Shown one piece after another: positions 1 through 64,000 of a DNA stretch of 64,000 bases. Position numbers and translations under genes: made by a program. Where the stretch lies: NCBI RefSeq assembly GCF_009861505.1, contig NZ_WTFT01000004.1, positions 204,822 to 268,821 of the forward strand. Direction: 5' to 3'. The notes under the pieces were generated by a model. It worked only from the letters and a program-made list of their open reading frames with translations, had not been told where the DNA came from and searched no databases. Origin of the DNA: Pseudomonas izuensis (GTDB taxonomy: Bacteria > Pseudomonadota > Gammaproteobacteria > Pseudomonadales > Pseudomonadaceae). The stretch's first letter is position 1. Every line of letters begins with the position of its first letter.

Positions 1-403
1 GCCTGGAGGCTGTGCTTTTGGCACCCTGGCCCACCACCACAAACAGGTTATTGCCTTCGACCCGTGTGTCGTAAGGGGTCAACTGGGTCAGATTGATGAT
101 CAACCTCGTGCGGTCCTTGACCTCGACCACCGTCGCGCTTCGGGCATTGCCACTGCCAAGGTCGCGAGTCTTGTTCGACAGCTGACTGACGACACCCGGC
201 AAGTCCAGTGCGATCCGTGCCGGGGACTCTGTCGTATACCCATGGGGCCTCGGAGGTTGCCCATCGAACGCCAGCTTCAACTCGACACGGTCCCCCGGCA
301 GCGCAGCGACATCCAGCGCCTTGAGGTTAGCCGCTTGTACCATCGGCGAAAGCAGCGCTATCCATAGCGACATACCGAGGGTTGAGAAAATCCTGTTCAT
401 CAT
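1..403 (-). CDS. pilQ: PilQ, type IV pilus secretin (N-terminal part only)
   Basis: Outer-membrane secretin through which the type IV pilus passes. The first 134 codons are visible and the rest lies beyond the left edge. The start is ATGATG at 403, eleven bases after the pilP stop. Residues 1-24 form a signal peptide ending in VQA. The following stretch (NLKALDVAALPGDRVELKL and onward) is an AMIN-type peptidoglycan-binding domain with the usual IALDLPG and RLIINL strands. It is the last gene of the pilMNOPQ operon. Identity is firm from this domain plus the operon; the secretin domain itself cannot be checked here. Confidence 0.93.
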   Translation of the reverse strand, partial: MMNRIFSTLGMSLWIALLSPMVQAANLKALDVAALPGDRVELKLAFDGQPPRPHGYTTESPARIALDLPGVVSQLSNKTRDLGSGNARSATVVEVKDRTRLIINLTQLTPYDTRVEGNNLFVVVGQGAKSTASR

Positions 404-413
404 TCGAGTTCCA

Positions 414-941
414 CTATGAGTGCTCTTTCAAAGGGAGGGTCCGCGGCCTCTCCAGCCAGGCCCCCTGGCCATCAGGGACGATTTCCACCACATCGACTTG
501 CGAGGCGTTGATAGCGACGATCCGGCCATCGTTACGCCCCAGATAATCTCCGACTTTCAGCCGGTGTACTCCGCCGGCACCCCGTAGCAGCGCAAAGGAG
601 CCTGACGCATTGGAAATCGTGCCGACCATTTCAAACTGCTCGATGTTGAAGCCCTCGAGGTACTGCTTGACCCGATCGGGGTCCGGCTTGACGTTACGCG
701 AGCCGCGCTGCTGACCGGCCAGGTCGATCCTGACCTGCCGGGAAAACGGACTGCGCAGGTTGGCGGCGTTGTAAGTGAATGTCGGGTAAGACCGGAATGT
801 CGGCGTTGGTTCAATCTTGCCCGGCGCCCGCAGGCGCATTTCGTTCATGTAGGCATCCAGATCACTGAAGTCATTACCGCCACCGCAGCCCGTCAGCTGG
901 ACCAGCACCACGACCATGGAAAAAACACGAATCGGGCTCAT
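414..941 (-). CDS. pilP: PilP, type IV pilus inner-membrane lipoprotein
   Basis: 175-residue lipoprotein with a lipobox LTGC (Cys19) after a hydrophobic leader. In the family it links the inner-membrane PilN/PilO pair to the secretin PilQ. The C-terminal half carries the family's beta-domain pattern (MVGTISNASGSFALLR followed by VHRLKVGDYLGRNDGRI). Its start overlaps the end of pilO by four bases and pilQ follows after 10 bases, so translation is probably coupled. Length is normal for pseudomonads. Confidence 0.93.
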   Translation of the reverse strand: MSPIRVFSMVVVLVQLTGCGGGNDFSDLDAYMNEMRLRAPGKIEPTPTFRSYPTFTYNAANLRSPFSRQVRIDLAGQQRGSRNVKPDPDRVKQYLEGFNIEQFEMVGTISNASGSFALLRGAGGVHRLKVGDYLGRNDGRIVAINASQVDVVEIVPDGQGAWLERPRTLPLKEHS

Positions 942-1561
942 GGGTGCAGCCCCTCGTCGTTGTAGCGATAGGTCCTGGCCAAAATGCTCATGCGCAATTT
1001 GGGGCCGCCGTCGGAACTGACCGGTGCCAGGTCGAAATCGTGCAGGGTGACAATGCGCGGCAGCCCGGCCACACCGCTGACGAAAGTGGCCAGGTCGTGA
1101 TAGGCGCCGGTGACGGTAATCTGGATTGGCAACTCGATGTAGAACGGCTGGGTGACCTCCGGCAACAGCTTGATCTCTTCAAACTCCAGACCGCTGCCCA
1201 GGCCGGTGCGGGTGATGTCTTCCAGCAGGCCGGGCACTTCGGTATCACTGGGTAGTTGTCGCAGCAGTACGCCAAAGGAGTTCTCCATTTCCTTCATTTG
1301 CTGGGTGTACAGCTCCAGATTCGCCGCCATATGAGCCTTGGTCGCGAATTGCTCCTTGAGGGTCGACTCTTCCTCACGCTTGAGATTGAGCTGGCTCTCG
1401 AGTTCACCTGTGGAAAAGCTGTAACCGAACGCCAGCACCAGCACCATGATCAGTACACCCACCACAACCTTGATCGCGGGCGGCCAGGAACCGATGTTAT
1501 GGGTGTCCAGATCATTGATATCGATCTTGCGCAGGCCTTCGAACCATTCGGACAGACTCAT
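938..1561 (-). CDS. pilO: PilO, type IV pilus alignment protein
   Basis: 207-residue bitopic inner-membrane protein. A short cytoplasmic N-terminus is followed by one membrane segment (about residues 28-48), a coiled-coil stretch (ESQLNLKREEESTLKEQF) and a periplasmic ferredoxin-like domain. In the family it pairs with PilN and forms the alignment subcomplex between PilM in the cytoplasm and PilP/PilQ outside. It overlaps pilN by four bases upstream and pilP by four bases downstream, as in other pseudomonad pil operons. Confidence 0.93.
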   Translation of the reverse strand: MSLSEWFEGLRKIDINDLDTHNIGSWPPAIKVVVGVLIMVLVLAFGYSFSTGELESQLNLKREEESTLKEQFATKAHMAANLELYTQQMKEMENSFGVLLRQLPSDTEVPGLLEDITRTGLGSGLEFEEIKLLPEVTQPFYIELPIQITVTGAYHDLATFVSGVAGLPRIVTLHDFDLAPVSSDGGPKLRMSILARTYRYNDEGLHP

Positions 1562-2123
1562 TTCCCGCCCTCCACCACTGCAGGCTGGGTCTGACGAACG
1601 GTGAGTTGAAAGACATTCGCCTGGTCCAGTTGACCGGCGGTGGTCGCCTTGACTTCCGTCAGGCTGGGCGCATCGAACCAGTCGGAGGCATCCAGATTGC
1701 GCATCAGGTCGGATACACGGTTGTTGGATTCTGCCGCGCCAGTAATGGACAAGGTCTTGCCAACCATTTTTACTTCGCTGAAATAGACCCCGTCAGGCAG
1801 CGTCCGCGCCAGCTGGTCAAAAATTCGCCCGCTGATCGGCCGATTGCCTTGCAGGTCCTGAATGATGCGCATGCGCTCGATCAATTGCTGGCGACGCGCC
1901 TTGAGGTCACTGATCTGCTTGATCCGCTCATCGACCACGACGATCTGCTGGCCGATGTAATCGTTACGCGCAACCTGCCGGTCGATGGCGTTGCTGATCG
2001 CCTGGTTTGCGATCAAAACCGCACCTGTCGCCCCCACCAACACGCCGACCAGCGTCAACAAAAAGCGCTTGCGGCGCTCTTCGCGAAGCTCTTCGCGCCA
2101 GGGTAAAAGATTGATCTGCGCCA

Positions 2124-2124
<1 letters not shown>
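1558..2124 (-). CDS. pilN: PilN, type IV pilus alignment protein
   Basis: 188 residues beginning MAQINLLPWREE. The INLLPWR motif is the cytoplasmic tail that binds PilM in this family. A membrane segment follows at about residues 24-43, then a coiled coil and a periplasmic domain. The ATG shares one base with the pilM stop codon (TGATG) and the 3' end overlaps pilO, so the gene is fully embedded in the pilMNOPQ operon. Confidence 0.94.
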
Positions 2125-3212
<1,088 letters not shown>

Positions 3213-3269
3213 TTACGGACTCTGTAATGTGTATTGCGTTCCATCCGCCCGTCTTGACAGCAGCCGCCA

Positions 3270-3300
3270 ATGACGCCTGCGACAGAAAAATGCTTATAAT
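3270..3300 (+). promoter_or_regulatory. Candidate sigma-70 promoter for ponA
   Basis: A perfect TATAAT lies at 3295-3300. The best -35 is ATGACG at 3270-3275 (four of six, 19-base spacer). A perfect TTGACA at 3254-3259 is too far away (35 bases) to pair with it. It sits about 100 bases upstream of the ponA start, in the pilM-ponA divergent gap. Confidence 0.45.
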
Positions 3301-3399
3301 GCCGAGCGTTTTTTTCCGCTTTTTCTCAAGCGCGGGTTGTTTGCCTTTAGCCTGAACCCTGATGCCTAATTCATTTTTTGCCCTGGATATCCAAAAGCC

Positions 3400-5841
3400 T
3401 TGATTCGTCTGCTGAAATTTCTCGGTTGGTCCATCGTCGCGGTTTTCTGCGGACTGCTTTTGGGTCTGAGCGGGGCGTTTCTTTACCTTAGCCCCGGATT
3501 GCCATCCGTGGAGGCGCTGAGAAGCATCCAGTTGCAGATTCCGCTACGGGTGTACAGCAGCGACAACAAACTGATCGCAGAGTTTGGCGAAATGCGCCGT
3601 ACTCCCATCCGTTTCGCCGACATTCCCCCCAATTTCATCAATGCGTTACTAAGTGCTGAAGACGATAACTTCGCCAATCACTACGGGGTCGATCCAAGCA
3701 GCCTGATGCGCGCCGCCAGCCAACTGGTCAAAAGCGGTCACATCCAGTCCGGCGGCAGCACCATCACCATGCAGGTGGCGAAGAACTTCTTCCTGACCAG
3801 CGAGCGCAGTTTTTCGCGTAAAACCACTGAAATTCTTCTGGCCCTGCAGATCGAACGGCAGCTGACCAAGGACGAAATCCTTGAGCTGTACGTCAACAAG
3901 ATCTACCTGGGCAACCGTGCCTACGGCATCGAAGCGGCAGCTCAGGTTTACTATGGCAAGTCGATTCGTGACGTCAGCCTGGCGCAAATGGCGATGATCG
4001 CCGGCTTGCCGAAAGCCCCGTCACGCTTCAACCCGCTCGCCAACCCGGCGCGCAGCAAGGAACGTCGCGACTGGATCCTGGGGCGCATGTACAAGCTCGG
4101 CAAAATCACCGAAGCTGATTACACCGCCGCGATCAACGAGCCGCTGAACGCCAGTTATCACGTGCCGACACCGGAAGTGAATGCCCCTTACATCGCCGAA
4201 ATGGCCCGCGCCGAAATGGTCGGCCGTTATGGCAGCGACGCCTACACCGAAGGTTTCCGCGTCACCACCACGGTGCCGAGCAACCTGCAGGAAATGGCCA
4301 ATACCGCCGTCCACGAAGGCTTGATGACCTACGACCAGCGTCATGGTTATCGCGGCCCTGAATCACGCCTGCCGGGCAAGACCCGCGAAGCGTGGGCGAC
4401 CGAGCTGACCAAGCAGCGCACCATCAGCAGCCTTGAGCCGGCCATCGTCACCCAGGTCGACAAGAACGGCCTGCAGGTCCTCACCCGCACGGGCAGCGAG
4501 CACGTGGGCTGGGACAGCATGAAATGGGCTCGCCCGTTCCTGAACACCAACAGCGTGGGCGCCAATCCCAAGCAGCCGTCGGACGTGGCGCAGGTCGGCG
4601 ACCTGATTCGCGTGCAGCGCCAACCGGACGATTCGCTGAAGTTCAGCCAGATCCCGCAAGCCCAAGGTGCACTGGTGTCCCTCGACCCGCAAAACGGTGC
4701 GATCCGTGCACTGGTCGGCGGCTTCGCCTTCGAACAGAGTAACTACAACCGCGCATTGCAGGCCAAGCGCCAACCGGGCTCGAGCTTCAAGCCATTCGTC
4801 TACAGTGCCGCGCTGGATAACGGGTATACCGCTGCCAGTCTGGTGAACGATGCTCCAATCGTGTTCGTCGACGAGTACCTGGACAAGGTCTGGCGTCCGA
4901 AAAACGACACCAATACCTTCCTCGGCCCGATCCGCCTGCGCGAAGCGCTGTACAAGTCGCGCAACCTGGTGTCGATCCGCCTGCTGCAGGCGATGGGCGT
5001 TGGCAAAACCATCGACTACATCACCCGCTTTGGCTTCAACAAGCAGGATCTACCGCCCAACCTGTCCCTGGCACTGGGCACCGCGACCTTGACGCCAATG
5101 GAAATCGCTACCGGCTGGAGCACTTTTGCCAACGGCGGCTACAAGATCACCCCATATATCATCGACAAGGTCGAAAGCCGCAATGGCGATACATTGTTTG
5201 TCGCCAACCCGCCGAGCGTTCCCAAGGGCGATGTGGCCAGCGACGGTATCGCCGCGCCGGTCGCCGGGGCCTTTACGGTCAACGCCACGCCGGGCGAAGC
5301 ACTGACCGCCCAACCAGCACCACAAGCTCCGGCAGTGGCCGAGCGTATTGTCGATGGCCGCACCACCTATATCCTCAACAGCATGCTCGAGGACGTGATC
5401 AAACTTGGCACCGGACGTCGCGCCCTGGCCCTTGGCCGCGGCGATATCGCCGGCAAGACCGGCACCACCAACGAATCCAAGGACGCCTGGTTCTCCGGCT
5501 ATAACGCCGATTACGTGACCACCGTCTGGACCGGCTTCGACCAGCCTGAAAGCCTGGGCCGCAAGGAGTTCGGCGGCACCGTGGCACTGCCGATCTGGAT
5601 GAACTACATGGGTGCGGCACTCAAAGGCCTGCCGCCGCACACGCAACCAGAGCCGGAAGGCATCCTGAGCCTGCGTGTCGATCCGGTCAGCGGCCGCGCA
5701 GCGACTCCAGGCACGCCAGGGGCTTACTTCGAACTGTTCAAGGCCGAAGACACACCGCCGTCGGTCAATGAGCTGGGTAACGGCAATGCGCCGGGCAGCC
5801 CGCTGCCAGCGGACGAAGCGGCACCGATCGATTTGTTCTGA
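3400..5841 (+). CDS. ponA: Penicillin-binding protein 1A (class A PBP)
   Basis: 813-residue bifunctional peptidoglycan synthase of the inner membrane. A membrane anchor is at about residues 8-30. The GT51 glycosyltransferase domain has its catalytic Glu87 in EDDNFANHYG and the QVAKNFF motif. The transpeptidase domain has SxxK at Ser461-Lys464, SRN at 520-522 and KTGT at 686-689. The start is TTG at 3400; no in-frame ATG nearby would keep the membrane anchor. It is divergent from pilM, as in other pseudomonads, and ends with the family's C-terminal APIDLF. Confidence 0.96.
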   Translation: MIRLLKFLGWSIVAVFCGLLLGLSGAFLYLSPGLPSVEALRSIQLQIPLRVYSSDNKLIAEFGEMRRTPIRFADIPPNFINALLSAEDDNFANHYGVDPSSLMRAASQLVKSGHIQSGGSTITMQVAKNFFLTSERSFSRKTTEILLALQIERQLTKDEILELYVNKIYLGNRAYGIEAAAQVYYGKSIRDVSLAQMAMIAGLPKAPSRFNPLANPARSKERRDWILGRMYKLGKITEADYTAAINEPLNASYHVPTPEVNAPYIAEMARAEMVGRYGSDAYTEGFRVTTTVPSNLQEMANTAVHEGLMTYDQRHGYRGPESRLPGKTREAWATELTKQRTISSLEPAIVTQVDKNGLQVLTRTGSEHVGWDSMKWARPFLNTNSVGANPKQPSDVAQVGDLIRVQRQPDDSLKFSQIPQAQGALVSLDPQNGAIRALVGGFAFEQSNYNRALQAKRQPGSSFKPFVYSAALDNGYTAASLVNDAPIVFVDEYLDKVWRPKNDTNTFLGPIRLREALYKSRNLVSIRLLQAMGVGKTIDYITRFGFNKQDLPPNLSLALGTATLTPMEIATGWSTFANGGYKITPYIIDKVESRNGDTLFVANPPSVPKGDVASDGIAAPVAGAFTVNATPGEALTAQPAPQAPAVAERIVDGRTTYILNSMLEDVIKLGTGRRALALGRGDIAGKTGTTNESKDAWFSGYNADYVTTVWTGFDQPESLGRKEFGGTVALPIWMNYMGAALKGLPPHTQPEPEGILSLRVDPVSGRAATPGTPGAYFELFKAEDTPPSVNELGNGNAPGSPLPADEAAPIDLF

Positions 5842-5850
5842 TCGGAGTCA

Positions 5851-5886
5851 AAAAAGCCCTGCCCTCGAGAGAGTCGCAGGGCTTTT
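5851..5886 (+). terminator. Rho-independent terminator after ponA
   Basis: Inverted repeat AAAAAGCCCTGC (5851-5862) and GCAGGGCTTTT (5876-5886), nine bases after the ponA stop, with T residues at the 3' side. The A-rich 5' arm would also let it work from the opposite strand. Confidence 0.85.
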
Positions 5887-5921
5887 CACTGCCTGCTGTT
5901 TTTTCGGTGATTGATCCGGCC

Positions 5922-6015
5922 CCTTCGCGGGCAAGCCCGCTCCCACAAGGTTCTGCGGCGCTCTCACGAATTGTCAATCACCGCAATCCCTGTGGGAGCT
6001 GGCTTGCCAGCGAAG
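5922..6015. repeat. REP pair, diverging arrangement
   Basis: Two REP halves between the ponA and maeB terminators: one with the TTCGCGGGC end outward at 5922-5950 and one at 5988-6015 ending GCCAGCGAAG. The GTGGGAG ends face inward. The two halves differ at several bases, so this is an older or mixed pair. Confidence 0.75.
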
Positions 6016-6050
6016 AGGCCCGCACAGACAACACAAAAACCGCAGCCAAT

Positions 6051-6085
6051 AAAAAGCCCCGACTCAATACGAGCCGGGGCTTTTT
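6051..6085 (-). terminator. Bidirectional terminator after maeB
   Basis: Arms AAAAAGCCCCG (6051-6061) and CGGGGCTTTTT (6075-6085) around a 13-base loop, 20 bases beyond the maeB stop. Both strands have a T run, so it can stop transcription from either side of this convergent gap. Confidence 0.88.
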
Positions 6086-6105
6086 GGTTGAAGCGCTACA
6101 ACGAC

Positions 6106-7374
6106 TTAGCCGTTAAACACATCATCCACGCTTTTCAGCGGGTAGTGCTTCGGATACGGCAGGGTCGCCACGCCGGTCTCGATCGCTGCCTTGGCAACGG
6201 CGTCGGAGATCAGGGTGATCAGACGGGCATCCATTGGCTTCGGAATGATGTACTCACGACCGAATTCCAGCTTGATGCCGCCGTAGGCGTCGCACACTTC
6301 CTGAGGAACCGGCAGCTTGGCCAGTTCGCGCAGGGCATTGGCCGCGGCCACTTTCATTTCTTCGTTGATGCGCTTGGCGCGTACGTCCAGGGCACCGCGG
6401 AAGATGAACGGGAAGCCCAGTACGTTGTTGACCTGGTTCGGGTAGTCCGAACGGCCGGTAGCCATGATCACATCGCTACGGGTAGCGTGTGCCAGTTCCG
6501 GGGAGATTTCCGGATCCGGGTTCGAGCATGCGAAGACGATCGGGTTGGCCGCCATGCGCTTGAGTTGCTCGGCGCTCAGCAGGTTAGGGCCCGACAGGCC
6601 TACGAACACATCGGCGCCTTCGATGGCGTCATCCAGCGTGCGCTTCTCGGTAGCGTGGGCGAATACGGCCTTGTACTGGTTCAGGTCGTCACGGCCAGCA
6701 TGGATCACACCGGTACGGTCGATCATGAAGATGTTCTCGACCTTGGCGCCCATGCTCACCAGCAATTTCATGCAGGAGATGGCGGCAGCACCGGCACCCA
6801 GGCAGACAATCTTGGCTTCCGGGAGGGTTTTGCCGGCGATTTCCAGGGCGTTGATCATACCAGCGGCGGTCACGATCGCGGTGCCGTGCTGGTCATCGTG
6901 GAACACCGGAATGTCGCACTGTTCGATCAGGGCGCGTTCGATCTCAAAGCACTCCGGTGCCTTGATGTCTTCCAGGTTGATGCCACCGAAAGTGATGGAG
7001 ATGCGTTTGACGGTGTCGATGAAGGCTTGCGGGCTTTCGGAATCGACTTCGATGTCGAAAACGTCGATGCCGGCGAAGCGCTTGAACAGCACGCCTTTAC
7101 CTTCCATCACGGGCTTGGAAGCCAATGGGCCGAGGTTACCCAGGCCCAGAATCGCGGTGCCATCGGAAATGACTGCAACCAGGTTGCCTTTGCCGGTGTA
7201 TTTGTAGGCCAGTTCAGGATCGCGGGCGATTTCGCGAACTGGTTCGGCTACGCCGGGGCTGTAGGCCAGCGACAGGTCGCGGGCGGTAGCGGTGGCCTTG
7301 GTGAGCTCGACGCTCAGCTTCCCTGGACGAGGATTGGCATGATATTCGAGAGCGGCAGTTTTCAGATCAGACAT
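6106..7374 (-). CDS. maeB: Malic enzyme, short form (NADP-type)
   Basis: 422-residue cytoplasmic enzyme that converts malate to pyruvate and CO2. The N-terminal catalytic domain has [11 protein letters not shown], the Lys of [12 protein letters not shown] and the metal-binding FHDDQHGTA. The Rossmann domain has [15 protein letters not shown]. It lacks the phosphotransacetylase-like C-terminal domain of the approximately 760-residue enterobacterial MaeB, so it is the short form seen in pseudomonads. Cofactor preference cannot be read from the sequence with certainty. It is monocistronic, bounded by its own terminator and a 182-base upstream gap. Confidence 0.93.
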
Positions 7375-7556
7375 TTTGGCATTCCGCTTTTACTGTTGGA
7401 CAGACTGGTCAGCGAGGATACGCGCCTCGTAAAATCCCCACAAGACTGACCGGTCACCCCTGTCAACCGCCCTGCCCTACGACTTTTGGCCAAGAGCCGC
7501 GGAACACAAGGGATAGACTGTTCACAATCGACAGAAAAAATGTCTACAATTTTTTA

Positions 7557-8345
7557 TCACTGCGCCACTTCGAGCATTGCCGGGTCCGTCAGCGGCAACA
7601 TCCAGCGCGCCTGACCGTCCTTGAGTCCACCGCGGCGCGAACGATCCAGCACCCAGCCACGCGCCTCGATCTGCTTGCCCTTGAGCCTTTCGAGCGAAGC
7701 CGCATCGAAGCGGGCGAGTACATTGGGTGCAACACGCAATACAACCGACTCCTGCAACTCGATCCAAACCCCGCCACGATTGCGCTGAACCTTGCTCACA
7801 CGACCGCTGAGCACGGCAAAACCGGACGCACTGATCTGATCCGCTTTCAGTACAGGTGACTGGCGCCACACGCCAAGCCCGGCCTGGCGGGCACTGCGTT
7901 CGGCGGCTTGCTGACAACCAACCAGATCGACATTCGGTGCAATCGCCACCAGAAATCCGAGGCCTTCGGCGAGCATTTGTGCTTCGAGATTGGCGCCATC
8001 GGCGCTGTAGACGTGGGCCAGGGTCCGGCCGTAGTGGTCCTGGCTTTCTTTACCGGGCAGCAAACCGACCCGCCCGTCGCTGGCCGCCACCAAGGCTTCG
8101 AGGCGTTTGCGCGCAGCCACGGCGAACGGCTCGTCGGAACGACCTTTCTTGCCCAGCTCCGGGGTATTCAAACCGATCATGCGTACGCTGCGGCCATCGA
8201 CCAGGCGCAGTGTGTCGCCATCCACCACCCGCTGCACCGCGACAGACGTCAAAGCGCCCGGCGCCGGGCAGAAGGCCTGGGCAACGGATAGCCAAATCGC
8301 GGACACAAAAAAGGCGCCCACAAGGGACGCCTTTTTCATCAGCAT
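7557..8345 (-). CDS. Staphylococcal-nuclease-like secreted protein
   Basis: 262 residues from the ATG at 8345 (MLMKKAS); ATG 8339 or TTG 8369 are alternatives. A signal peptide ends at SVAQA. The SNase (TNase) domain spans about residues 30-160 with VVDGDTLRL, the catalytic Arg in VRMIGLNTPE, Glu in the following GRSDEPF segment and the second Arg in DHYGRTLAHVY. About 90 further residues follow that are not part of the classic nuclease. The gene lies 35 bases behind rpmE. The rpmE terminator hairpin overlaps its first codons. Confidence 0.85.
   Translation of the reverse strand: MLMKKASLVGAFFVSAIWLSVAQAFCPAPGALTSVAVQRVVDGDTLRLVDGRSVRMIGLNTPELGKKGRSDEPFAVAARKRLEALVAASDGRVGLLPGKESQDHYGRTLAHVYSADGANLEAQMLAEGLGFLVAIAPNVDLVGCQQAAERSARQAGLGVWRQSPVLKADQISASGFAVLSGRVSKVQRNRGGVWIELQESVVLRVAPNVLARFDAASLERLKGKQIEARGWVLDRSRRGGLKDGQARWMLPLTDPAMLEVAQ
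8307..8336 (-). terminator. rpmE terminator overlapping the nuclease start codons
   Basis: On the minus strand AAAAAGGCG, a GC-rich interior (CCC/GGG) and CGCC followed by six T residues form a strong intrinsic terminator. It begins 45 bases after the rpmE stop. It lies wholly inside the first codons of the nuclease reading frame (the MKKASLVGAFF region), so it is both terminator and signal-peptide code. Confidence 0.75.
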
Positions 8346-8380
8346 GGAAAAACCGGAACGGCCTCCCAAGTTGATCGGCC

Positions 8381-8599
8381 TTAGGCCTTTTTCGCGCCGA
8401 AAGCACCGAAACGGTCGGCGAAGCGCTGAACGCGGCCGCCAGTGTCCAGAGTCTTTTGCTTACCGGTGTAGAACGGGTGGCATTCGTTGCAAACGTCGAT
8501 CGCCAGGGCTTTGCCGAAGGTCGAACGGGTTTCGAACTTGTTGCCGCAGCTGCAGGTAACAGCAACTGCTGGGTATTCTGGATGGATATCAGCTTTCAT
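8381..8599 (-). CDS. rpmE: Ribosomal protein L31 (zinc-binding form)
   Basis: 72-residue large-subunit protein. It carries the four-cysteine zinc site of the C+ paralogue type: CSC near residues 16-18 and CNEC at 37-40. This form is the one normally used when zinc is available. The start has a GAGGAAG Shine-Dalgarno sequence about six bases upstream. It is divergent from priA. Confidence 0.96.
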
Positions 8600-8669
8600 G
8601 GTGTCTTCCTCGGGCTAGCGTGCCGCCACCCAACACTATTGTTGAATACCGCACGTAATTAGGCCGCGG

Positions 8670-8697
8670 ATTCTACCAGACAATCCTGATCACGCAA
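8670..8697 (-). promoter_or_regulatory. Candidate sigma-70 promoter for rpmE
   Basis: Reading the minus strand: TTGCGT (8697-8692), 16-base spacer, TAGAAT (8675-8670) preceded by TGG, an extended -10. The rpmE start lies 70 bases downstream. Confidence 0.6.
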
Positions 8698-8747
8698 GCT
8701 GTCACTGAGACCGACCGTCTGCTAGGCTCCCGGCCCAATATGCGTTC

Positions 8748-8841
8748 CCCTGCAGGAGTGAGCCTGCTCGCGATAGCAGTCTGCCAGTCGCCACAATATT
8801 GACTGAAAGATTGCTATCGCGAGCAGGCTCACTCCTACAGG
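8748..8841. repeat. REPIN (converging pair) upstream of priA
   Basis: Half-sites CCTGCAGGAGTGAGCCTGCT and its near-perfect reverse complement at 8816-8841. The inner ends GCGATAGCA and TGCTATCGC extend the stem. It occupies the rpmE-priA divergent gap and ends only 43 bases before the priA start. Confidence 0.85.
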
Positions 8842-8884
8842 TTGTATGCCACGCCCCTTTTGTTTGTCGATCGAGAACCCCCGC

Positions 8885-11104
8885 GTGCCCGACGCCATTC
8901 TGCGCCTCGCCCTGCCTTCGCCCCTGCGCCGCCTGTTCGACTACCGCGCTCCGGCCGGGGTACTGCGCGCCCGACTGCACCCCGGCATGCGCCTGCGGGT
9001 ACCTTTTGGCAGGCGGGAAATGATCGGGATTCTGGTGGAGGTCGCCGATTCCAGCGAAGTCCCGGCGGAAAAGCTCAAGCGGGCCCTGGCACTGCTCGAC
9101 GCCACGCCACCGCTGCCATCCGCATTGTTCAAGCTGTGCCTGTGGACATCCCAGTATTACCAGCACAGCCTCGGCGACACCTTGAGCTGGGCACTGCCGG
9201 TGTTGCTGCGTCAGGGCGAATTGGCCGAAGCGCGCCAGGAACGTTTCTGGTCTGCCGCCCCCGGCGCCAGTCTCGATGATCCGCGTATCGCCCGCGCCCC
9301 GCGCCAGCGTGAGGCCCTGGCGACACTAGCCCAGCATCCCCACGGTGTCGCCCATCAGTTGCTGAGCAAATTGATGCTGAACAAAGATAGCCTTGATCTG
9401 TTGCTGGCCAAGGAACTGGTGCAAGTCGAAGTCCGCAAGCACGCTCCCGGCGCGCGCCATGAACACTGGCTGGCCCAACCGGAGTTGCCGCTCAACCCGG
9501 AGCAGCGTGCAGCTTATGAGGCCATTCGCGCCGGCTTCGACAGCTATCACGCGTTCTTGTTGGCCGGTGTCACCGGCAGCGGCAAGACGGAAGTGTATTT
9601 GCAATTGATCCGCGAAACCCTTGAGGCCGGCAAACAGGCGTTGGTGCTGATCCCGGAAATCAACCTGGGCCCGCAAACCCTGGCGCGCTTCGAACAACGC
9701 TTCAATGCGCGCATCGCGCTGATTCACTCGGCAGTCAATGATCGCGAACGTCTCGATGCCTGGCTCGCCGCCCGCGACGGTGAGGCCGACATCATTATCG
9801 GCACCCGCTCGGCGCTGTTCACGCCAATGAAAAATCCGGGGCTGATCATCATCGATGAAGAGCACGACGGCTCTTATAAACAGCAGGAAGGCCTGCGCTA
9901 TCACGCTCGCGATCTCGCACTGGTGCGCGCCCGGCAGGAAAACATTCCGATTGTGCTCGGTTCGGCCACACCCTCTCTGGAAAGCCTGCACAACGCCTAC
10001 ACCGGCCGTTACGGCCTGCTACGCCTGAATGAGCGCGCCGGCGGCGCCAAACAACCGCGTTTCCTGCGCCTGGACGTGAAAAGCCGCCCGCTGGACAGCG
10101 GCATTTCCGGGCCGATGCAACAAGCCATCGGCCAGACCCTGGCAGCTGGCCAGCAAGTATTGGTTTTCCTTAACCGCCGCGGTTTCGCCCCGACCCTGCT
10201 TTGCCATGACTGCGGCTGGATGTCTGAATGCCAGCGCTGCGATGCGCGCATGACCGTGCATCAGCGCCATGGCGAACTGCGTTGCCACCATTGCGGCTAT
10301 GTCGAGCGCGTGCCGCGCCAGTGCCCGAAGTGCAACAAGGTCGATTTGCGCCCGGTGGGGGCCGGCACCGAACGGGCCGAAGAGCGTTTGGGCATCTTGT
10401 TCCCGGACTACCCGGTATTGCGGGTCGACCGCGACAGCACGTCACGAAAGGACGCGATGAATCAATTGTTCGCGACCATTCAGAAGGGCCAGCCGTGCAT
10501 CCTGGTGGGCACGCAAATGCTCGCCAAGGGCCACCACTTTCCACGGGTGACTCTGGTGTCGATTCTCGATGCCGATGGCGGCCTGTTCTCCGGCGATTTC
10601 CGCGCCAGCGAGCGCATGGCGCAACTGATCGTGCAGGTCGCCGGGCGCGCCGGGCGGGCGGAAGAACCGGGCAAAGTGATCATCCAGACACACCTGGCCG
10701 ACCATCCGCTGCTGGTGCAATTGACCGAACAAGGCTATTTCGCCTTTGCGGAACAAGCCTTGAGCGAACGTCGCGCTGCGGGTTTGCCGCCGTTCGCGCA
10801 CTTGGCGCTGTTGCGGGCCGAAGCGCACAAACCGGGTCAGGCCGAAGGTTTTCTCGATGAAGCCTGCAGCGAGGCCGAGCGTTTGCTGGCCGAACAGGGT
10901 TTAACGGGGATTGAGCTGCTCGGGCCGGTTCCCGCACCGATGGAACGCCGGGCCGGACGCTATCGTGCGCAGTTGTTGTTGCAGGCGACAGCCCGTGCCC
11001 CGCTGCACCGCTTGCTTGCCAGCTGGTTGCTGGTGCTGGAGCAGATGCCAAGTGGGCGGGCGGTGCGTTGGTCTTTGGATGTCGATCCGGTCGATTTGTA
11101 TTGA
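8885..11104 (+). CDS. priA: Primosomal helicase PriA
   Basis: 739-residue ATP-dependent 3'-5' helicase that restarts stalled replication forks. An N-terminal 3'BD/winged-helix part is followed by Walker A GVTGSGKTE (about 228-236), Walker B DEEH, and the zinc module with paired cysteines (CHDCGWMSECQRC, CHHCGY, CPKC). The C-terminal helicase lobe carries the QVAGRAGRAEEPG motif. I use GTG 8885, which gives the family's usual start PDAILRLALP. An ATG at 8846 would add 13 residues coded right beside the REPIN. Confidence 0.95.
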   Translation: MPDAILRLALPSPLRRLFDYRAPAGVLRARLHPGMRLRVPFGRREMIGILVEVADSSEVPAEKLKRALALLDATPPLPSALFKLCLWTSQYYQHSLGDTLSWALPVLLRQGELAEARQERFWSAAPGASLDDPRIARAPRQREALATLAQHPHGVAHQLLSKLMLNKDSLDLLLAKELVQVEVRKHAPGARHEHWLAQPELPLNPEQRAAYEAIRAGFDSYHAFLLAGVTGSGKTEVYLQLIRETLEAGKQALVLIPEINLGPQTLARFEQRFNARIALIHSAVNDRERLDAWLAARDGEADIIIGTRSALFTPMKNPGLIIIDEEHDGSYKQQEGLRYHARDLALVRARQENIPIVLGSATPSLESLHNAYTGRYGLLRLNERAGGAKQPRFLRLDVKSRPLDSGISGPMQQAIGQTLAAGQQVLVFLNRRGFAPTLLCHDCGWMSECQRCDARMTVHQRHGELRCHHCGYVERVPRQCPKCNKVDLRPVGAGTERAEERLGILFPDYPVLRVDRDSTSRKDAMNQLFATIQKGQPCILVGTQMLAKGHHFPRVTLVSILDADGGLFSGDFRASERMAQLIVQVAGRAGRAEEPGKVIIQTHLADHPLLVQLTEQGYFAFAEQALSERRAAGLPPFAHLALLRAEAHKPGQAEGFLDEACSEAERLLAEQGLTGIELLGPVPAPMERRAGRYRAQLLLQATARAPLHRLLASWLLVLEQMPSGRAVRWSLDVDPVDLY

Positions 11105-11123
11105 TCTGAAGATCACCTCATCG

Positions 11124-11196
11124 CCTGTGGGAGCAAGGCTTGCCCGCGATAGCGCCCTCTAGATCGCCATCGCGGGCAAGCCTTGCTCCCACAGGG
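11124..11196. repeat. REPIN between priA and argS
   Basis: Converging halves CCTGTGGGAGCAAGGCTTGC and its exact reverse complement, with a short 15-20 base centre. It belongs to the GGGCAAGCC sub-variant rather than GAGCCTGCTC. Confidence 0.85.
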
Positions 11197-11324
11197 CCAA
11201 TTTGTCACCACATATCCACATCCTGCCTGCTAAGGTTGGCAAGCCCGCCTTCGCCACGGATAATGCCCAGTTTTTCCACCAGCGCATCGAAGCGCCGCCG
11301 CGCCTGCGGTTGAAAGAGAAGACC

Positions 11325-13061
11325 ATGAAAGACACCATTCGCCAGCTGATCCAACAAGCCATCACCCAACTCGTCAACGAAGGTGTGTTGCCTGAAGGCC
11401 TGTCGCCGGCGATCCAGGTGGAAAATTCCCGCGACAAGAAGAACGGCGACTTCGCCAGCAACATCGCCATGATGCTGGCCAAGCCTGCGGGCATGAAGCC
11501 ACGCGACCTGGCGGAGAAAATCATCGCCGCGCTGCCGGCTGACGAGAACGTCTCCAAGGCCGAAATCGCCGGCCCAGGCTTCCTGAACTTCTTCCAGAAC
11601 ACCCAGGCCCTGGCCACACGCCTGGACGCCGCCCTCGCCGATGAACACATCGGCGTACGCAAGGCCGGCCCAGTGCAGCGCACCGTGGTTGACCTGTCCG
11701 CGCCGAACCTGGCCAAAGAGATGCACGTCGGCCACTTGCGCTCGACCATCATCGGCGACGGCGTGGCCCGGGTGCTGGAGTTCCTCGGCGACGAAGTCAT
11801 CCGTCAGAACCACGTCGGCGACTGGGGCACCCAGTTCGGCATGCTGATGGCCTACCTGCAGGAAAACCCGATCACCAGCGACGAGCTGTCGGACCTGGAA
11901 AACTTCTACCGCGCCGCCAAGCAGCGCTTCGATGAATCCGAAGAGTTCGCCGACCGCGCCCGCGGCCTGGTGGTCAAGTTGCAGGCCGGCGATGCCGATT
12001 GCCTGGCGCTGTGGACCAAGTTCAAGGACATCTCGCTGTCCCACTGCCAAAAGATCTACGAACTACTGAACGTCAAGCTGACCATGGCCGACGTAATGGG
12101 CGAAAGCGCCTACAACGACGATCTGATCAACGTGGTCAACGACCTCAAGGCCGCCGGCATGCTGGTCGAGAGCAACGGCGCCCAGTGCGTGTTCCTCGAC
12201 GAATTCAAGAACGCCGACGGCGATCCGCTGCCAGTGATCATCGTCAAGGCTGATGGCGGCTACCTCTACGCCACCACCGACCTGGCCGCCGTGCGCTACC
12301 GCAGCGGCAAGCTCAAGGCCGATCGCGCGCTGTACTTCGTCGATCAGCGTCAGGCCCTGCACTTCCAGCAGGTGTTCGCCGTGGCCCGCAAAGCCGGTTT
12401 CGTGACGCATCCGATGGAAATGGAACACATGGGCTTCGGCACCATGAACGGCGCCGATGGCCGCCCGTTCAAGACCCGTGACGGCGGCACCGTGAAGCTG
12501 ATCGACCTGCTGACCGAAGCCCAAGAACGTGCCTACACCCTGGTGAAGGACAAGAACCCGGAACTGGCCGAGGCCGACCTGCGCAACATCGCCAAGGTCG
12601 TGGGCATCGGCGCGGTGAAATACGCCGACCTGTCCAAGCACCGCACCAGCGACTACAGCTTCAACTTCGACCTGATGCTGAATTTTGAAGGCAACACCGC
12701 GCCGTACCTGCTGTACGCCTACACCCGTGTGGCCGGTGTGTTCCGCAAACTCGGCAAGGACTTCAGCGAAGTCGAAGGCCGGATCGTTCTGGAAGCACCG
12801 CACGAGCACGAACTGGCCGCGAAACTCGCACAGTTTGGCGAAGTGCTGAACAACGTGTCCGAGAAAGGCACACCGCACATCCTCTGCACCTACCTGTACG
12901 ACGTCGCCGGCCTGTTCTCCAGTTTCTACGAGAACTGCCCGATTCTCGCCGCCGACACCCCGGAACAAATGCAGAGCCGCCTGCGCCTCGCCGCGCTGAC
13001 CGGTCGCACCCTCAAGCAAGGCCTGGAACTCTTGGGTCTGGAAACTCTGGAGCGCATGTAA
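11325..13061 (+). CDS. argS: Arginyl-tRNA synthetase
   Basis: 578-residue class I synthetase that charges tRNA-Arg. An N-terminal Add1 domain (about 1-90) is followed by the HIGH-type motif H134-V-G-H137. The catalytic domain has [11 protein letters not shown] where other class I enzymes have KMSKS, which is normal for ArgRS. The DALR anticodon domain ends [14 protein letters not shown]. The ATG at 11325 matches the family start MKDTIRQLI. The SPOR gene starts two bases after the stop, so the two are probably co-transcribed. Confidence 0.96.
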
Positions 13062-13062
13062 G

Positions 13063-13773
13063 TTGGCTGCCAAGAAAAAACCTGCACCCAAACGTGGCGC
13101 CAGCCGTTACCAAGCTCCAGCGAAGCAACCGATCCCGGGCTGGCTATGGATGGCCATCGGCCTGACGGTTGGTGCCTTCATCGTGTTCCTGATGAAGCTG
13201 GAGCCGGGCAAAGGCAGCGATACGGTCAAGCGCGAGAAGGTCGAGCAGCAACAGAAAGCCACCAAGATCGCCGAGGCCAACAAGACCCCGCCGAGCCCTA
13301 CGCAACCGGTGAAGCCGAAGTACGACTTCTACACCCTGCTGCCGGAGTCGGAAGTCATCGTGCCGCCGGATGCCGTACCGGAAAAAACCCTGCCGACACC
13401 ACAAGTGCCGGCCATACCCACCACGCCGGTAACCCCGGCGGAAGCGGCGAAAATCGACACCGCCCGTGCCCAGGCCGCCCTGGCCGGGATCACGCCGCCC
13501 CCAGCGCCGCCCGTCTCCAAGGCCGCGCCGGTGACCAAGTTCTTCCTGCAGGCCGGTTCGTTCCGCAAGCAAACTGACGCGGACAAGGTTCGGGCACAGA
13601 TCATTCTGCTTGGCCAGGCTGTGGCGGTTGAGTCCGGTACGGTCAAGGACGAGACCTGGTACCGGGTCTTGGTGGGGCCGTTCAGCAACCGCGAACAACT
13701 GACCACTGCGCAGAAACAACTGTCTGGCGCCGGGTTCAGCAATCTGTTGTTACAACAACGCCAGAGCCGCTGA
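13063..13773 (+). CDS. SPOR-domain membrane protein (FtsN-like)
   Basis: 236 residues with a TTG start directly behind argS. A basic N-terminus (AAKKKPAPKRGASRYQ) is followed by a single membrane segment (about 26-46), a Pro/Ala-rich periplasmic linker and a C-terminal SPOR domain (about 155-236, KFFLQAGSFRKQTDADKVRA and onward). SPOR domains bind denuded septal peptidoglycan, so a division-site role is likely. Whether it is the functional FtsN cannot be told from sequence alone. The same gene sits between argS and hslV in other pseudomonads. Confidence 0.85.
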   Translation: MAAKKKPAPKRGASRYQAPAKQPIPGWLWMAIGLTVGAFIVFLMKLEPGKGSDTVKREKVEQQQKATKIAEANKTPPSPTQPVKPKYDFYTLLPESEVIVPPDAVPEKTLPTPQVPAIPTTPVTPAEAAKIDTARAQAALAGITPPPAPPVSKAAPVTKFFLQAGSFRKQTDADKVRAQIILLGQAVAVESGTVKDETWYRVLVGPFSNREQLTTAQKQLSGAGFSNLLLQQRQSR

Positions 13774-13800
13774 TTCCACCGGAAAGTCCGCGTCATCGTT

Positions 13801-13869
13801 CATCGCGGGCAAGCCTTGCTCCCACAGGGATCACGTAAATCCTGTAGGAGCAAGGCTTGCCCGCGATGG
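13801..13869. repeat. REP pair, diverging arrangement
   Basis: CATCGCGGGCAAGCCTTGCT at 13801 and its reverse complement ending 13869, with the CCCACAGG ends facing inward around about 11 bases. It lies between the SPOR gene and the hslV promoter. Confidence 0.85.
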
Positions 13870-13932
13870 CGCCAGAACAGACAACACAGCATTCCCCGTC
13901 CAACACCGCTCGTCCCCTCTCCCGCCCCACAG

Positions 13933-13959
13933 TTGAAATCCTCTCCACCACCCCCATAT
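13933..13959 (+). promoter_or_regulatory. Sigma-32 heat-shock promoter for hslVU
   Basis: TTGAAA at 13933-13938, a 13-base spacer and CCCCATAT at 13952-13959. This is close to the RpoH consensus (CTTGAAA and CCCCATnT). It is 47 bases upstream of hslV, the expected place for the heat-shock protease operon. Confidence 0.75.
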
Positions 13960-14005
13960 GTATCGGCATAAGGCATTTTCGCCCCGCTGCGTGGAGACTC
14001 TTCCC

Positions 14006-14536
14006 TTGACCACCATCGTTTCAGTTCGCCGCCAAGGCAAAGTCGTCATGGGCGGCGACGGCCAGGTATCTCTCGGCAATACCGTGATGAAAGGCAACGC
14101 AAAGAAAGTTCGTCGCCTGTACCACGGTGAAGTCCTCGCCGGTTTTGCCGGTGCCACGGCTGACGCCTTTACCCTTTTCGAACGTTTCGAGGGTCAGCTG
14201 GAGAAACACCAGGGCCATTTGGTTCGCGCCGCTGTCGAACTCGCCAAGGAATGGCGCACCGACCGCTCCCTGAGCCGCCTCGAAGCCATGCTCGCGGTCG
14301 CCAACAAGGACGCCTCCCTGATCATCACCGGCAACGGCGATGTGGTCGAGCCTGAAAACGGCCTGATCGCCATGGGCTCCGGTGGCGCCTATGCCCAGGC
14401 TGCCGCCAGCGCACTGCTGAAAAAAACCGACCTGTCGGCCCGGGAAATCGTCGAGACCGCCCTTGGCATCGCCGGCGATATCTGCGTATTCACCAACCAC
14501 ACCCAGACCATTGAGGAGCAGGACTGCGCCGAGTAA
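14006..14536 (+). CDS. hslV: HslV, peptidase subunit of the HslVU protease
   Basis: 176 residues. The start is TTG 14006, so that removal of the first residue exposes the catalytic Thr of [10 protein letters not shown], as the proteasome-like mechanism requires. GGAG lies nine bases upstream. The GGDGQVSLG and [11 protein letters not shown] motifs of the family are intact. HslV dodecamers degrade proteins unfolded by HslU. hslU begins 57 bases downstream, so this is an operon, driven by the sigma-32 element at 13933. Confidence 0.95.
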
Positions 14537-14593
14537 GCCCGTACAGGCGCTATCGCGCCACGGCTCATTCTTGCTTGAGGTCCGCCAAATACT

Positions 14594-15931
14594 ATGTCCA
14601 TGACTCCCCGTGAAATCGTCCACGAACTCAATCGCCATATCATCGGCCAGGACGATGCCAAGCGCGCCGTCGCCATTGCCCTGCGCAATCGCTGGCGCCG
14701 GATGCAGCTGCCCGAAGAGCTGCGCGTTGAAGTCACCCCGAAAAACATCCTGATGATCGGCCCGACCGGCGTCGGTAAAACCGAGATCGCCCGTCGCCTG
14801 GCCAAGCTGGCCAACGCACCGTTCATCAAGGTCGAAGCGACCAAGTTCACCGAAGTCGGCTATGTCGGACGTGACGTCGAATCGATCATTCGCGATCTGG
14901 CCGACGCTGCGATCAAGCTGTTGCGCGAACAGGAAATCACCAAGGTTCGCCACCGCGCCGAAGACGCCGCCGAAGAACGCATCCTGGATGCGCTGCTGCC
15001 GCCGGCACGCATGGGCTTCAGCAACGATGACGCGCCGACGTCCGATTCCAACACCCGTCAGCTGTTCCGCAAGCGCCTGCGCGAAGGTCAGCTGGATGAC
15101 AAGGAAATCGAAATCGAAGTCGCCGAAATGTCCGGCGTCGATATCTCCGCGCCACCAGGCATGGAAGAGATGACCAACCAGTTGCAGAGCCTGTTCGCCA
15201 ACATGGGCAAGGGCAAGCGCAAGAGCCGCAAGCTCAAGGTCAAGGAAGCGCTGAAACTGGTGCGCGACGAAGAGGCCGGCCGCCTGGTCAACGATGAAGA
15301 GTTGAAGGCCAAGGCGCTGGAAGCGGTCGAGCAGCACGGCATTGTGTTCATCGACGAAATCGACAAGGTCGCCAAACGCGGCAACGTCGGCGGCGCCGAT
15401 GTATCCCGTGAAGGCGTACAGCGTGACCTGCTGCCGCTTATCGAAGGCTGCACCGTCAACACCAAACTGGGCATGGTCAAGACCGACCACATCCTGTTCA
15501 TCGCTTCCGGCGCATTCCACCTGAGCAAGCCGAGTGATCTGGTGCCCGAGCTACAGGGTCGCCTGCCGATCCGCGTTGAGCTGAAGGCGCTGTCGCCGCA
15601 AGACTTCGAGCGCATTCTGAGCGAACCGCACGCATCGCTCACCGAGCAATATTGCGCACTGCTGAAAACCGAAGGTCTGACCATCGAGTTCCAGCCGGAC
15701 GGCATCAAGCGCATTGCGGAAATCGCCTGGCAGGTCAACGAGAAAACCGAGAACATCGGTGCCCGTCGCCTGCACACCCTGCTCGAGCGCCTGCTTGAAG
15801 AGGTGTCGTTCAGCGCCGGCGACCTGGCCAGCGCCCACGATGACAAGGCGATCCAGATCGACGCCGACTACGTCAACAACCACTTGGGCGAATTGGCGCA
15901 GAACGAAGACCTGTCCCGTTATATCCTGTAA
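14594..15931 (+). CDS. hslU: HslU, ATPase subunit of the HslVU protease
   Basis: 445-residue AAA+ unfoldase. It has Walker A GPTGVGKT (56-63), the pore-loop GYVGRD, an inserted I-domain of about residues 110-240, Walker B IVFIDEID and the sensor/arginine-finger region. It ends with the conserved tail EDLSRYIL that docks into HslV and switches on its active sites. Length matches the family. It is second in the hslVU operon. Confidence 0.97.
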
Positions 15932-15954
15932 GCAACTCTTACAGACGTAATGGA

Positions 15955-16048
15955 ACTGTAGGAGCGAGCCTGCTCGCGATGACGGCGGTACATTCAACCC
16001 TTGTGTTGACTGTTGCACCGCTATCGCGAGCAGGCTCGCTCCTACAGG
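15955..16048. repeat. REPIN after hslU
   Basis: Converging halves CTGTAGGAGCGAGCCTGCTC and its reverse complement ending 16048, with about 40 bases between. It separates hslU from the DUF971 gene. An open frame runs through it into that gene but is unlikely to be translated. Confidence 0.88.
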
Positions 16049-16074
16049 GTTCCGCACAAGACGGAAATCCGGTC

Positions 16075-16446
16075 ATGATCCCCACCGACATCAAACTGCA
16101 CAAAGCCTCGAAAACCCTGACGCTCAAGTACGCGTCCGGCGAGGAATACACCTTGCCCGCCGAGTTCCTGCGCGTGCACTCTCCTTCCGCCGAGGTCCAG
16201 GGCCACGGCAAACCCATCCTGCAATTTGGCAAGATCAACGTCGGCCTGACCAAGGTAGAACCGGCCGGTCAGTACGCACTGAAATTGACCTTCGACGATG
16301 GCCACGACAGCGGCCTGTTCACCTGGGAATACCTCTATGAACTGGGGCGACGTTATGACGCACTCTGGGAGGATTATCTGGCCGAACTCAAAGCCGCCGG
16401 AAAAACCCGCGATCCGAACGAATCCATCGTCAAGCTGATGCTCTAG
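16075..16446 (+). CDS. DUF971 (GBBH-like N-terminal domain) protein
   Basis: 123 residues from the ATG at 16075. The whole protein is a DUF971 domain, related to the N-terminal domain of gamma-butyrobetaine hydroxylase (ASGEEYTLPAEFLRVHSPSAE, then FDDGHDSGLFTWEYLYELG). The function of stand-alone members is not settled; links to iron-sulphur proteins have been proposed for some. It follows hslVU in pseudomonads, separated here by a REPIN. The frame is open further upstream but crosses the REPIN. Confidence 0.82.
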   Translation: MIPTDIKLHKASKTLTLKYASGEEYTLPAEFLRVHSPSAEVQGHGKPILQFGKINVGLTKVEPAGQYALKLTFDDGHDSGLFTWEYLYELGRRYDALWEDYLAELKAAGKTRDPNESIVKLML

Positions 16447-16451
16447 CCCAA

Positions 16452-16477
16452 GCCTCTCGCTCATTAGAGGGCATTTT
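16452..16477 (+). terminator. Weak terminator-like hairpin after the DUF971 gene
   Basis: GCCTCT and AGAGGGC can pair with one bulge around an eight-base loop, followed by ATTTTCT. The stem is short and the evidence modest. Confidence 0.35.
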
Positions 16478-16563
16478 CTAATTCCATCTGTTTGAATGCT
16501 CGGCTTCAGAGTCGGCGATTGGCCTGCTTGCGAAAAAAATTAAACTCGGGTAACCAATGGAGC

Positions 16564-16579
16564 TGGCAAGTTCCCTGCA
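16564..16579 (+). promoter_or_regulatory. Sigma-54 (-24/-12) promoter upstream of phaC1
   Basis: TGGCAAGTTCCCTGCA has the invariant GG and GC separated by 10 bases and matches TGGCAnG-N4-nTGCA closely. It lies 128 bases before the phaC1 start. From memory, a -24/-12 element has also been described upstream of phaC1 in P. aeruginosa. Activity and activator are not shown here. Confidence 0.6.
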
Positions 16580-16706
16580 GTGCTCTCTGCGAACAAAAAG
16601 CAGCGATGCAGTATTAACGGTCACCTGGGCAGAAGTACCTGGTATTGGCTGTGTGACTGCACAGCAGGACCCCGGGTACTCGTGTCAGGACAATGGAGCG
16701 TCGTAG

Positions 16707-18386
16707 ATGAGTAACAAGAATAACGATGACTTGAAGTATCAGGCCTCGGAAAACACCTTGGGACTGAATCCTGTCGTTGGGCTGCGTGGAAAGGATCTAC
16801 TGGCTTCTGCTCGAATGGTGCTCAGGCAGGCCATCAAACAACCTGTGCACAGCGCCAAACATGTCGCGCATTTCGGCCTTGAACTCAAGAATGTGCTGTT
16901 CGGCAAGTCCGGGTTGCAACCGACCAGCGACGATCGTCGTTTCGCCGATCCGGCCTGGAGCCAGAACCCGCTCTACAAACGTTATCTGCAAACCTACCTG
17001 GCGTGGCGCAAGGAACTCCACGACTGGATCGACGACAGCAACCTCCCGGCCAAGGACGTGGCTCGCGGGCACTTCGTGATCAACCTCATGACCGAAGCCA
17101 TGGCCCCGACCAATACGGCGGCCAACCCGGCAGCGGTCAAACGCTTCTTCGAAACCGGCGGCAAAAGCCTGCTCGACGGACTCTCGCATCTGGCCAAGGA
17201 CATGGTGCACAACGGCGGTATGCCGAGCCAGGTCAACATGGGTGCATTCGAGGTCGGCAAGACCCTGGGTGTGACCGAAGGCGCGGTGGTGTTCCGCAAC
17301 GACGTGCTGGAGCTGATCCAGTACAAGCCGATCACCGAGCAGGTCCATGAGCGCCCCTTGCTAGTGGTGCCGCCGCAGATCAACAAGTTCTACGTTTTCG
17401 ACCTGAGCCCGGACAAGAGCCTGGCGCGATTCTGCCTGCGCAACAACGTGCAGACCTTCATCGTCAGCTGGCGCAACCCGACCAAGGAACAGCGCGAGTG
17501 GGGCCTGTCGACCTACATCGAGGCGCTCAAGGAAGCGGTCGACGTGGTCACCGCCATCACCGGCAGCAAAGACGTGAACATGCTCGGTGCCTGCTCCGGC
17601 GGCATCACCTGCACCGCGCTGCTGGGCCACTACGCCGCAATCGGTGAGAACAAGGTCAACGCCCTCACCCTGCTGGTGAGCGTGCTCGACACCACCCTGG
17701 ACAGCGACGTCGCCCTGTTCGTCAACGAGCAAACCCTCGAAGCCGCCAAGCGTCACTCGTACCAGGCCGGCGTGCTGGAAGGTCGCGACATGGCCAAGGT
17801 CTTCGCCTGGATGCGCCCCAACGACCTGATCTGGAACTACTGGGTCAACAACTACCTGCTGGGCAACGAGCCACCGGTGTTCGACATCCTGTTCTGGAAC
17901 AACGACACCACGCGGTTGCCGGCCGCGTTCCATGGCGACCTGATCGAGTTGTTCAAAAACAATCCACTGATTCGCCCCAATGCACTGGAAGTGTGCGGTA
18001 CCGCCATCGACCTCAAGCAGGTGACGGCCGACATCTTTTCCCTGGCCGGCACCAACGACCACATCACCCCGTGGAAGTCCTGCTACAAGTCGGCGCAGCT
18101 GTTCGGCGGCAATGTTGAATTCGTGTTGTCCAGCAGTGGGCACATCCAGAGCATTCTGAACCCGCCGGGCAACCCCAAATCCCGTTACATGACCAGCACC
18201 GAGATGGCGGACAGTGCCGATGAGTGGCAAGAAAACGCCAGCAAGCACACCGATTCCTGGTGGCTGCACTGGCAGGCCTGGCAGGCCGAGCGCTCGGGCG
18301 AGCTGAAAAAATCACCGTTGAAACTGGGCAACAAGGCTTATCCGGCGGGCGAAGCGTCGCCGGGTACATACGTACATGAGCGGTAA
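16707..18386 (+). CDS. phaC1: Class II PHA synthase 1
   Basis: 559-residue synthase that polymerises medium-chain (R)-3-hydroxyacyl-CoA into polyhydroxyalkanoate on granules. The lipase-like box GACSGG holds catalytic Cys296. The Asp (GTNDHITPW) and His (SSSGHIQSI) of the triad are near residues 451 and 480. Length and the C-terminal PGTYVHER are typical of class II enzymes of pseudomonads. It is the first gene of phaC1-Z-C2-D and shares its fold and most motifs with phaC2. Confidence 0.97.
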   Translation: MSNKNNDDLKYQASENTLGLNPVVGLRGKDLLASARMVLRQAIKQPVHSAKHVAHFGLELKNVLFGKSGLQPTSDDRRFADPAWSQNPLYKRYLQTYLAWRKELHDWIDDSNLPAKDVARGHFVINLMTEAMAPTNTAANPAAVKRFFETGGKSLLDGLSHLAKDMVHNGGMPSQVNMGAFEVGKTLGVTEGAVVFRNDVLELIQYKPITEQVHERPLLVVPPQINKFYVFDLSPDKSLARFCLRNNVQTFIVSWRNPTKEQREWGLSTYIEALKEAVDVVTAITGSKDVNMLGACSGGITCTALLGHYAAIGENKVNALTLLVSVLDTTLDSDVALFVNEQTLEAAKRHSYQAGVLEGRDMAKVFAWMRPNDLIWNYWVNNYLLGNEPPVFDILFWNNDTTRLPAAFHGDLIELFKNNPLIRPNALEVCGTAIDLKQVTADIFSLAGTNDHITPWKSCYKSAQLFGGNVEFVLSSSGHIQSILNPPGNPKSRYMTSTEMADSADEWQENASKHTDSWWLHWQAWQAERSGELKKSPLKLGNKAYPAGEASPGTYVHER

Positions 18387-18405
18387 CTGACACACCCCGC
18401 CTCCC

Positions 18406-18501
18406 CCTGTGGGAGCGAGCCTGCTCGCGAAAGCGGTCAAACATTCAACATTGAAGTTGACTGACCCGACGCATTCGCGAGCAGGCTCGCTCCCACAAAG
18501 G
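18406..18501. repeat. REPIN between phaC1 and phaZ
   Basis: Converging halves CCTGTGGGAGCGAGCCTGCT and GCAGGCTCGCTCCCACAAAG with about 45 bases between. It sits inside the pha operon, where it may shape mRNA stability of phaC1 relative to phaZ. Confidence 0.87.
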
Positions 18502-18534
18502 ATTCGGGGATGAATTCATAAACAGGGCTGAAGC

Positions 18535-19389
18535 ATGCCGCAACCGTTCATATTCCGTACCGTCGACCTGGATGGCCAGACCCTCCGCACGGCGGTACGC
18601 CCCGGCAAGCCTCACTTGACGCCCTTGCTGATTTTCAACGGCATCGGCGCCAACCTGGAGCTGGTGTTTCCGTTCGTCGCCGCACTGGACCCGGACCTGG
18701 AAGTCATCGCCTTCGACGTTCCCGGTGTCGGCGGTTCGTCGACGCCAAATCTTCCGTACCGCTTTCCCAGCCTGGCGAAACTCACGGCACGCATGCTCGA
18801 TTACCTCGATTACGGACAGGTCAATGTGATCGGCGTGTCCTGGGGTGGCGCCCTGGCGCAGCAGTTCGCCTATGACTATCCGGAGCGCTGCAAGAAGCTG
18901 GTGCTCGCCGCCACGGCGGCGGGCGCAGTGATGGTGCCGGGCAAGCCGAAAGTGCTATGGATGATGGCCAGCCCACGACGCTACATCCAGCCCTCGCACG
19001 TGATCCGCATCGCGCCGATGATCTACGGCGGCTCGTTCCGCCGCGACCCGACGCTGGCCGCAAGCCATGCGGCCAAGGTGCGTTCGGCGGGCAAGCTGGG
19101 TTACTACTGGCAGTTGTTCGCCGGCCTCGGCTGGACCAGCATTCACTGGCTGCACAAGATCAACCAGCCGACCCTGGTACTGGCCGGCGACGACGATCCA
19201 TTGATCCCGCTGGTCAACATGCGTCTGCTGGCCTGGCGGATTCCCAACGCCCAGATGCACATCATCGATGACGGGCATCTGTTCCTGATAACCCGGGCCG
19301 AAGCCGTGGCGCCGATCATCATGAAGTTTCTCGAGGAGGAGCGGCAGCGTGCGGTGATGCACCCGCACCCGTCGTCACTGGGCGGTTAA
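18535..19389 (+). CDS. phaZ: Intracellular PHA depolymerase
   Basis: 284-residue alpha/beta hydrolase that releases 3-hydroxyacids from the granule. The nucleophile is Ser102 in GVSWGG. The acid (GDDDPLIP) and the histidine (DDGHLFL) follow in order. The N-terminal GIGANLELVFPF matches the oxyanion region of the family. It lies between the two synthase genes, as in all class II loci, so synthesis and turnover are encoded together. Confidence 0.95.
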   Translation: MPQPFIFRTVDLDGQTLRTAVRPGKPHLTPLLIFNGIGANLELVFPFVAALDPDLEVIAFDVPGVGGSSTPNLPYRFPSLAKLTARMLDYLDYGQVNVIGVSWGGALAQQFAYDYPERCKKLVLAATAAGAVMVPGKPKVLWMMASPRRYIQPSHVIRIAPMIYGGSFRRDPTLAASHAAKVRSAGKLGYYWQLFAGLGWTSIHWLHKINQPTLVLAGDDDPLIPLVNMRLLAWRIPNAQMHIIDDGHLFLITRAEAVAPIIMKFLEEERQRAVMHPHPSSLGG

Positions 19390-19516
19390 TCCGCCGCGCT
19401 TTTCTCAAGAAAAGTGGACGGCAGGATGCCGCGCCGCGCAACAACCCGTTACAGCGTCTATGGTGTTCTGGTTCGGTGTGTTTGTATTTGGCCTGAAGAC
19501 GAAGGAGTGTTGAGTC

Positions 19517-21199
19517 ATGCGCGACAAACCAGCGAGGGAATCTCTACCGACTCCCGCCGCGTTCATCAATGCACAGAGTGCGATTACCGGCCTGAGGGGT
19601 CGGGATCTGTTTTCAACCCTGCGCAGCGTTGCCGCACATGGTTTGCGCAACCCGGTGCACAGCGCCCGGCACGCCCTGAAACTGGGCGGTCAATTGGGTC
19701 GGGTGCTGCTGGGCGAAACCCTGCACCCGACCAACCCGCAAGACAGCCGTTTCACCGATCCGGCCTGGAGCCTCAACCCGTTTTATCGTCGCAGCCTGCA
19801 GGCCTACCTGAGTTGGCAGAAGCAGGTCAAAAGCTGGATCGACGAGAGCAACATGAGCCCGGATGATCGTGCCCGCGCGCACTTCGCGTTTGCCCTGCTC
19901 AACGATGCCGTGTCGCCGTCCAACAGCCTGCTCAATCCGCTGGCGATCAAGGAAATATTCAACTCCGGCGGCAATAGCCTGATCCGCGGGATCAGTCACC
20001 TGGTGGACGATTTCCTGCACAACGATGGTCTGCCCCGGCAGGTCACCAAGCAGGCTTTCGAAGTCGGCAAGACCGTCGCGACCACCACCGGCGCCGTGGT
20101 GTTCCGCAATGAACTGCTGGAACTGATCCAGTACAAGCCGATGAGTGAAAAGCAGTATTCCAAACCGCTGCTGGTGGTGCCGCCACAGATCAACAAGTAC
20201 TACATTTTCGACCTGAGCCCCCACAACAGCTTCGTCCAGTTCGCGCTCAAGAATGGCCTGCAAACCTTCGTGATCAGTTGGCGCAACCCCGATGTGCGCC
20301 ACCGCGAATGGGGCCTGTCGAGCTACGTTGAAGCGGTGGAAGAAGCCATGAATGTCTGCCGGGCGATCACCGGTGCGCGCGAAGTCAACCTGATGGGCGC
20401 CTGCGCCGGCGGGCTGACCATTGCCGCGCTACAGGGTCACCTGCAAGCCAAGCGGCAGTTGCGGCGGGTGTCCAGTGCGACGTACCTGGTCAGCCTGCTC
20501 GATAGCCAGCTGGATTCGCCGGCAACCCTCTTCGCCGACGAGCAGACACTGGAAGCCGCCAAGCGCCGCTCCTATCAAAAAGGCGTGCTCGACGGTCGGG
20601 ACATGGCCAAGGTCTTCGCCTGGATGCGCCCCAACGATCTGATCTGGAGTTACTTCGTCAATAACTACTTGCTGGGCAAAGAGCCGCCAGCGTTCGACAT
20701 CCTCTACTGGAACAATGACAACACGCGTCTGCCGGCAGCGCTGCATGGCGATTTGCTGGATTTCTTCAAGCACAACCCGCTGAGCCATCCGGGCGGCCTC
20801 GAAGTGTGCGGCACGCCGATCGACTTGCAGAAGGTCACGGTCGATAGCTTCAGCGTTGCCGGCATCAACGACCACATCACGCCGTGGGATGCGGTGTATC
20901 GCTCGACGCTGCTGCTGGGGGGCGAGCGCCGCTTCGTACTGTCCAACAGCGGCCATGTGCAGAGCATTCTCAACCCGCCGAGCAACCCGAAAGCCAACTA
21001 CGTCGAGGGTGCCAAACTGAGCAGCGACCCACGGGCCTGGTACTACGACGCCAAGCAAGTCGACGGCAGCTGGTGGACGCAATGGCTGGGCTGGATTCAG
21101 GAACGCTCAGGCGCACAAAAGGAAACCCTGATGACCCTCGGCAACCAGAACTATCCACCGATGGAGGCCGCACCCGGCACCTACGTGCGCGTGCGCTGA
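19517..21199 (+). CDS. phaC2: Class II PHA synthase 2
   Basis: 560 residues, clearly paralogous to PhaC1. The box GACAGG carries Cys296, and the Asp (GINDHITPW) and His (NSGHVQSIL) are conserved. It is likely to have the same medium-chain substrate range with a different preference. It starts 127 bases after phaZ behind a GAAGGAG Shine-Dalgarno sequence. All catalytic residues are present, so both synthases should be active. Confidence 0.96.
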   Translation: MRDKPARESLPTPAAFINAQSAITGLRGRDLFSTLRSVAAHGLRNPVHSARHALKLGGQLGRVLLGETLHPTNPQDSRFTDPAWSLNPFYRRSLQAYLSWQKQVKSWIDESNMSPDDRARAHFAFALLNDAVSPSNSLLNPLAIKEIFNSGGNSLIRGISHLVDDFLHNDGLPRQVTKQAFEVGKTVATTTGAVVFRNELLELIQYKPMSEKQYSKPLLVVPPQINKYYIFDLSPHNSFVQFALKNGLQTFVISWRNPDVRHREWGLSSYVEAVEEAMNVCRAITGAREVNLMGACAGGLTIAALQGHLQAKRQLRRVSSATYLVSLLDSQLDSPATLFADEQTLEAAKRRSYQKGVLDGRDMAKVFAWMRPNDLIWSYFVNNYLLGKEPPAFDILYWNNDNTRLPAALHGDLLDFFKHNPLSHPGGLEVCGTPIDLQKVTVDSFSVAGINDHITPWDAVYRSTLLLGGERRFVLSNSGHVQSILNPPSNPKANYVEGAKLSSDPRAWYYDAKQVDGSWWTQWLGWIQERSGAQKETLMTLGNQNYPPMEAAPGTYVRVR

Positions 21200-21228
21200 A
21201 ACTCAACACTCCACAGCCGGCACCCCCC

Positions 21229-21331
21229 CTGTAGGAGCGAGCTTGCTCGCGAAAAACGTTTGGGCAACGCGTTTATCCAGACAGCACGCGTTATCGTTAA
21301 CGCCCATCGCGAGCAAGCTCGCTCCTACAGA
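21229..21331. repeat. REPIN between phaC2 and phaD
   Basis: Converging halves CCTGTAGGAGCGAGCTTGCT and AGCAAGCTCGCTCCTACAG with a longer centre (about 60 bases). It lies directly upstream of phaD. Confidence 0.87.
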
Positions 21332-21368
21332 GTTGGGGTTCGCTTGGCATGATCATTAAGAAGACTGG

Positions 21369-21989
21369 ATGAAAACCCGCGATCGCATCCTCGAATGTGC
21401 CCTGCAGTTGTTCAATCAGAAGGGCGAACCGAACGTTTCCACCATGGAAGTTGCCAACGAAATGGGCATCAGCCCCGGCAACCTCTACTACCACTTCCAC
21501 GGCAAGGAGCCGTTGATACTCGGGCTGTTCGAACGCTTTCAGGCCGAGCTGGCGCCCCTGCTCGATCCACCCGCCGACGTCGAACTGGGCCCCGACGATT
21601 ACTGGCTGTTCCTGCACCTGATCGTCGAACGCCTGGCCCACTATCGTTTTCTGTTCCAGGACCTGTCGAACCTGGCCGGGCGCTTGCCGAAACTGGCCAA
21701 GGGCATTCGAAACCTGCTCAACGGCCTGAAGCGCACGCTGGCCTCATTGCTCGCGCAATTGAAGGCCCAGGGGCAATTGGTCAGCGAAACCCAGGCCCTG
21801 GGGCAACTGGTGGAACAGATCACCATGACTCTGCTGTTCTCGCTGGACTATCAGCGGATTCTCGATCGCGAAGGTGAAGTGCGATTGGTGGTTTACCAGA
21901 TCATGATGCTGGTAGCCCCGCATCTGTTGCCGCCGATCAAAATAGCGACGGAGCGATTGGCGCTTCAATACCTGGAAGAACACGAATAA
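21369..21989 (+). CDS. phaD: PhaD, TetR-family regulator of the PHA locus
   Basis: 206 residues. The N-terminal TetR helix-turn-helix (about 22-45, STMEVANEMGISPGNLYYHF) is followed by a ligand-binding domain. In P. putida PhaD activates the phaC1 and phaI promoters in response to a fatty-acid-derived signal; that role is transferred here by family and position. It is the last gene of the phaC1ZC2D run and convergent with phaIF. Confidence 0.93.
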   Translation: MKTRDRILECALQLFNQKGEPNVSTMEVANEMGISPGNLYYHFHGKEPLILGLFERFQAELAPLLDPPADVELGPDDYWLFLHLIVERLAHYRFLFQDLSNLAGRLPKLAKGIRNLLNGLKRTLASLLAQLKAQGQLVSETQALGQLVEQITMTLLFSLDYQRILDREGEVRLVVYQIMMLVAPHLLPPIKIATERLALQYLEEHE

Positions 21990-21990
21990 C

Positions 21991-22080
21991 CCTTGTAGGA
22001 GCTGAGCTTGCTCGCGATGGAGTGTCAGACAACGATCGCTGACTGACACTCCATCGCGAGCAAGCTCAGCTCCTACAGGG
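21991..22080. repeat. REPIN with a 35-bp perfect stem
   Basis: 21994-22028 is the exact reverse complement of 22043-22077, leaving a 14-base loop. Unlike the other REPINs here, the pairing continues without a mismatch beyond the REP halves (through GGAGTGTCAG). It lies between phaD and the phaD/phaF terminator. Confidence 0.9.
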
Positions 22081-22111
22081 GGTCGCGCTGTCCATGGAGT
22101 CGTGCACAAAC

Positions 22112-22144
22112 AAAAACGCCCGACCTTGGCAGGCCGGGCGTTTT
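22112..22144. terminator. Bidirectional terminator between phaD and phaF
   Basis: Arms AAAAACGCCCG and CGGGCGTTTT around CCTTGGCAGGC, with T runs on both strands. It sits in the convergent gap and serves phaC1ZC2D and phaIF. Confidence 0.9.
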
Positions 22145-22160
22145 CTTGAGCCCTGAAGAA

Positions 22161-22961
22161 TCAGGACTGACTGGTTGGCGTCGATGGAGCTGGCGCGACA
22201 GTCGGGGTTACAGCAGGGGTCGGTGCGGCAGCGGAGTTCGATGCGCTGACCGGAGCAGCCGGGGTTGCCGGCTTGGCGGCTGCCACTGCTGGTTTGGCTG
22301 CGGCGGCTTTAGGAGCGGCCGGTTTTTTCACTGCGGGCTTCTTCGCGGCAGCTGGTTTGGCTGCAGCGGTTTTTGCTGCAGGTTTAGCCGCAGCTTTTGC
22401 TGCGACCGGTTTGGCCGCCGGCTTGGCAGCGGCAGGTTTTGCAGCGGCCGTTTTGGCAGCAGGTTTAGCCGCCGCTTTGGCCAGCGGTTTAGCTGCGGTC
22501 TTCGCGGCCGGTTTGGCTGCCGCGGTTTTCGCCGCAACAGGCGCAACCTTGGCACCGGTCAGTTTTTCGATTTGCTTGGTCAGGGTATCGACCTTGCTGT
22601 GCAGTGCCTTGACCTCATTGCGGCTCGGTACGCCCAGACGCGAAATGGCGCTGTTCAGGCGCTTGTCGAAAGCCCCTTCCAGCTCATCCCACTTGCCCAG
22701 TGCGCGGTCTTTCACGCCGCTGATGCGCGACTTCGCCGAAGAAGCGGAGTCCTTCGCGGTATCCTTGGCAGTGTCGACTTTCTTGCCAATCGCCTTCTCA
22801 GCCTTCTCGCCGTCTTTAACCAATGCATCGAAGATTTTGCTGCCGTCAGTGTCGATCTTCGAGTACACGCCTAAACCAGCCAGCCAGATTTTTCGGGAGT
22901 AGTCTTCGACTTTCCCGATCCACGAGCTGCTTTCTTTTTCGGTGATCTTTTTAACAGCCAT
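22161..22961 (-). CDS. phaF: PhaF, phasin with histone-H1-like tail
   Basis: 266 residues. The N-terminal phasin domain (about 1-140) coats PHA granules and contains an amphipathic helix and a coiled coil near NEVKALHSKVDTLTKQIEKL. The C-terminal half is built of Ala/Lys/Pro repeats (AAKPA units), a histone H1-like DNA-binding tail. In P. putida PhaF ties granules to the nucleoid and helps even partitioning. It is 10 bases downstream of phaI in one operon. Confidence 0.95.
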   Translation of the reverse strand: MAVKKITEKESSSWIGKVEDYSRKIWLAGLGVYSKIDTDGSKIFDALVKDGEKAEKAIGKKVDTAKDTAKDSASSAKSRISGVKDRALGKWDELEGAFDKRLNSAISRLGVPSRNEVKALHSKVDTLTKQIEKLTGAKVAPVAAKTAAAKPAAKTAAKPLAKAAAKPAAKTAAAKPAAAKPAAKPVAAKAAAKPAAKTAAAKPAAAKKPAVKKPAAPKAAAAKPAVAAAKPATPAAPVSASNSAAAPTPAVTPTVAPAPSTPTSQS

Positions 22962-22971
22962 CCCGTTCTCC

Positions 22972-23394
22972 TTAAGATTTACGCGCGACGCGTTCGAGCA
23001 GTGCCGTCAGCTCATCGAGCTTGACAGAGAGTGTCTCAACGTCATGTTTAGACGGAATGCCGATACGATTCAAGGCACTTGCGACACGCGAGTCGAACGC
23101 CTTCTCGACCTTGTCGAGTTGCAGTTCGACCCGGCCCTTGAAAGTGCTCACTTCAGTCTTCGCTTCGTCGATCTCGGCATTGGCTGCTTCGAGTTTCTCG
23201 GCGACTGCCTTTTTGCTTTTGTTTTCAACAGTTTGACCAGCCTTGATCAGCTCTTGAAAGTACTCGCTGCCCTCTTGGCCAACCTTGGCGTAGGCCCCCA
23301 GGCCTGCCAGCCAGATCTTGCGGGCATAGGATTTGACGTCGCTGAGAGCGGCGGTCGAAGCGTCGATTTTTTTCTTCAAAATAACTTTGGCCAT
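22972..23394 (-). CDS. phaI: PhaI, PHA granule phasin
   Basis: 140 residues from the ATG at 23394 (MAKVILKKKI). The whole length is a phasin domain, similar to the first half of PhaF (both share SYARKIWLAGLGAYAK-type sequence). It lacks the DNA-binding tail, so it should act as a plain granule-surface protein. It is the first gene of phaIF. The approximately 120 bases before it hold no promoter I can call with confidence. Confidence 0.93.
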   Translation of the reverse strand: MAKVILKKKIDASTAALSDVKSYARKIWLAGLGAYAKVGQEGSEYFQELIKAGQTVENKSKKAVAEKLEAANAEIDEAKTEVSTFKGRVELQLDKVEKAFDSRVASALNRIGIPSKHDVETLSVKLDELTALLERVARKS

Positions 23395-23517
23395 GGTGCA
23401 CCTCACGCGCAGAAGGTTTGAGGAACTGCCCGCGAAAGTGTCGGGCTCCGGCACAAAGTAGGGAGAAAAATTAGAAACGGCACCCTAACAACTGACATAA
23501 ACAGCAGGTGCCACAAA

Positions 23518-23610
23518 CCTGTAGGAGCAAAGCTTGCTCGCGATGGCATCAACTCGGTGTAACTGAAAAACCGAGGCGCCTGCATCGCGAGCAAGCTTTG
23601 CTCCTACAGA
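23518..23610. repeat. REPIN upstream of phaI
   Basis: Converging halves CCTGTAGGAGCAAAGCTTGC and GCAAGCTTTGCTCCTACAG, the GCAAAGCTTGC sub-variant. It separates phaIF from the small PHA-associated gene. Confidence 0.87.
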
Positions 23611-23620
23611 AAAGCGCGAG

Positions 23621-23896
23621 CTACACCAACGCTTTGTCGAGCCCCTTTTCGATTTCCGCCTTGATCATGCTGCTCATGGCCGACATCATCAGGCCCAACT
23701 CCACATCGACCCTGATCGAATCTTCGCTCACATGCACCGCACCTTTCACACCCGGACGCCTGAGGTTCAGGGTGTCGCCGGACCATTGCGGCTCCAGGCC
23801 ATATTGGTCGCAGAGTTTCTGCGCCAGCTTGTCGGCCTTCTCGCGTGCCGCTTCCTTACCCAGGCCGTGGGCACGCTCAACACTAATACGGGCCAT
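23621..23896 (-). CDS. Polyhydroxyalkanoic acid system family protein
   Basis: 91 residues from the ATG at 23896 (MARISVERAHGLG). It belongs to the small family found beside class II PHA genes (PHA granule region protein). The pattern is an N-terminal helix, a beta-rich middle and DVELGLMMSAMSSMIKAEIEKGL at the C-terminus. No enzymatic motif is visible and its function is unknown. A longer upstream frame exists, but the internal ATG has the family start. Confidence 0.8.
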   Translation of the reverse strand: MARISVERAHGLGKEAAREKADKLAQKLCDQYGLEPQWSGDTLNLRRPGVKGAVHVSEDSIRVDVELGLMMSAMSSMIKAEIEKGLDKALV

Positions 23897-24005
23897 CGAT
23901 TGACTCCTGCTTTTTGAATACCGCCATGAATGCTTGTTCGGTGATTCCTGACCGCCGCTGCGGCAAAACGTCCCGAGGTTGATCCATCTTACCTTCAGCC
24001 TTGCC

Positions 24006-24034
24006 AAGACAAAGCATCCCTTGGGGATTAGAAT
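24006..24034 (+). promoter_or_regulatory. Candidate sigma-70 promoter for ubiE
   Basis: AAGACA (24006-24011), a 17-base spacer and TAGAAT (24029-24034), 30 bases before the ubiE ATG. The -35 matches four of six. Confidence 0.45.
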
Positions 24035-24063
24035 GTCGCGCATTCTCTTTTGGTGACAGCGAT

Positions 24064-24834
24064 ATGACTGATCAGCGCAAAGGCAGCGATGCCGAACCCA
24101 CCACTCACTTCGGCTTCAAAAACGTTCCGGAAAGCCAGAAAGCGGAAAAAGTCGCTGAGGTTTTCCATTCGGTAGCCGCCAAGTACGACCTGATGAACGA
24201 CCTTCTGTCGGGCGGCATGCACCGTCTATGGAAGCGTTTTGCGATTGAACTGTCAGGTGTACGCACCGGCAACCGCGTGCTGGACATCGCCGGCGGCACC
24301 GGCGACCTGACCCGCAAGTTCTCGCACCTCGTAGGCCCGACCGGTCAGGTAGTGCTGGCCGACATCAACGAATCCATGCTCAAGGTCGGTCGTGACCGCC
24401 TGCTGGACCTGGGTGTGGCCGGCAACGTCGAATTCGTCCAGGCCGACGCGGAAAAACTGCCGTTCCCGGACAACCATTTCGACTGCGTGACCATCGCGTT
24501 CGGCCTGCGCAACGTCACGCACAAGGAAGACGCCCTGCGTTCCATGCTGCGTGTACTCAAGCCGGGCGGCCGCCTGCTGGTGCTGGAGTTCTCCAAACCG
24601 ACCAACGCGCTGATGTCCAAGGCCTACGACGCCTACTCGTTCGCTTTCATGCCGTTGATGGGCAAGCTGATCACCAATGACTCGGAAAGCTATCGCTACC
24701 TGGCCGAGTCGATCCGCATGCACCCGAACCAGGAAACCCTGAAGTCGATGATGGTCGAGGCCGGTTTCGACCGCGTGACCTATCACAACATGACCGCAGG
24801 CATCGTCGCCCTGCACCGCGGCATCAAGCCCTGA
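24064..24834 (+). CDS. ubiE: UbiE, ubiquinone/menaquinone C-methyltransferase
   Basis: 256-residue SAM-dependent methyltransferase that methylates the ring carbon of the benzoquinol intermediate. SAM motif I is [11 protein letters not shown], and the ubiE signatures [17 protein letters not shown] and [24 protein letters not shown] are complete. The ATG 24064 gives the family start. Its stop overlaps the ubiJ ATG by one base, so ubiE-ubiJ-ubiB form one operon. Confidence 0.96.
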
Positions 24835-25457
24835 TGCTGCTCGCCGGCCTGCTCGCCAGCGTTGAACTCGGCCTGAACCGGGTGTTGCGTCTCGACAGCA
24901 CGGCGCTGCCGCGGCTGGCGCATTTGAGCGGCAAGGTGATTGCCGTCGATTGCCGCAGCCCGGCGCTGCAACTGTTCATCCTTCCCAGTGACGAAGGCCT
25001 GATGCTCGCCTCCCAATGGGAAACCGGCGCCGACTGTACTTTGCGCGCGCCGGCCTCCAGCCTGTTGAAACTGGCGATGAGCAAGGACAAGACGTCGGTG
25101 CTGCACGCGCCGCAAGTCGAGCTCGACGGCGACAGCGGGGTGCTGCTGGAACTGGCGGCCATCCTGCAGGACCTTGAGCTGGACTGGGAGTACGAACTCT
25201 CGCGCTGGCTCGGCCCCGTTGCCACGCAACTGGTCGGCGGCCACCTGCGCAGCCGCGCCCGCTGGTATCAGCAAGGGTTCGCCAGCCTGGGCCAGAATCT
25301 GGGCGAATACCTGGCAGAAGAATCACGCACCCTCGTTGGTCAACGCGAAGCCGAAGCCCGATTCAGTGAACTGGACCAGATCAAGCTTGATCTGGAACGT
25401 CTCGAGGCGCGTTTCGAGCGCCTTTCCCGATCCCTCGACCCAAGCGATAACGCATGA
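24834..25457 (+). CDS. ubiJ: UbiJ, ubiquinone biosynthesis accessory factor (SCP2 domain)
   Basis: 207 residues with an SCP2 sterol-carrier-type lipid-binding domain in the first half and a coiled-coil C-terminus ([17 protein letters not shown]). In E. coli it supports the soluble Ubi complex, probably by binding the hydrophobic quinone intermediate. It overlaps ubiE by one base and ubiB by four, so it is translationally coupled. Confidence 0.92.
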
Positions 25458-27058
25458 AGCTGCTTGCCGTCCGCCGACTGTTGCGCATCCAGCGCGTCGT
25501 AATCCGCTACCGCCTCGATGACCTGCTGTTCGCCCTGCCGCTGCCCTGGTTTTTGCGGGCGCTGCGCTATGCCTTGCCGTGGCGCTGGTTCCCGCGCAAG
25601 ACCCTCGACCTGAGCCGTGGCGCGCGATTGCGCCTGGCGTTGCAGGACCTTGGGCCGATATTCATCAAGTTCGGGCAAATTTTGTCCACCCGGCGCGACC
25701 TGCTGCCCGAAGACATCGCCGATGAGCTGATGATGTTGCAGGACCGCGTGCCGCCGTTCGATTCGCAAGTGTCGGTCAAGTTGATCGAAGAGCAGCTCGG
25801 CAAGAAGATCAGCGAAGTGTTCAGCCGTTTCGACGTCGAACCCCTCGCCTCGGCCTCGGTGGCGCAGGTGCATGCCGCGCAACTGAAAACCGGTGAAGAA
25901 GTCGTCGTCAAGGTGATCCGCCCGGGCCTCAAACCGGTCATCAAGCAGGATCTGGCGTGGCTGTTCATCCTCGCCCGCGCCGCCGAAAAAGTCTCTGCCG
26001 ATGCGCGCCTGCTGCACCCGGTGGACGTGGTCAGCGACTACGAAAAAACCATCTACGACGAACTCGACCTGCTGCGCGAGGCGGCCAACGCCAGCCAGTT
26101 GAAGCGCAACTTCGACGGATCGCCGCTGCTTTACGTACCGCAGGTCTATTGGGACTGGTGCCGGCCGAAAGTGCTGGTGATGGAGCGCATCTACGGCATT
26201 CAGGTCACCGACCTGGCCACCCTGGCCGACCAGCGCACCGACATGAAAATGCTAGCCGAACGTGGTGTGGAAATTTTCTTCACCCAGGTGTTCCGCGACA
26301 GCTTCTTCCATGCCGACATGCACCCCGGCAACATTTTCGTCAGCACCGTGAACCCGTGGAGCCCGCAGTACATTGCGATCGACTGCGGCATCGTCGGCAG
26401 CCTGACCCCCGAAGACCAGGATTACCTGGCGCGCAACCTGTTCGCCTTCTTCAAGCGTGATTATCGGCGCGTGGCGCAGTTGCACATCGATTCGGGCTGG
26501 GTGCCAGCCGAGACCAAACTCAACGAATTCGAAGCGGCGATCCGTACCGTATGCGAGCCGATCTTCGAAAAACCGTTAAAGGATATTTCCTTCGGTCAGG
26601 TGCTGATGCGCCTGTTCCAGACGGCCCGGCGTTTCAACATGGAAGTGCAGCCGCAACTCGTGCTGCTGCAAAAAACCCTGTTGAACATCGAAGGCCTGGG
26701 CCGCCAGCTGTACCCGGAACTCGACCTGTGGAACACCGCGCAGCCATTCCTGGAGCGCTGGATGCGCGAACGTGTCAGCCCCAAGGCCTTGTTCGGTAAC
26801 GTGCAGAGCCAGATCGAGCAGATCCCGCACCTGGCCAACATGACCCGCGACTTGCTCGAGCGCCTGTCCCAGCCCCACGCCAGCGATCCGCCGCCATCAT
26901 GGCACCGACGCCGGGACGACTGGTTCCTGCGCCTGCTTGGCACCGCCCACCTGGCCGGTGGCGCCATCCTCGCCGCCGGAGGGCCGCTGAACCAGTTGGC
27001 CTATTGGCCGGCGGGCATCATGATGGCCGTCGGCTTGTATCTGGTCGTTCGCAGATAG
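25454..27058 (+). CDS. ubiB: UbiB, ABC1/ADCK-type atypical kinase
   Basis: 534 residues. The family signature KxGQ appears as [23 protein letters not shown]. The Ala-rich loop, ExD ([20 protein letters not shown]), DMHPGN and the metal-binding IDCGIVGSL motifs are present. The C-terminus has two hydrophobic segments that anchor it to the inner membrane. UbiB is needed for aerobic ubiquinone synthesis, probably by ATP-driven handling of intermediates. Last gene of ubiEJB. Confidence 0.96.
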
Positions 27059-27150
27059 CCAGTTGTGTCGCACGCTGGCACACTGTTTCAACGCCCTGAT
27101 TTGTAATTTAGGCCACGGCTAATGAAGTGCGGGCCGCATCGGAGTCGAAG

Positions 27151-27552
27151 ATGAAAAACTGGCTGGACGAGATCAAGTGGGATGCCGATGGCCTGGTGCC
27201 CGCCATTGCCCAGGATCACAAGACCGGGCGCGTCCTGATGATGGCCTGGATGAACCGCGAAGCGCTGGAACTGACCGCCGCCGAGAACCGTGCGATCTAC
27301 TGGTCGCGCTCCCGTGGCAAGCTGTGGCGCAAGGGCGAAGAGTCCGGCCATGTGCAGACCCTGCACGAGATGCGCCTGGACTGTGATGCCGACGTCATTA
27401 TCTTGATGGTCGAGCAGATCGGTGATATCGCCTGCCATACCGGCCGTCAGAGCTGCTTCTACCGCGTCTTTGAGAACGGCGACTGGACAACCGTCGACCC
27501 GGTCCTCAAGGATCCGCACGCCATCTATTCCGCAGGGCACAAACATGAGTGA
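27151..27552 (+). CDS. hisI: Phosphoribosyl-AMP cyclohydrolase (HisI)
   Basis: 133 residues, third step of histidine synthesis. The zinc and magnesium ligands lie in [13 protein letters not shown] and [14 protein letters not shown]. The gene is monofunctional, with the pyrophosphohydrolase on the separate overlapping gene hisE, unlike the fused HisIE of enterics. The ATG 27151 has GGAG seven bases upstream. An 8-base overlap couples it to hisE. Confidence 0.95.
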
Positions 27553-27877
27553 CACTCTGACCCGTCTGGCACAAGTACTGGAAGAGCGCAAAGGCGCCGC
27601 CGCCGACAGCTCGTATGTCGCCAGCCTGTACCACAAGGGCTTGAACAAGATTCTGGAAAAAGTCGGCGAAGAGTCGGTCGAAACCATCATTGCCGCCAAG
27701 GATGCCGCCGTTAGCGGCGACTGCAGCGATGTGATCTACGAAACCGCCGATTTGTGGTTCCACAGCATGGTCATGCTCGCCCAATTGGGGCAGCATCCAC
27801 AGGCTGTACTCGATGAACTGGACCGTCGCTTCGGTCTGTCCGGACACGCTGAGAAAGCCTCGCGCCCGTCCGCCTGA
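27545..27877 (+). CDS. hisE: Phosphoribosyl-ATP pyrophosphatase (HisE)
   Basis: 110-residue all-alpha NTP pyrophosphohydrolase of the MazG fold, second step of histidine synthesis. The metal-binding [16 protein letters not shown] and [14 protein letters not shown] helices are intact. It overlaps hisI by eight bases and is followed 25 bases later by tatA, the same order as in P. aeruginosa. Confidence 0.95.
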
Positions 27878-27902
27878 ATAACTATTAGAGAGGAGCAGCA
27901 AC

Positions 27903-28175
27903 ATGGGCATTTTTGACTGGAAACACTGGATCGTCATCCTGGTTGTTGTCGTACTGGTGTTCGGCACCAAGAAACTGAAAAACCTCGGTACCGACGTCGG
28001 CGAATCGATCAAGGGCTTCAAGAAAGCCATGAACGACGACGAAAAACCGGCCGATCCAACGGCGACGCCGGCCCAACCGGTGCCACCTGCTCAGCCGCAG
28101 GCCTCGGTGAACCAGCCGCACACCATCGACGTGCAGGCACAAAAAGTCGAAGAGCCGATCCGCAAAGACGTGTGA
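27903..28175 (+). CDS. tatA: TatA, twin-arginine translocase pore subunit
   Basis: 90 residues. A very short N-terminus is followed by one membrane helix (about 6-20) and an amphipathic helix with the family [24 protein letters not shown] pattern, then a Pro/Ala-rich tail. It forms the size-variable channel for folded proteins. GAGAGGAG gives a strong ribosome site. It is the first gene of tatABC. Confidence 0.96.
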
Positions 28176-28185
28176 GCACTGACTT

Positions 28186-28614
28186 ATGTTTGGTATCAGC
28201 TTCTCTGAACTGCTGCTCGTCGGCCTCGTTGCCCTGCTGGTCCTGGGCCCCGAGCGTCTGCCGGGCGCTGCGCGCACCGCCGGCCTGTGGGTCGGACGCC
28301 TGAAGCGCAGCTTCAACGCGATCAAACAGGAAGTTGAACGTGAAATCGGTGCCGACGAAATTCGTCGGCAACTGCACAACGAGCACATTCTGTCCCTGGA
28401 GCAGGAGGCGCGGAAGATTTTCACGCCGACCCAGCAGGAGCCGACGCCGGTAACGCCTGAGGCGACGCCGACGACTCAGGCGCCTGCCGTCGAACCTGCA
28501 CCTGCTGAACCGACGCCCGTTGTTGCAGCGACACCGGTTGAACCCGTTATACCTGCGGCTGCGCCTGTCGTGCCGGCCCCTCAAGACCCAACATTGCCGC
28601 CGCGAGCCCCATGA
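28186..28614 (+). CDS. tatB: TatB, twin-arginine receptor subunit
   Basis: 142 residues beginning [26 protein letters not shown], the TatB membrane helix with its hinge. An amphipathic helix ([20 protein letters not shown]) and a Pro/Thr/Ala-rich tail of about 60 residues follow. It overlaps tatC by four bases. Together with TatC it recognises twin-arginine signal peptides. Confidence 0.96.
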
Positions 28615-29405
28615 GCGATCTTCCTGAAAACGACCAGCACATGCCGCTGGTTTCGCACCTCACCGAGTTGCGTACCCGTCTGCTGCGCTGTGTAGCGGCG
28701 ATCTTCATCATTTTCGCCGGGTTGTTCGCCTTCACCCAGCAGATCTACACCTTCGTCTCCACGCCGCTGCGCCAGTACCTGCCAGTGGGCGCGACGATGA
28801 TCGCCACCGACGTGTCGTCGCCGTTCCTGACGCCGCTGAAGCTGACGATGATGGTCTCGCTGTTCCTCGCCATCCCGGTGATCCTGCACCAGATCTGGGG
28901 CTTCATCGCGCCTGGCCTGTACAAGCATGAGAAACGCATCGCCGTGCCCTTGCTGGTATCGAGCATCCTGCTGTTCTACGCCGGCATGGCGTTCGCCTAC
29001 TTCCTGGTGTTCCCGTTGATCTTCAAGTTCTTTGCCGCCGCCACCCCGGCCGGTGTGGAAATGATGACCGACATCACCAGCTACCTCGACTTCGTCATGA
29101 CGCTGTTCTTCGCCTTCGGCGTAGCGTTCGAAATTCCGGTGGCCGTGGTGCTGCTGGTTTGGATCGGCGTGGTCGACGTCAAATACCTGAAGAAAATCCG
29201 TCCGTACGTGGTCATCGGCTGCTTCGTGGTCGGCATGATCCTGACGCCGCCGGACATCTTCTCGCAGACGCTTCTCGCCGTCCCGATGTGGCTGTTGTTT
29301 GAAATCGGCGTGCTGTTCGGCGGCCTGATCAGCAAACGTGGCGAACATCCCGACGACCAGCCGGCTGACGATCACAACGACCAGCCACCAGCGACCCAGC
29401 CGTGA
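28611..29405 (+). CDS. tatC: TatC, twin-arginine receptor core
   Basis: 264 residues with six membrane helices. The N-terminal [12 protein letters not shown] signature, the conserved Glu in the second periplasmic region and the LTPPDIFSQ motif near helix 5 are present. A hydrophilic Asp/His/Gln-rich tail closes the protein. It overlaps both tatB and rsmE by four bases, so all four genes are coupled. Confidence 0.96.
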
Positions 29406-30109
29406 ACCTGCTGCTCCTCGAAGACGCCGACTTCATTGCGGCCGACCGGGTGATCCTGCGCGATCGCCGGCTGACCCACATGCAGGAAGTCCATCGCTGC
29501 GAAGTCGGTGACAGCATGCGCGTCGGGCGTCTTGGCGGGCTGATGGGCTCGGCCGAAGTACTGCGCCTGGACGCCGCCGAAGCGGAGTTGCGCGTCACTC
29601 TCGACCAGCCGCCACCCGCCAAGCTGCCACTGACCCTGGTTTTGGCCCTGCCACGCCCCAAAATGCTGCGCAGGGTGTTCCAGACCGTGGCCGCCATGGG
29701 TGTGCCACGCGTCGTGCTGGTAAACAGCTATCGCGTCGAGAAGAGCTTCTGGCAGACCCCCTTCCTGGAGCCGGAAGCGATTCGCGAGCAATTGATCCTC
29801 GGCCTCGAACAAGCCCGGGACAGTGTGCTGCCGCAAGTCATCATTGAGAAACGCTTCAAGCCGTTCGTCGAGGACCGCCTGCCTGGCATCACCGACGGCA
29901 CCCTCGGCCTGGTTGGCCATCCGGGAAACTACCCGCCCTGCCCACGCGCGCTGAATGAACCGGTGACATTGGCCATCGGCCCGGAGGGTGGCTGGATTCC
30001 TTACGAAATCGATTTGCTCGGCAAATCCGGCCTGCAACCGGTGCAGTTGGGCGAGCGCATCTTGCGCGTAGAAACCGCCGTCACTGCGCTGCTGGCACGC
30101 CTTTTCTAA
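29402..30109 (+). CDS. rsmE: RsmE, 16S rRNA (U1498-N3) methyltransferase
   Basis: 235-residue SPOUT methyltransferase. An N-terminal PUA-like domain is followed by the knotted SAM site with [17 protein letters not shown] and the C-terminal [19 protein letters not shown]. It modifies U1498 in the small-subunit rRNA. The start is GTG 29402, overlapping the tatC stop. Length matches the family. Confidence 0.95.
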
Positions 30110-30122
30110 CCACACATTCTCC

Positions 30123-30215
30123 CCTGTAGGAGCGAGCCTGCTCGCGATAGCGATGGCACATTCAACATGCCATTGACTGACCCGACGCCATCGCGAGCAG
30201 GCTCGCTCCTACAGG
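30123..30215. repeat. REPIN between rsmE and the HBM chemoreceptor
   Basis: Converging halves CCTGTAGGAGCGAGCCTGCT and AGCAGGCTCGCTCCTACAGG, with about 40 bases between. Confidence 0.88.
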
Positions 30216-30251
30216 TCATCATTCCCCCAGGTCCGTCCATCGGGCTGCGCC

Positions 30252-30278
30252 TACAGAACCCCGCTCCCCTGCCGATAT
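30252..30278 (+). promoter_or_regulatory. Candidate FliA (sigma-28) promoter of the chemoreceptor
   Basis: TACA (30252-30255), exactly 15 bases, then GCCGATAT (30271-30278). The flagellar sigma-28 consensus is TAAA-N15-GCCGATAA, so 10 of 12 positions match. It lies 42 bases before the start codon. Confidence 0.5.
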
Positions 30279-30319
30279 ACCCCCCATAAAACCAATGTGT
30301 GGTCCGGGGGAGTTGCAGC

Positions 30320-32236
30320 ATGTACCAATGGCTGGCCGATAAACTGGGGAACGTACGCGTCAATCGCAAACTGGGCATCGGCTTCGGACTTGTGTTGCTG
30401 CTGACTTTACTGATCACCGTCACCGGCTGGACCGGCCTGAGCGATGTGACCAGTCGCGGCGATAAGCTGGGGTTCATTTCCGATATCAACGGACTGACCA
30501 AAGACCTGCGCATTGCCCGCCTGGACTACGAAATGCGCCGCGGCGAACAAGGCCCGGGCGCCGTCAACGACCTGCTGGGCAAGCTCGACAGCAGCCTGCA
30601 AGCCGCTCGCCGGATGATCGAACAATCCACCGATGTGGCCATGATCGACCAGCAACTGGCCGCGGTCAGTCAGTACAAGCAAGCCTTCGCCGCCATGACC
30701 CAGGCCGGCGCCAACCGCGAAGACGCCCGCAGCAAACTGGGCGCGACCGCCGACAATGCCGTGGCCAAGGTCGCCGACGTCGAAAAGTCCATGCTGCAAG
30801 GTGACAGCGTTGCGCAGTTCAACAGCGTGATCGACCTGAGCAAACTGATCCAGCAGGCGCGCTTTCAGGTGCGTGGCTACACCTACAGCGGCAAGGCCGA
30901 GGCCGAACAGCCCGCGCTGGACGCCATCGACAATGCCCTGAAATACCTGGAAAGCCTGCCGTCGAAACTGCCGGAACAGCACATCGCCAACCTGCAGCAA
31001 GCGACCGACTCGCTCAAGGCCTACCGTGCTGCGGTCAGCCAATACCGTGATTCCCAGGTCGCCAGTGCCGAAGCGCTCAAACGCATGGGCACCCAAGGCG
31101 AAATCCTGCTCGATGTGAGCAACAAGCTCACCCTGTCGCAAACCCTCGTGCGTGACACCGACGTGGCGCACGCCCGGAACATGCTGTTGCTGGCAACTGC
31201 CCTGGCACTGGTCTTCGGCCTGTTTGCCGCCTGGGCCATTACCCGGCAGATCGTGGTCCCGCTGAACCAGACCCTCAAAGTGGCCGAACGCATCGCCGCC
31301 GGCGACCTGACCCACAACCTGACCTCCAAGCGCCAGGACGAGTTGGGCCAGCTGCAACGCGCCATCCAGAGCATGACCCAGGGCTTGCGCGAACTGATCG
31401 GCGGCATCAGCGACGGCGTCACGCAAATCGCCAGCGCCGCCGAAGAGTTGTCGGCGGTCACCGAGCAGACCAGCGCCGGGGTCAACAGCCAGAAGGTCGA
31501 GACCGACCAGGTGGCCACCGCCATGAACGAAATGACCGCCACCGTGCAGGAAGTCGCACGCAACGCCGAGGAAGCCTCCGAGGCCGCCATCACCGCCGAT
31601 CAACAGGCCCGTGAAGGCGACAAGGTGGTGGGCGAAGCCATCGTGCAGATCGAACGCCTGGCCAAGGAAGTCGGCAACTCCACCGAAGCCATGGGCGAGC
31701 TCAAGCGCGAAAGCGACAAGATCGGCAGCGTGCTCGACGTGATCAAGTCCGTGGCCCAGCAAACCAACCTGCTGGCGCTCAACGCTGCCATCGAAGCCGC
31801 CCGCGCCGGTGAAGCCGGACGCGGTTTTGCCGTGGTCGCCGACGAAGTCCGCAGCCTGGCCCAACGCACCCAGAAGTCCACCGAGGAAATCGAAGAGCTG
31901 ATCGTCGGCCTGCAAAACGGCACCCAGCAAGTGGCGACCATCATGGACAACAGCCGCAGCCTGACCGACAGCAGCGTCGAACTGACTCGCCGCGCCGGGA
32001 GCTCACTGGAAAGCATCACTCGCACGGTGTCAGCGATCCAGGCGATGAACCAGCAGATCGCCGCCGCTGCCGAGCAGCAAACCGCCGTGGCCGAAGAGAT
32101 CAACCGTAGCGTGCTGAATGTGCGGGATGTGTCGGATCAGACGTCGGCGGCGAGTGAAGAGACCGCGGCGTCCAGTGTTGAGCTGGCGCGGCTGGGGACG
32201 CATTTGCAGATGCTGGTGGGTCGGTTCAAGGTTTAA
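30320..32236 (+). CDS. Methyl-accepting chemotaxis protein with HBM sensor (McpK-like)
   Basis: 638-residue chemoreceptor from the ATG at 30320 (GGGGGAG upstream). TM1 is at about 19-39, followed by a roughly 245-residue all-helical periplasmic domain of the HBM type, TM2 near 285-305, HAMP, and a signalling domain with the conserved hairpin tip [19 protein letters not shown]. By position next to rsmE it matches P. aeruginosa PA5072 (McpK, reported to sense alpha-ketoglutarate). Ligand identity here is inference only. It has no C-terminal CheR-binding pentapeptide of the NWETF type. Confidence 0.88.
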
Positions 32237-32249
32237 GGCGATTCAATAA

Positions 32250-32272
32250 CCTCGGTTCACTCCGAACCGAGG
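32250..32272. terminator. Hairpin after the HBM chemoreceptor gene
   Basis: CCTCGGTTC and GAACCGAGG form a perfect 9-bp stem with a 5-base loop, 14 bases after the stop. No T run follows, so it is either a Rho-type end or an mRNA-protecting hairpin. Confidence 0.5.
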
Positions 32273-32278
32273 TGATGC

Positions 32279-32373
32279 CATCGCGAGCAGGCTCCCTCCC
32301 ACAGGGGTTATGCGTCGAACACGAATGTTGTGTTCACCGCCGATCAATGTGGGAGCGAGCCTGCTCGCGATGG
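32279..32373. repeat. REP pair, diverging arrangement
   Basis: CATCGCGAGCAGGCTCCCTC at 32279 and GTGGGAGCGAGCCTGCTCGC ending near 32370. The left half has CCCTCCCAC instead of CGCTCCCAC. It fills the convergent gap before the ABC operon end. Confidence 0.82.
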
Positions 32374-32393
32374 CGGTTCATCAGGCGCTGAAG

Positions 32394-33128
32394 TTACAGA
32401 ACCTGCCGCAAAAAGGCCTGCGCCCGCGGATCCTTCGGCGCATCGAAGAACTGCGCCGGCGAAGCATCTTCCAGCAACTTGCCATGATCGAAGAACAACA
32501 CCCGGTCCGCCACTTCCCGCGCAAAGCCCATTTCATGGGTCACGCAGACCATGGTCATACCTTCCACGGCCAGGTTCTTCATCACGTCCAGCACCTCACC
32601 GACCATTTCCGGGTCGAGTGCCGAGGTCGGTTCGTCGAACAGCATGACTTTCGGCTCCATCGCCAGCGCCCGGGCAATCGCCACGCGCTGTTGCTGGCCG
32701 CCTGACAAGCGCGAAGGAAATTCGTGGGCCTTTTGCGCAATCCCGACCTTTTCCAGCAGCGCCAGGGCCTTGGCCTCGCGCTCTTTCTTGCCGCGCTTGC
32801 GTACGACTTTCTGCGCCAGGCACAGGTTTTCCAGCACGGTCATGTGCGGAAACAGGTTGAAATGCTGGAACACCATGCCGACTTCCCGACGATAGGCGTT
32901 CACGTCGGTTTTCGGGTCGGCCAGTTGCAGGCCATCGATGCTCACCGAGCCGGAGTCGAATGTTTCCAGGCCATTGAGGCAGCGCAGGAAGGTCGATTTT
33001 CCGGAGCCGGACGGGCCGATCACCACCAGCACTTCGCCCTTGGCAACGTTAGTGGAAACGTTATCCACCGCGCGGACCACCTGGCCACGGGTGTCGAAGA
33101 CTTTTACCAGATCGCGGACTTCAATCAC
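32394..33128 (-). CDS. Polar amino acid ABC transporter, ATP-binding protein
   Basis: 244 residues from GTG 33128, which has GGAGG ten bases upstream and overlaps the permease stop (a TTG at 33149 would add seven residues). Walker A is GPSGSGKST, the signature [14 protein letters not shown] and Walker [14 protein letters not shown]. It is of the GlnQ/HisP/GltL class that drives uptake of polar amino acids. Last gene of an SBP-permease-ATPase operon; substrate unknown. Confidence 0.92.
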
Positions 33129-34080
33129 TTTGCGCGAGCCTCCGCTCAAGCCGGCCGGCGATTTTCGACAGCGGCAGGTTGATCAACAAATACAGACCGG
33201 CAACGCAGAACAGGATTTCGAACGGCGAAAACGAGGTGGTGATGACTTCACGGCCACTTTTGAGCAGTTCGGTAATCGCGATGACCGATACCAGCGACGT
33301 GTCTTTCACCAGGCTGATGAACTGCCCGGCCAGCGGCGGCAGCACGCGCTTGAACGCTTGCGGCAGGACCACGTGACGCATCGACTGGCCGGCGCTCAAA
33401 CCCAGGGAGCGCGCGGCTTCGTTCTGGCCACGGGCAATCGACTGCACGCCGGAACGAATGATTTCCGCCACGTAGGCGCCGGTGAACAGCGACAGCGCGG
33501 CGATCCCGGCGAACTCCCGCGACAGGTTCATCACCGTGCCAATGAAGAAGTAGAAAATGAAGATCTGTACCAGCAGCGGCGTGCCGCGCACCAGTTCGAC
33601 GTAGATGGTCGAGAGGTCGCGCAGGGTCGGGTTGTTCGACAGCCGGCACAGGCCTGTCGCGAGGCCGATCAGCAGCCCGAGAACGCCAGATACCACGGAC
33701 AGCCACAAGGTGGTCCAGAGCCCCCACATCAACGGTCCCGCGGCCCAGTGACGGGTCACGCCGATGACATCGCCTTCAGCCACATCATCGCCCTGGGCGA
33801 CTTGCAGGCTGTTTTCGTCGACGCTCAGGTGTTGCTCATCACCGGCGTCGTTGCGCAGGGTGACTTCAGCCTTGTCGCCCTTGCGCAACAGTTCGCTGAC
33901 GGTGGAGATGTCCGCAGCACGCTGGGTCTCTTCGGCATGGTAGGCGAAGTACTGCGGCACACGATTCCAGCGCCATTCGTAGGACATCAGCGAGGTGGCG
34001 TAATACAGCGCGCCGGCCAGGCCGATCAGCACCAGCACGGTCAGGGCGTGCCAGGGCCATTGGGCTTTTCTTTGTTTCAT
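33121..34080 (-). CDS. Polar amino acid ABC transporter, permease
   Basis: 319 residues from the ATG at 34080. The core has the HisM/GlnP-type permease pattern with the ATPase-contact loop [19 protein letters not shown] first membrane helix (about 12-29) is separated from the rest by about 90 periplasmic residues ([12 protein letters not shown] and onward), an extension not found in short HisM-type permeases. It is the only permease gene in the operon, so it probably works as a homodimer. Confidence 0.9.
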
Positions 34081-34116
34081 TGCAAGTTCCGGATTCTGTG
34101 TTGCCTTGGAGGCCCT

Positions 34117-34183
34117 CATCGCGAGCAGGCTCACTCCTACATTGGAATGCGTTCACCTGTAGGAGTGAGCCTGCTCGCGATTG
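34117..34183. repeat. REP pair inside the amino acid ABC operon
   Basis: CATCGCGAGCAGGCTCACTC and its reverse complement with GCGA ends outward (diverging), between the binding-protein and permease genes. A stable hairpin here could keep binding-protein mRNA abundant relative to permease mRNA. Confidence 0.87.
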
Positions 34184-34210
34184 AGGCGACGCGGTCAGTC
34201 TGACCGGCGC

Positions 34211-35008
34211 TTATTCCATGTCCTTGAGCCACTCGCTGCTCTTGAACCACTTGTCATGGATGCGATCGTAGGTGCCGTCTTCGTGGATCTGGTGCAGGAA
34301 GTTGTTGATGAAGTTGATGCTGTCGTAGTCACCCTTCTTCAAACCGAAGGCCAGCGGTTCGTAGGTGAACGGCTTGTCGAGGAATACCAGTTTGCCGTTG
34401 CCGACCTTGTTCAGCGCCACGACGTTGTAAGGCGCGTCGTAGATGAAGGCGTCAGCCTTGCCGTTGACCACGTCGAGCACCGCTTCCTGCTCATTGTCGT
34501 AGCCGTGGTACTTGGCTTTGGAGATCAGCTTTTTGGCGACCATTTCGCCGGTGGTGCCGAGCTTGGAGGTGATGCGGTAGTCAGCGGTGTTCAGGTCTTT
34601 ATAGGACTTGATGGTGCCTTCCAGATCCTTGCGGATCAGCAGCGTCTGGCCGACCACGATGAAGGGTTCGCTGAAGTTCAGGCGCAGGTTTCGCTCCTGA
34701 GTCAGGGTCATGCCGCTGCCGATCATGTCGAACTTATCGGTCAGCAGGGCCGGGATGATGCCGTCGTAACCGGTGGACACCAGCTCCAGCTTGACGCCCA
34801 TGGCCTTGGTCATGGCTTTGAGGATGTCGACTTCGAAACCGATGATCTCGCCGCGCTTGTTGGTCATTTCGAACGGCATGTAGGTCGGATCCATACCGAC
34901 CTTCAACGTGCCGCGCTTGACCGCGTCATCGATGGCACCGGCCTGCACCGTACTGACTGCAACCAATGCCGTGACGCCGACCAGCAGCATCGACAGATAC
35001 TTCTTCAT
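34211..35008 (-). CDS. Polar amino acid ABC transporter, periplasmic binding protein
   Basis: 265 residues from the ATG at 35008. A signal peptide is followed by an SBP family 3 domain (GTLKVGMDPTYMPFEM, then GFEVDILKAMTKAMG and the DMIGSGMTLTQERN signature). It captures an amino acid in the periplasm. First gene of the operon, behind the opgH terminator. The same three genes flank opgGH in P. aeruginosa (PA5074-PA5076, from memory). The substrate cannot be assigned. Confidence 0.92.
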   Translation of the reverse strand: MKKYLSMLLVGVTALVAVSTVQAGAIDDAVKRGTLKVGMDPTYMPFEMTNKRGEIIGFEVDILKAMTKAMGVKLELVSTGYDGIIPALLTDKFDMIGSGMTLTQERNLRLNFSEPFIVVGQTLLIRKDLEGTIKSYKDLNTADYRITSKLGTTGEMVAKKLISKAKYHGYDNEQEAVLDVVNGKADAFIYDAPYNVVALNKVGNGKLVFLDKPFTYEPLAFGLKKGDYDSINFINNFLHQIHEDGTYDRIHDKWFKSSEWLKDME

Positions 35009-35167
35009 CTTCAAGTCCCCAAAACCATTGCGTTGTGAGGCGCGCAAAAATGGCGGCTCCCCAGGAGGAAACGCACCAATACGGACAAAAATTATCCGGG
35101 CACACCAATTCGGGGACGGATCCTAAACTACTCGCCCGTTTGCACAAGGGTTTGGGAACGATCAGGC

Positions 35168-35197
35168 AAAAAAAAGCCCCGCTGGCTAGCGGGGCTT
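35168..35197 (-). terminator. Terminator of the opgGH operon
   Basis: GCCCCGCT and AGCGGGGC form a perfect 8-bp stem with loop GGCT. On the minus strand it is followed by eight T residues. It comes after the REPIN that follows opgH. Confidence 0.9.
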
Positions 35198-35198
35198 A

Positions 35199-35299
35199 TG
35201 TAGGAGCGAGCTTGCTCGCGATGGTCGTTAACGATTACGCGTTTTTACTGGTTGAACGCGGCGCTCTTGAATCCATCGCGAGCAGGCTCGCTCCTACAG
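35199..35299. repeat. REPIN between opgH and its terminator
   Basis: Converging halves TGTAGGAGCGAGCTTGCTCG and CGAGCAGGCTCGCTCCTACA. The left half carries GAGCTTGCTC and the right GAGCAGGCTC. It starts five bases after the opgH stop and lies upstream of the terminator, so it should be part of the opgGH transcript. Confidence 0.88.
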
Positions 35300-35303
35300 T
35301 TTT

Positions 35304-37874
35304 TCAGGCCAGTTGCGCCTGCACGCTCAGCGGTTTGAGCGGCAGCAGCGGTGCATGGGGGTCGGCCTTGACCGACTTGCGCCATGCGCCCAGCCACTCG
35401 GCGTGGCCTTCGCTCCAGACCTGCTCATGCAGGCGAGCCAAGGCGACCGGGTCGCTCAGCAGTTGCACACGCTCGTTGTTGCTCAGGCCTTCCGGTCCGA
35501 CTTTCATCGCGTGCCGTACCCGCTCGACCCGCAGCCATTCGATCGGCTCGGCCTGACGGTGACGGGAGGTCGCCAGCGAGCATGCCAGGGCATTCTGCTG
35601 TGGATCGACCACCGAACGGACGAAGCCGTCGTTCAGCGCGTGGTAACGGTTTTCGTGGGTGTACTGGTCGGTCGCCAGCAACGCTTGTGGCGGATTGTAT
35701 TCCTCGGGAATCAGGAACAGGCTCTCGTCACGGGACTTGAGGCCCAGGCCGACACGGCTGGAAATCACCGACACCGGAATCGACAGCATCAACGAACCGA
35801 CGATCGGTACCAGCCACCACAGGAAGCTCGGATTCAGCCAGATCACCAGCAGGGCCCAGAAGAAGCCCAGCACGGTTTGCGGACCATGGCGCTTGACCGC
35901 CTCGCTCCATGGCGTGGAGTCGTCGTCACGCTGCGGCGAGTTCCAGGTCGCGGCCCAGCCGAGGAACGCGGCGAGGACGAAACGGGTGTGGAAAATCATC
36001 CGCACCGGCGCCAGCAGCATGGAGAACAACATCTCCAGCAGCATCGACAACGTCACCTTGAACTTGCCACCGAACTCTTTCGCGCCCTTGGCCCAGATCA
36101 GGATGATGCTCAACAGCTTCGGCAGGAACAGCAGCACGATGGTGGTCGAGAACAGCGCAATCGCCTTGTCCGGATGCCATTGTGGCCACAGCGGGTAGAG
36201 CTGGCGCGGTTCGAGGAAGTATTGCGGCTCCATCAAGGTGTTGACCGCCAGCAGCGCCGTCGACAGCACGAGGAAGAAGAACCACAGCGGCGCCGACAGG
36301 TAGGACATCACGCCGGTCAGGAATACCGCGCGGTGCACCGGGTGCATGCCCTTGACCAGGAACAGGCGGAAGTTCATCAGGTTGCCGTGGCACCAGCGAC
36401 GGTCACGCTTGAGTTCGTCCAGCAGGTTCGGCGGCAGTTCTTCATAGCTGCCTGGCAAGTCGTAGGCAATCCACACGCCCCAACCGGCACGGCGCATCAA
36501 CGCGGCTTCAACGAAGTCGTGGGACAGGATCGCACCGGCGAACGCGCCTTTACCGGGCAGCGGCGCCAGGGCGCAGTGCTCGATGAACGGCTTCATGCGG
36601 ATGATCGCGTTGTGGCCCCAGTAGTGCGATTCGCCCAACTGCCAGAAGTGCAGACCGGCGGTGAACAGCGGACCGTACACACGGGTGGCGAACTGCTGCA
36701 TACGCGCATACAGGGTGTCCATGCCCGACGCACGTGGCGCGGTCTGGATGATCCCGGCGTCCGGCGTGGCTTCCATCAGGCGCACCAGGCTGGTCAGGCA
36801 CTCGCCGCTCATCACGGAGTCGGCGTCGAGTACGACCATGTACTTGTAGTCACCGCCCCAGCGACGGCAGAAGTCGTCGAGGTTGCCGCTCTTGCGCTTT
36901 ACGCGGCGACGGCGGCGGCGATAGAAGATCTTGCCGAAGCCACCGGCTTCGCGGCAGACATCCAGCCAGGCCTGCTGTTCGGCGACACAGATATCGGCGT
37001 CGTTACTGTCGCTGAGGACGAAGAAGTCGAAACGGTCCAGGTCTCCCGTGGCCGCAACCGACTCGAACGTCGCGCGCAGACCGGCGAATACCCGAGGCAC
37101 GTCTTCGTTGCAGATCGGCATCACCAGTGCGGTGCGCGCGTCTTTCGGAATCGGCTCGTTGCCGGCGCTGGCACCGGAAATGCGGTATTTATCGTGACCG
37201 GTGAGCAACTCGAGGAAGCCCATCAGCGCGGTCCAGAAACCAGCCGAAACCCAGCAGAACAGAATCCCGAACAGGATCAGGATGCTGGTCTGCAGCGCAT
37301 ACGGCAGCACTTGGGTGGCCGTTTGCAGCAGCGGTTGGTGCAGGACTTCTTCAAGGTCGACGAACGACCAGCCCTGGTACGGCATGATGCCTTTCATGTA
37401 CCAGCCGGCGACGATGGTCTGGCCAAGCATCAGCACTAGCAGAATGTAGCGTCGGATCGAACCAACGGTACGCCAGCGCGCCGCCGGCAGCACGTTCTCG
37501 TCTTTCGGCGGCTGCGGCGGATTGGTGCGACCGGTCAAACGACGCCAGCCGCGCACCAGGATGTTGGTGCGCCACGGCTCCGGCACGACCTTGGTCCGGC
37601 GAATCGGTGGGGTCGCCTTCAGGCAGACCCGACCGCTGGCATCGAGCGCCAGCATTTCCGCGTCCTGCAGTTCTTCGGCGGTGCTCAGGGTCAGGCGCTT
37701 GCCGACCGAAGCCTGGGCGGCTTCGCTCGGTGCGTCGAACGTCGAAGACGACAGACGCTCATGCAATTCGCTGAAGGACTTGCAGCCCGCGAGTTCCACG
37801 CGCTGCTGGTCGGTCATCGGCAGATGTGCCAGATACTCGGAAAGCGTCTCTGGCTGTACTTGAGAATTACTCAT
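35304..37874 (-). CDS. opgH: OpgH (MdoH), osmoregulated periplasmic glucan glucosyltransferase
   Basis: 856-residue inner-membrane family 2 glycosyltransferase that makes the beta-1,2 glucan backbone from UDP-glucose and passes it to the periplasm. The cytoplasmic GT2 domain has the [12 protein letters not shown] region, DADSVM and RDRRWCHGN (the RxxRW-type processivity motif). About eight membrane helices surround it. It overlaps opgG by eight bases. Confidence 0.95.
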
Positions 37875-39681
37875 CGGCAGGCAACTGATAGCTCCAGGTC
37901 TCGGTCAGGACTTCTTCAGTCGGTGCCGATTCTGGTGTGGCTGGGGCGGCGTTGGCAGCAGCAGGCTGCTTGGCGTCGTTGTTCGCCTTGTCCTTGGCAT
38001 CTGCGACTGGCTTGGCTTCAGCCTGCTTGGCTTCTGCGGCCTTCGCTTCCTTGTCCACTTTCTCCGCTTGCTTGGCGGCAACCTTGTCAGCCTTGGCAAC
38101 GGAAGAGGTGGACGCCGGGATCGAAGTCTTGGCCAGATCGGCAGGCACGATGTTCTGCACCAGTGCAGCACGCATCTCGGTGGACTTGCTCGCGTCCTTG
38201 ATCTTCATGCGCAAGGTCAGGCGCCAGCCCTTGGTTTCAGGGTTGTAGCGCACGCTGTTCTCGACCAGTTCGGCGTTTTCGCCGACGCTGACCTGACTGC
38301 GCACATCCGCATCCGATGGCAGTGCCGCCAGGGATGGACCTTCAAAATCCACCAGATAGGCGACGCTTCCGTCCGGCTGACGAATCAGGTTGGACTGTTT
38401 GACGTCACCGGTGGATTTCAGGGTCTGGTTGACCCAGGCGCTGTCCGGCGCGTGCAGCGCCGCCTCGTCCATGGTCCAGTGCATGCGATAGGCGAAGTCC
38501 AGCGGCTGGCCCGGCTCCGGCATCTTTTCCGGGCTCCAGAAAGCCACGATATTGTCGTTCGTTTCGTCGGCGGTCGGAATCTCGACCAGATCGACGGTGC
38601 CCTTGCCCCAGTCGCCTTTCGGTTCGATCCAGGCGCTTGGACGCTTGTCGTAGCGGTCGTCGAGGTCTTCGTAGTGGCTGAAGTCGCGGCCACGTTGCAG
38701 CAAGCCGAAACCACGCGGGTTCTCGACCGAGAAGTTGCTCACCGCCAGGTGTTTCGGGTTGTTCAGCGGACGCCAGATCCACTCGCCGTTGCCGGCATGG
38801 ATCGCCAGGCCACTGGAATCGTGCAGCTCACGACGGTAGTTGAGGACTTTCGACGGCTGGTTGGCGCCGAACAGGTACATGCTGGTCAGTGGCGCGATGC
38901 CCAATTTGCCGACCTTGTCACGCAGGAACATCTGCGCCTTGACGTCGACAATGGTATCGCTGCCCGGACGCAGGGTCAGGCGATAGGCACCGGTCGCCCG
39001 TGGCGAATCCAGCAGCGCAAAAATCACCAGGTGCTTGTCGCCCGGTTTCGGCTGTTGAATCCAGAACTCGCGAAAACGCGGGAATTCTTCGCCGGACGGC
39101 AAGGCGGTATCGATTGCCATGCCGCGAGCGGACAAACCGTAGACATGGCCCTTGCCGACAACGCGGAAGTAACTCGCGCCGAGCATGGTCATGATTTCGT
39201 CTTGCTTGTCAGCCTTGTTGACCGGGTACAGCACGCGGAAACCGGCGTAGCCCAGTTGCTCAGTGGCCTTCGGGTCGAACTTGACGTCGCCGAAATCGAA
39301 ACGACTCGGGTCGTATTTGATCTCTTCGACGGTGTTCGCGGTGATTTCGTTGATTTTCACCGGCGTATCGAAGTGCATGCCCTGGTGATAGAACGACAGC
39401 TTGAATGGGGTCTTCTGGTCCGCCCATTCGGCTTTTTCCGTCAGGAAACGAATTTTCTGATAGTCGGCGAATTTCATTTCGCGGAATTCGGTCGGCAGGT
39501 TACTGCGCGGCGCTTCGTACTTCTGACCGGCCAGCTCTTTTGCCTTGGCCGATACATCATCCAGATTGAATGCCCAAAGCTGGCCGGCGCTGAGCAGGCA
39601 GAGCAGTGCCGAACCCGCTACAAGAGCGCTACGTAACCGTTTGGCAGACAATTTTGGTGCGTTACAGGGACTAACAATCAC
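37867..39681 (-). CDS. opgG: OpgG (MdoG), periplasmic glucan biosynthesis protein
   Basis: 604 residues from GTG 39681 ([17 protein letters not shown]), which has GAGG seven bases upstream; the open frame extends further to 39795 without a good start. A signal peptide ends at QLWA. The two-domain beta-sandwich OpgG fold follows and branches the OpgH glucan. The last 80 or so residues are a Lys/Ala/Glu-rich low-complexity tail, beyond the core of the enteric protein. First gene of opgGH. Confidence 0.93.
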
Positions 39682-40002
39682 GAGCAACCCTCGCCGAAAA
39701 CAGATCAAAAAACCAACGGCCAGTTGAAGGGTCTGTACGGAATCCGGTACAAAAAAACCGGCCTTGCAGACCACTCTTGCCAAGTTGGCGAGCATTGTTC
39801 CGACTCCGATGGGGCTAAATGATTCCCCAAACGGTCCAGGACAAGTCTCTACCTAAGTCAAAATGGACCAACGAACGCTGATCCCCGTAGCGCGCGATTA
39901 TCTAGTAGGCCGCGTTACAACGCATCAGGGGTAACAAAGTATTTATCGGGAAAAACGCCTGTTTTCAGTCGAAATGCGCTTAAAAAGATGTTTCAAGCGC
40001 TT
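39682..40002 (-). promoter_or_regulatory. Intergenic region upstream of opgGH
   Basis: 321 bases without a gene between opgG and dtd, AT-richer than its surroundings. It contains the dyad GTTAC-N12-GTAAC at 39914-39935 and, on the minus strand, a -10-like GATAAT close downstream of it. GCGCTT/AAGCGC near 39980 could form a small hairpin after dtd. It probably holds the osmoregulated opgGH promoter, but I cannot place it exactly. Confidence 0.4.
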
Positions 40003-40440
40003 TCAGGTCTGTAACAGGAAGGTTACCGGGCCATCATTGACCAGGTGCACCTGCATATCCGCGCCGAATCTACCTGATGCCACAGTGCCATGCACCTGTT
40101 TCGCTTTGCCTAATAGATAGTCGAAAAGCTCTTCGCCCAGGGCCGGAGGGGCCGCGGTCGAGAAACTCGGGCGCAACCCGCTCTTGGTGTCGGCGGCCAG
40201 GGTGAACTGCGAGACCAGCAGCAACCCGCCACCCACATCCGCCAGGGACAGATTCATCTTGCCCTCAGCGTCGCTGAACACTCGATAGTTAAGCAGCTTA
40301 TTGAGAAGTTTGTCGGCGCTGGCACGAGTGTCCTCGGGCTCGACGGCAACCAGCACCAGCAACCCCTGGTCGACCGCACCAACGACCTCCCCCGCTACCT
40401 CGACTCGCGCGCCGCGCACGCGTTGCAGCAGGCCCTTCAT
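40003..40440 (-). CDS. dtd: D-aminoacyl-tRNA deacylase
   Basis: 145 residues. The two signature motifs of the DTD active site, [10 protein letters not shown] and [10 protein letters not shown], are present. The enzyme frees tRNAs mischarged with D-amino acids (and glycine on tRNA-Ala). Its start overlaps the pip stop by four bases, so pip-dtd is an operon, the order seen in P. aeruginosa. Confidence 0.95.
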
Positions 40441-41408
40441 GCTTCTTCGGGGGCCAGGTCGAGCAGACGTCGTGCCATCCGATCGGCAGCACGCACCAAC
40501 GCATCGGTAATCCCGGGTTCGGCGGCGGCATGACCCGCGTCACGGATTATTTGCAGTTCGCTGTTCGGCCAGGCCTGGTGCAGTTCCCAGGCGTTATCCA
40601 GCGGGCAGATCACGTCATAGCGACCATGGATGATCACGCCGGGCAAATGGGCGATCTTGCCCATGTCGCGGATCAACTGATCGGGTTCAAGGAAGGCGTT
40701 GTTGGTGAAGTAATGGCATTCGATGCGAGCGATGGACAGCGCACGTTGAGGTTCGGAGAAACGATCGACCACCAGCGGATTCGGACGCAGGGTTGCGGTC
40801 CGGCCTTCCCAGGTGGACCAGGCCTTGGCCGCGTGCATCTGGGCGATCTGATCGTTGCCTGTCAGGCGTTTGTGGAAGGCGCTGAGCAAATCGCCACGCT
40901 CGTCCTGCGGGATCGGCGCGATGTAGTCCTGCCAGTAATCGGGGAACAGACGGCTGGCACCGGCCTGGTAGAACCACTCGATTTCCTGAGGGCGGCAGAG
41001 AAATATGCCACGCAGGATCAGACCGTGCACACGCTCGGGGTGGGTTTGCGCGTAGGCCAGCGCCAGGGTCGAGCCCCAGGAACCACCGAACAACACCCAC
41101 TTGTCGATGCCCAGGTGCTCGCGGATTCGCTCAAGGTCGGCGACCAGATCCCAGGTGGTGTTGTTTTCCAGGCTGGCGTGGGGCGTGGAACGACCGCAAC
41201 CACGCTGGTCGAAGGTCACGATGCGGTACAGGTTTGGATCGAAATAGCAGCGACTCGCCGCATCGCACCCGGCGCCGGGACCGCCGTGAATGAACACCAC
41301 CGGCAATCCTTCCGGTGAACCGCTTTCGTCGACATACAGCGTGTGGGTCTCGTCGACGGCCAGATCGTGCCGGGCGTGGGGTTTGATCTGCGGGTACAAA
41401 GTCTGCAT
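40437..41408 (-). CDS. pip: Proline iminopeptidase
   Basis: 323-residue alpha/beta hydrolase of peptidase family S33 that removes N-terminal proline. It has HGGPGAGC (41-48), the nucleophile Ser110 in GGSWGS, and downstream GRYDVICPL and GHAA for the Asp and His. Length and family signature are typical. First gene of pip-dtd. Confidence 0.94.
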
Positions 41409-41471
41409 TGCGCGCTCCGTAAGGGGTCGAGGTCATCCCTGGGGGGACTTCTATTATTCTGCCGTCCGGCA

Positions 41472-42443
41472 TCATAAACCCGAATTACGCGAATGAGCAT
41501 GCCCTTGCAAAGTCAGAGTTTTGCCGCCCGTTTTTTCAGCCAGATAGGCGAGCAGCGTTTCATACAGTGCATCGACCTCGACAGCCTGCCCCCGCGCCCG
41601 TAAACAACCGTGAACCAAGCCATCGCCGTAATACAGTGTCGCTGCCACGCCAGCGGTGTTGAGTCGTTCGGCATACTGCACGCCGTCATCGCGCAGCGGA
41701 TCGAACTGCGCCACGGCAATCCATGCCGGTGGCAATCCGCGAAAATTCCCGGCCAGCAACGGCATCGCATAAGCGCCCGGTTTTGCCGTAGCACGCAGAT
41801 ACAACGCCCGATAACAGTCCAGGTCGCTGCTGCTGAGCAACGGGGCGTCAGCGCATTCGCTGCGCGACGGTAACCGGTGATCCCCACCAAGCCCCGGATA
41901 AATCAGAACCTGCGCGCAAGGCACCGGTTCACCGGCATCGCGCAGCGCCAGACACAAGGCGGCGGCAAGATTGCCGCCAGCACTGTCACCGACCACCAGC
42001 GTGCGCTCGGGATCCAGCCGAAACGGCCCGGTGCGCAACGCCCTCCAGACAGTCAGGCAGTCATCGAGCGCCGCCGGAAACGGATGCTCCGGCGCCAGGC
42101 GGTAATCGACCGCGATCACCAGTACTCCGAGTGTCGAAGCCAGTTCGGCACAAATGAAGTCGTGAGAGTCCAGGTTTCCCACCACCCAGCCACCGCCGTG
42201 CATATAAACGATGCACGGCACACCTGTGGCAGAGGGCAAAACCGGTGGCTGGTACGAGCGAACGGGGACACCCGCCAACTCGAAATCGACCACGTACAGC
42301 CCCTCGGGGCGTGGCGGGGTAAATGCCCGGCACATCTCGCTGTAAGCCCGGCGCAATCCGTCCAGGCTGCTTTCGGTGCTGTTGAAGCTGACGGTTTTCT
42401 CGACAAAAGCCGCCATCTGTTCGGATAGAGGATAGGTTGCCAT
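41472..42443 (-). CDS. Alpha/beta hydrolase, hormone-sensitive-lipase family
   Basis: 323 residues. HGGGW (82-86) forms the oxyanion hole, the nucleophile is Ser154 in GDSAGGN, and FDPLRDDG and LVHGCLR supply Asp and His. It is an esterase or acetyl-hydrolase of unknown substrate with no signal peptide. The ATG shares one base with the stop of the upstream binding-protein gene, so the two are coupled. The pairing suggests it may hydrolyse a quaternary-amine ester or acyl derivative that the binding protein captures; this is inference. Confidence 0.85.
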   Translation of the reverse strand: MATYPLSEQMAAFVEKTVSFNSTESSLDGLRRAYSEMCRAFTPPRPEGLYVVDFELAGVPVRSYQPPVLPSATGVPCIVYMHGGGWVVGNLDSHDFICAELASTLGVLVIAVDYRLAPEHPFPAALDDCLTVWRALRTGPFRLDPERTLVVGDSAGGNLAAALCLALRDAGEPVPCAQVLIYPGLGGDHRLPSRSECADAPLLSSSDLDCYRALYLRATAKPGAYAMPLLAGNFRGLPPAWIAVAQFDPLRDDGVQYAERLNTAGVAATLYYGDGLVHGCLRARGQAVEVDALYETLLAYLAEKTGGKTLTLQGHAHSRNSGL

Positions 42444-43399
42444 CAGTTTTTCAAACTGGCCTGAACCGTGGCCACGCCATCCTTGCCATCAACGCTGCTC
42501 ACGCCCGCCAGCCAGCGTTGCAGGTCCTGCGGGTGCTCGCGCAACCATTTCTTGGCGACATCCTGAGGCGTCTGGCGCTCCATGATCGGCACCATCAATT
42601 GGCTTTCCTGGGCAGCGGTGAAGGTCAGGTTTTCCAGCAGGCGATAAACGTTCGGGCAACGCTCGGCGTAATCGGGCGCGGTTACGGAGGAAACGGTTGC
42701 CGCCCCTTCGTTCGGCCCGTAGACGTCTTCACTGCCGGTCAGGTAGGCGATGTTCATGTTGATGTTCATCGGGTGCGGGGTCCAGCCGACGAACACCACG
42801 AACTCCTTGCGGTTCACCGCCCTTTGCACCGCCGCCAGCATGCCGGCCTCACCGGACTCGATCAGCTTGAAGTCCTTCAGGCCGAAGTGATTGGTTTCGA
42901 TCATGGTCTTGATCGTGGTGTTGGCGCCGCTGCCCGGTTCGATGCCGTAGATCTTGCCGCCGAGCTGATCCTTGAATCTGGCGATGTCGGCGAAGGTTTT
43001 CAGGCCGGCAGCCGCCACGTAATCAGGTACCGCGAGGGTCGCCTGGGCATCGGCCAGGCTTGGCTGATCCATGACCTTGACCTGATTGGCCGCCAGGAAC
43101 GGTGCGATGTTCTTGTCCATCGCCGGTTTCCAGTAACCCAGGAAGATGTCCAGGCGCTTGTCGCGAATGCCGGCGAAAATGATTTGCTGCACGGCGCTGG
43201 TTTGCTTGCTTTGGTAACCGAGGCCATTGAGCAGCACGTCGGCCATGCCGCTAGTGGCGATCACGTCGGTCCAGTTGACCACGCCCATGCGCACGGTTTT
43301 ACAGGAGGGGTCCTCAGCGGCCAGGACGCTGGTGCTCAGAAGAGCAGAACCGCAGAGGATTGAGAGACAGCGGATGAACAAACCTTTGATGCTTGTCAT
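42443..43399 (-). CDS. Choline/betaine/carnitine-type ABC substrate-binding protein
   Basis: 318 residues from the ATG at 43399 (an ATG at 43408 is the alternative). A signal peptide ends near VLAAEDP. The OpuAC domain contains CKTVRMGVVNWTDV, IFLGYWKPAMD and WTPHPMN, the aromatic pattern of quaternary-ammonium binding proteins such as ChoX and CaiX. No ATPase or permease is adjacent, so it presumably feeds a transporter encoded elsewhere, as reported for pseudomonad choline, betaine and carnitine binding proteins. Confidence 0.87.
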   Translation of the reverse strand: MTSIKGLFIRCLSILCGSALLSTSVLAAEDPSCKTVRMGVVNWTDVIATSGMADVLLNGLGYQSKQTSAVQQIIFAGIRDKRLDIFLGYWKPAMDKNIAPFLAANQVKVMDQPSLADAQATLAVPDYVAAAGLKTFADIARFKDQLGGKIYGIEPGSGANTTIKTMIETNHFGLKDFKLIESGEAGMLAAVQRAVNRKEFVVFVGWTPHPMNINMNIAYLTGSEDVYGPNEGAATVSSVTAPDYAERCPNVYRLLENLTFTAAQESQLMVPIMERQTPQDVAKKWLREHPQDLQRWLAGVSSVDGKDGVATVQASLKN

Positions 43400-43497
43400 A
43401 GGGAGCATTCTCGTGCGGCAGCGGATTATTGTCGGACCGGTGTCTTTGTGCACCGTGAGCGAAACATTACGCAGCAGACGAGCGGTAAAAGCGACCT

Positions 43498-43554
43498 GTG
43501 GCGACCGTGTTTTGCACGGTGGCGACTGTCAGCACGCACACGAATCTGTGGCGA
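43498..43554 (-). promoter_or_regulatory. Three direct repeats upstream of the binding-protein gene
   Basis: GTGGCGA occurs at 43498-43504, 43519-43525 and 43548-43554 (TCGCCAC on the coding strand), spaced 21 and 29 bases. ACCGTG-TTTTG-CACGGT forms a hairpin between the first two. The array lies 99-155 bases before the start codon. It looks like a site for an AraC-type activator, but the regulator is unknown. Confidence 0.4.
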
Positions 43555-43563
43555 GACAAAATA

Positions 43564-43657
43564 CCTGTGGGAGCGAGCCTGCTCGCGAAGGCGGAATATC
43601 AGCCAACTGAGATGTTGACCGATACATAGCTTTCGCGAGCAGGCTCGCTCCCACAGG
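43564..43657. repeat. REPIN after hutG
   Basis: Converging halves CCTGTGGGAGCGAGCCTGCT and AGCAGGCTCGCTCCCACAGG. It begins 16 bases beyond the hutG stop and separates the hut operon from the binding-protein/esterase pair. Confidence 0.88.
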
Positions 43658-43672
43658 GTTATTCGCCAGGTT

Positions 43673-44476
43673 CTAGCGGTTGTAGTGCTTTTTGCCCCAG
43701 GCCAGCAAGCCTTGCAGCAGTTCCTTCAATACCACTTGGGTAGGCTCCGCCAGATCCGCCCGATAGCGGAACGGCTCGAACTCTTCCATGTAGGTGCACT
43801 GGCCCAGTTCCAGTTGCACCGCATGAATGTTTTGCGCCGGGTTGCCGTAATGACGGGTGATGTGCCCGCCCTTGAAGCGCCCGTTCAGCACATGGCTGTA
43901 TTCCGGGTGGCCAGCGCATATCGCCTCCAACTGCGAAGCCAGCTGCGGATCGCAACTGGCACCGTTGAAGGTGCCGAGGTTGAAGTCCGGCAGTTTGCCG
44001 TCGAACAGGTGCGGAATCAGCGAACGAATCGAATGCGCGTCGAACAGCAGCGCATAGCCGAACTCGGCCTTGAGTCGTGCCAGTTCCTGCTGCAGGGTGC
44101 TGTGATACGGCGTCCAGATCTGCTCCAGATACGTCGCGCGCTCTTCTTTCGAAGGCTCCAGCCCTTCGCGGAACAACGGCACGCCGTCGAACAGCGTCGC
44201 CGGGTACAGGCCGGTGGTGGCGCCCACGTACAAAGGCTTGTCGTCGGACGGACGGTTCAAGTCAATGACGAACCGCGAATACTCGGCGGCCAGGGTGCTG
44301 GCTCCCAGCTCGGCGGCGAAGTCGTAAAGCTGCGGGATGTGCCAATCGGTATCCGGCAGGCTCTTCGCCTGGGGGATCAATCCGGCTTCGACCGCCGGGG
44401 TCAGGCGCACACCGGCGTGGGGCATGCTGATCAACAGCGGCACGCGGCCTTGTTTGAAGTTCAGAACCTTATCCAC
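43673..44476 (-). CDS. hutG: N-formylglutamate deformylase (HutG)
   Basis: 267 residues from GTG 44476 (DKVLNFKQGRVPLLIS) with GGAGAG six bases upstream. It hydrolyses N-formylglutamate to glutamate and formate, the last step of the five-step histidine pathway. The family pattern MPHAGVRLTP, DTDWHIPQLYDF, FVIDLNRP and DAHSIRS is complete. The frame is open far upstream, but that part overlaps hutI. Last gene of the long hut operon. Confidence 0.94.
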   Translation of the reverse strand: MDKVLNFKQGRVPLLISMPHAGVRLTPAVEAGLIPQAKSLPDTDWHIPQLYDFAAELGASTLAAEYSRFVIDLNRPSDDKPLYVGATTGLYPATLFDGVPLFREGLEPSKEERATYLEQIWTPYHSTLQQELARLKAEFGYALLFDAHSIRSLIPHLFDGKLPDFNLGTFNGASCDPQLASQLEAICAGHPEYSHVLNGRFKGGHITRHYGNPAQNIHAVQLELGQCTYMEEFEPFRYRADLAEPTQVVLKELLQGLLAWGKKHYNR

Positions 44477-44486
44477 AACTGCTCTC

Positions 44487-45692
44487 CTACAGGCTCGTTT
44501 CAACGCCGTGACGCACGACGCGTTTTTCCAGATCACCGCCCAGCCAGTACGACAGGTCGGCCGGACGATCGATTTGCCAGGCGACGAAATCCGCAACCTT
44601 GCCTGCCTCGATCGAACCGTGGGTGTCGGCCATGCCCAGTGCCGTAGCCGCATGAATCGTCGCGCCCGCCAGGGCTTCTTCCGGGGTCATGCGGAAACAG
44701 GTGCAGGCCATGTTCAGCATCAGGCGCAGCGACAGCCCCGGCGAGGTACCGGGATTGAGGTCGCTGGCGATGGCGATTTTCACGCCGTGCTTGCGCAGGG
44801 CTTCCATCGGCGGCAATTGGGTTTCACGCAGGAAATAAAAGGCGCCGGGCAGCAACACGGCGACGGTGCCGGACGCGGCCATGGCGATCGCGTCTTCTTC
44901 AGTCATGAATTCCAGATGATCAGCGGACAGGGCGTGGTAACGCGCCGCGAGGCTGGAACCGTGCAGGGACGACAACTGCTCGGCGTGCAGCTTCACCGGC
45001 AAGCCAAGTTTCTGTGCGGTGATAAACACTCGCTCGACTTGCGCCGGGGAAAACGCCAGGTACTCGCAGAAGGCATCCACCGCATCCACCAGCCCTTCAG
45101 CGGCCAGTGCCGGAAGCATTTCAGCGCAGATGTGATCGATGTAGTCGTCGGCGCGATCCTTGTATTCCGGCGGCAGGGCATGAGCGGCCAGGCAAGTGCT
45201 GCGCACGCTGATCGGCAGTTCGGCGCCGAGACGTCGGGCAACCCGCAGCATCTTGCGTTCGTTGGCCAGGTCGAGACCGTAGCCGGACTTGATTTCGATG
45301 CTGGTGACACCGTCACGCATCAGGCTTTTCAGACGTTTGGCGGCGCTGGCGAACAATTCGTCTTCGGTCGCGGAGCGGGTGGCGCGCACGGTACTGGCAA
45401 TGCCGCCGCCGCTGGCGGCGATTTCGGCGTAACTGACGCCTTGCAGGCGCTGCTCGAACTCACCGCTGCGGTTACCGCCAAACACGGTATGGGTGTGGCA
45501 GTCGATCAGGCCCGGTGTGACCCAGGCCCCGTTCAAATCATTGACCGCAGGGTATTCGCCGGACGGCAGTTCACTGCGCGGGCCGACCCACTCAATGTGC
45601 GCACCGGACGTCACGATGGCCGCATCCTCGATGACCGAGTAGACGCCTTGCACCATGGTTGCGACGTGACAGTGTTGCCAGAGCGTTTTCAT
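44487..45692 (-). CDS. hutI: Imidazolonepropionase (HutI)
   Basis: 401-residue amidohydrolase that opens imidazolone propionate to formiminoglutamate. Metal ligands are in [10 protein letters not shown] and in KLHAEQLSS and LSADHLEFM; the distal Asp is in [14 protein letters not shown]. Length is typical. It lies 17 bases downstream of hutT and 10 before hutG. Confidence 0.96.
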
Positions 45693-45709
45693 CCGTGGCC
45701 TCCGTTAGG

Positions 45710-47119
45710 TTATCGATGAGAAAAAGAAGGTTCCTGCTCTACCAGCACCGCCTTGCCTGCCGCCGGTTTCACCCACGTCAGGTAGGCCAGCACCAGCAAT
45801 GCAATCCAGACCACGCCAACGATCAGAGCCGCCTGGGTGTCCGGGAAGTAACCCAGCACGCCGAAGATGAACAGCATGAAGGCAATCGCCGCCATCGGCG
45901 CATAGGGCCAGAACGGCACCGGGAATTTCAATTGCTTGACCTGCTCGGCGCTCATGGTGCGACGCATGGCCACCTGGGTCACCAGAATCATCAGCCAGAC
46001 CCACACCGTGGCGAAAGTCGCGATGGAGGCGATCAGCAAAAAGACGTTTTCCGGAATCAGGTAGTTGAGCAACACGCCCAGCAGCAGTGCACCGCTCATC
46101 ACCACGACAGTCAGCCACGGCACGCCGTTGCGCGACAAGCGGGCGAAGCCTTTGGGTGCATGTCCCTGCTGAGCCAGGCCATACATCATGCGGCCCGCGC
46201 CGAAGATGTCACTGTTGATGGCCGACACTGCCGCCGAGATCACCACGATATTGAGTATGGTCGCTGCCGAACTGATCCCCAGCTTGTCAAAAATCTGCAC
46301 GAACGGGCTGCCTTGGCTGCCGATCTGCTGCCACGGGAAGATCGACATCAGCACCAGCATCGTCAGCACATAGAACAACAGGATACGCAGCGGTACGGCG
46401 TTGATCGCCCGGGGCAACACGTGTTGCGGATCTTTGGCTTCACCGGCCGTAACGCCGATGATTTCAATACCGCCAAAGGCGAACATCACCACCGCAAACG
46501 AAGCGATCAGGCCGCCCACGCCATTGGGCATGAAACCGCCCTGGGACCAGAGGTTGCTGATATCGGTTGCCTGGGCGCCGGGGGCGGTGCTGATACCAAA
46601 CCACATGATGCCGAAGCCGCCCAGAATCATCGCCACGATGGCCCCGACCTTGAGCAGCGACAACCAGAACTCCATTTCACCGAAGACCTTGACGTTGCAC
46701 AGGTTCAAGCCACCCACCACGGAAACGATGCCCAGCACCCAGATCCAGCGGGAGACCTCCGGAAACCAGAAGCCCATGTAAATGCCGAACGCGGTCACAT
46801 CGGCCATACCGACGATGACCATTTCAAACGCATAGGTCCAGCCGAGGATAAAGCCTGCCATCGGGCCCAGATAAGTGCTGGCGTACTGGCCGAATGAGCC
46901 GGCCACCGGGTTATGCACAGCCATCTCGCCGAGGGCGCGCATGACCATGAACACCGCTGCACCGCCAATCAGGTAAGCGAGCAGGACCGCAGGACCGGCC
47001 ATTTGAATGGCCGAGGCAGAACCGTAAAACAGCCCGGTGCCGATCGCCGACCCCAGTGCCATGAAGCGAATATGTCGGGCAGAGAGCCCGCGTTTGAGCC
47101 CTTTTGTTTGCGCTTGCAT
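45710..47119 (-). CDS. hutT: Histidine permease (APC family)
   Basis: 469-residue amino acid transporter with about 12 membrane helices. The N-terminal [20 protein letters not shown] is the amino-acid-permease signature of the AAT subfamily. Located between hutH2 and hutI, it corresponds to the high-affinity histidine transporter of P. fluorescens (HutTh). Substrate assignment rests on context. Confidence 0.9.
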
Positions 47120-47156
47120 TGCTCGTCCCTAATTATTTTTATCGACGCAAAATCGA

Positions 47157-47233
47157 TTCGCGGGCAAGCTCGCTCCCACAGGGATTGGATGAATACTGAA
47201 GATCCAATGTGGGAGCGAGCCTGCTCGCGAAGA
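47157..47233. repeat. REP pair inside the hut operon (hutH2-hutT)
   Basis: TTCGCGGGCAAGCTCGCTCC at 47157 and GTGGGAGCGAGCCTGCTCGC, GCGA ends outward. GGATTGGAT and ATCCAATG in the centre extend the pairing. It nearly touches the hutH2 stop at 47239. Confidence 0.85.
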
Positions 47234-47238
47234 GGCCA

Positions 47239-48771
47239 TTACAGGCTAGGCAACAACTTCGCCGCAACCAGCTCGTTCAGGCAACGCGAGGCCAACAACT
47301 CGCTCGCCGCGTTGATGTCCGGTGCAAAGAAACGGTCTTTCTCATAGAAAGGCACTTCGTTACGCAGGATCGCCCGAGCCTTTTCCAGCTTCGGCGAGGT
47401 CTTCAGACCGTCACGCAGATCCAGGCCCTGGGCCGCCGCCAGCCATTCCACCGCGAGAATGCCACGGGTGTTCTCGGCCATTTCCCACAGACGCTTGCCG
47501 GCAGCCGGAGCCATGGACACGTGGTCTTCCTGGTTGGCGGAAGTCGGCAGGCTGTCCACCGAATGCGGATGGGACAGCGCCTTGTTTTCGCTGGCCAGAG
47601 CGGCCGCGGTCACCTGGGCGATCATGAAACCGGAGTTCACGCCACCGTTGGCCACTAGGAACGGCGGCAGCTGCGACATGTGCTTGTCCATCATCAGCGA
47701 GATGCGACGCTCGCTCAGGGAGCCGATTTCAGCGATGGCCAGCGCCATGTTGTCAGCCGCCATGGCCACTGGTTCGGCGTGGAAGTTACCGCCGGAAATC
47801 ACGTCGCCTTCAGCCGCGAATACCAACGGGTTGTCGGAAACGGCGTTGGCTTCGATGGCCAACACTTCGGCAGCCTGGCGGAACTGGGTCAGGCAGGCAC
47901 CCATGACTTGCGGCTGGCAGCGCAGCGAGTACGGATCCTGGACCTTTTCGCAGTTCTCGTGGGAGTCGGAGACTTCACTGCGCTCACCCAGCAGATCGCG
48001 GTAAGCGGCGGCGGCGTCGATCTGGCCTTTTTGGCCACGAGCAGCGTGGATACGGGCGTCGAACGGCGAGCGCGAGCCCAGCACGGCTTCAACGGTCAGG
48101 CCACCCAGGGCCAGGGCGCCGGCGAACAGGTCTTCACCTTCGAACAGACCGCGCAGGGCGAATGCGGTAGACACCTGTGTGCCGTTGAGCAGCGCCAGGC
48201 CTTCTTTCGCAGCCAGGGTCAAGGGTTTCAGGCCAGCGACTTTCAGCGCTTCGGTGGCTTCCATCCACTCGCCTTTGTAGCGGGCCTTGCCTTCGCCCAG
48301 CAGCACCAGCGACATGTGCGCCAAAGGCGCCAGGTCACCGGAAGCACCCACCGAGCCTTTCAGTGGAATGTGCGGGTAAACCTCGGCATTGATCAGGGCG
48401 ATCAGCGCGTCGATCACCACGCGGCGAATACCGGAGAACCCACGGCTCAGGCTGTTGACCTTGAGCACCATGATCAACCGCACCAGCTCGTCGCTGATCG
48501 GCTGGCCGACACCGGCGGCGTGGGACAGCACCAGCGAGCGCTGCAGGTTTTCCAGGTCTTCGCTGGCGATACGGGTCGAGGCCAGCAGGCCGAAACCGGT
48601 GTTGATGCCGTAGGCAGTGCGGTTTTCGACGAGAATCTGTTCTACGCACGCGACGCTGGCTTCGATCTGGGCCGAGGCACTGTGGTCGAGGGTCAGTTTC
48701 ACCGGCTGCTGATAGACATCACGCAGTTGGGCAAGGGTCAGTTGGCCGGGAATCAGGTTAAGCGCAGTCAT
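47239..48771 (-). CDS. hutH: Histidine ammonia-lyase (functional histidase, HutH2)
   Basis: 510 residues. It converts histidine to urocanate with the autocatalytic MIO group, formed from Ala143-Ser144-Gly145 in [14 protein letters not shown]. Other active-site residues are in place: Tyr54, His84, Asn196, Tyr281, Arg284, Phe330 and Glu in SANQEDH (P. putida numbering plus one). It is the enzyme expected to carry the flux; the neighbour at 48891 lacks MIO. Confidence 0.96.
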
Positions 48772-48890
48772 TTCATGCTCCTTTTGAGAGTGTGTTGGTA
48801 ACTACCAGACGCTCCGGAAATATCCGTTGTCCGTCGCTTCCCTCTCTGTTGAAAGGGCTGGCGCCTTGGCACGCTGGTTTTGTATGGAAA

Positions 48891-50414
48891 TCAGTTCAGA
48901 TTCGGTAAGGTTTTTTGCAGCAAGGCCGGGTCTTTCAAAACGCCCGCGGCCGCGGCGATGTCCGGTGCCAGCCAGCGATCCTGATCGTAGGCCGGTACAC
49001 GTTCACGCAGCAGACGCCAGGCGGCATCGGTGCCGGCGCCGAAGCGCTGCTCTTTCAAGAATTCAAACGCCTGGGCCGCCAACAGGTACTCGATGGCGAG
49101 GATCTGCGTGCAGTTTTCCAGCGCGCGATGCAGCTTCAACGCGGCGTTGGTGCCCATGCTCAGGTGGTCTTCCTGCAGACCCGAGGTGACGTAGTTATCG
49201 AGCACCGCCGGTTGCGCCAACTGGCGGTTTTCCGCACACAGCGAAGCGGCGACGTATTGCACGATCATCATCCCGGAGTTCACCCCGGGGTTGGCCACCA
49301 GGAACGCCGGCAGACCGCTGACGTGCGGGTTGATCAAACGGTCCAGGCGTCGTTCGGCGATGGAGCCGATTTCCGCCATGGCGATGGCCAGCAGGTCCGC
49401 CGCCAGTGCTACCGACTGACCATGGGGATTGGCCTGGGACATGACGCGGAAATTGTCCGGCGTGCCCAGCAACAGCGGGTTGTCGGTGCAGCCATTGAGT
49501 TCGGTTTCGATCTGTTTGATCGCATGATCGAGTTGATCGCGAGCCGCGCCGTGCACCTGGGGAATCGAACGGATGCTCAGCGCATCCTGAGTACGAATGC
49601 CTTTGCTCTGCGCGATCACTTCACTGCCATCGAGCAGCGCCCGCAGATTGATCCCGACCTGTTGCATGCCCGGATGCGGCTTGAGCGCAATGATCTCGGC
49701 GTCGAACGCAGCGATCTGGCCACGCTGGGCCTCGAAGCTCATGGCGCTGATCACGTCGGCCCATTGCAGCAGGCGCGTGGCATCGGCAATCGCCAGGCAG
49801 CTGAGGCCGGACATGCACGGCGTACCGTTGACCAGGCACAGACCGTCCTTGGCGCCGAGTTGAACCGGTTGCAGGCCTTCTTCGGCCAATGCCTGTTGTG
49901 CCGAGACGATCTGCCCCCGATAGCTGACATTGCCGACACCCAGCAGCGCGATACCGATGTGGGCCATGTGGGTCAGGTAACCGACCGAACCCTGGGACGG
50001 CACTTGCGGGGTGATGCCACGGTTAAGCAGCGCCAGCAAGGCTTCGACCACTTGGCGATGAATGCCGGATTTGCCATGGCTGTAATTGCGGATCGCGGCG
50101 CACATGATTGCGCGGGTCTGTTCATCGGCCAACACCGGGCCGACGCCGCAGGCATGACTGAGCAGGGTATTGCGCGACAGTTGGCTGAGTTGTTCGTCTT
50201 TGAGCGAGACGTTGGACAAACCGCCCAGGCCGGTGTTGACGCCATAGGCGCGTTCGCCACTGATGACGATGCGCTGGACGATCGCCTGGGCATTTTCGAT
50301 GCGTGCCCAGGTCTGCGCCGACAGCTCCAGCTGTGCGCCATGGCGGGCGACCGCAACCACATCCTGCCAACGCAACGGGGCATCGGCGATAACGATTTTT
50401 TCAGCCTGGGACAT
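48891..50414 (-). CDS. hutH1: HutH1, histidase paralogue without the MIO triad
   Basis: 507 residues from the ATG at 50414 (GAGG seven bases upstream). The aromatic-amino-acid-lyase fold is clear over the whole length. Aligned by eye with HutH2, [14 protein letters not shown] becomes GSVGYLTHMAH: the Ala-Ser-Gly that forms MIO is exactly deleted. The catalytic Tyr281 is Leu279 and Phe330 is Pro330, while Tyr57, Asn196, Arg282 and Glu415 remain. The frame is intact and the length normal. It is therefore probably not a histidase but a conserved pseudoenzyme or an enzyme of other chemistry. It lies between hutV and hutH2. Confidence 0.9.
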   Translation of the reverse strand: MSQAEKIVIADAPLRWQDVVAVARHGAQLELSAQTWARIENAQAIVQRIVISGERAYGVNTGLGGLSNVSLKDEQLSQLSRNTLLSHACGVGPVLADEQTRAIMCAAIRNYSHGKSGIHRQVVEALLALLNRGITPQVPSQGSVGYLTHMAHIGIALLGVGNVSYRGQIVSAQQALAEEGLQPVQLGAKDGLCLVNGTPCMSGLSCLAIADATRLLQWADVISAMSFEAQRGQIAAFDAEIIALKPHPGMQQVGINLRALLDGSEVIAQSKGIRTQDALSIRSIPQVHGAARDQLDHAIKQIETELNGCTDNPLLLGTPDNFRVMSQANPHGQSVALAADLLAIAMAEIGSIAERRLDRLINPHVSGLPAFLVANPGVNSGMMIVQYVAASLCAENRQLAQPAVLDNYVTSGLQEDHLSMGTNAALKLHRALENCTQILAIEYLLAAQAFEFLKEQRFGAGTDAAWRLLRERVPAYDQDRWLAPDIAAAAGVLKDPALLQKTLPNLN

Positions 50415-50456
50415 CTTCAACCTCATACCTGAATATTGATGCAGCTCTGCCGGCCT

Positions 50457-50524
50457 CATCGCGAGCAAGCTTTGCTCCCACAGGGTTCAGCGCAGACCTG
50501 TGGGAGCAACGCTTGCCCGCGATA
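50457..50524. repeat. REP pair inside the hut operon (hutV-hutH1)
   Basis: CATCGCGAGCAAGCTTTGCT at 50457 and GTGGGAGCAACGCTTGCCCG ending in CGCGATAG, GCGA ends outward. The two halves are of different sub-variants. Confidence 0.82.
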
Positions 50525-50550
50525 GGGCCGACACAAACGCCGCAAATCTC

Positions 50551-51381
50551 TTAAACCACCGCCGCCCGCCGCTGCACAAAGCGGTCGACGTACTCATCCG
50601 CCGGCGAGTGCAGGATCTCTTTCGGCGTGCCGACCTGGATCAGGCGGCCATCCTTGAGGATCGCGATGCGGTTGCCGATGCGCACGGCCTCGTCGAGGTC
50701 GTGGGTGATGAAGACGATGGTCTTGTGCAGGGTCTTTTGCAGCTCCAGCAACTGGTCCTGCATCTCGGCGCGGATCAGCGGGTCGAGGGCACTGAACGCT
50801 TCGTCCATCAGGATGATGTCGGTGTCCGCCGCCAGGGCGCGAGCCAGGCCCACACGTTGGCGCATGCCGCCGGAGAGCTGGTGCGGGTATTTGTTTTCGT
50901 AACCCTTGAGGCCCACGGTGTTGATCCAGTGCAGCGCACGCTCGGTGCACATCTGCTTGCTCTCGCCGCGCACCTTCAAGCCGTAGGCGACGTTATCCAC
51001 CACGGTCTTGTGGGGCAGCAGGCCGAAGCTCTGGAACACCATGCTGATCTTGCGCCGACGAAATTCGCGCAGGGCTTCCATGTCGTATTGCAGGATGTCC
51101 ACGCCGTCCACCAGGATCGCGCCGCTGGTCGGATCGATCAGGCGGTTGAAGTGACGCACCAGGGTCGATTTGCCGGAACCCGACAGGCCCATGATCACGA
51201 AGATCTCACCGCTGCCGATGCTCAGCGACAGGTCGTTCACGCCGACCACGCAGCCGGTTTCGGCCAGTACCTGGTCCTTGGTCTTTTTCTGGCGAATCAT
51301 TTCCAGCGCGTCTTTGGAACGGCTGCCGAAAATCTTGAAGACGTTTTTGACTTCGATTTTGCTGATGGCTTGGTTGCTCAT
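50551..51381 (-). CDS. hutV: HutV, ABC transporter ATPase (betaine/proline class)
   Basis: 276 residues. Walker A is GLSGSGKST, the signature LSGGMRQRVGLARA and Walker B IILMDEAFSALDP. It is of the ProV/OpuAA class but stops after the nucleotide-binding domain, with no C-terminal CBS pair. With HutX and HutW it makes an importer reported to handle histidine in pseudomonads and rhizobia. It overlaps hutW by four bases. Confidence 0.94.
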   Translation of the reverse strand: MSNQAISKIEVKNVFKIFGSRSKDALEMIRQKKTKDQVLAETGCVVGVNDLSLSIGSGEIFVIMGLSGSGKSTLVRHFNRLIDPTSGAILVDGVDILQYDMEALREFRRRKISMVFQSFGLLPHKTVVDNVAYGLKVRGESKQMCTERALHWINTVGLKGYENKYPHQLSGGMRQRVGLARALAADTDIILMDEAFSALDPLIRAEMQDQLLELQKTLHKTIVFITHDLDEAVRIGNRIAILKDGRLIQVGTPKEILHSPADEYVDRFVQRRAAVV

Positions 51382-52229
51382 TTGCTCACCTCATGCCGTG
51401 CGCGACCGTACGCTTGTGTAATGCGGTCGATCACCACTGCCAGAATCACGATCGCCAGACCGGCTTCCAGGCCGCGTCCGACGTTGAGGGTCTGAATCCC
51501 CACCAACACGTCTTCACCCAGGCCACGGGCACCGATCATCGAGGCAATCACTACCATCGACAGGGCCATCATGGTGGTCTGGTTGATCCCGGCCATGATG
51601 CTCGGCAGGGCCAGCGGCAGTTGTACGCCGAACAGTTGCTGCCAGCGGTTGGCACCGAAGGCGTTGATCGCTTCCATCACCTCGCCGTCAACCTGGCGAA
51701 TGCCCAGATCGGTCAGGCGGATCAGCGGTGGCGCGGCGTAGATCACGGTGGCGAAAATCGCCGGGACCTTGCCCAGGCCGAACAGCATCAGCACCGGAAT
51801 CAGGTACACGAAACTCGGCATGGTCTGCATGATGTCCAGCAGCGGCATCAGCACAGAACGCAAGCGATTGCTGCGCGCCGAAAGAATGCCCAGCGGAATG
51901 CCGATCAGCACCGAGATGACTGTCGCGACCATCATCAGCGCCAGGGTCTGCATCAGCTTGTCCCAGAGGCCGACCGCACCCACCAGGAACAGCAAACCGA
52001 CGATGACCGCCGTAGTCACCACTTTACGTGTCGCGTGCCAGGCCACACCGGCCACGATGGCCAGCATCAGCCACCAGGGCGCCGCGCGCAGCAGCCCTTC
52101 AAGATTGACGATGGCCCACAACAGGGTATCGGAGATGTGCCGGAACACGTCGCCGTAGTTGGTGACCAGCGAATCGACCCAACTGTTGACCCAGTCGGCG
52201 ATGGAAAAGGTAAAGCTTTCGGGAAACAT
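51378..52229 (-). CDS. hutW: HutW, ABC transporter permease
   Basis: 283 residues with about six membrane helices and the ProW-type signature (GIPLGILSARS, then EAINAFGANRWQQLFGVQLPLALPSIMAG as the ATPase-contact loop). It forms the membrane channel of the HutXWV importer. It overlaps hutV by four bases. 70 bases with a strong hairpin separate it from hutX. Confidence 0.94.
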   Translation of the reverse strand: MFPESFTFSIADWVNSWVDSLVTNYGDVFRHISDTLLWAIVNLEGLLRAAPWWLMLAIVAGVAWHATRKVVTTAVIVGLLFLVGAVGLWDKLMQTLALMMVATVISVLIGIPLGILSARSNRLRSVLMPLLDIMQTMPSFVYLIPVLMLFGLGKVPAIFATVIYAAPPLIRLTDLGIRQVDGEVMEAINAFGANRWQQLFGVQLPLALPSIMAGINQTTMMALSMVVIASMIGARGLGEDVLVGIQTLNVGRGLEAGLAIVILAVVIDRITQAYGRARHEVSK

Positions 52230-52264
52230 AAGAGACTCTCAATCAAGGGGTTGCGATCAAGCAT

Positions 52265-52288
52265 CCGACTGCCGCCACCGGCAGTCGG
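52265..52288. other. Perfect hairpin between hutX and hutW
   Basis: CCGACTGCCG (52265-52274), loop CCAC, CGGCAGTCGG (52279-52288): a 10-bp GC-rich perfect stem with no T run and no REP sequence. It lies 11 bases after the hutX stop. It probably blocks 3' decay and keeps hutX mRNA higher than hutWV. Confidence 0.75.
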
Positions 52289-52299
52289 AGAGGCCCAAC

Positions 52300-53268
52300 C
52301 TACAAGGCCGCGTCGATTTTCTTGGCTGCGTCTTCGCTCACCCATGCGTGCCAGACTTCAGGATGTTCCTTCAGGAAGATCTTGGCCAGTTTTGGCGACT
52401 CGATCCGCTCTTTGGTCATCCGGCCCAGGTTCTGGTTCAGCAAGTCGATCGGCAGGTTGACCTTTTCCAGCACGGCCACCAGTTCCGGGGCCTCTTCGTG
52501 GAAAGTCTTGGACAGGCCGACCTTGATGGTCACGGTCTTATCCACGCCTGGTTTCTCTTCGAGTTTCACCACGTCAACCTGACCCATCAGCGGCGTTGGC
52601 GACCAGTAGTAGAACAGGATCGGCTCGCCACGCTTGTAGCTCGAGAGTACAGCCGCATCCAGCGCCGGGCCGGTGCCCGGGCGGAAGTTGGTGTAAGTGC
52701 TTTCCAGGCCGTAGCTCTTCAGCATTTCGCTGTTGTCGAGCTCACAGGTCCAACCGGCCGGGCAGTTGTAGAAACGGCCCTTGGAAGGCTCTTCGGCGTC
52801 CTTGAAAATCGCCGAGTATTTACCCAGGTCAGCAATGTTTTTCAGGTCAGGCGCCTTGGCTTCCAGCTTACGCTTGGCGTCGCCTTCGATCACGTAGCGC
52901 GGCACGTACCAGCCTTCGACAGCACCGACCACCGGAGCGCCGACACCGACGACCTTGCCGGCCTTCTCAGCCTTGTTCCAGACCTCGCTGCGGCCGACCC
53001 ACTCTTCGGCAAACACCTGGATGTCGTTGCTGCTCAGGGCGTTCTCCATGGTGATGGAGTTGCCCGGCAGGCTGTCGGTCTTGCAGTCGTAGCCTTTCTC
53101 CAACACGACTTGCAGCACGTCGGTCAGCAGCATGGCGCTTTCCCAGTTCAGGCCGGCGAACTTCACCGGTTTGCCCGACTCGCACCAACCCGCCGCCTGA
53201 GTGGCGCCGGCGCTGGCCAGCAGGCCCATGGAAAGCAATGTGGTCAGCAGGGTCTTGTTCGATTTCAT
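52300..53268 (-). CDS. hutX: HutX, periplasmic histidine-binding protein (OpuAC type)
   Basis: 322 residues from the ATG at 53268. A signal peptide ends GATQAAGWC. The OpuAC-type binding domain has VKFAGLNWESAM, IQVFAEEWVGRSE and FYYWSPTPLMGQ, the aromatic-rich pattern of glycine-betaine-type binding proteins. By operon position it delivers histidine to HutWV. Confidence 0.92.
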   Translation of the reverse strand: MKSNKTLLTTLLSMGLLASAGATQAAGWCESGKPVKFAGLNWESAMLLTDVLQVVLEKGYDCKTDSLPGNSITMENALSSNDIQVFAEEWVGRSEVWNKAEKAGKVVGVGAPVVGAVEGWYVPRYVIEGDAKRKLEAKAPDLKNIADLGKYSAIFKDAEEPSKGRFYNCPAGWTCELDNSEMLKSYGLESTYTNFRPGTGPALDAAVLSSYKRGEPILFYYWSPTPLMGQVDVVKLEEKPGVDKTVTIKVGLSKTFHEEAPELVAVLEKVNLPIDLLNQNLGRMTKERIESPKLAKIFLKEHPEVWHAWVSEDAAKKIDAAL

Positions 53269-53337
53269 TATTGTGACGCTCCTAATCATGAATTGGCTTA
53301 CGGCAGTCAAGAGGCATCCTGCCCTGTCCACGTCCAA

Positions 53338-54807
53338 TCAGGCCTGCGCCGCAGCGCGACCGACACTTAGCTTTTGTTCGGTGACCACGTCCTGCTCGAC
53401 CGGCAGGATCAGTTGATCGGGCACTGTGCCGTGCCATTTTTTCGCACACACGTAATACAACGCTGCAGGAATCACCAGACCGATGATCCAGGAAATATCC
53501 ACATCACCCAGAGCGGCCACCAGCGGACCGGTATAGAACTTGGTGGAAATGAACGGCAGCTGCACCAGCACACCGAACACATAGACGCTGATGCCGAGGA
53601 TGTTCCAGCGGCCGTAGCGACCGTTCGGATCGGCCAGCGCCGGCACGTCATAACGCTCGCGAGTGATGCAGTAGTAGTCCACCAGGTTGATCGCGCTCCA
53701 TGGCGTAAAGAACGCCAGCAGGAACAGGATGAAGGACTTGAACGCACCGAGGAACGAGTGCTGACCGAGCAAAGCCATCAGGGTCGCAGCACCGACGATG
53801 ACCAGCACGAAGACCAGACGCTGCAAGCGCGTGACCTTCAGTTCACCACGGAAACCGCTGATGATGGTCGCAATGCACATAAAGCTGCCGTAGGAGTTCA
53901 GCGTGGAGATGGTGACCTTGCCGAACGCGATGCTGAAGTACAGCAGCGCAGCGGTGGCACCGGTACCGCCCAGACCCACGATGTAGGCCACTTCGTGACC
54001 GGCGAATTGCCCGTTGGCCGAAGCGGCGGCAAACACGCCGAGGATCATCGCCACCTGGGCGCCAATGACCGAACCTGCGCCTGCGGCGAAAAAGGTTTTC
54101 ACCGAGGACGTCTTGCTCGGCAGGTAACGCGAATAGTCAGCCACATAAGGGCCGAAGGCGATCTGCCAGGATGCCGCGAGCGACACCGCGAGCAGGAAGC
54201 TGCTCCAGCTGAAGTGGCGGATTTGCAGGAGTGCGCCAACGTCAACTTGGCTCATCAGACGGCTGAACAGATAAACAAAGGCAATCACGCCAATGAGACT
54301 GGCAACACGGCCGATCCAATGGATCACCCGATAACCAAGCACCGTGACCAGCACGATGACACTGGCGAAAAGGAGGATGCCGACGGTGTCGCTGACGCCA
54401 AACAACTGGCCCAGCGCCTGGCCGGACAGCACGGTACCCGTTGCGGTGAAGCCCAGGTACATCAGGCAGACCAGCACGATCGGGATGGCCGCGCCATAGA
54501 CGCCGAACTGGACCCGGCTGGAGATCATCTGCGGCAGGCCGAGCTTGGGCCCTTGCGCGGCATGCAGCGCCATGACGCCGCCGCCGAGCAGTTGACCGAT
54601 CAACAGGCCGATCAACGACCAGAACACGTCACCGCCCAGCACCACGGCCAGGGCCCCGGTGACAATCGCGGTGATTTGCAGGTTGGCACCCATCCACAGG
54701 GTGAACTGGCTAAACAGACGACCGTGTCTTTCCGCTTCCGGGATGTAGTCGATCGAGCGTTTCTCGATCAACGGTTTGTTGCCTGCACGCTCGCTGTCAG
54801 CAGCCAT
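53338..54807 (-). CDS. NCS1-family permease, likely urocanate transporter HutTu
   Basis: 489 residues with about 12 membrane helices and the NCS1 (cytosine/purine permease) pattern: FTLWMGANLQITAIVTGALAVVLGG, FGVYGAAIPIV and FGPYVADYSRYLP. General annotation would call it CodB-like. Its place directly after hutU matches the P. fluorescens gene reported as the urocanate transporter. Substrate assignment is from context. Confidence 0.85.
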   Translation of the reverse strand: MAADSERAGNKPLIEKRSIDYIPEAERHGRLFSQFTLWMGANLQITAIVTGALAVVLGGDVFWSLIGLLIGQLLGGGVMALHAAQGPKLGLPQMISSRVQFGVYGAAIPIVLVCLMYLGFTATGTVLSGQALGQLFGVSDTVGILLFASVIVLVTVLGYRVIHWIGRVASLIGVIAFVYLFSRLMSQVDVGALLQIRHFSWSSFLLAVSLAASWQIAFGPYVADYSRYLPSKTSSVKTFFAAGAGSVIGAQVAMILGVFAAASANGQFAGHEVAYIVGLGGTGATAALLYFSIAFGKVTISTLNSYGSFMCIATIISGFRGELKVTRLQRLVFVLVIVGAATLMALLGQHSFLGAFKSFILFLLAFFTPWSAINLVDYYCITRERYDVPALADPNGRYGRWNILGISVYVFGVLVQLPFISTKFYTGPLVAALGDVDISWIIGLVIPAALYYVCAKKWHGTVPDQLILPVEQDVVTEQKLSVGRAAAQA

Positions 54808-54847
54808 GGTTCAACCTCTGTGGATTGTTATTGTGGGTTGGTGATCC

Positions 54848-54943
54848 CCTGTAGGAGCAAAGCTTGCTCGCGATGAGGCCGGCAAATTCAGCATCTGCAT
54901 TGGCTGACACACCGCCATCGCGAGCAAGCATTGCTCCTACAGG
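54848..54943. repeat. REPIN inside the hut operon (hutU-hutTu)
   Basis: Converging halves CCTGTAGGAGCAAAGCTTGC and GCAAGCATTGCTCCTACAGG with a G-A difference (GCTTTG/GCATTG). It starts 23 bases before hutU's 3' end and follows the first gene of the operon. Confidence 0.87.
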
Positions 54944-54965
54944 TTTTGCGTTAAGCCGCGGTTTT

Positions 54966-56648
54966 TTATTTGCCGGTAATCATCGGCAGGTTCAGCCCTT
55001 GTTCCTTGGCGCAGTCGATCGCGATCTGGTAACCCGCATCGGCGTGACGCATAACGCCGGTTGCCGGGTCGTTGTGCAGCACGCGAGCGATACGCTCAGC
55101 CGCTTCGTCAGTACCGTCGCAGACAATCACCATGCCCGAGTGCTGGGAGAAGCCCATGCCGACGCCGCCGCCGTGGTGCAGGGAGACCCAGGTCGCGCCG
55201 CTCGCGGTGTTGAGCAGGGCGTTGAGTAGTGGCCAGTCGGACACGGCATCGGAACCGTCCTGCATCGATTCGGTTTCGCGGTTCGGGCTCGATACCGAAC
55301 CGGAGTCCAGGTGGTCGCGACCGATCACGATAGGTGCAGACAGCTCGCCGCTACGGACCATTTCGTTGAACGCCAGGCCCAGCTTGGCGCGCAGACCCAG
55401 GCCAACCCAGCAGATACGTGCCGGCAGACCCTGGAAGCTGATGCGCTCGCGCGCCATGTCCAGCCAGTTGTGCAGGTGAGCGTCGTCCGGGATCAGTTCC
55501 TTGACCTTGGCGTCGGTCTTGTAGATGTCTTCGGCGTTGCCCGACAGTGCAGCCCAACGGAACGGGCCGATGCCACGGCAGAACAGTGGACGGATATAAG
55601 CAGGTACGAAGCCCGGGAAGTCGAATGCGTTTTCCACGCCTTCTTCTTGCGCCATCTGACGGATGTTGTTGCCGTAGTCGAAGGTCGGTACGCCCATTTT
55701 CTGGAAGTCCAACATCGCTTTAACGTGCACGGCCATCGATTGCTTAGCGGCCTTGATCACAGCGGCAGGTTCGGTCTTGGCGCGAGCGCGGTATTGGTCC
55801 CAGGTCCAGCCAGCAGGCAGGTAGCCGTTGAGCGGGTCGTGGGCGCTGGTCTGATCGGTAACCATGTCCGGGCGTACGCCGCGCTTGACCAGTTCCGGCA
55901 GAATTTCAGCCGCGTTGCCCAGCAGCGCGATGGAGATCGCTTTGCCTTCTTTGGTGTACTTGGCGATGCGAGCCAGAGCGTCGTCGAGGTCTTTGGCTTG
56001 CTCATCGACATAGCGGCTTTTCAGGCGGAAATCGATGCTGACCTGCTGGCATTCGATGTTCAGCGAGCAAGCGCCGGCCAGGGTTGCAGCCAGAGGCTGG
56101 GCGCCACCCATGCCGCCCAGGCCAGCGGTCAGTACCCACTTGCCTTTCAGGTCATCGTTGTAGTGTTGGCGACCGGCTTCGACGAAGGTTTCGTAGGTAC
56201 CCTGAACGATGCCCTGGCTGCCGATGTAGATCCAGCTGCCGGCGGTCATCTGGCCGTACATGGCCAGGCCTTTGGCGTCGAGTTCGTTGAAGTGTTCCCA
56301 GCTTGCCCAGTGTGGCACCAGGTTGGAGTTGGCGATCAGCACGCGCGGGGCGTTGGCGTGGGTCTTGAACACGCCGACCGGCTTGCCGGATTGCACCAGC
56401 AGGGTCTCGTCGTCGTTCAGGTTGGTCAGGCTTTCAACGATCTTGTCGTAGCATTCCCAGTTACGTGCCGCACGACCGATACCACCGTAAACCACCAGCT
56501 CCTTTGGGTTCTCGGCGACTTCAGGGTCGAGGTTGTTCATCAGCATGCGCAGCGGCGCTTCGGTCAGCCAGCTCTTGGCGGTCAGCTTGTTACCGCGGGC
56601 AGCACGGATTTCAACGTCACGAAACTTAGTAGGTTTATTGTCAGTCAC
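54966..56648 (-). CDS. hutU: Urocanate hydratase (HutU)
   Basis: 560-residue NAD-dependent urocanase, converting urocanate to imidazolone propionate. The tight NAD site includes [17 protein letters not shown]. The active-site Cys is in [13 protein letters not shown]. The C-terminal [19 protein letters not shown] is conserved. First gene of the long hut operon, behind the sigma-54/HutC control region at 56779-56972. Confidence 0.97.
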
Positions 56649-56778
56649 GAAAAGAACTCCTCAGCAATCAATCCAAACCAACCCAGGCAGTGGGCGAGCA
56701 AGCCAATGGGCATCAGTGCACACCGGCGAATCAGTGGACGATGGTTGAGTCCTCGTGACTCATACGCATACGTCTTTA

Positions 56779-56792
56779 CTTGTACATACAAG
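56779..56792 (-). promoter_or_regulatory. HutC operator at the hutU promoter
   Basis: CTTGTACATACAAG: perfect 6-base arms around CA. It fits the GntR/HutC operator type CTTGTAtnTACAAG. It begins five bases downstream of the -12 element of the hutU promoter, where bound repressor would cover the transcription start. Confidence 0.8.
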
Positions 56793-56796
56793 CATA

Positions 56797-56812
56797 TGCA
56801 ATCAAGCGGCCA
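56797..56812 (-). promoter_or_regulatory. Sigma-54 promoter of the hutU operon
   Basis: On the minus strand TGGCCGCTTGATTGCA: GG and GC ten bases apart, with TTGCA at -12. It is 149 bases before the hutU start. Sigma-54 control of hutU by CbrB/NtrC has been reported in P. fluorescens SBW25, in line with this. Confidence 0.75.
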
Positions 56813-56925
56813 ACTTATTGGATGAGCATTCAAGAAAACCTCCTGACAGGGCTGGAGAGCCCATGAATCAAGGGTTTTGACCAAGATGAAATTTTTCGCG
56901 GGGATTTTTTGATGGAGATGGATGC

Positions 56926-56972
56926 TGTTACCTGAGCGTGGTTTTGCGCCACGCTGGGGCGTTCGGTAACAA
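56926..56972 (-). promoter_or_regulatory. Candidate enhancer (activator) site for hutU
   Basis: TGTTACC (56926-56932) and GGTAACA (56965-56971) are reverse complements 32 bases apart. Between them GCGTGG-TTTTGCG-CCACGC forms a second dyad. The site is 114-175 bases upstream of the sigma-54 element, right for a bacterial enhancer-binding protein such as CbrB. Within the 499-base gap 56649-57147 the rest holds the promoter, operator and a REPIN; I see no gene there. Confidence 0.45.
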
Positions 56973-57032
56973 AGTGGTGCGCGGAGGGAAACGATCTGAG
57001 GGATAAAACAATATCGCGGGCAAACATGGCCC

Positions 57033-57138
57033 CCTGTAGGAGCCGAGCTTGCTCGCGATGGTCGTGAACGATAACGCGTGGAGCCAGATGCCCAGCGGTG
57101 CCCTTGGTTTTTTCGCGAGCAGAGCTCGCTCCTACAAG
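57033..57138. repeat. REPIN between hutD and the hutU control region
   Basis: Converging halves CCTGTAGGAGCCGAGCTTGC and GAGCAGAGCTCGCTCCTACA; the right half has an AGAGC variation. A fragment ATCGCGGGCAAAC at 57013 may be a decayed third half. Confidence 0.82.
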
Positions 57139-57147
57139 GGTGGTGTA

Positions 57148-57717
57148 TCAGCGTGCGGACAGTTCGATCACGCAGCAGGCGCCGTTACTGGAGACTTCCA
57201 GCAGGCCAGTGTTACCGACAAGTTGCAGGCAATCATGACGCCCCAGCTGCGAAGCACTGTTACCAACCTTCACCTCCAGCGCATCGCTGACGCTGAACAC
57301 CAGCAGCGTCCCGGTCTCACTGAAAAATCGCTGCTCGCCATCCAGCCATTGCAACCGAGCGCTATAACGCTGCGGTGCGTAAATCAGGTTGAAATCGCGG
57401 ATCGGCCCGCCGAGCAAGGTGCAGGAGACTTGGCTCTCGCCACTGAAGGCAAACGGATCGATGGGTAACAATGGCCGCGTAACCTGTCCATCCACGGACA
57501 AGGTCATGCCCTCACCCTGCAGCACGGTGATGATCCGCTCGTAACCGGCGAAGGTGGAAAAGCCACCCGACTCACCGATGTCAGCAATCGACAGACGCCA
57601 ACCGAAGCCATCCAGGCCGGTACCGGCGTCACGGGTGATTTCTTCAGTGCTGCCGCCGCCGTTCTTCCACGGCATGCGCGGGTAATCAACTGCGCGTAAA
57701 ACCTTTGTATCAATCAT
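57148..57717 (-). CDS. hutD: HutD family protein
   Basis: 189 residues of the HutD family, a bicupin-like fold (MPWKNGGGSTEEI, GFGWRLSIADI, GYERIITVLQG). In P. fluorescens HutD is reported to limit the upper level of hut expression, perhaps by binding formylglutamate; no catalytic site is known. It overlaps hutC by four bases and is transcribed with it. Confidence 0.92.
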   Translation of the reverse strand: MIDTKVLRAVDYPRMPWKNGGGSTEEITRDAGTGLDGFGWRLSIADIGESGGFSTFAGYERIITVLQGEGMTLSVDGQVTRPLLPIDPFAFSGESQVSCTLLGGPIRDFNLIYAPQRYSARLQWLDGEQRFFSETGTLLVFSVSDALEVKVGNSASQLGRHDCLQLVGNTGLLEVSSNGACCVIELSAR

Positions 57718-58463
57718 TTATGAAACCGACCTTCCAGACGATGACGGGAACCGGGATGGATCAAACGGGCGGCGGTCACGGGCTGGCGACCGGACCAGGT
57801 ACGCCGGCGAATCAGCAGGCACGGCTCGCCCTTTTCAATCTGCAGCAACTTGCATTCGGAGGGCTCAGCCAGGATGGCCTCGACCACGTGCTCGCCTTCG
57901 GTCAACGGCGCGACCTGGTTCAAGTAGGCGTAAGGCGTTTGCAGGGTGAAGTCCTGCTTGAGGTATTCCGGCGCCACCAGGGCGTTGACGAAACGGTCTT
58001 CGATTTGCACCGGAATATCGTTTTCGAAATGCACGATCAGCGAATGGAACACCTTCTGCCCTTCACGCATGTCCAGGGCCAGGGCGCGCTCGGAGCCTGC
58101 GGCCTCTTCTTCGAGGGTGATGACCTTGCACGTGTGGCGATGACCACGGGAGGCGATTTCGTCGGCGATGTTGTGCACTTCAAACAGCGCGGACTGGCTT
58201 TTCGGTTCGGCGACGAAGGTGCCGACGCCCTGCATACGCACCAACAGGCCGTCGGCGGTCATCTCGCGCAGGGCGCGGTTGATGGTCATGCGGCTGAAAC
58301 CCAACTGGCTGACCAGCTCGCTTTCCGACGGAACGCGGTAGTGCGGCGGCCAGTTTCCACTGTCGATTTGCTGGGTGATCATTTGTTTGACGCGGGCGTA
58401 CAAGGGCGCCGGACTGTCGCCCATGTTCGCGGCCAACGGAGAGACTGGAGGCGGAGTCGGCAC
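57714..58463 (-). CDS. hutC: HutC, GntR-family repressor of hut
   Basis: 249 residues from GTG 58463 (AAGGA upstream). The N-terminal winged helix (about 20-90, VPSESELVSQLGFSRMTINR) and C-terminal UTRA effector domain place it in the HutC subfamily. Urocanate is the known inducer. Its operators are recognisable upstream of hutU and hutF. hutC-hutD is divergent from hutF and shares that intergenic operator, so it is likely autoregulated. Confidence 0.95.
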   Translation of the reverse strand: MPTPPPVSPLAANMGDSPAPLYARVKQMITQQIDSGNWPPHYRVPSESELVSQLGFSRMTINRALREMTADGLLVRMQGVGTFVAEPKSQSALFEVHNIADEIASRGHRHTCKVITLEEEAAGSERALALDMREGQKVFHSLIVHFENDIPVQIEDRFVNALVAPEYLKQDFTLQTPYAYLNQVAPLTEGEHVVEAILAEPSECKLLQIEKGEPCLLIRRRTWSGRQPVTAARLIHPGSRHRLEGRFHK

Positions 58464-58528
58464 GGTTAATCCTTGGTCGTTTAGGTGATGTTGCTAGCTT
58501 GCCGGAGTTTACCGGGCAGGCAAACGTC

Positions 58529-58544
58529 TGTATATGTATATACA
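58529..58544. promoter_or_regulatory. HutC operator between hutC and hutF
   Basis: TGTATATGTATATACA: perfect 7-base arms around GT. It overlaps a possible hutF -10 (TATATG at 58531, with TTTACC 17 bases upstream) and can serve both hutF and hutCD. Confidence 0.8.
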
Positions 58545-58570
58545 AATAACACACGATGGGGTGCTGAACC

Positions 58571-59935
58571 ATGTCCGCCTTCTTTGCCGAACGCGCGCTG
58601 CTGCCTAGTGGATGGGCCAACAATGTACGTCTTGAGGTCAGCGCCGATGGCGTATTGACCCATATCCAGGCCGATTCCCATGCAGATGGCGCCGAGCGGT
58701 TGAGCGGCCCGCTGCTGCCGGGCATGCCGAATCTGCACTCCCACGCCTTCCAGCGGGCCATGGCCGGGCTGGCGGAAGTGGCCGGCAATCCGAATGACAG
58801 TTTCTGGACCTGGCGCGACTTGATGTATCGCCTCGTCGGAAAAATCAGCCCGGAACAACTGGGCGTCATCGCCCGTCAGCTGTACATCGAAATGCTCAAG
58901 GCCGGTTACACCTCGGTGGCGGAATTTCATTACGTCCACCACGACAGTAACGGCCAACCCTACGTTGACCCGGCCGAACTGGCCTTGCGTATCAGCCAGG
59001 CCGCCAGCGCCGCCGGCATCGGCCTGACCCTGCTGCCAGTGCTCTACAGCCACTCCGGTTTCGGCGGCCAGACCCCGAACGACGGCCAACGTCGCTTTAT
59101 CAACAGCACCGAGAACTACCTCAAGCTGCAATCGCGCCTGCAACCCCTGCTCGCTCAGCAGAAGGCCCAGTCGCTGGGCCTGTGTTTCCACTCGCTGCGT
59201 GCAGTAACGCCGCAGCAGATCAGCGAAGTGCTGGCGGCCAGCGACAAGCAGTGCCCCGTGCACATTCATATCGCCGAACAACAGAAAGAAGTCGACGACT
59301 GCCTGACCTGGAGCGGTCGTCGTCCGCTGCAATGGCTGTACGAAAACACCGAGGTCGATCAACGCTGGTGCCTGGTCCACGCCACCCACGCCAACCCGGA
59401 AGAAGTCACGCTGATGGCCAAGAGTCGCGCCATCGCCGGCCTGTGCCTGACCACCGAGGCCAACTTGGGCGACGGGATTTTCCCGGCGGTGGACTTCCTC
59501 GCCCAAGGTGGGCGCATGGGCATCGGTTCCGACAGCCATGTGTCATTGAGCGTGGTGGAGGAACTGCGTTGGCTGGAATACGGCCAACGTCTGCGCGATC
59601 AGCGGCGCAATCGCTTGTATGGTGCGGATCAGCCAATGGTCGGCCGTACCTTGTTCGACGCGGCGCTGGATGGCGGAGCCCAGGCGCTGGGTCAGCCGAT
59701 TGGTGCGCTGGAGGTTGGCAAGCGTGCGGACTGGCTGGTGCTGGATGGCAACGATCCGTATCTGGCGACGGCGAGCGGTGACGGGATCCTGAACCGGTGG
59801 TTGTTTGCCGGTGGTGATCGTCAGGTGCGCGATGTTCTGGTCAATGGCCAGTGGGTTGTGCGTGATGGCCGGCATGCGGCAGAAGAAGAAAGCAACCGGG
59901 CTTTCACCCAGGTCCTGCGCGAACTTTTAGGCTGA
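58571..59935 (+). CDS. hutF: Formimidoylglutamate deiminase (HutF)
   Basis: 454-residue amidohydrolase that deaminates N-formimino-glutamate to N-formyl-glutamate, the branch that makes HutG necessary. Metal ligands are in MPNLHSHAFQRAM, HIHIAEQQKEVDD and LVHATHANPEE, with the distal Asp in GIGSDSHVSLS. It is divergent from hutCD with the HutC operator in between. Its presence shows the five-enzyme pathway. Confidence 0.96.
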   Translation: MSAFFAERALLPSGWANNVRLEVSADGVLTHIQADSHADGAERLSGPLLPGMPNLHSHAFQRAMAGLAEVAGNPNDSFWTWRDLMYRLVGKISPEQLGVIARQLYIEMLKAGYTSVAEFHYVHHDSNGQPYVDPAELALRISQAASAAGIGLTLLPVLYSHSGFGGQTPNDGQRRFINSTENYLKLQSRLQPLLAQQKAQSLGLCFHSLRAVTPQQISEVLAASDKQCPVHIHIAEQQKEVDDCLTWSGRRPLQWLYENTEVDQRWCLVHATHANPEEVTLMAKSRAIAGLCLTTEANLGDGIFPAVDFLAQGGRMGIGSDSHVSLSVVEELRWLEYGQRLRDQRRNRLYGADQPMVGRTLFDAALDGGAQALGQPIGALEVGKRADWLVLDGNDPYLATASGDGILNRWLFAGGDRQVRDVLVNGQWVVRDGRHAAEEESNRAFTQVLRELLG

Positions 59936-59946
59936 CACAAAAACAA

Positions 59947-60031
59947 CTGTAGGAGCGAGCCTGCTCGCGATGGAGTATCAGGGACATAAATGTGTCTGAC
60001 ACACCATCGCGAGCAGGCTCGCTCCTACAGG
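59947..60031. repeat. REPIN between hutF and the lipocalin gene
   Basis: Converging halves CTGTAGGAGCGAGCCTGCTC and GAGCAGGCTCGCTCCTACAG. GATGGAGTATCAG and CTGACACACCATC continue the stem imperfectly. It sits in a convergent gap. Confidence 0.88.
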
Positions 60032-60042
60032 GATTTTTGCAA

Positions 60043-60612
60043 TCAGTTCGAAGTCTTCGCCATCTGCGTATCCGACGCCCGCCAGATCAGCCGCGTGGTG
60101 TCATAGCCCTGCTGACGTGCCTTGCTCAGCAATTCTTCACGCACGACACCGTTGACGGTCGGGGTGCGTGACAGCAACCACAGGTACCGACGACTCGGGT
60201 CGCCGACAATGGCGGTCTTGTAGTCATCGCTGACGTACAACACCCAGTATTCGCCCTTCGCCGTACCCGGAATCAGCCGGGAGAACCAGGTGTCGAACTC
60301 CACCCACAACTTATCGGACTTACCCGGCACCTGCGGATAAGCCGTACCCTTGACCTCTTCCCACTCCCACTGTGGCGTCAGGCAGCGGTTCAATACCGCC
60401 ACGTTGCCATCGGGCTTGAGTGTGTAATGAGCTTCGGATTGCGCGCAGTCGCGCTGGAAGTACATTGGCATACGGGCCAACTCGTACCAGGTACCCTGGT
60501 AGCGCTTGAGGTTGACGCTGTTGACGGTTTTGGGCGCCAACGGATCCTGGCCAGAAGTGGCACAGCCAGCCAATACCAGGCTGGCAAAAAGCATCATCAA
60601 TAACCGCTTCAT
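60043..60612 (-). CDS. blc: Outer-membrane lipocalin (Blc)
   Basis: 189-residue lipoprotein with lipobox LAGC. The lipocalin signature KRYQGTWYELARMP begins the eight-stranded barrel. DYKTAIVGDPSRRYLWLLSR is the second conserved region. It binds lysophospholipid or fatty acid in the enteric homologue. GGGAGA lies seven bases before the ATG. It is 31 bases downstream of the small lipoprotein gene, so they are probably one operon. Confidence 0.93.
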   Translation of the reverse strand: MKRLLMMLFASLVLAGCATSGQDPLAPKTVNSVNLKRYQGTWYELARMPMYFQRDCAQSEAHYTLKPDGNVAVLNRCLTPQWEWEEVKGTAYPQVPGKSDKLWVEFDTWFSRLIPGTAKGEYWVLYVSDDYKTAIVGDPSRRYLWLLSRTPTVNGVVREELLSKARQQGYDTTRLIWRASDTQMAKTSN

Positions 60613-60643
60613 TGTTTTTCTCCCGCGGGCGCGTGGCCCCGGT

Positions 60644-60898
60644 TTACTTCAGGCCTTGGCCGGAAAACATCAGCACTTTGTCACCGGCATACTGCACGCT
60701 GATAAAGCTGTTCTTGTCGCCCCAGGTGCAACTGGACATGCCGAGCGCACCCGAACAGTCGGCCGGTTTGCCCAGCAAGGTTTCAACCTCGGTCTTGGTC
60801 ATGCCGGAAGAGAGTTTCGAGTAGTTTTCCTGATTGATCTTGCTGCACGCAGCCAACAACACGCAGAACGAAAGCAAGGCGATGGATCGCAGCGACAT
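60644..60898 (-). CDS. Small lipoprotein (SmpA/BamE-like, DUF3862 type)
   Basis: 84 residues with a lipobox LAAC (Cys18). The motif LSSGMTKTEVETLLGKPADC resembles the SmpA/OmlA (BamE-like) fold. The remainder CTWGDKNSFISVQYAGDKVL is typical of DUF3862 lipoproteins. Function is unknown. GGAG lies seven bases upstream of the ATG. It precedes blc in other pseudomonads too. Confidence 0.83.
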   Translation of the reverse strand: MSLRSIALLSFCVLLAACSKINQENYSKLSSGMTKTEVETLLGKPADCSGALGMSSCTWGDKNSFISVQYAGDKVLMFSGQGLK

Positions 60899-61078
60899 GG
60901 TGAAACTCCAGGGGCGAAGGGGATTGGCATGGCTGCCAAGCAGAACCTTAGAAGAGCAAACCCGTTTCTGGTTCCCTGGATGGCAGGGTATTTATAGGGC
61001 CGCTCGTCTGCCTTCCCGCGAATAATCAACCACTTTGTAAGGCTATTGGACATTTCGTCGGGTTTCGTCAAAAACGCC

Positions 61079-61105
61079 TAATCTTTGGCGCCATTCAGTC
61101 GAAAT
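61079..61105 (+). promoter_or_regulatory. Weak FliA-type promoter for the PctA-like chemoreceptor
   Basis: TAAT (61079-61082), 15 bases, then GTCGAAAT (61098-61105); eight of 12 match the sigma-28 consensus. It is 75 bases before the start codon. Suggestive only. Confidence 0.25.
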
Positions 61106-61179
61106 AAAAGGCAGCGCAATGCTCTATTCCGTGGCATTGCCCCCTTTTGTCGACACGCCTTTTCGCGGTAGCTCACTTA

Positions 61180-63072
61180 ATGACCAGAAACATGAAGTTC
61201 AGCCACAAAATCCTGTTGGCTGCCGCCCTCGTGGTGGTTGTCGCATTCGCTTGTTTCATCCTGTTCAACGACTATCGCCAGCGCGAGACGTTGCGTAGCA
61301 GCACCGAAGCCTCGATGCAGGAACTCGGCAGCCTGACCACCAGTAACATTCAGACCTGGCTGGAAAGCCGCATCCAGTTGCTGCAATCGCTGTCCCAGCA
61401 GATCGCTGTGGATGGCAGCGCCCCGGCCAGCCTGAAACGCGCCATCGACCTGCCTGCCTATACCGGCAACTTCCAGCTGAGCTACTTCGGCGGCACCGAT
61501 GGCGTGATGTTTTCGGTCCCGGCGGGCAACCGCGCGGCGGACTATGACCCGCGCGCCCGTGGCTGGTACAAGGCGGCCAACAGCGCGCAGCAGACCATCG
61601 TCACGGAACCGTACATCGCGGCGTCTTCGGGCAAGCTGGTGATTACCGTTGCAACCCCGGTGCAGCGCCAGGGCCAGATGATCGGCGTTGCCGGCGCCGA
61701 CATTGACCTGTCCAGCGTCAGCGCGATCATTAACTCGCTGAATTTCGGTGGTCACGGCCATGCCTTCATCGTCGGCGCCGATGGCAAGATCCTGATCCAC
61801 CCCGACAGCAAACTGGTGCTCAAGACCCTGACCGACGCCTACCCCAACGGTGCGCCCAAAGTCAGCCCGGGCATGAAGGAAGTCGAGATCGACGGCAAAC
61901 GCCAGTTCATTTCCTTCACCCACGTCAATGGCGTGCCGTCGGCGGATTGGTATGTGGCACTGGTGCTGGACCAGGACACCGCCTTCTCGATGCTCAGCGA
62001 ATTCCGCACCTCGGCGATCATTGCCATGGTCATTGCGGTGGTGATCATCATCGCCCTGCTGGGCATGCTGATCAGTTTCCTGATGCAGCCATTGCTGACC
62101 ATGGGTCGTGCCATGCACGACATCGCCGAAGGCGAAGGCGATCTGACCAAACGCCTGACCATTCACGGTCACGACGAATTCGGTGCACTGGGGATGTCGT
62201 TCAACCGTTTCGTAGAACGTATTCACACCTCGATTCGCGAGGTGTCCTCGGCCACCGGTCAGGTCAACGAAGTGGCACTGCGTGTAGTGGCGGCGTCCAA
62301 CTCGTCGATGTTCAACTCCGACCAGCAAGCCTCACGCACCAGTAGCGTCGCCGCAGCCATCAACCAACTCGGCGCCGCCGCCCAGGAAATCGCCCAGAAC
62401 GCCGCCCTCGCCTCCCAGCATTCGAGCGATGCCCGCGCCCTGGCCGAAGAGGGTCAGCAGGTGGTGGATAACACCATCTCGGCGATGCACCAGCTATCGG
62501 CGAAGATCAGCGACTCGTGCGGCAATATCGAAACGCTCAACAGCAACACCGTCAACATCGGGCAGATTCTGGAAGTGATCACCAGCATCTCCCAGCAGAC
62601 CAACCTGCTGGCCCTCAACGCCGCCATCGAAGCCGCGCGTGCGGGTGAAGCCGGGCGCGGGTTTGCGGTGGTAGCCGATGAAGTGCGCAACCTCGCTCAC
62701 CGCACCCAGGATTCGGCGCAGCAAGTGCAGAAGATGATTGAGGAGCTGCAAATCGGCGCCCGCGAAGCCGTGGGCACCATGACCGAGAGCCAGCGTCACA
62801 GTGAAAGCAGCGTCGGTATCGCCAACCAGGCCGGTGAACGCCTGGGCAGCGTGACCCAGCGCATCAGCGAAATCGACGGCATGAACCAGTCCGTGGCGAC
62901 GGCGACGGAAGAACAGACGGCTGTGGTGGAATCGATCAACGTCGACATCACCGAGATCAACACCCTGAACCAGGAAGGCGTGGAGAACCTGCAATCAACC
63001 TTGCGTGCGTGTGCCGACCTTGAGCAGCAGGCGGCGCGGTTGAAGCATCTGGTGGGTAGTTTCAGGATCTAA
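61180..63072 (+). CDS. Methyl-accepting chemotaxis protein, dCache type (PctA-like)
   Basis: 630 residues from the ATG at 61180 (an ATG at 61192 is the alternative). TM1 lies at about 10-30, a periplasmic dCache domain at 35-275, TM2 near 280-305, then HAMP and the signalling domain. From memory the cytoplasmic part is nearly identical to PctA/B/C of P. aeruginosa. In the ligand site Tyr122, Arg127, Trp129, Tyr130 and Asp174 match the amino-acid-binding motif. The amine-contacting Asp (146 in PctA) is Ala147 here. It is therefore a chemoreceptor whose ligand may not be an ordinary amino acid. Confidence 0.88.
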
Positions 63073-63088
63073 GGCGCTCTTGAAGGCC

Positions 63089-63167
63089 TCATCGCGAGCA
63101 GGGCTCGCTCCTACAGTGGATCTGTGTCGTTCACAAACCCCTTGTAGGAGCGAGCCTGCTCGCGATG
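63089..63167. repeat. REP pair, diverging arrangement
   Basis: CATCGCGAGCAGGGCTCGCT at 63089 and GTAGGAGCGAGCCTGCTCGC ending near 63167, GCGA ends outward. The left half has one extra G (AGGGCTC). It fills the convergent gap before the DUF924 gene. Confidence 0.84.
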
Positions 63168-63190
63168 GCGGCATCAGCAACAACAAAAAA

Positions 63191-63793
63191 CTAGAAGCGA
63201 GACCCCGGCTTCGAAAGAAACTCCAACTCCTGCGCCGTACTCTCCCGCCCCAACACCGCATTGCGATGCGGAAACCGTCCAAACTGCGCAATCACTCGCT
63301 GATGCTTCTCGGCATAGTCCAGATAGTCGGCAAACAGCGCCCTGTCACTTTCCGGTTGTTGCTCCAGCAGTTCGATGTAGCGAGAGATGCATTCGTTTTG
63401 CACTTCGAGGTTTTCGCAGTGCTCGAACACCAGCAGGATGAACACCCGCTGGATCGGCTGCAGTTGCCGATCGAAATCTGCGGCAATGCCTTGAGCAACG
63501 AGTGCCTGGGCCCTGATGTCACCGGAAAAGGCTTTGGGGGTATCGCGAAAGAGCATGCGCGGCAATTGATCGAGTAACAGCACCAGGGCCAGCCAACCTT
63601 CGGGACATTGCGCCCACTCGGTCAAACCGCCGGCCAGGGCCTGCTCGACCTGGCCCCCGAAGCGCTCACGCGCTTCGAGGTCCTGGCTGTCACGCTTGCC
63701 GAACCATAACGTGCCCTTTTGCGCCGCCACTTCCTTCGATGATTCGCAGTTTCCGAACCACCATTCGAGCAACGGCTGCCAGGGCGCGATCAT
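63191..63793 (-). CDS. DUF924 family protein
   Basis: 200 residues, all helical, of the DUF924 (TPR-like) family. The pattern WFGKRDSQDLEARERFG, LALVLLLDQLPRMLFR and QFGRFPHRNAVLGRES is typical; no catalytic function is known. It starts four bases after the fbp stop with GGAG inside the fbp end, so it is co-transcribed with fbp. Confidence 0.88.
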   Translation of the reverse strand: MIAPWQPLLEWWFGNCESSKEVAAQKGTLWFGKRDSQDLEARERFGGQVEQALAGGLTEWAQCPEGWLALVLLLDQLPRMLFRDTPKAFSGDIRAQALVAQGIAADFDRQLQPIQRVFILLVFEHCENLEVQNECISRYIELLEQQPESDRALFADYLDYAEKHQRVIAQFGRFPHRNAVLGRESTAQELEFLSKPGSRF

Positions 63794-63796
63794 GAT

Positions 63797-64000
63797 TTAC
63801 TCCTTGTGGTACGCCGTGACGCGTGCAACTTCTTCCTTCGAGCCGAGGAACACCGCTACACGCTGGTGCAAGCCTTCTGGCTGGATGTCGAGGATGCGCT
63901 GGTGGCCGTCGGTGGACGCGCCGCCCGCTTGTTCGACGAGGAACGACATCGGGTTGGCTTCGTACATCAGGCGCAGCTTGCCCGGCTTGGATGGCTCGCG
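63797..64000 (-). CDS. fbp: Fructose-1,6-bisphosphatase, C-terminal end
   Basis: The last 67 residues of class I FBPase; the start lies beyond the right edge. The stretch [20 protein letters not shown], then [13 protein letters not shown] and [11 protein letters not shown], is the conserved C-terminal substrate and metal region. It removes the C1 phosphate in gluconeogenesis, which pseudomonads need for growth on amino acids such as histidine. The frame is open to the window edge. Confidence 0.93.

Follow-up and report, generated by a model that had tools for sequence, protein, structure and literature searches.

HutH1, one of two histidase homologues in the hut operon of the window (the whole stretch of 64,000 nucleotides that was analysed), is predicted from its sequence and gene context to be an active trimethylammonia-lyase that works without the MIO cofactor. 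It probably acts on histidine betaine (hercynine) and would pass the resulting urocanate to the urocanase HutU. The operon runs on the minus strand in the following order, with the codons of HutH1 that are discussed below listed at its end.

hutU, 54966..56648, minus strand: urocanase, named by eye, with homologues at the loci of relatives
hutTu, 53338..54807, minus strand: cytosine/purine-family permease (Pfam PF02133), a putative urocanate transporter by analogy with SBW25 (excerpts of PMC8871633)
hutX, 52300..53337, minus strand: substrate-binding protein, Pfam OpuAC (glycine betaine), with its start probably at 53274
hutW, 51378..52229, minus strand: ABC permease, best NCBIfam matches to choline and glycine-betaine permeases, below their cut-offs
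hutV, 50551..51381, minus strand: ABC ATPase, NCBIfam ProV (betaine/proline/choline family), 370.7 bits, cut-off 326.6
hutH1, 48891..50414, minus strand: MIO-less histidase homologue of 507 aa, by translation and NCBIfam HutH
hutH2, 47239..48771, minus strand: ordinary MIO histidase, loop GSVGASGD
hutTh, 45710..47119, minus strand: amino-acid permease, by Pfam
hutI, 44487..45692, minus strand: imidazolonepropionase, named by eye, with homologues at the loci of relatives
hutG, 43673..44653, minus strand: N-formylglutamate deformylase, named by eye, with homologues at the loci of relatives; the start of its open reading frame is probably placed too far upstream
shortened cofactor loop of HutH1, codons G142-S143-V144-G145-Y146-L147, 49974..49991, minus strand, read from the sequence
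codon of Leu279 of HutH1 (Tyr281 of HutH2), 49578..49580, minus strand, by alignment
codon of Tyr387 of HutH1, 49254..49256, minus strand, by alignment
codon of Glu415 of HutH1, 49170..49172, minus strand, by alignment

The reading frame of HutH1 is intact, and comparison of the translations places its GSVGYLTHMAH at the site of GSVGASGD in HutH2. The Ala-Ser-Gly triad, the precursor of MIO, is thus absent, as the initial annotation had noticed. That account can be refined: the loop has lost three residues, but with Tyr146 of HutH1 aligned to Ala143 of HutH2 the change can equally be called a replacement. Loss of Ser143 of the triad has been reported to lower activity more than 1000-fold (excerpts of PMC3903478). 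The alignment also bears out the two substitutions that had been read from the sequence, Leu279 opposite Tyr281 and Pro330 opposite Phe330 of HutH2. Over its full length HutH1 passes the NCBIfam HutH model TIGR01225 (542.1 bits, cut-off 539.15), and it also passes NF006871 (554.5 bits, cut-off 524); it therefore resembles the HutH equivalog in overall similarity and in its remaining catalytic residues, and departs from it at the triad, Tyr281 and Phe330. Counterparts of HutH2 Tyr54, His84, Asn196, Gln278, Arg284 and Glu415 are all present in the alignment, and catalytic roles are known for the P. putida counterparts of these kept residues. An AlphaFold model of HutH1 from a shallow alignment was too poor for use (mean pLDDT 47.8).

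An orthologue of HutH1 (57% identity or more) was found in 104 of the 149 Pseudomonas genomes searched. For 50 of these genomes (30 + 16 + 4 loci) the loop itself was read, as it was for 80 named relatives; the remaining genomes were scored by similarity. The GY loop is present in all 156 fetched full-length proteins that score at least 560 bits to HutH1, a set that includes repeats and draws on many independent assemblies; of the 163 MIO-type proteins, none scored better to HutH1 than to HutH2. The median dN/dS (NG86) of HutH1 was 0.071 (81 sequences, 3240 pairs), nearly twice that of HutH2 (0.039; 73 sequences, 2627 pairs), with pairs restricted to dS of 0.1–1.2, which retained 3240 of 3240 and 2627 of 2628 pairs, respectively. 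Hence the earlier view that the gene is intact and kept under purifying selection holds, and the loop deletion is conserved in the clade. A sequencing error at the loop, which the initial annotation had named as an objection, is excluded by the uniform GY loops from many independent assemblies; together with the spread of orthologues and the purifying selection, these rule out a sequencing error or pseudogene in general. HutH1 is a strongly constrained protein that shows no decay and has an active-site signature of its own.

This signature was read from a strict non-redundant alignment, for which further relatives had been gathered from genomes and plasmids. It contained 155 HutH1-type proteins (the GYL class), 137 MIO histidases, four PAL-like MIO proteins, ten ergothionase-like proteins with an xxD loop, and 6s7j, the ergothionase of Treponema denticola; an earlier alignment had 157 GYL and 162 MIO rows with some repeats, and the strict recount of 155 + 141 is used here. 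Because the classes were sorted by loop motif, uniformity of the loop residue within a class is built in, and the independent test is the similarity score set against the loop (156/156 and 0/163, as given above). Tyr57, His87, Gln276, Arg282, Gln414 and Glu415 are invariant in all 155 distinct GYL-class sequences, and Asn196 is found in 153 of them. Leucine occupies the Tyr281 site in 148/155 GYL-class proteins, all ten ergothionase-like proteins, 6s7j and 0/141 MIO proteins; the seven GYL proteins that retain Tyr281 form one group of 36–37% identity, and seven of the 155 class members retain Phe330. Position 387 is tyrosine throughout the GYL class (155/155), lysine in 6s7j and nine of the ten ergothionase-like proteins, and valine in 136/137 MIO histidases. 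Glu415 is kept in all the aligned histidases, GYL-class and ergothionase-like proteins and is glutamine in the four PAL-like proteins, which argues for an imidazole substrate. Among 38 class representatives of less than 85% identity, the class-marking positions were Ala102, Tyr146, Asp220, His288, Arg359 and Tyr387, each found in 37 or 38 of the 38, Tyr146 marking the class by construction.

The genes immediately upstream of hutH1 encode an importer, HutXWV, which has the marks of the betaine class in that HutX belongs to the OpuAC family (Pfam) and HutV exceeds the ProV cut-off. The tryptophans in the HutX motifs AEEW, AGWTCE and FYYW align with tryptophans of Escherichia coli ProX (HMMER alignment) that form its betaine cage, and all three are kept in 95/95 HutX rows above 500 bits (93 distinct) and in five of five lower-scoring ones. 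In 95 of the 104 genomes with HutH1, a HutX (73% identity or more) lies at most 6 kb from it, and one of the other 45 Pseudomonas genomes has HutX but no HutH1, these being related rather than independent genomes for which a Fisher p-value is not meaningful as such. In a survey of genes with at least 5 kb of upstream sequence (64 GYL and 48 MIO genes with less were omitted), a binding-protein gene with a permease/ATPase set was found upstream of 104/122 GYL genes, comprising 73/73 in close Pseudomonas relatives and 31/49 elsewhere. The rest were three genes with only permease/ATPase genes upstream and 15 with none, five of which (L125, L127, L191, L192 and L193) had importer genes downstream or just across. 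Of the 114 MIO genes, 80 had the importer set upstream, and all 80 also had HutH1 upstream; three (L114, L116 and L197) had HutH1 upstream and no full importer set, and none of the 31 without HutH1 upstream had the set. The set was likewise found upstream of none of 20 control loci (L207–L226), at which HutH2 lies away from HutH1 in HutH1-bearing genomes; two of them (L223 and L226) did have permease/ATPase genes of the amino-acid type on the opposite side, at most 5 kb away. The kind of importer varies with the taxon, being ProU-type in Pseudomonas, OpuB/C-type on Klebsiella plasmids (L167) and polar-amino-acid-type in Erwinia and Rhizobium (L162–L164). Retention of an importer across these changes in type suggests that the HutH1 class has a substrate of its own which is imported. 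On the other hand, a role of SBW25 HutXWV in histidine uptake has been reported (excerpts of PMC8871633). Histidine may thus be carried by a binding protein of the betaine type, and membership of the betaine family does not by itself show that an importer's substrate is a betaine.

Neighbours of more distant relatives are as expected around methylated amines. Relatives of 48–50% identity in two genomes (L117 and L118, in G107 and G044) were found with a GbcA-like Rieske oxygenase (582–586 bits, cut-off 670), a ferredoxin-type reductase that is weakly GbcB-like, and enolase-superfamily and Ldh2-family proteins. Formaldehyde is a by-product of oxidative N-demethylation, and a relative of 37% identity (L190, in G209) adjoins a glutathione-dependent formaldehyde dehydrogenase gene (710.6 bits, cut-off 543.95), with a Rieske-type protein (by eye, weak match of 104 bits) and a reductase within a few kilobases. 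At L163, L119 and L181, the GYL gene or its importer has a member of the N-methyltryptophan-oxidase family (above the cut-off) next to it. These demethylation neighbours are individual cases from which no frequency can be drawn, gene-by-gene annotation having covered a minority of the loci, and they sit beside the relatives and not in the Pseudomonas operon of the window. At L125 urocanase lies immediately downstream of the GYL gene.

Combined with the above analysis, the following route can be proposed. HutXWV would import a quaternary-ammonium derivative of histidine, most likely hercynine (N-alpha-trimethylhistidine), from which HutH1 would take the beta proton and expel trimethylamine, and the urocanate so formed would be degraded by HutU, HutI and HutG. 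Ammonia is a poor leaving group, which histidase activates via MIO. Trimethylammonium is already a good leaving group, so that the MIO electrophile needed for an ordinary amine could be dispensed with. The imidazole held by Glu415 would acidify the beta proton, after which trimethylammonium could leave readily, with Tyr57 perhaps as the proton acceptor, as in HAL. Tyr146 may occupy the place of MIO, the exchange of Tyr281 for leucine may make room for the bulky trimethylammonium group, and Tyr387 would stand in place of the ergothionase lysine, which, as a guess, may serve the thioimidazole in that enzyme. The lack of this lysine and the presence of an ordinary HutU argue for hercynine over ergothioneine. 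Hercynine is the simplest substrate that fits, and other quaternary or N-alkylated histidines are possible.

One alternative keeps the MIO-independent lyase and changes its substrate to another histidine derivative with a ready-made good leaving group, such as an N- or ring-modified betaine, giving urocanate or an analogue to HutU. We hold it unlikely, though worth keeping in sight: the active-site and importer linkage data fit it equally, and the N-methyl-amino-acid oxidase genes beside three of the relatives suggest that several N-methylation states are handled, but a fully quaternary amine is what the tryptophans shared by HutX and ProX, together with the GbcA-like neighbours, would suggest.

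The position of HutH1 relative to HutH2 bears on a different proposal, improbable in our judgement, in which HutH1 is a pseudoenzyme that, with no activity of its own, enters the HutH2 tetramer or regulates it, or senses histidine or urocanate. The loss of the triad and of two further active-site residues would fit it, and so would the finding that HutH1 lies upstream of the MIO gene at 83 of the 114 MIO loci examined. Nevertheless, its other examined catalytic residues are invariant or nearly so and not decayed, its linkage follows the transporter and not HutH2, and the association with HutH2 is not constant. In 36 genomes picked because the HutH1 locus had no HutH2 close by or the homologue count was low, so that the fraction is not a population rate, a MIO HutH lay on another contig or more than 200 kb off in 22 and within about 10 kb of HutH1 in 12; in G080 it is in two pieces, 268 kb from HutH1. 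No ordinary MIO HutH was found in G452 among homologues at E 1e-40. The hut operon of this genome (L178) has hutC, hutF, hutU, hutH1, hutI and hutG, with HutH1 as its sole ordinary HutH-type member, and of the two other homologues, one is PAL-like and the other is an xxD protein encoded 2.4 kb from hutH1. At six further loci (L124, L126, L182, L194, L195 and L196) no HutH other than the GYL protein was found in the cluster with HutU, HutI and HutG, the MIO HutH lying elsewhere in the genome. Such clusters, with L178 as an example, support the lyase. In G045 and G057, hutXWV-hutH1 stands beside a LysR-type gene (L128 and L129) with no other hut genes found in the 18-kb stretch, and the hut operon with HutH2 is at separate loci (L215 and L207). 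Such separation is more readily understood if HutH1 produces urocanate than if it assists HutH2. Among the functions listed in the initial annotation, catalysis of another reaction is thus favoured, and joining or regulating the HutH2 tetramer is disfavoured by the invariant residues, the distances and G452. It also stated that only one of the two hutH genes of SBW25 is needed for growth on histidine; that hutH1 is the dispensable one is in print (excerpts of PMC8871633) and speaks for the lyase. The importer link and the ergothionase precedent were both absent from it.

A reaction other than elimination on a histidine-like substrate, namely racemisation, isomerisation or binding, is quite improbable. 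The class-specific Tyr146 and Tyr387 could act as an acid/base pair in the manner of a racemase; against this, the known chemistry of the superfamily is elimination or aminomutation, and a frequent neighbour of the gene is urocanase, for which the reaction would have to yield an alkene.

The closest precedent for the preferred reading, elimination of trimethylamine from hercynine, is ergothionase, which eliminates trimethylamine from ergothioneine without MIO (excerpts of PMC13405746, citing Maurer 2019), so that such chemistry needs no MIO. A sequence search with HutH1 retrieved 6s7j (228.6 bits), whose loop, GEGD, lacks one residue relative to HAL; the ten ergothionase-like proteins share this xxD pattern. 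In a maximum-likelihood tree of 52 of the 360 sequences after thinning, 6s7j and nine xxD rows formed one clade (100/100), and HutH1 of the window fell in a separate clade of 23 GYL rows (100/100); a single origin of all 28 GYL rows had 69/88 support and appeared in 63% of bootstrap trees. Genes for putative sulfate exporters (L170 and L228) or the YeiH family (L229) lie near ergothionase-like genes, and none is listed in the annotated GYL-class stretches L162–L167, although L164 has an arylsulfatase gene some 6 kb from its GYL gene. That HutH1 is itself an ergothionase, converting ergothioneine to trimethylamine and thiourocanate, is very improbable and was rejected, for the missing MIO, the leucine at the Tyr281 site, the kept Glu415 and the match to 6s7j are outweighed by the loop, Tyr387 and the fully supported separate clade, with the sulfate exporter and YeiH neighbours also pointing away from it; HutH1 resembles the ergothionase family and does not belong to it.

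Several points count against the lyase, namely the ambiguity of a betaine importer, the clade apart from ergothionase, Tyr387, the seven of 155 proteins with Tyr281 and the seven with Phe330, the importer set at 31 and not all of the 49 genes outside the close relatives, the permease/ATPase genes at two of the 20 control loci, the demethylation genes confined to relatives, and a dN/dS nearly double that of HutH2. The GYL family is found under the name of histidase in 104/149 Pseudomonas genomes, in other Gammaproteobacteria, in Rhizobium and relatives, and in Priestia and Klebsiella plasmids. It is about an even chance that these genes represent a widespread, unrecognised catabolism of hercynine by a distinct family of MIO-free trimethylammonia-lyases (GSxGY + Tyr387), in which case MIO was perhaps lost twice, in the HutH1 and the ergothionase lines, as the leaving group became trimethylamine. 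PA5093 is probably a histidase-like gene and was left out of the evidence. It is called 'hutG' in excerpts of PMC12772324. Among the matches listed from open-access full text, which leave subscription literature mostly uncovered, neither a hercynine lyase nor a MIO-free HutH1 was described, and 'hercynine' and 'urocanate' occurred together only in an antibiotic metabolomics study, as judged by its title. Hercynine exists as a laboratory standard (excerpts of PMC13405746). If the proposal is right, it would explain why many pseudomonads have two hutH genes, one of which SBW25 can spare on histidine, and it would correct the HutH annotation that the protein of the window receives because it passes a curated cut-off. 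It would also be a second case in the MIO superfamily of a cofactor shed when the leaving group changes, and bacteria would be using a methylated histidine as carbon and nitrogen source with release of trimethylamine, a possible bacterial source of trimethylamine and sink for hercynine.

Compared with known systems, HutH1 is like histidine ammonia-lyase (P. putida HAL; EC 4.3.1.3) in length and in its place in a hut operon, with about 39% identity to HutH2 and most catalytic residues common to both; it differs in the missing triad, and hence MIO, in the exchanges Tyr281 to Leu, Phe330 to Pro and Val387 to Tyr, in having an importer of its own, and in that SBW25 hutH1 is dispensable for growth on histidine (excerpts of PMC8871633). 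Glycine betaine monooxygenase GbcA has GbcA-like counterparts clustered with two HutH1 relatives (L117 and L118), but it performs oxidative N-demethylation and not elimination, and the window's hut operon showed no GbcA. Among importers, Sinorhizobium HutXVW is one of the closest known systems. HutXWV is like the ProU/choline-type systems ProVWX and ChoXWV in its OpuAC-family HutX, its ProV-family ATPase and the three tryptophans shared with ProX, and unlike them in being encoded with a lyase of the histidine pathway and in its reported role in histidine uptake in SBW25 (excerpts of PMC8871633). Ergothionase (T. denticola 6s7j/6s7q; Burkholderia) shares with HutH1 the absence of MIO, the leucine at the Tyr281 site, Glu415 and, if the proposal holds, the release of trimethylamine, whereas the HutH1 class has a loop deletion of three residues (GY) instead of one (GEGD), Tyr387 instead of lysine and Asn instead of Ser at position 196, and its proposed product is urocanate instead of thiourocanate.

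A relative of HutH1, the MIO-less histidase homologue of the window, is carried by Klebsiella plasmids, and the comparison with relatives also recovered the following features:

L167, 8983-10512: MIO-less HutH1 relative with the loop GSVGYLIATAH, Klebsiella pneumoniae plasmid
L198, 8517-11224: hutXWV beside a hutC-like gene, Pseudomonas genome G043
L003, G000:C34:164897-166294: PAL-like MIO protein with the loop [14 protein letters not shown], source genome beyond the window
L171, 9001-10524, and L227, 8001-9524: GSVGQAD protein, Sinorhizobium meliloti pSymA

The plasmid gene at L167 is neighboured by an OsmV/OpuBB/OpuCC-type importer, urocanase and imidazolonepropionase. It was matched at ≥95% in 203 of 72,556 plasmid records, most of the gene being covered in 163 of these matches, and the hosts were Klebsiella (191), Raoultella (10) and Escherichia (2). 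In G043, a search for HutH1 at E 0.001 returned zero matches, though the betaine-family importer genes hutXWV were retained. The protein at L003, which is PAL-like, is a third homologue in the window's own genome.

We take P. aeruginosa PA5093 to be a histidase-like gene. Therefore, the name 'hutG', under which it appears in PMC12772324, may call for verification.

The GSVGQAD protein, found repeatedly on the symbiotic plasmids of S. meliloti, had ergothionase as its top solved-structure match (298.7 bits, L171 copy). A further MIO-less type, GS[IL]GAAD, adjoins OpuAC-type betaine importers at three loci (L170, L178 and L202). Among the xxD genes, which encode ergothionase-like MIO-less homologues, those at L170 and L228 lie near an annotated putative sulfate exporter and that at L229 near an annotated YeiH family gene; this proximity suggests that the substrates of the xxD proteins contain sulfur, as ergothioneine does.

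At L117 and L118, a MIO-less histidase relative is clustered with a Rieske oxygenase resembling glycine betaine monooxygenase (GbcA), a reductase, an enolase-superfamily protein and an Ldh2-family dehydrogenase, and these clusters look like a quaternary-amine pathway.
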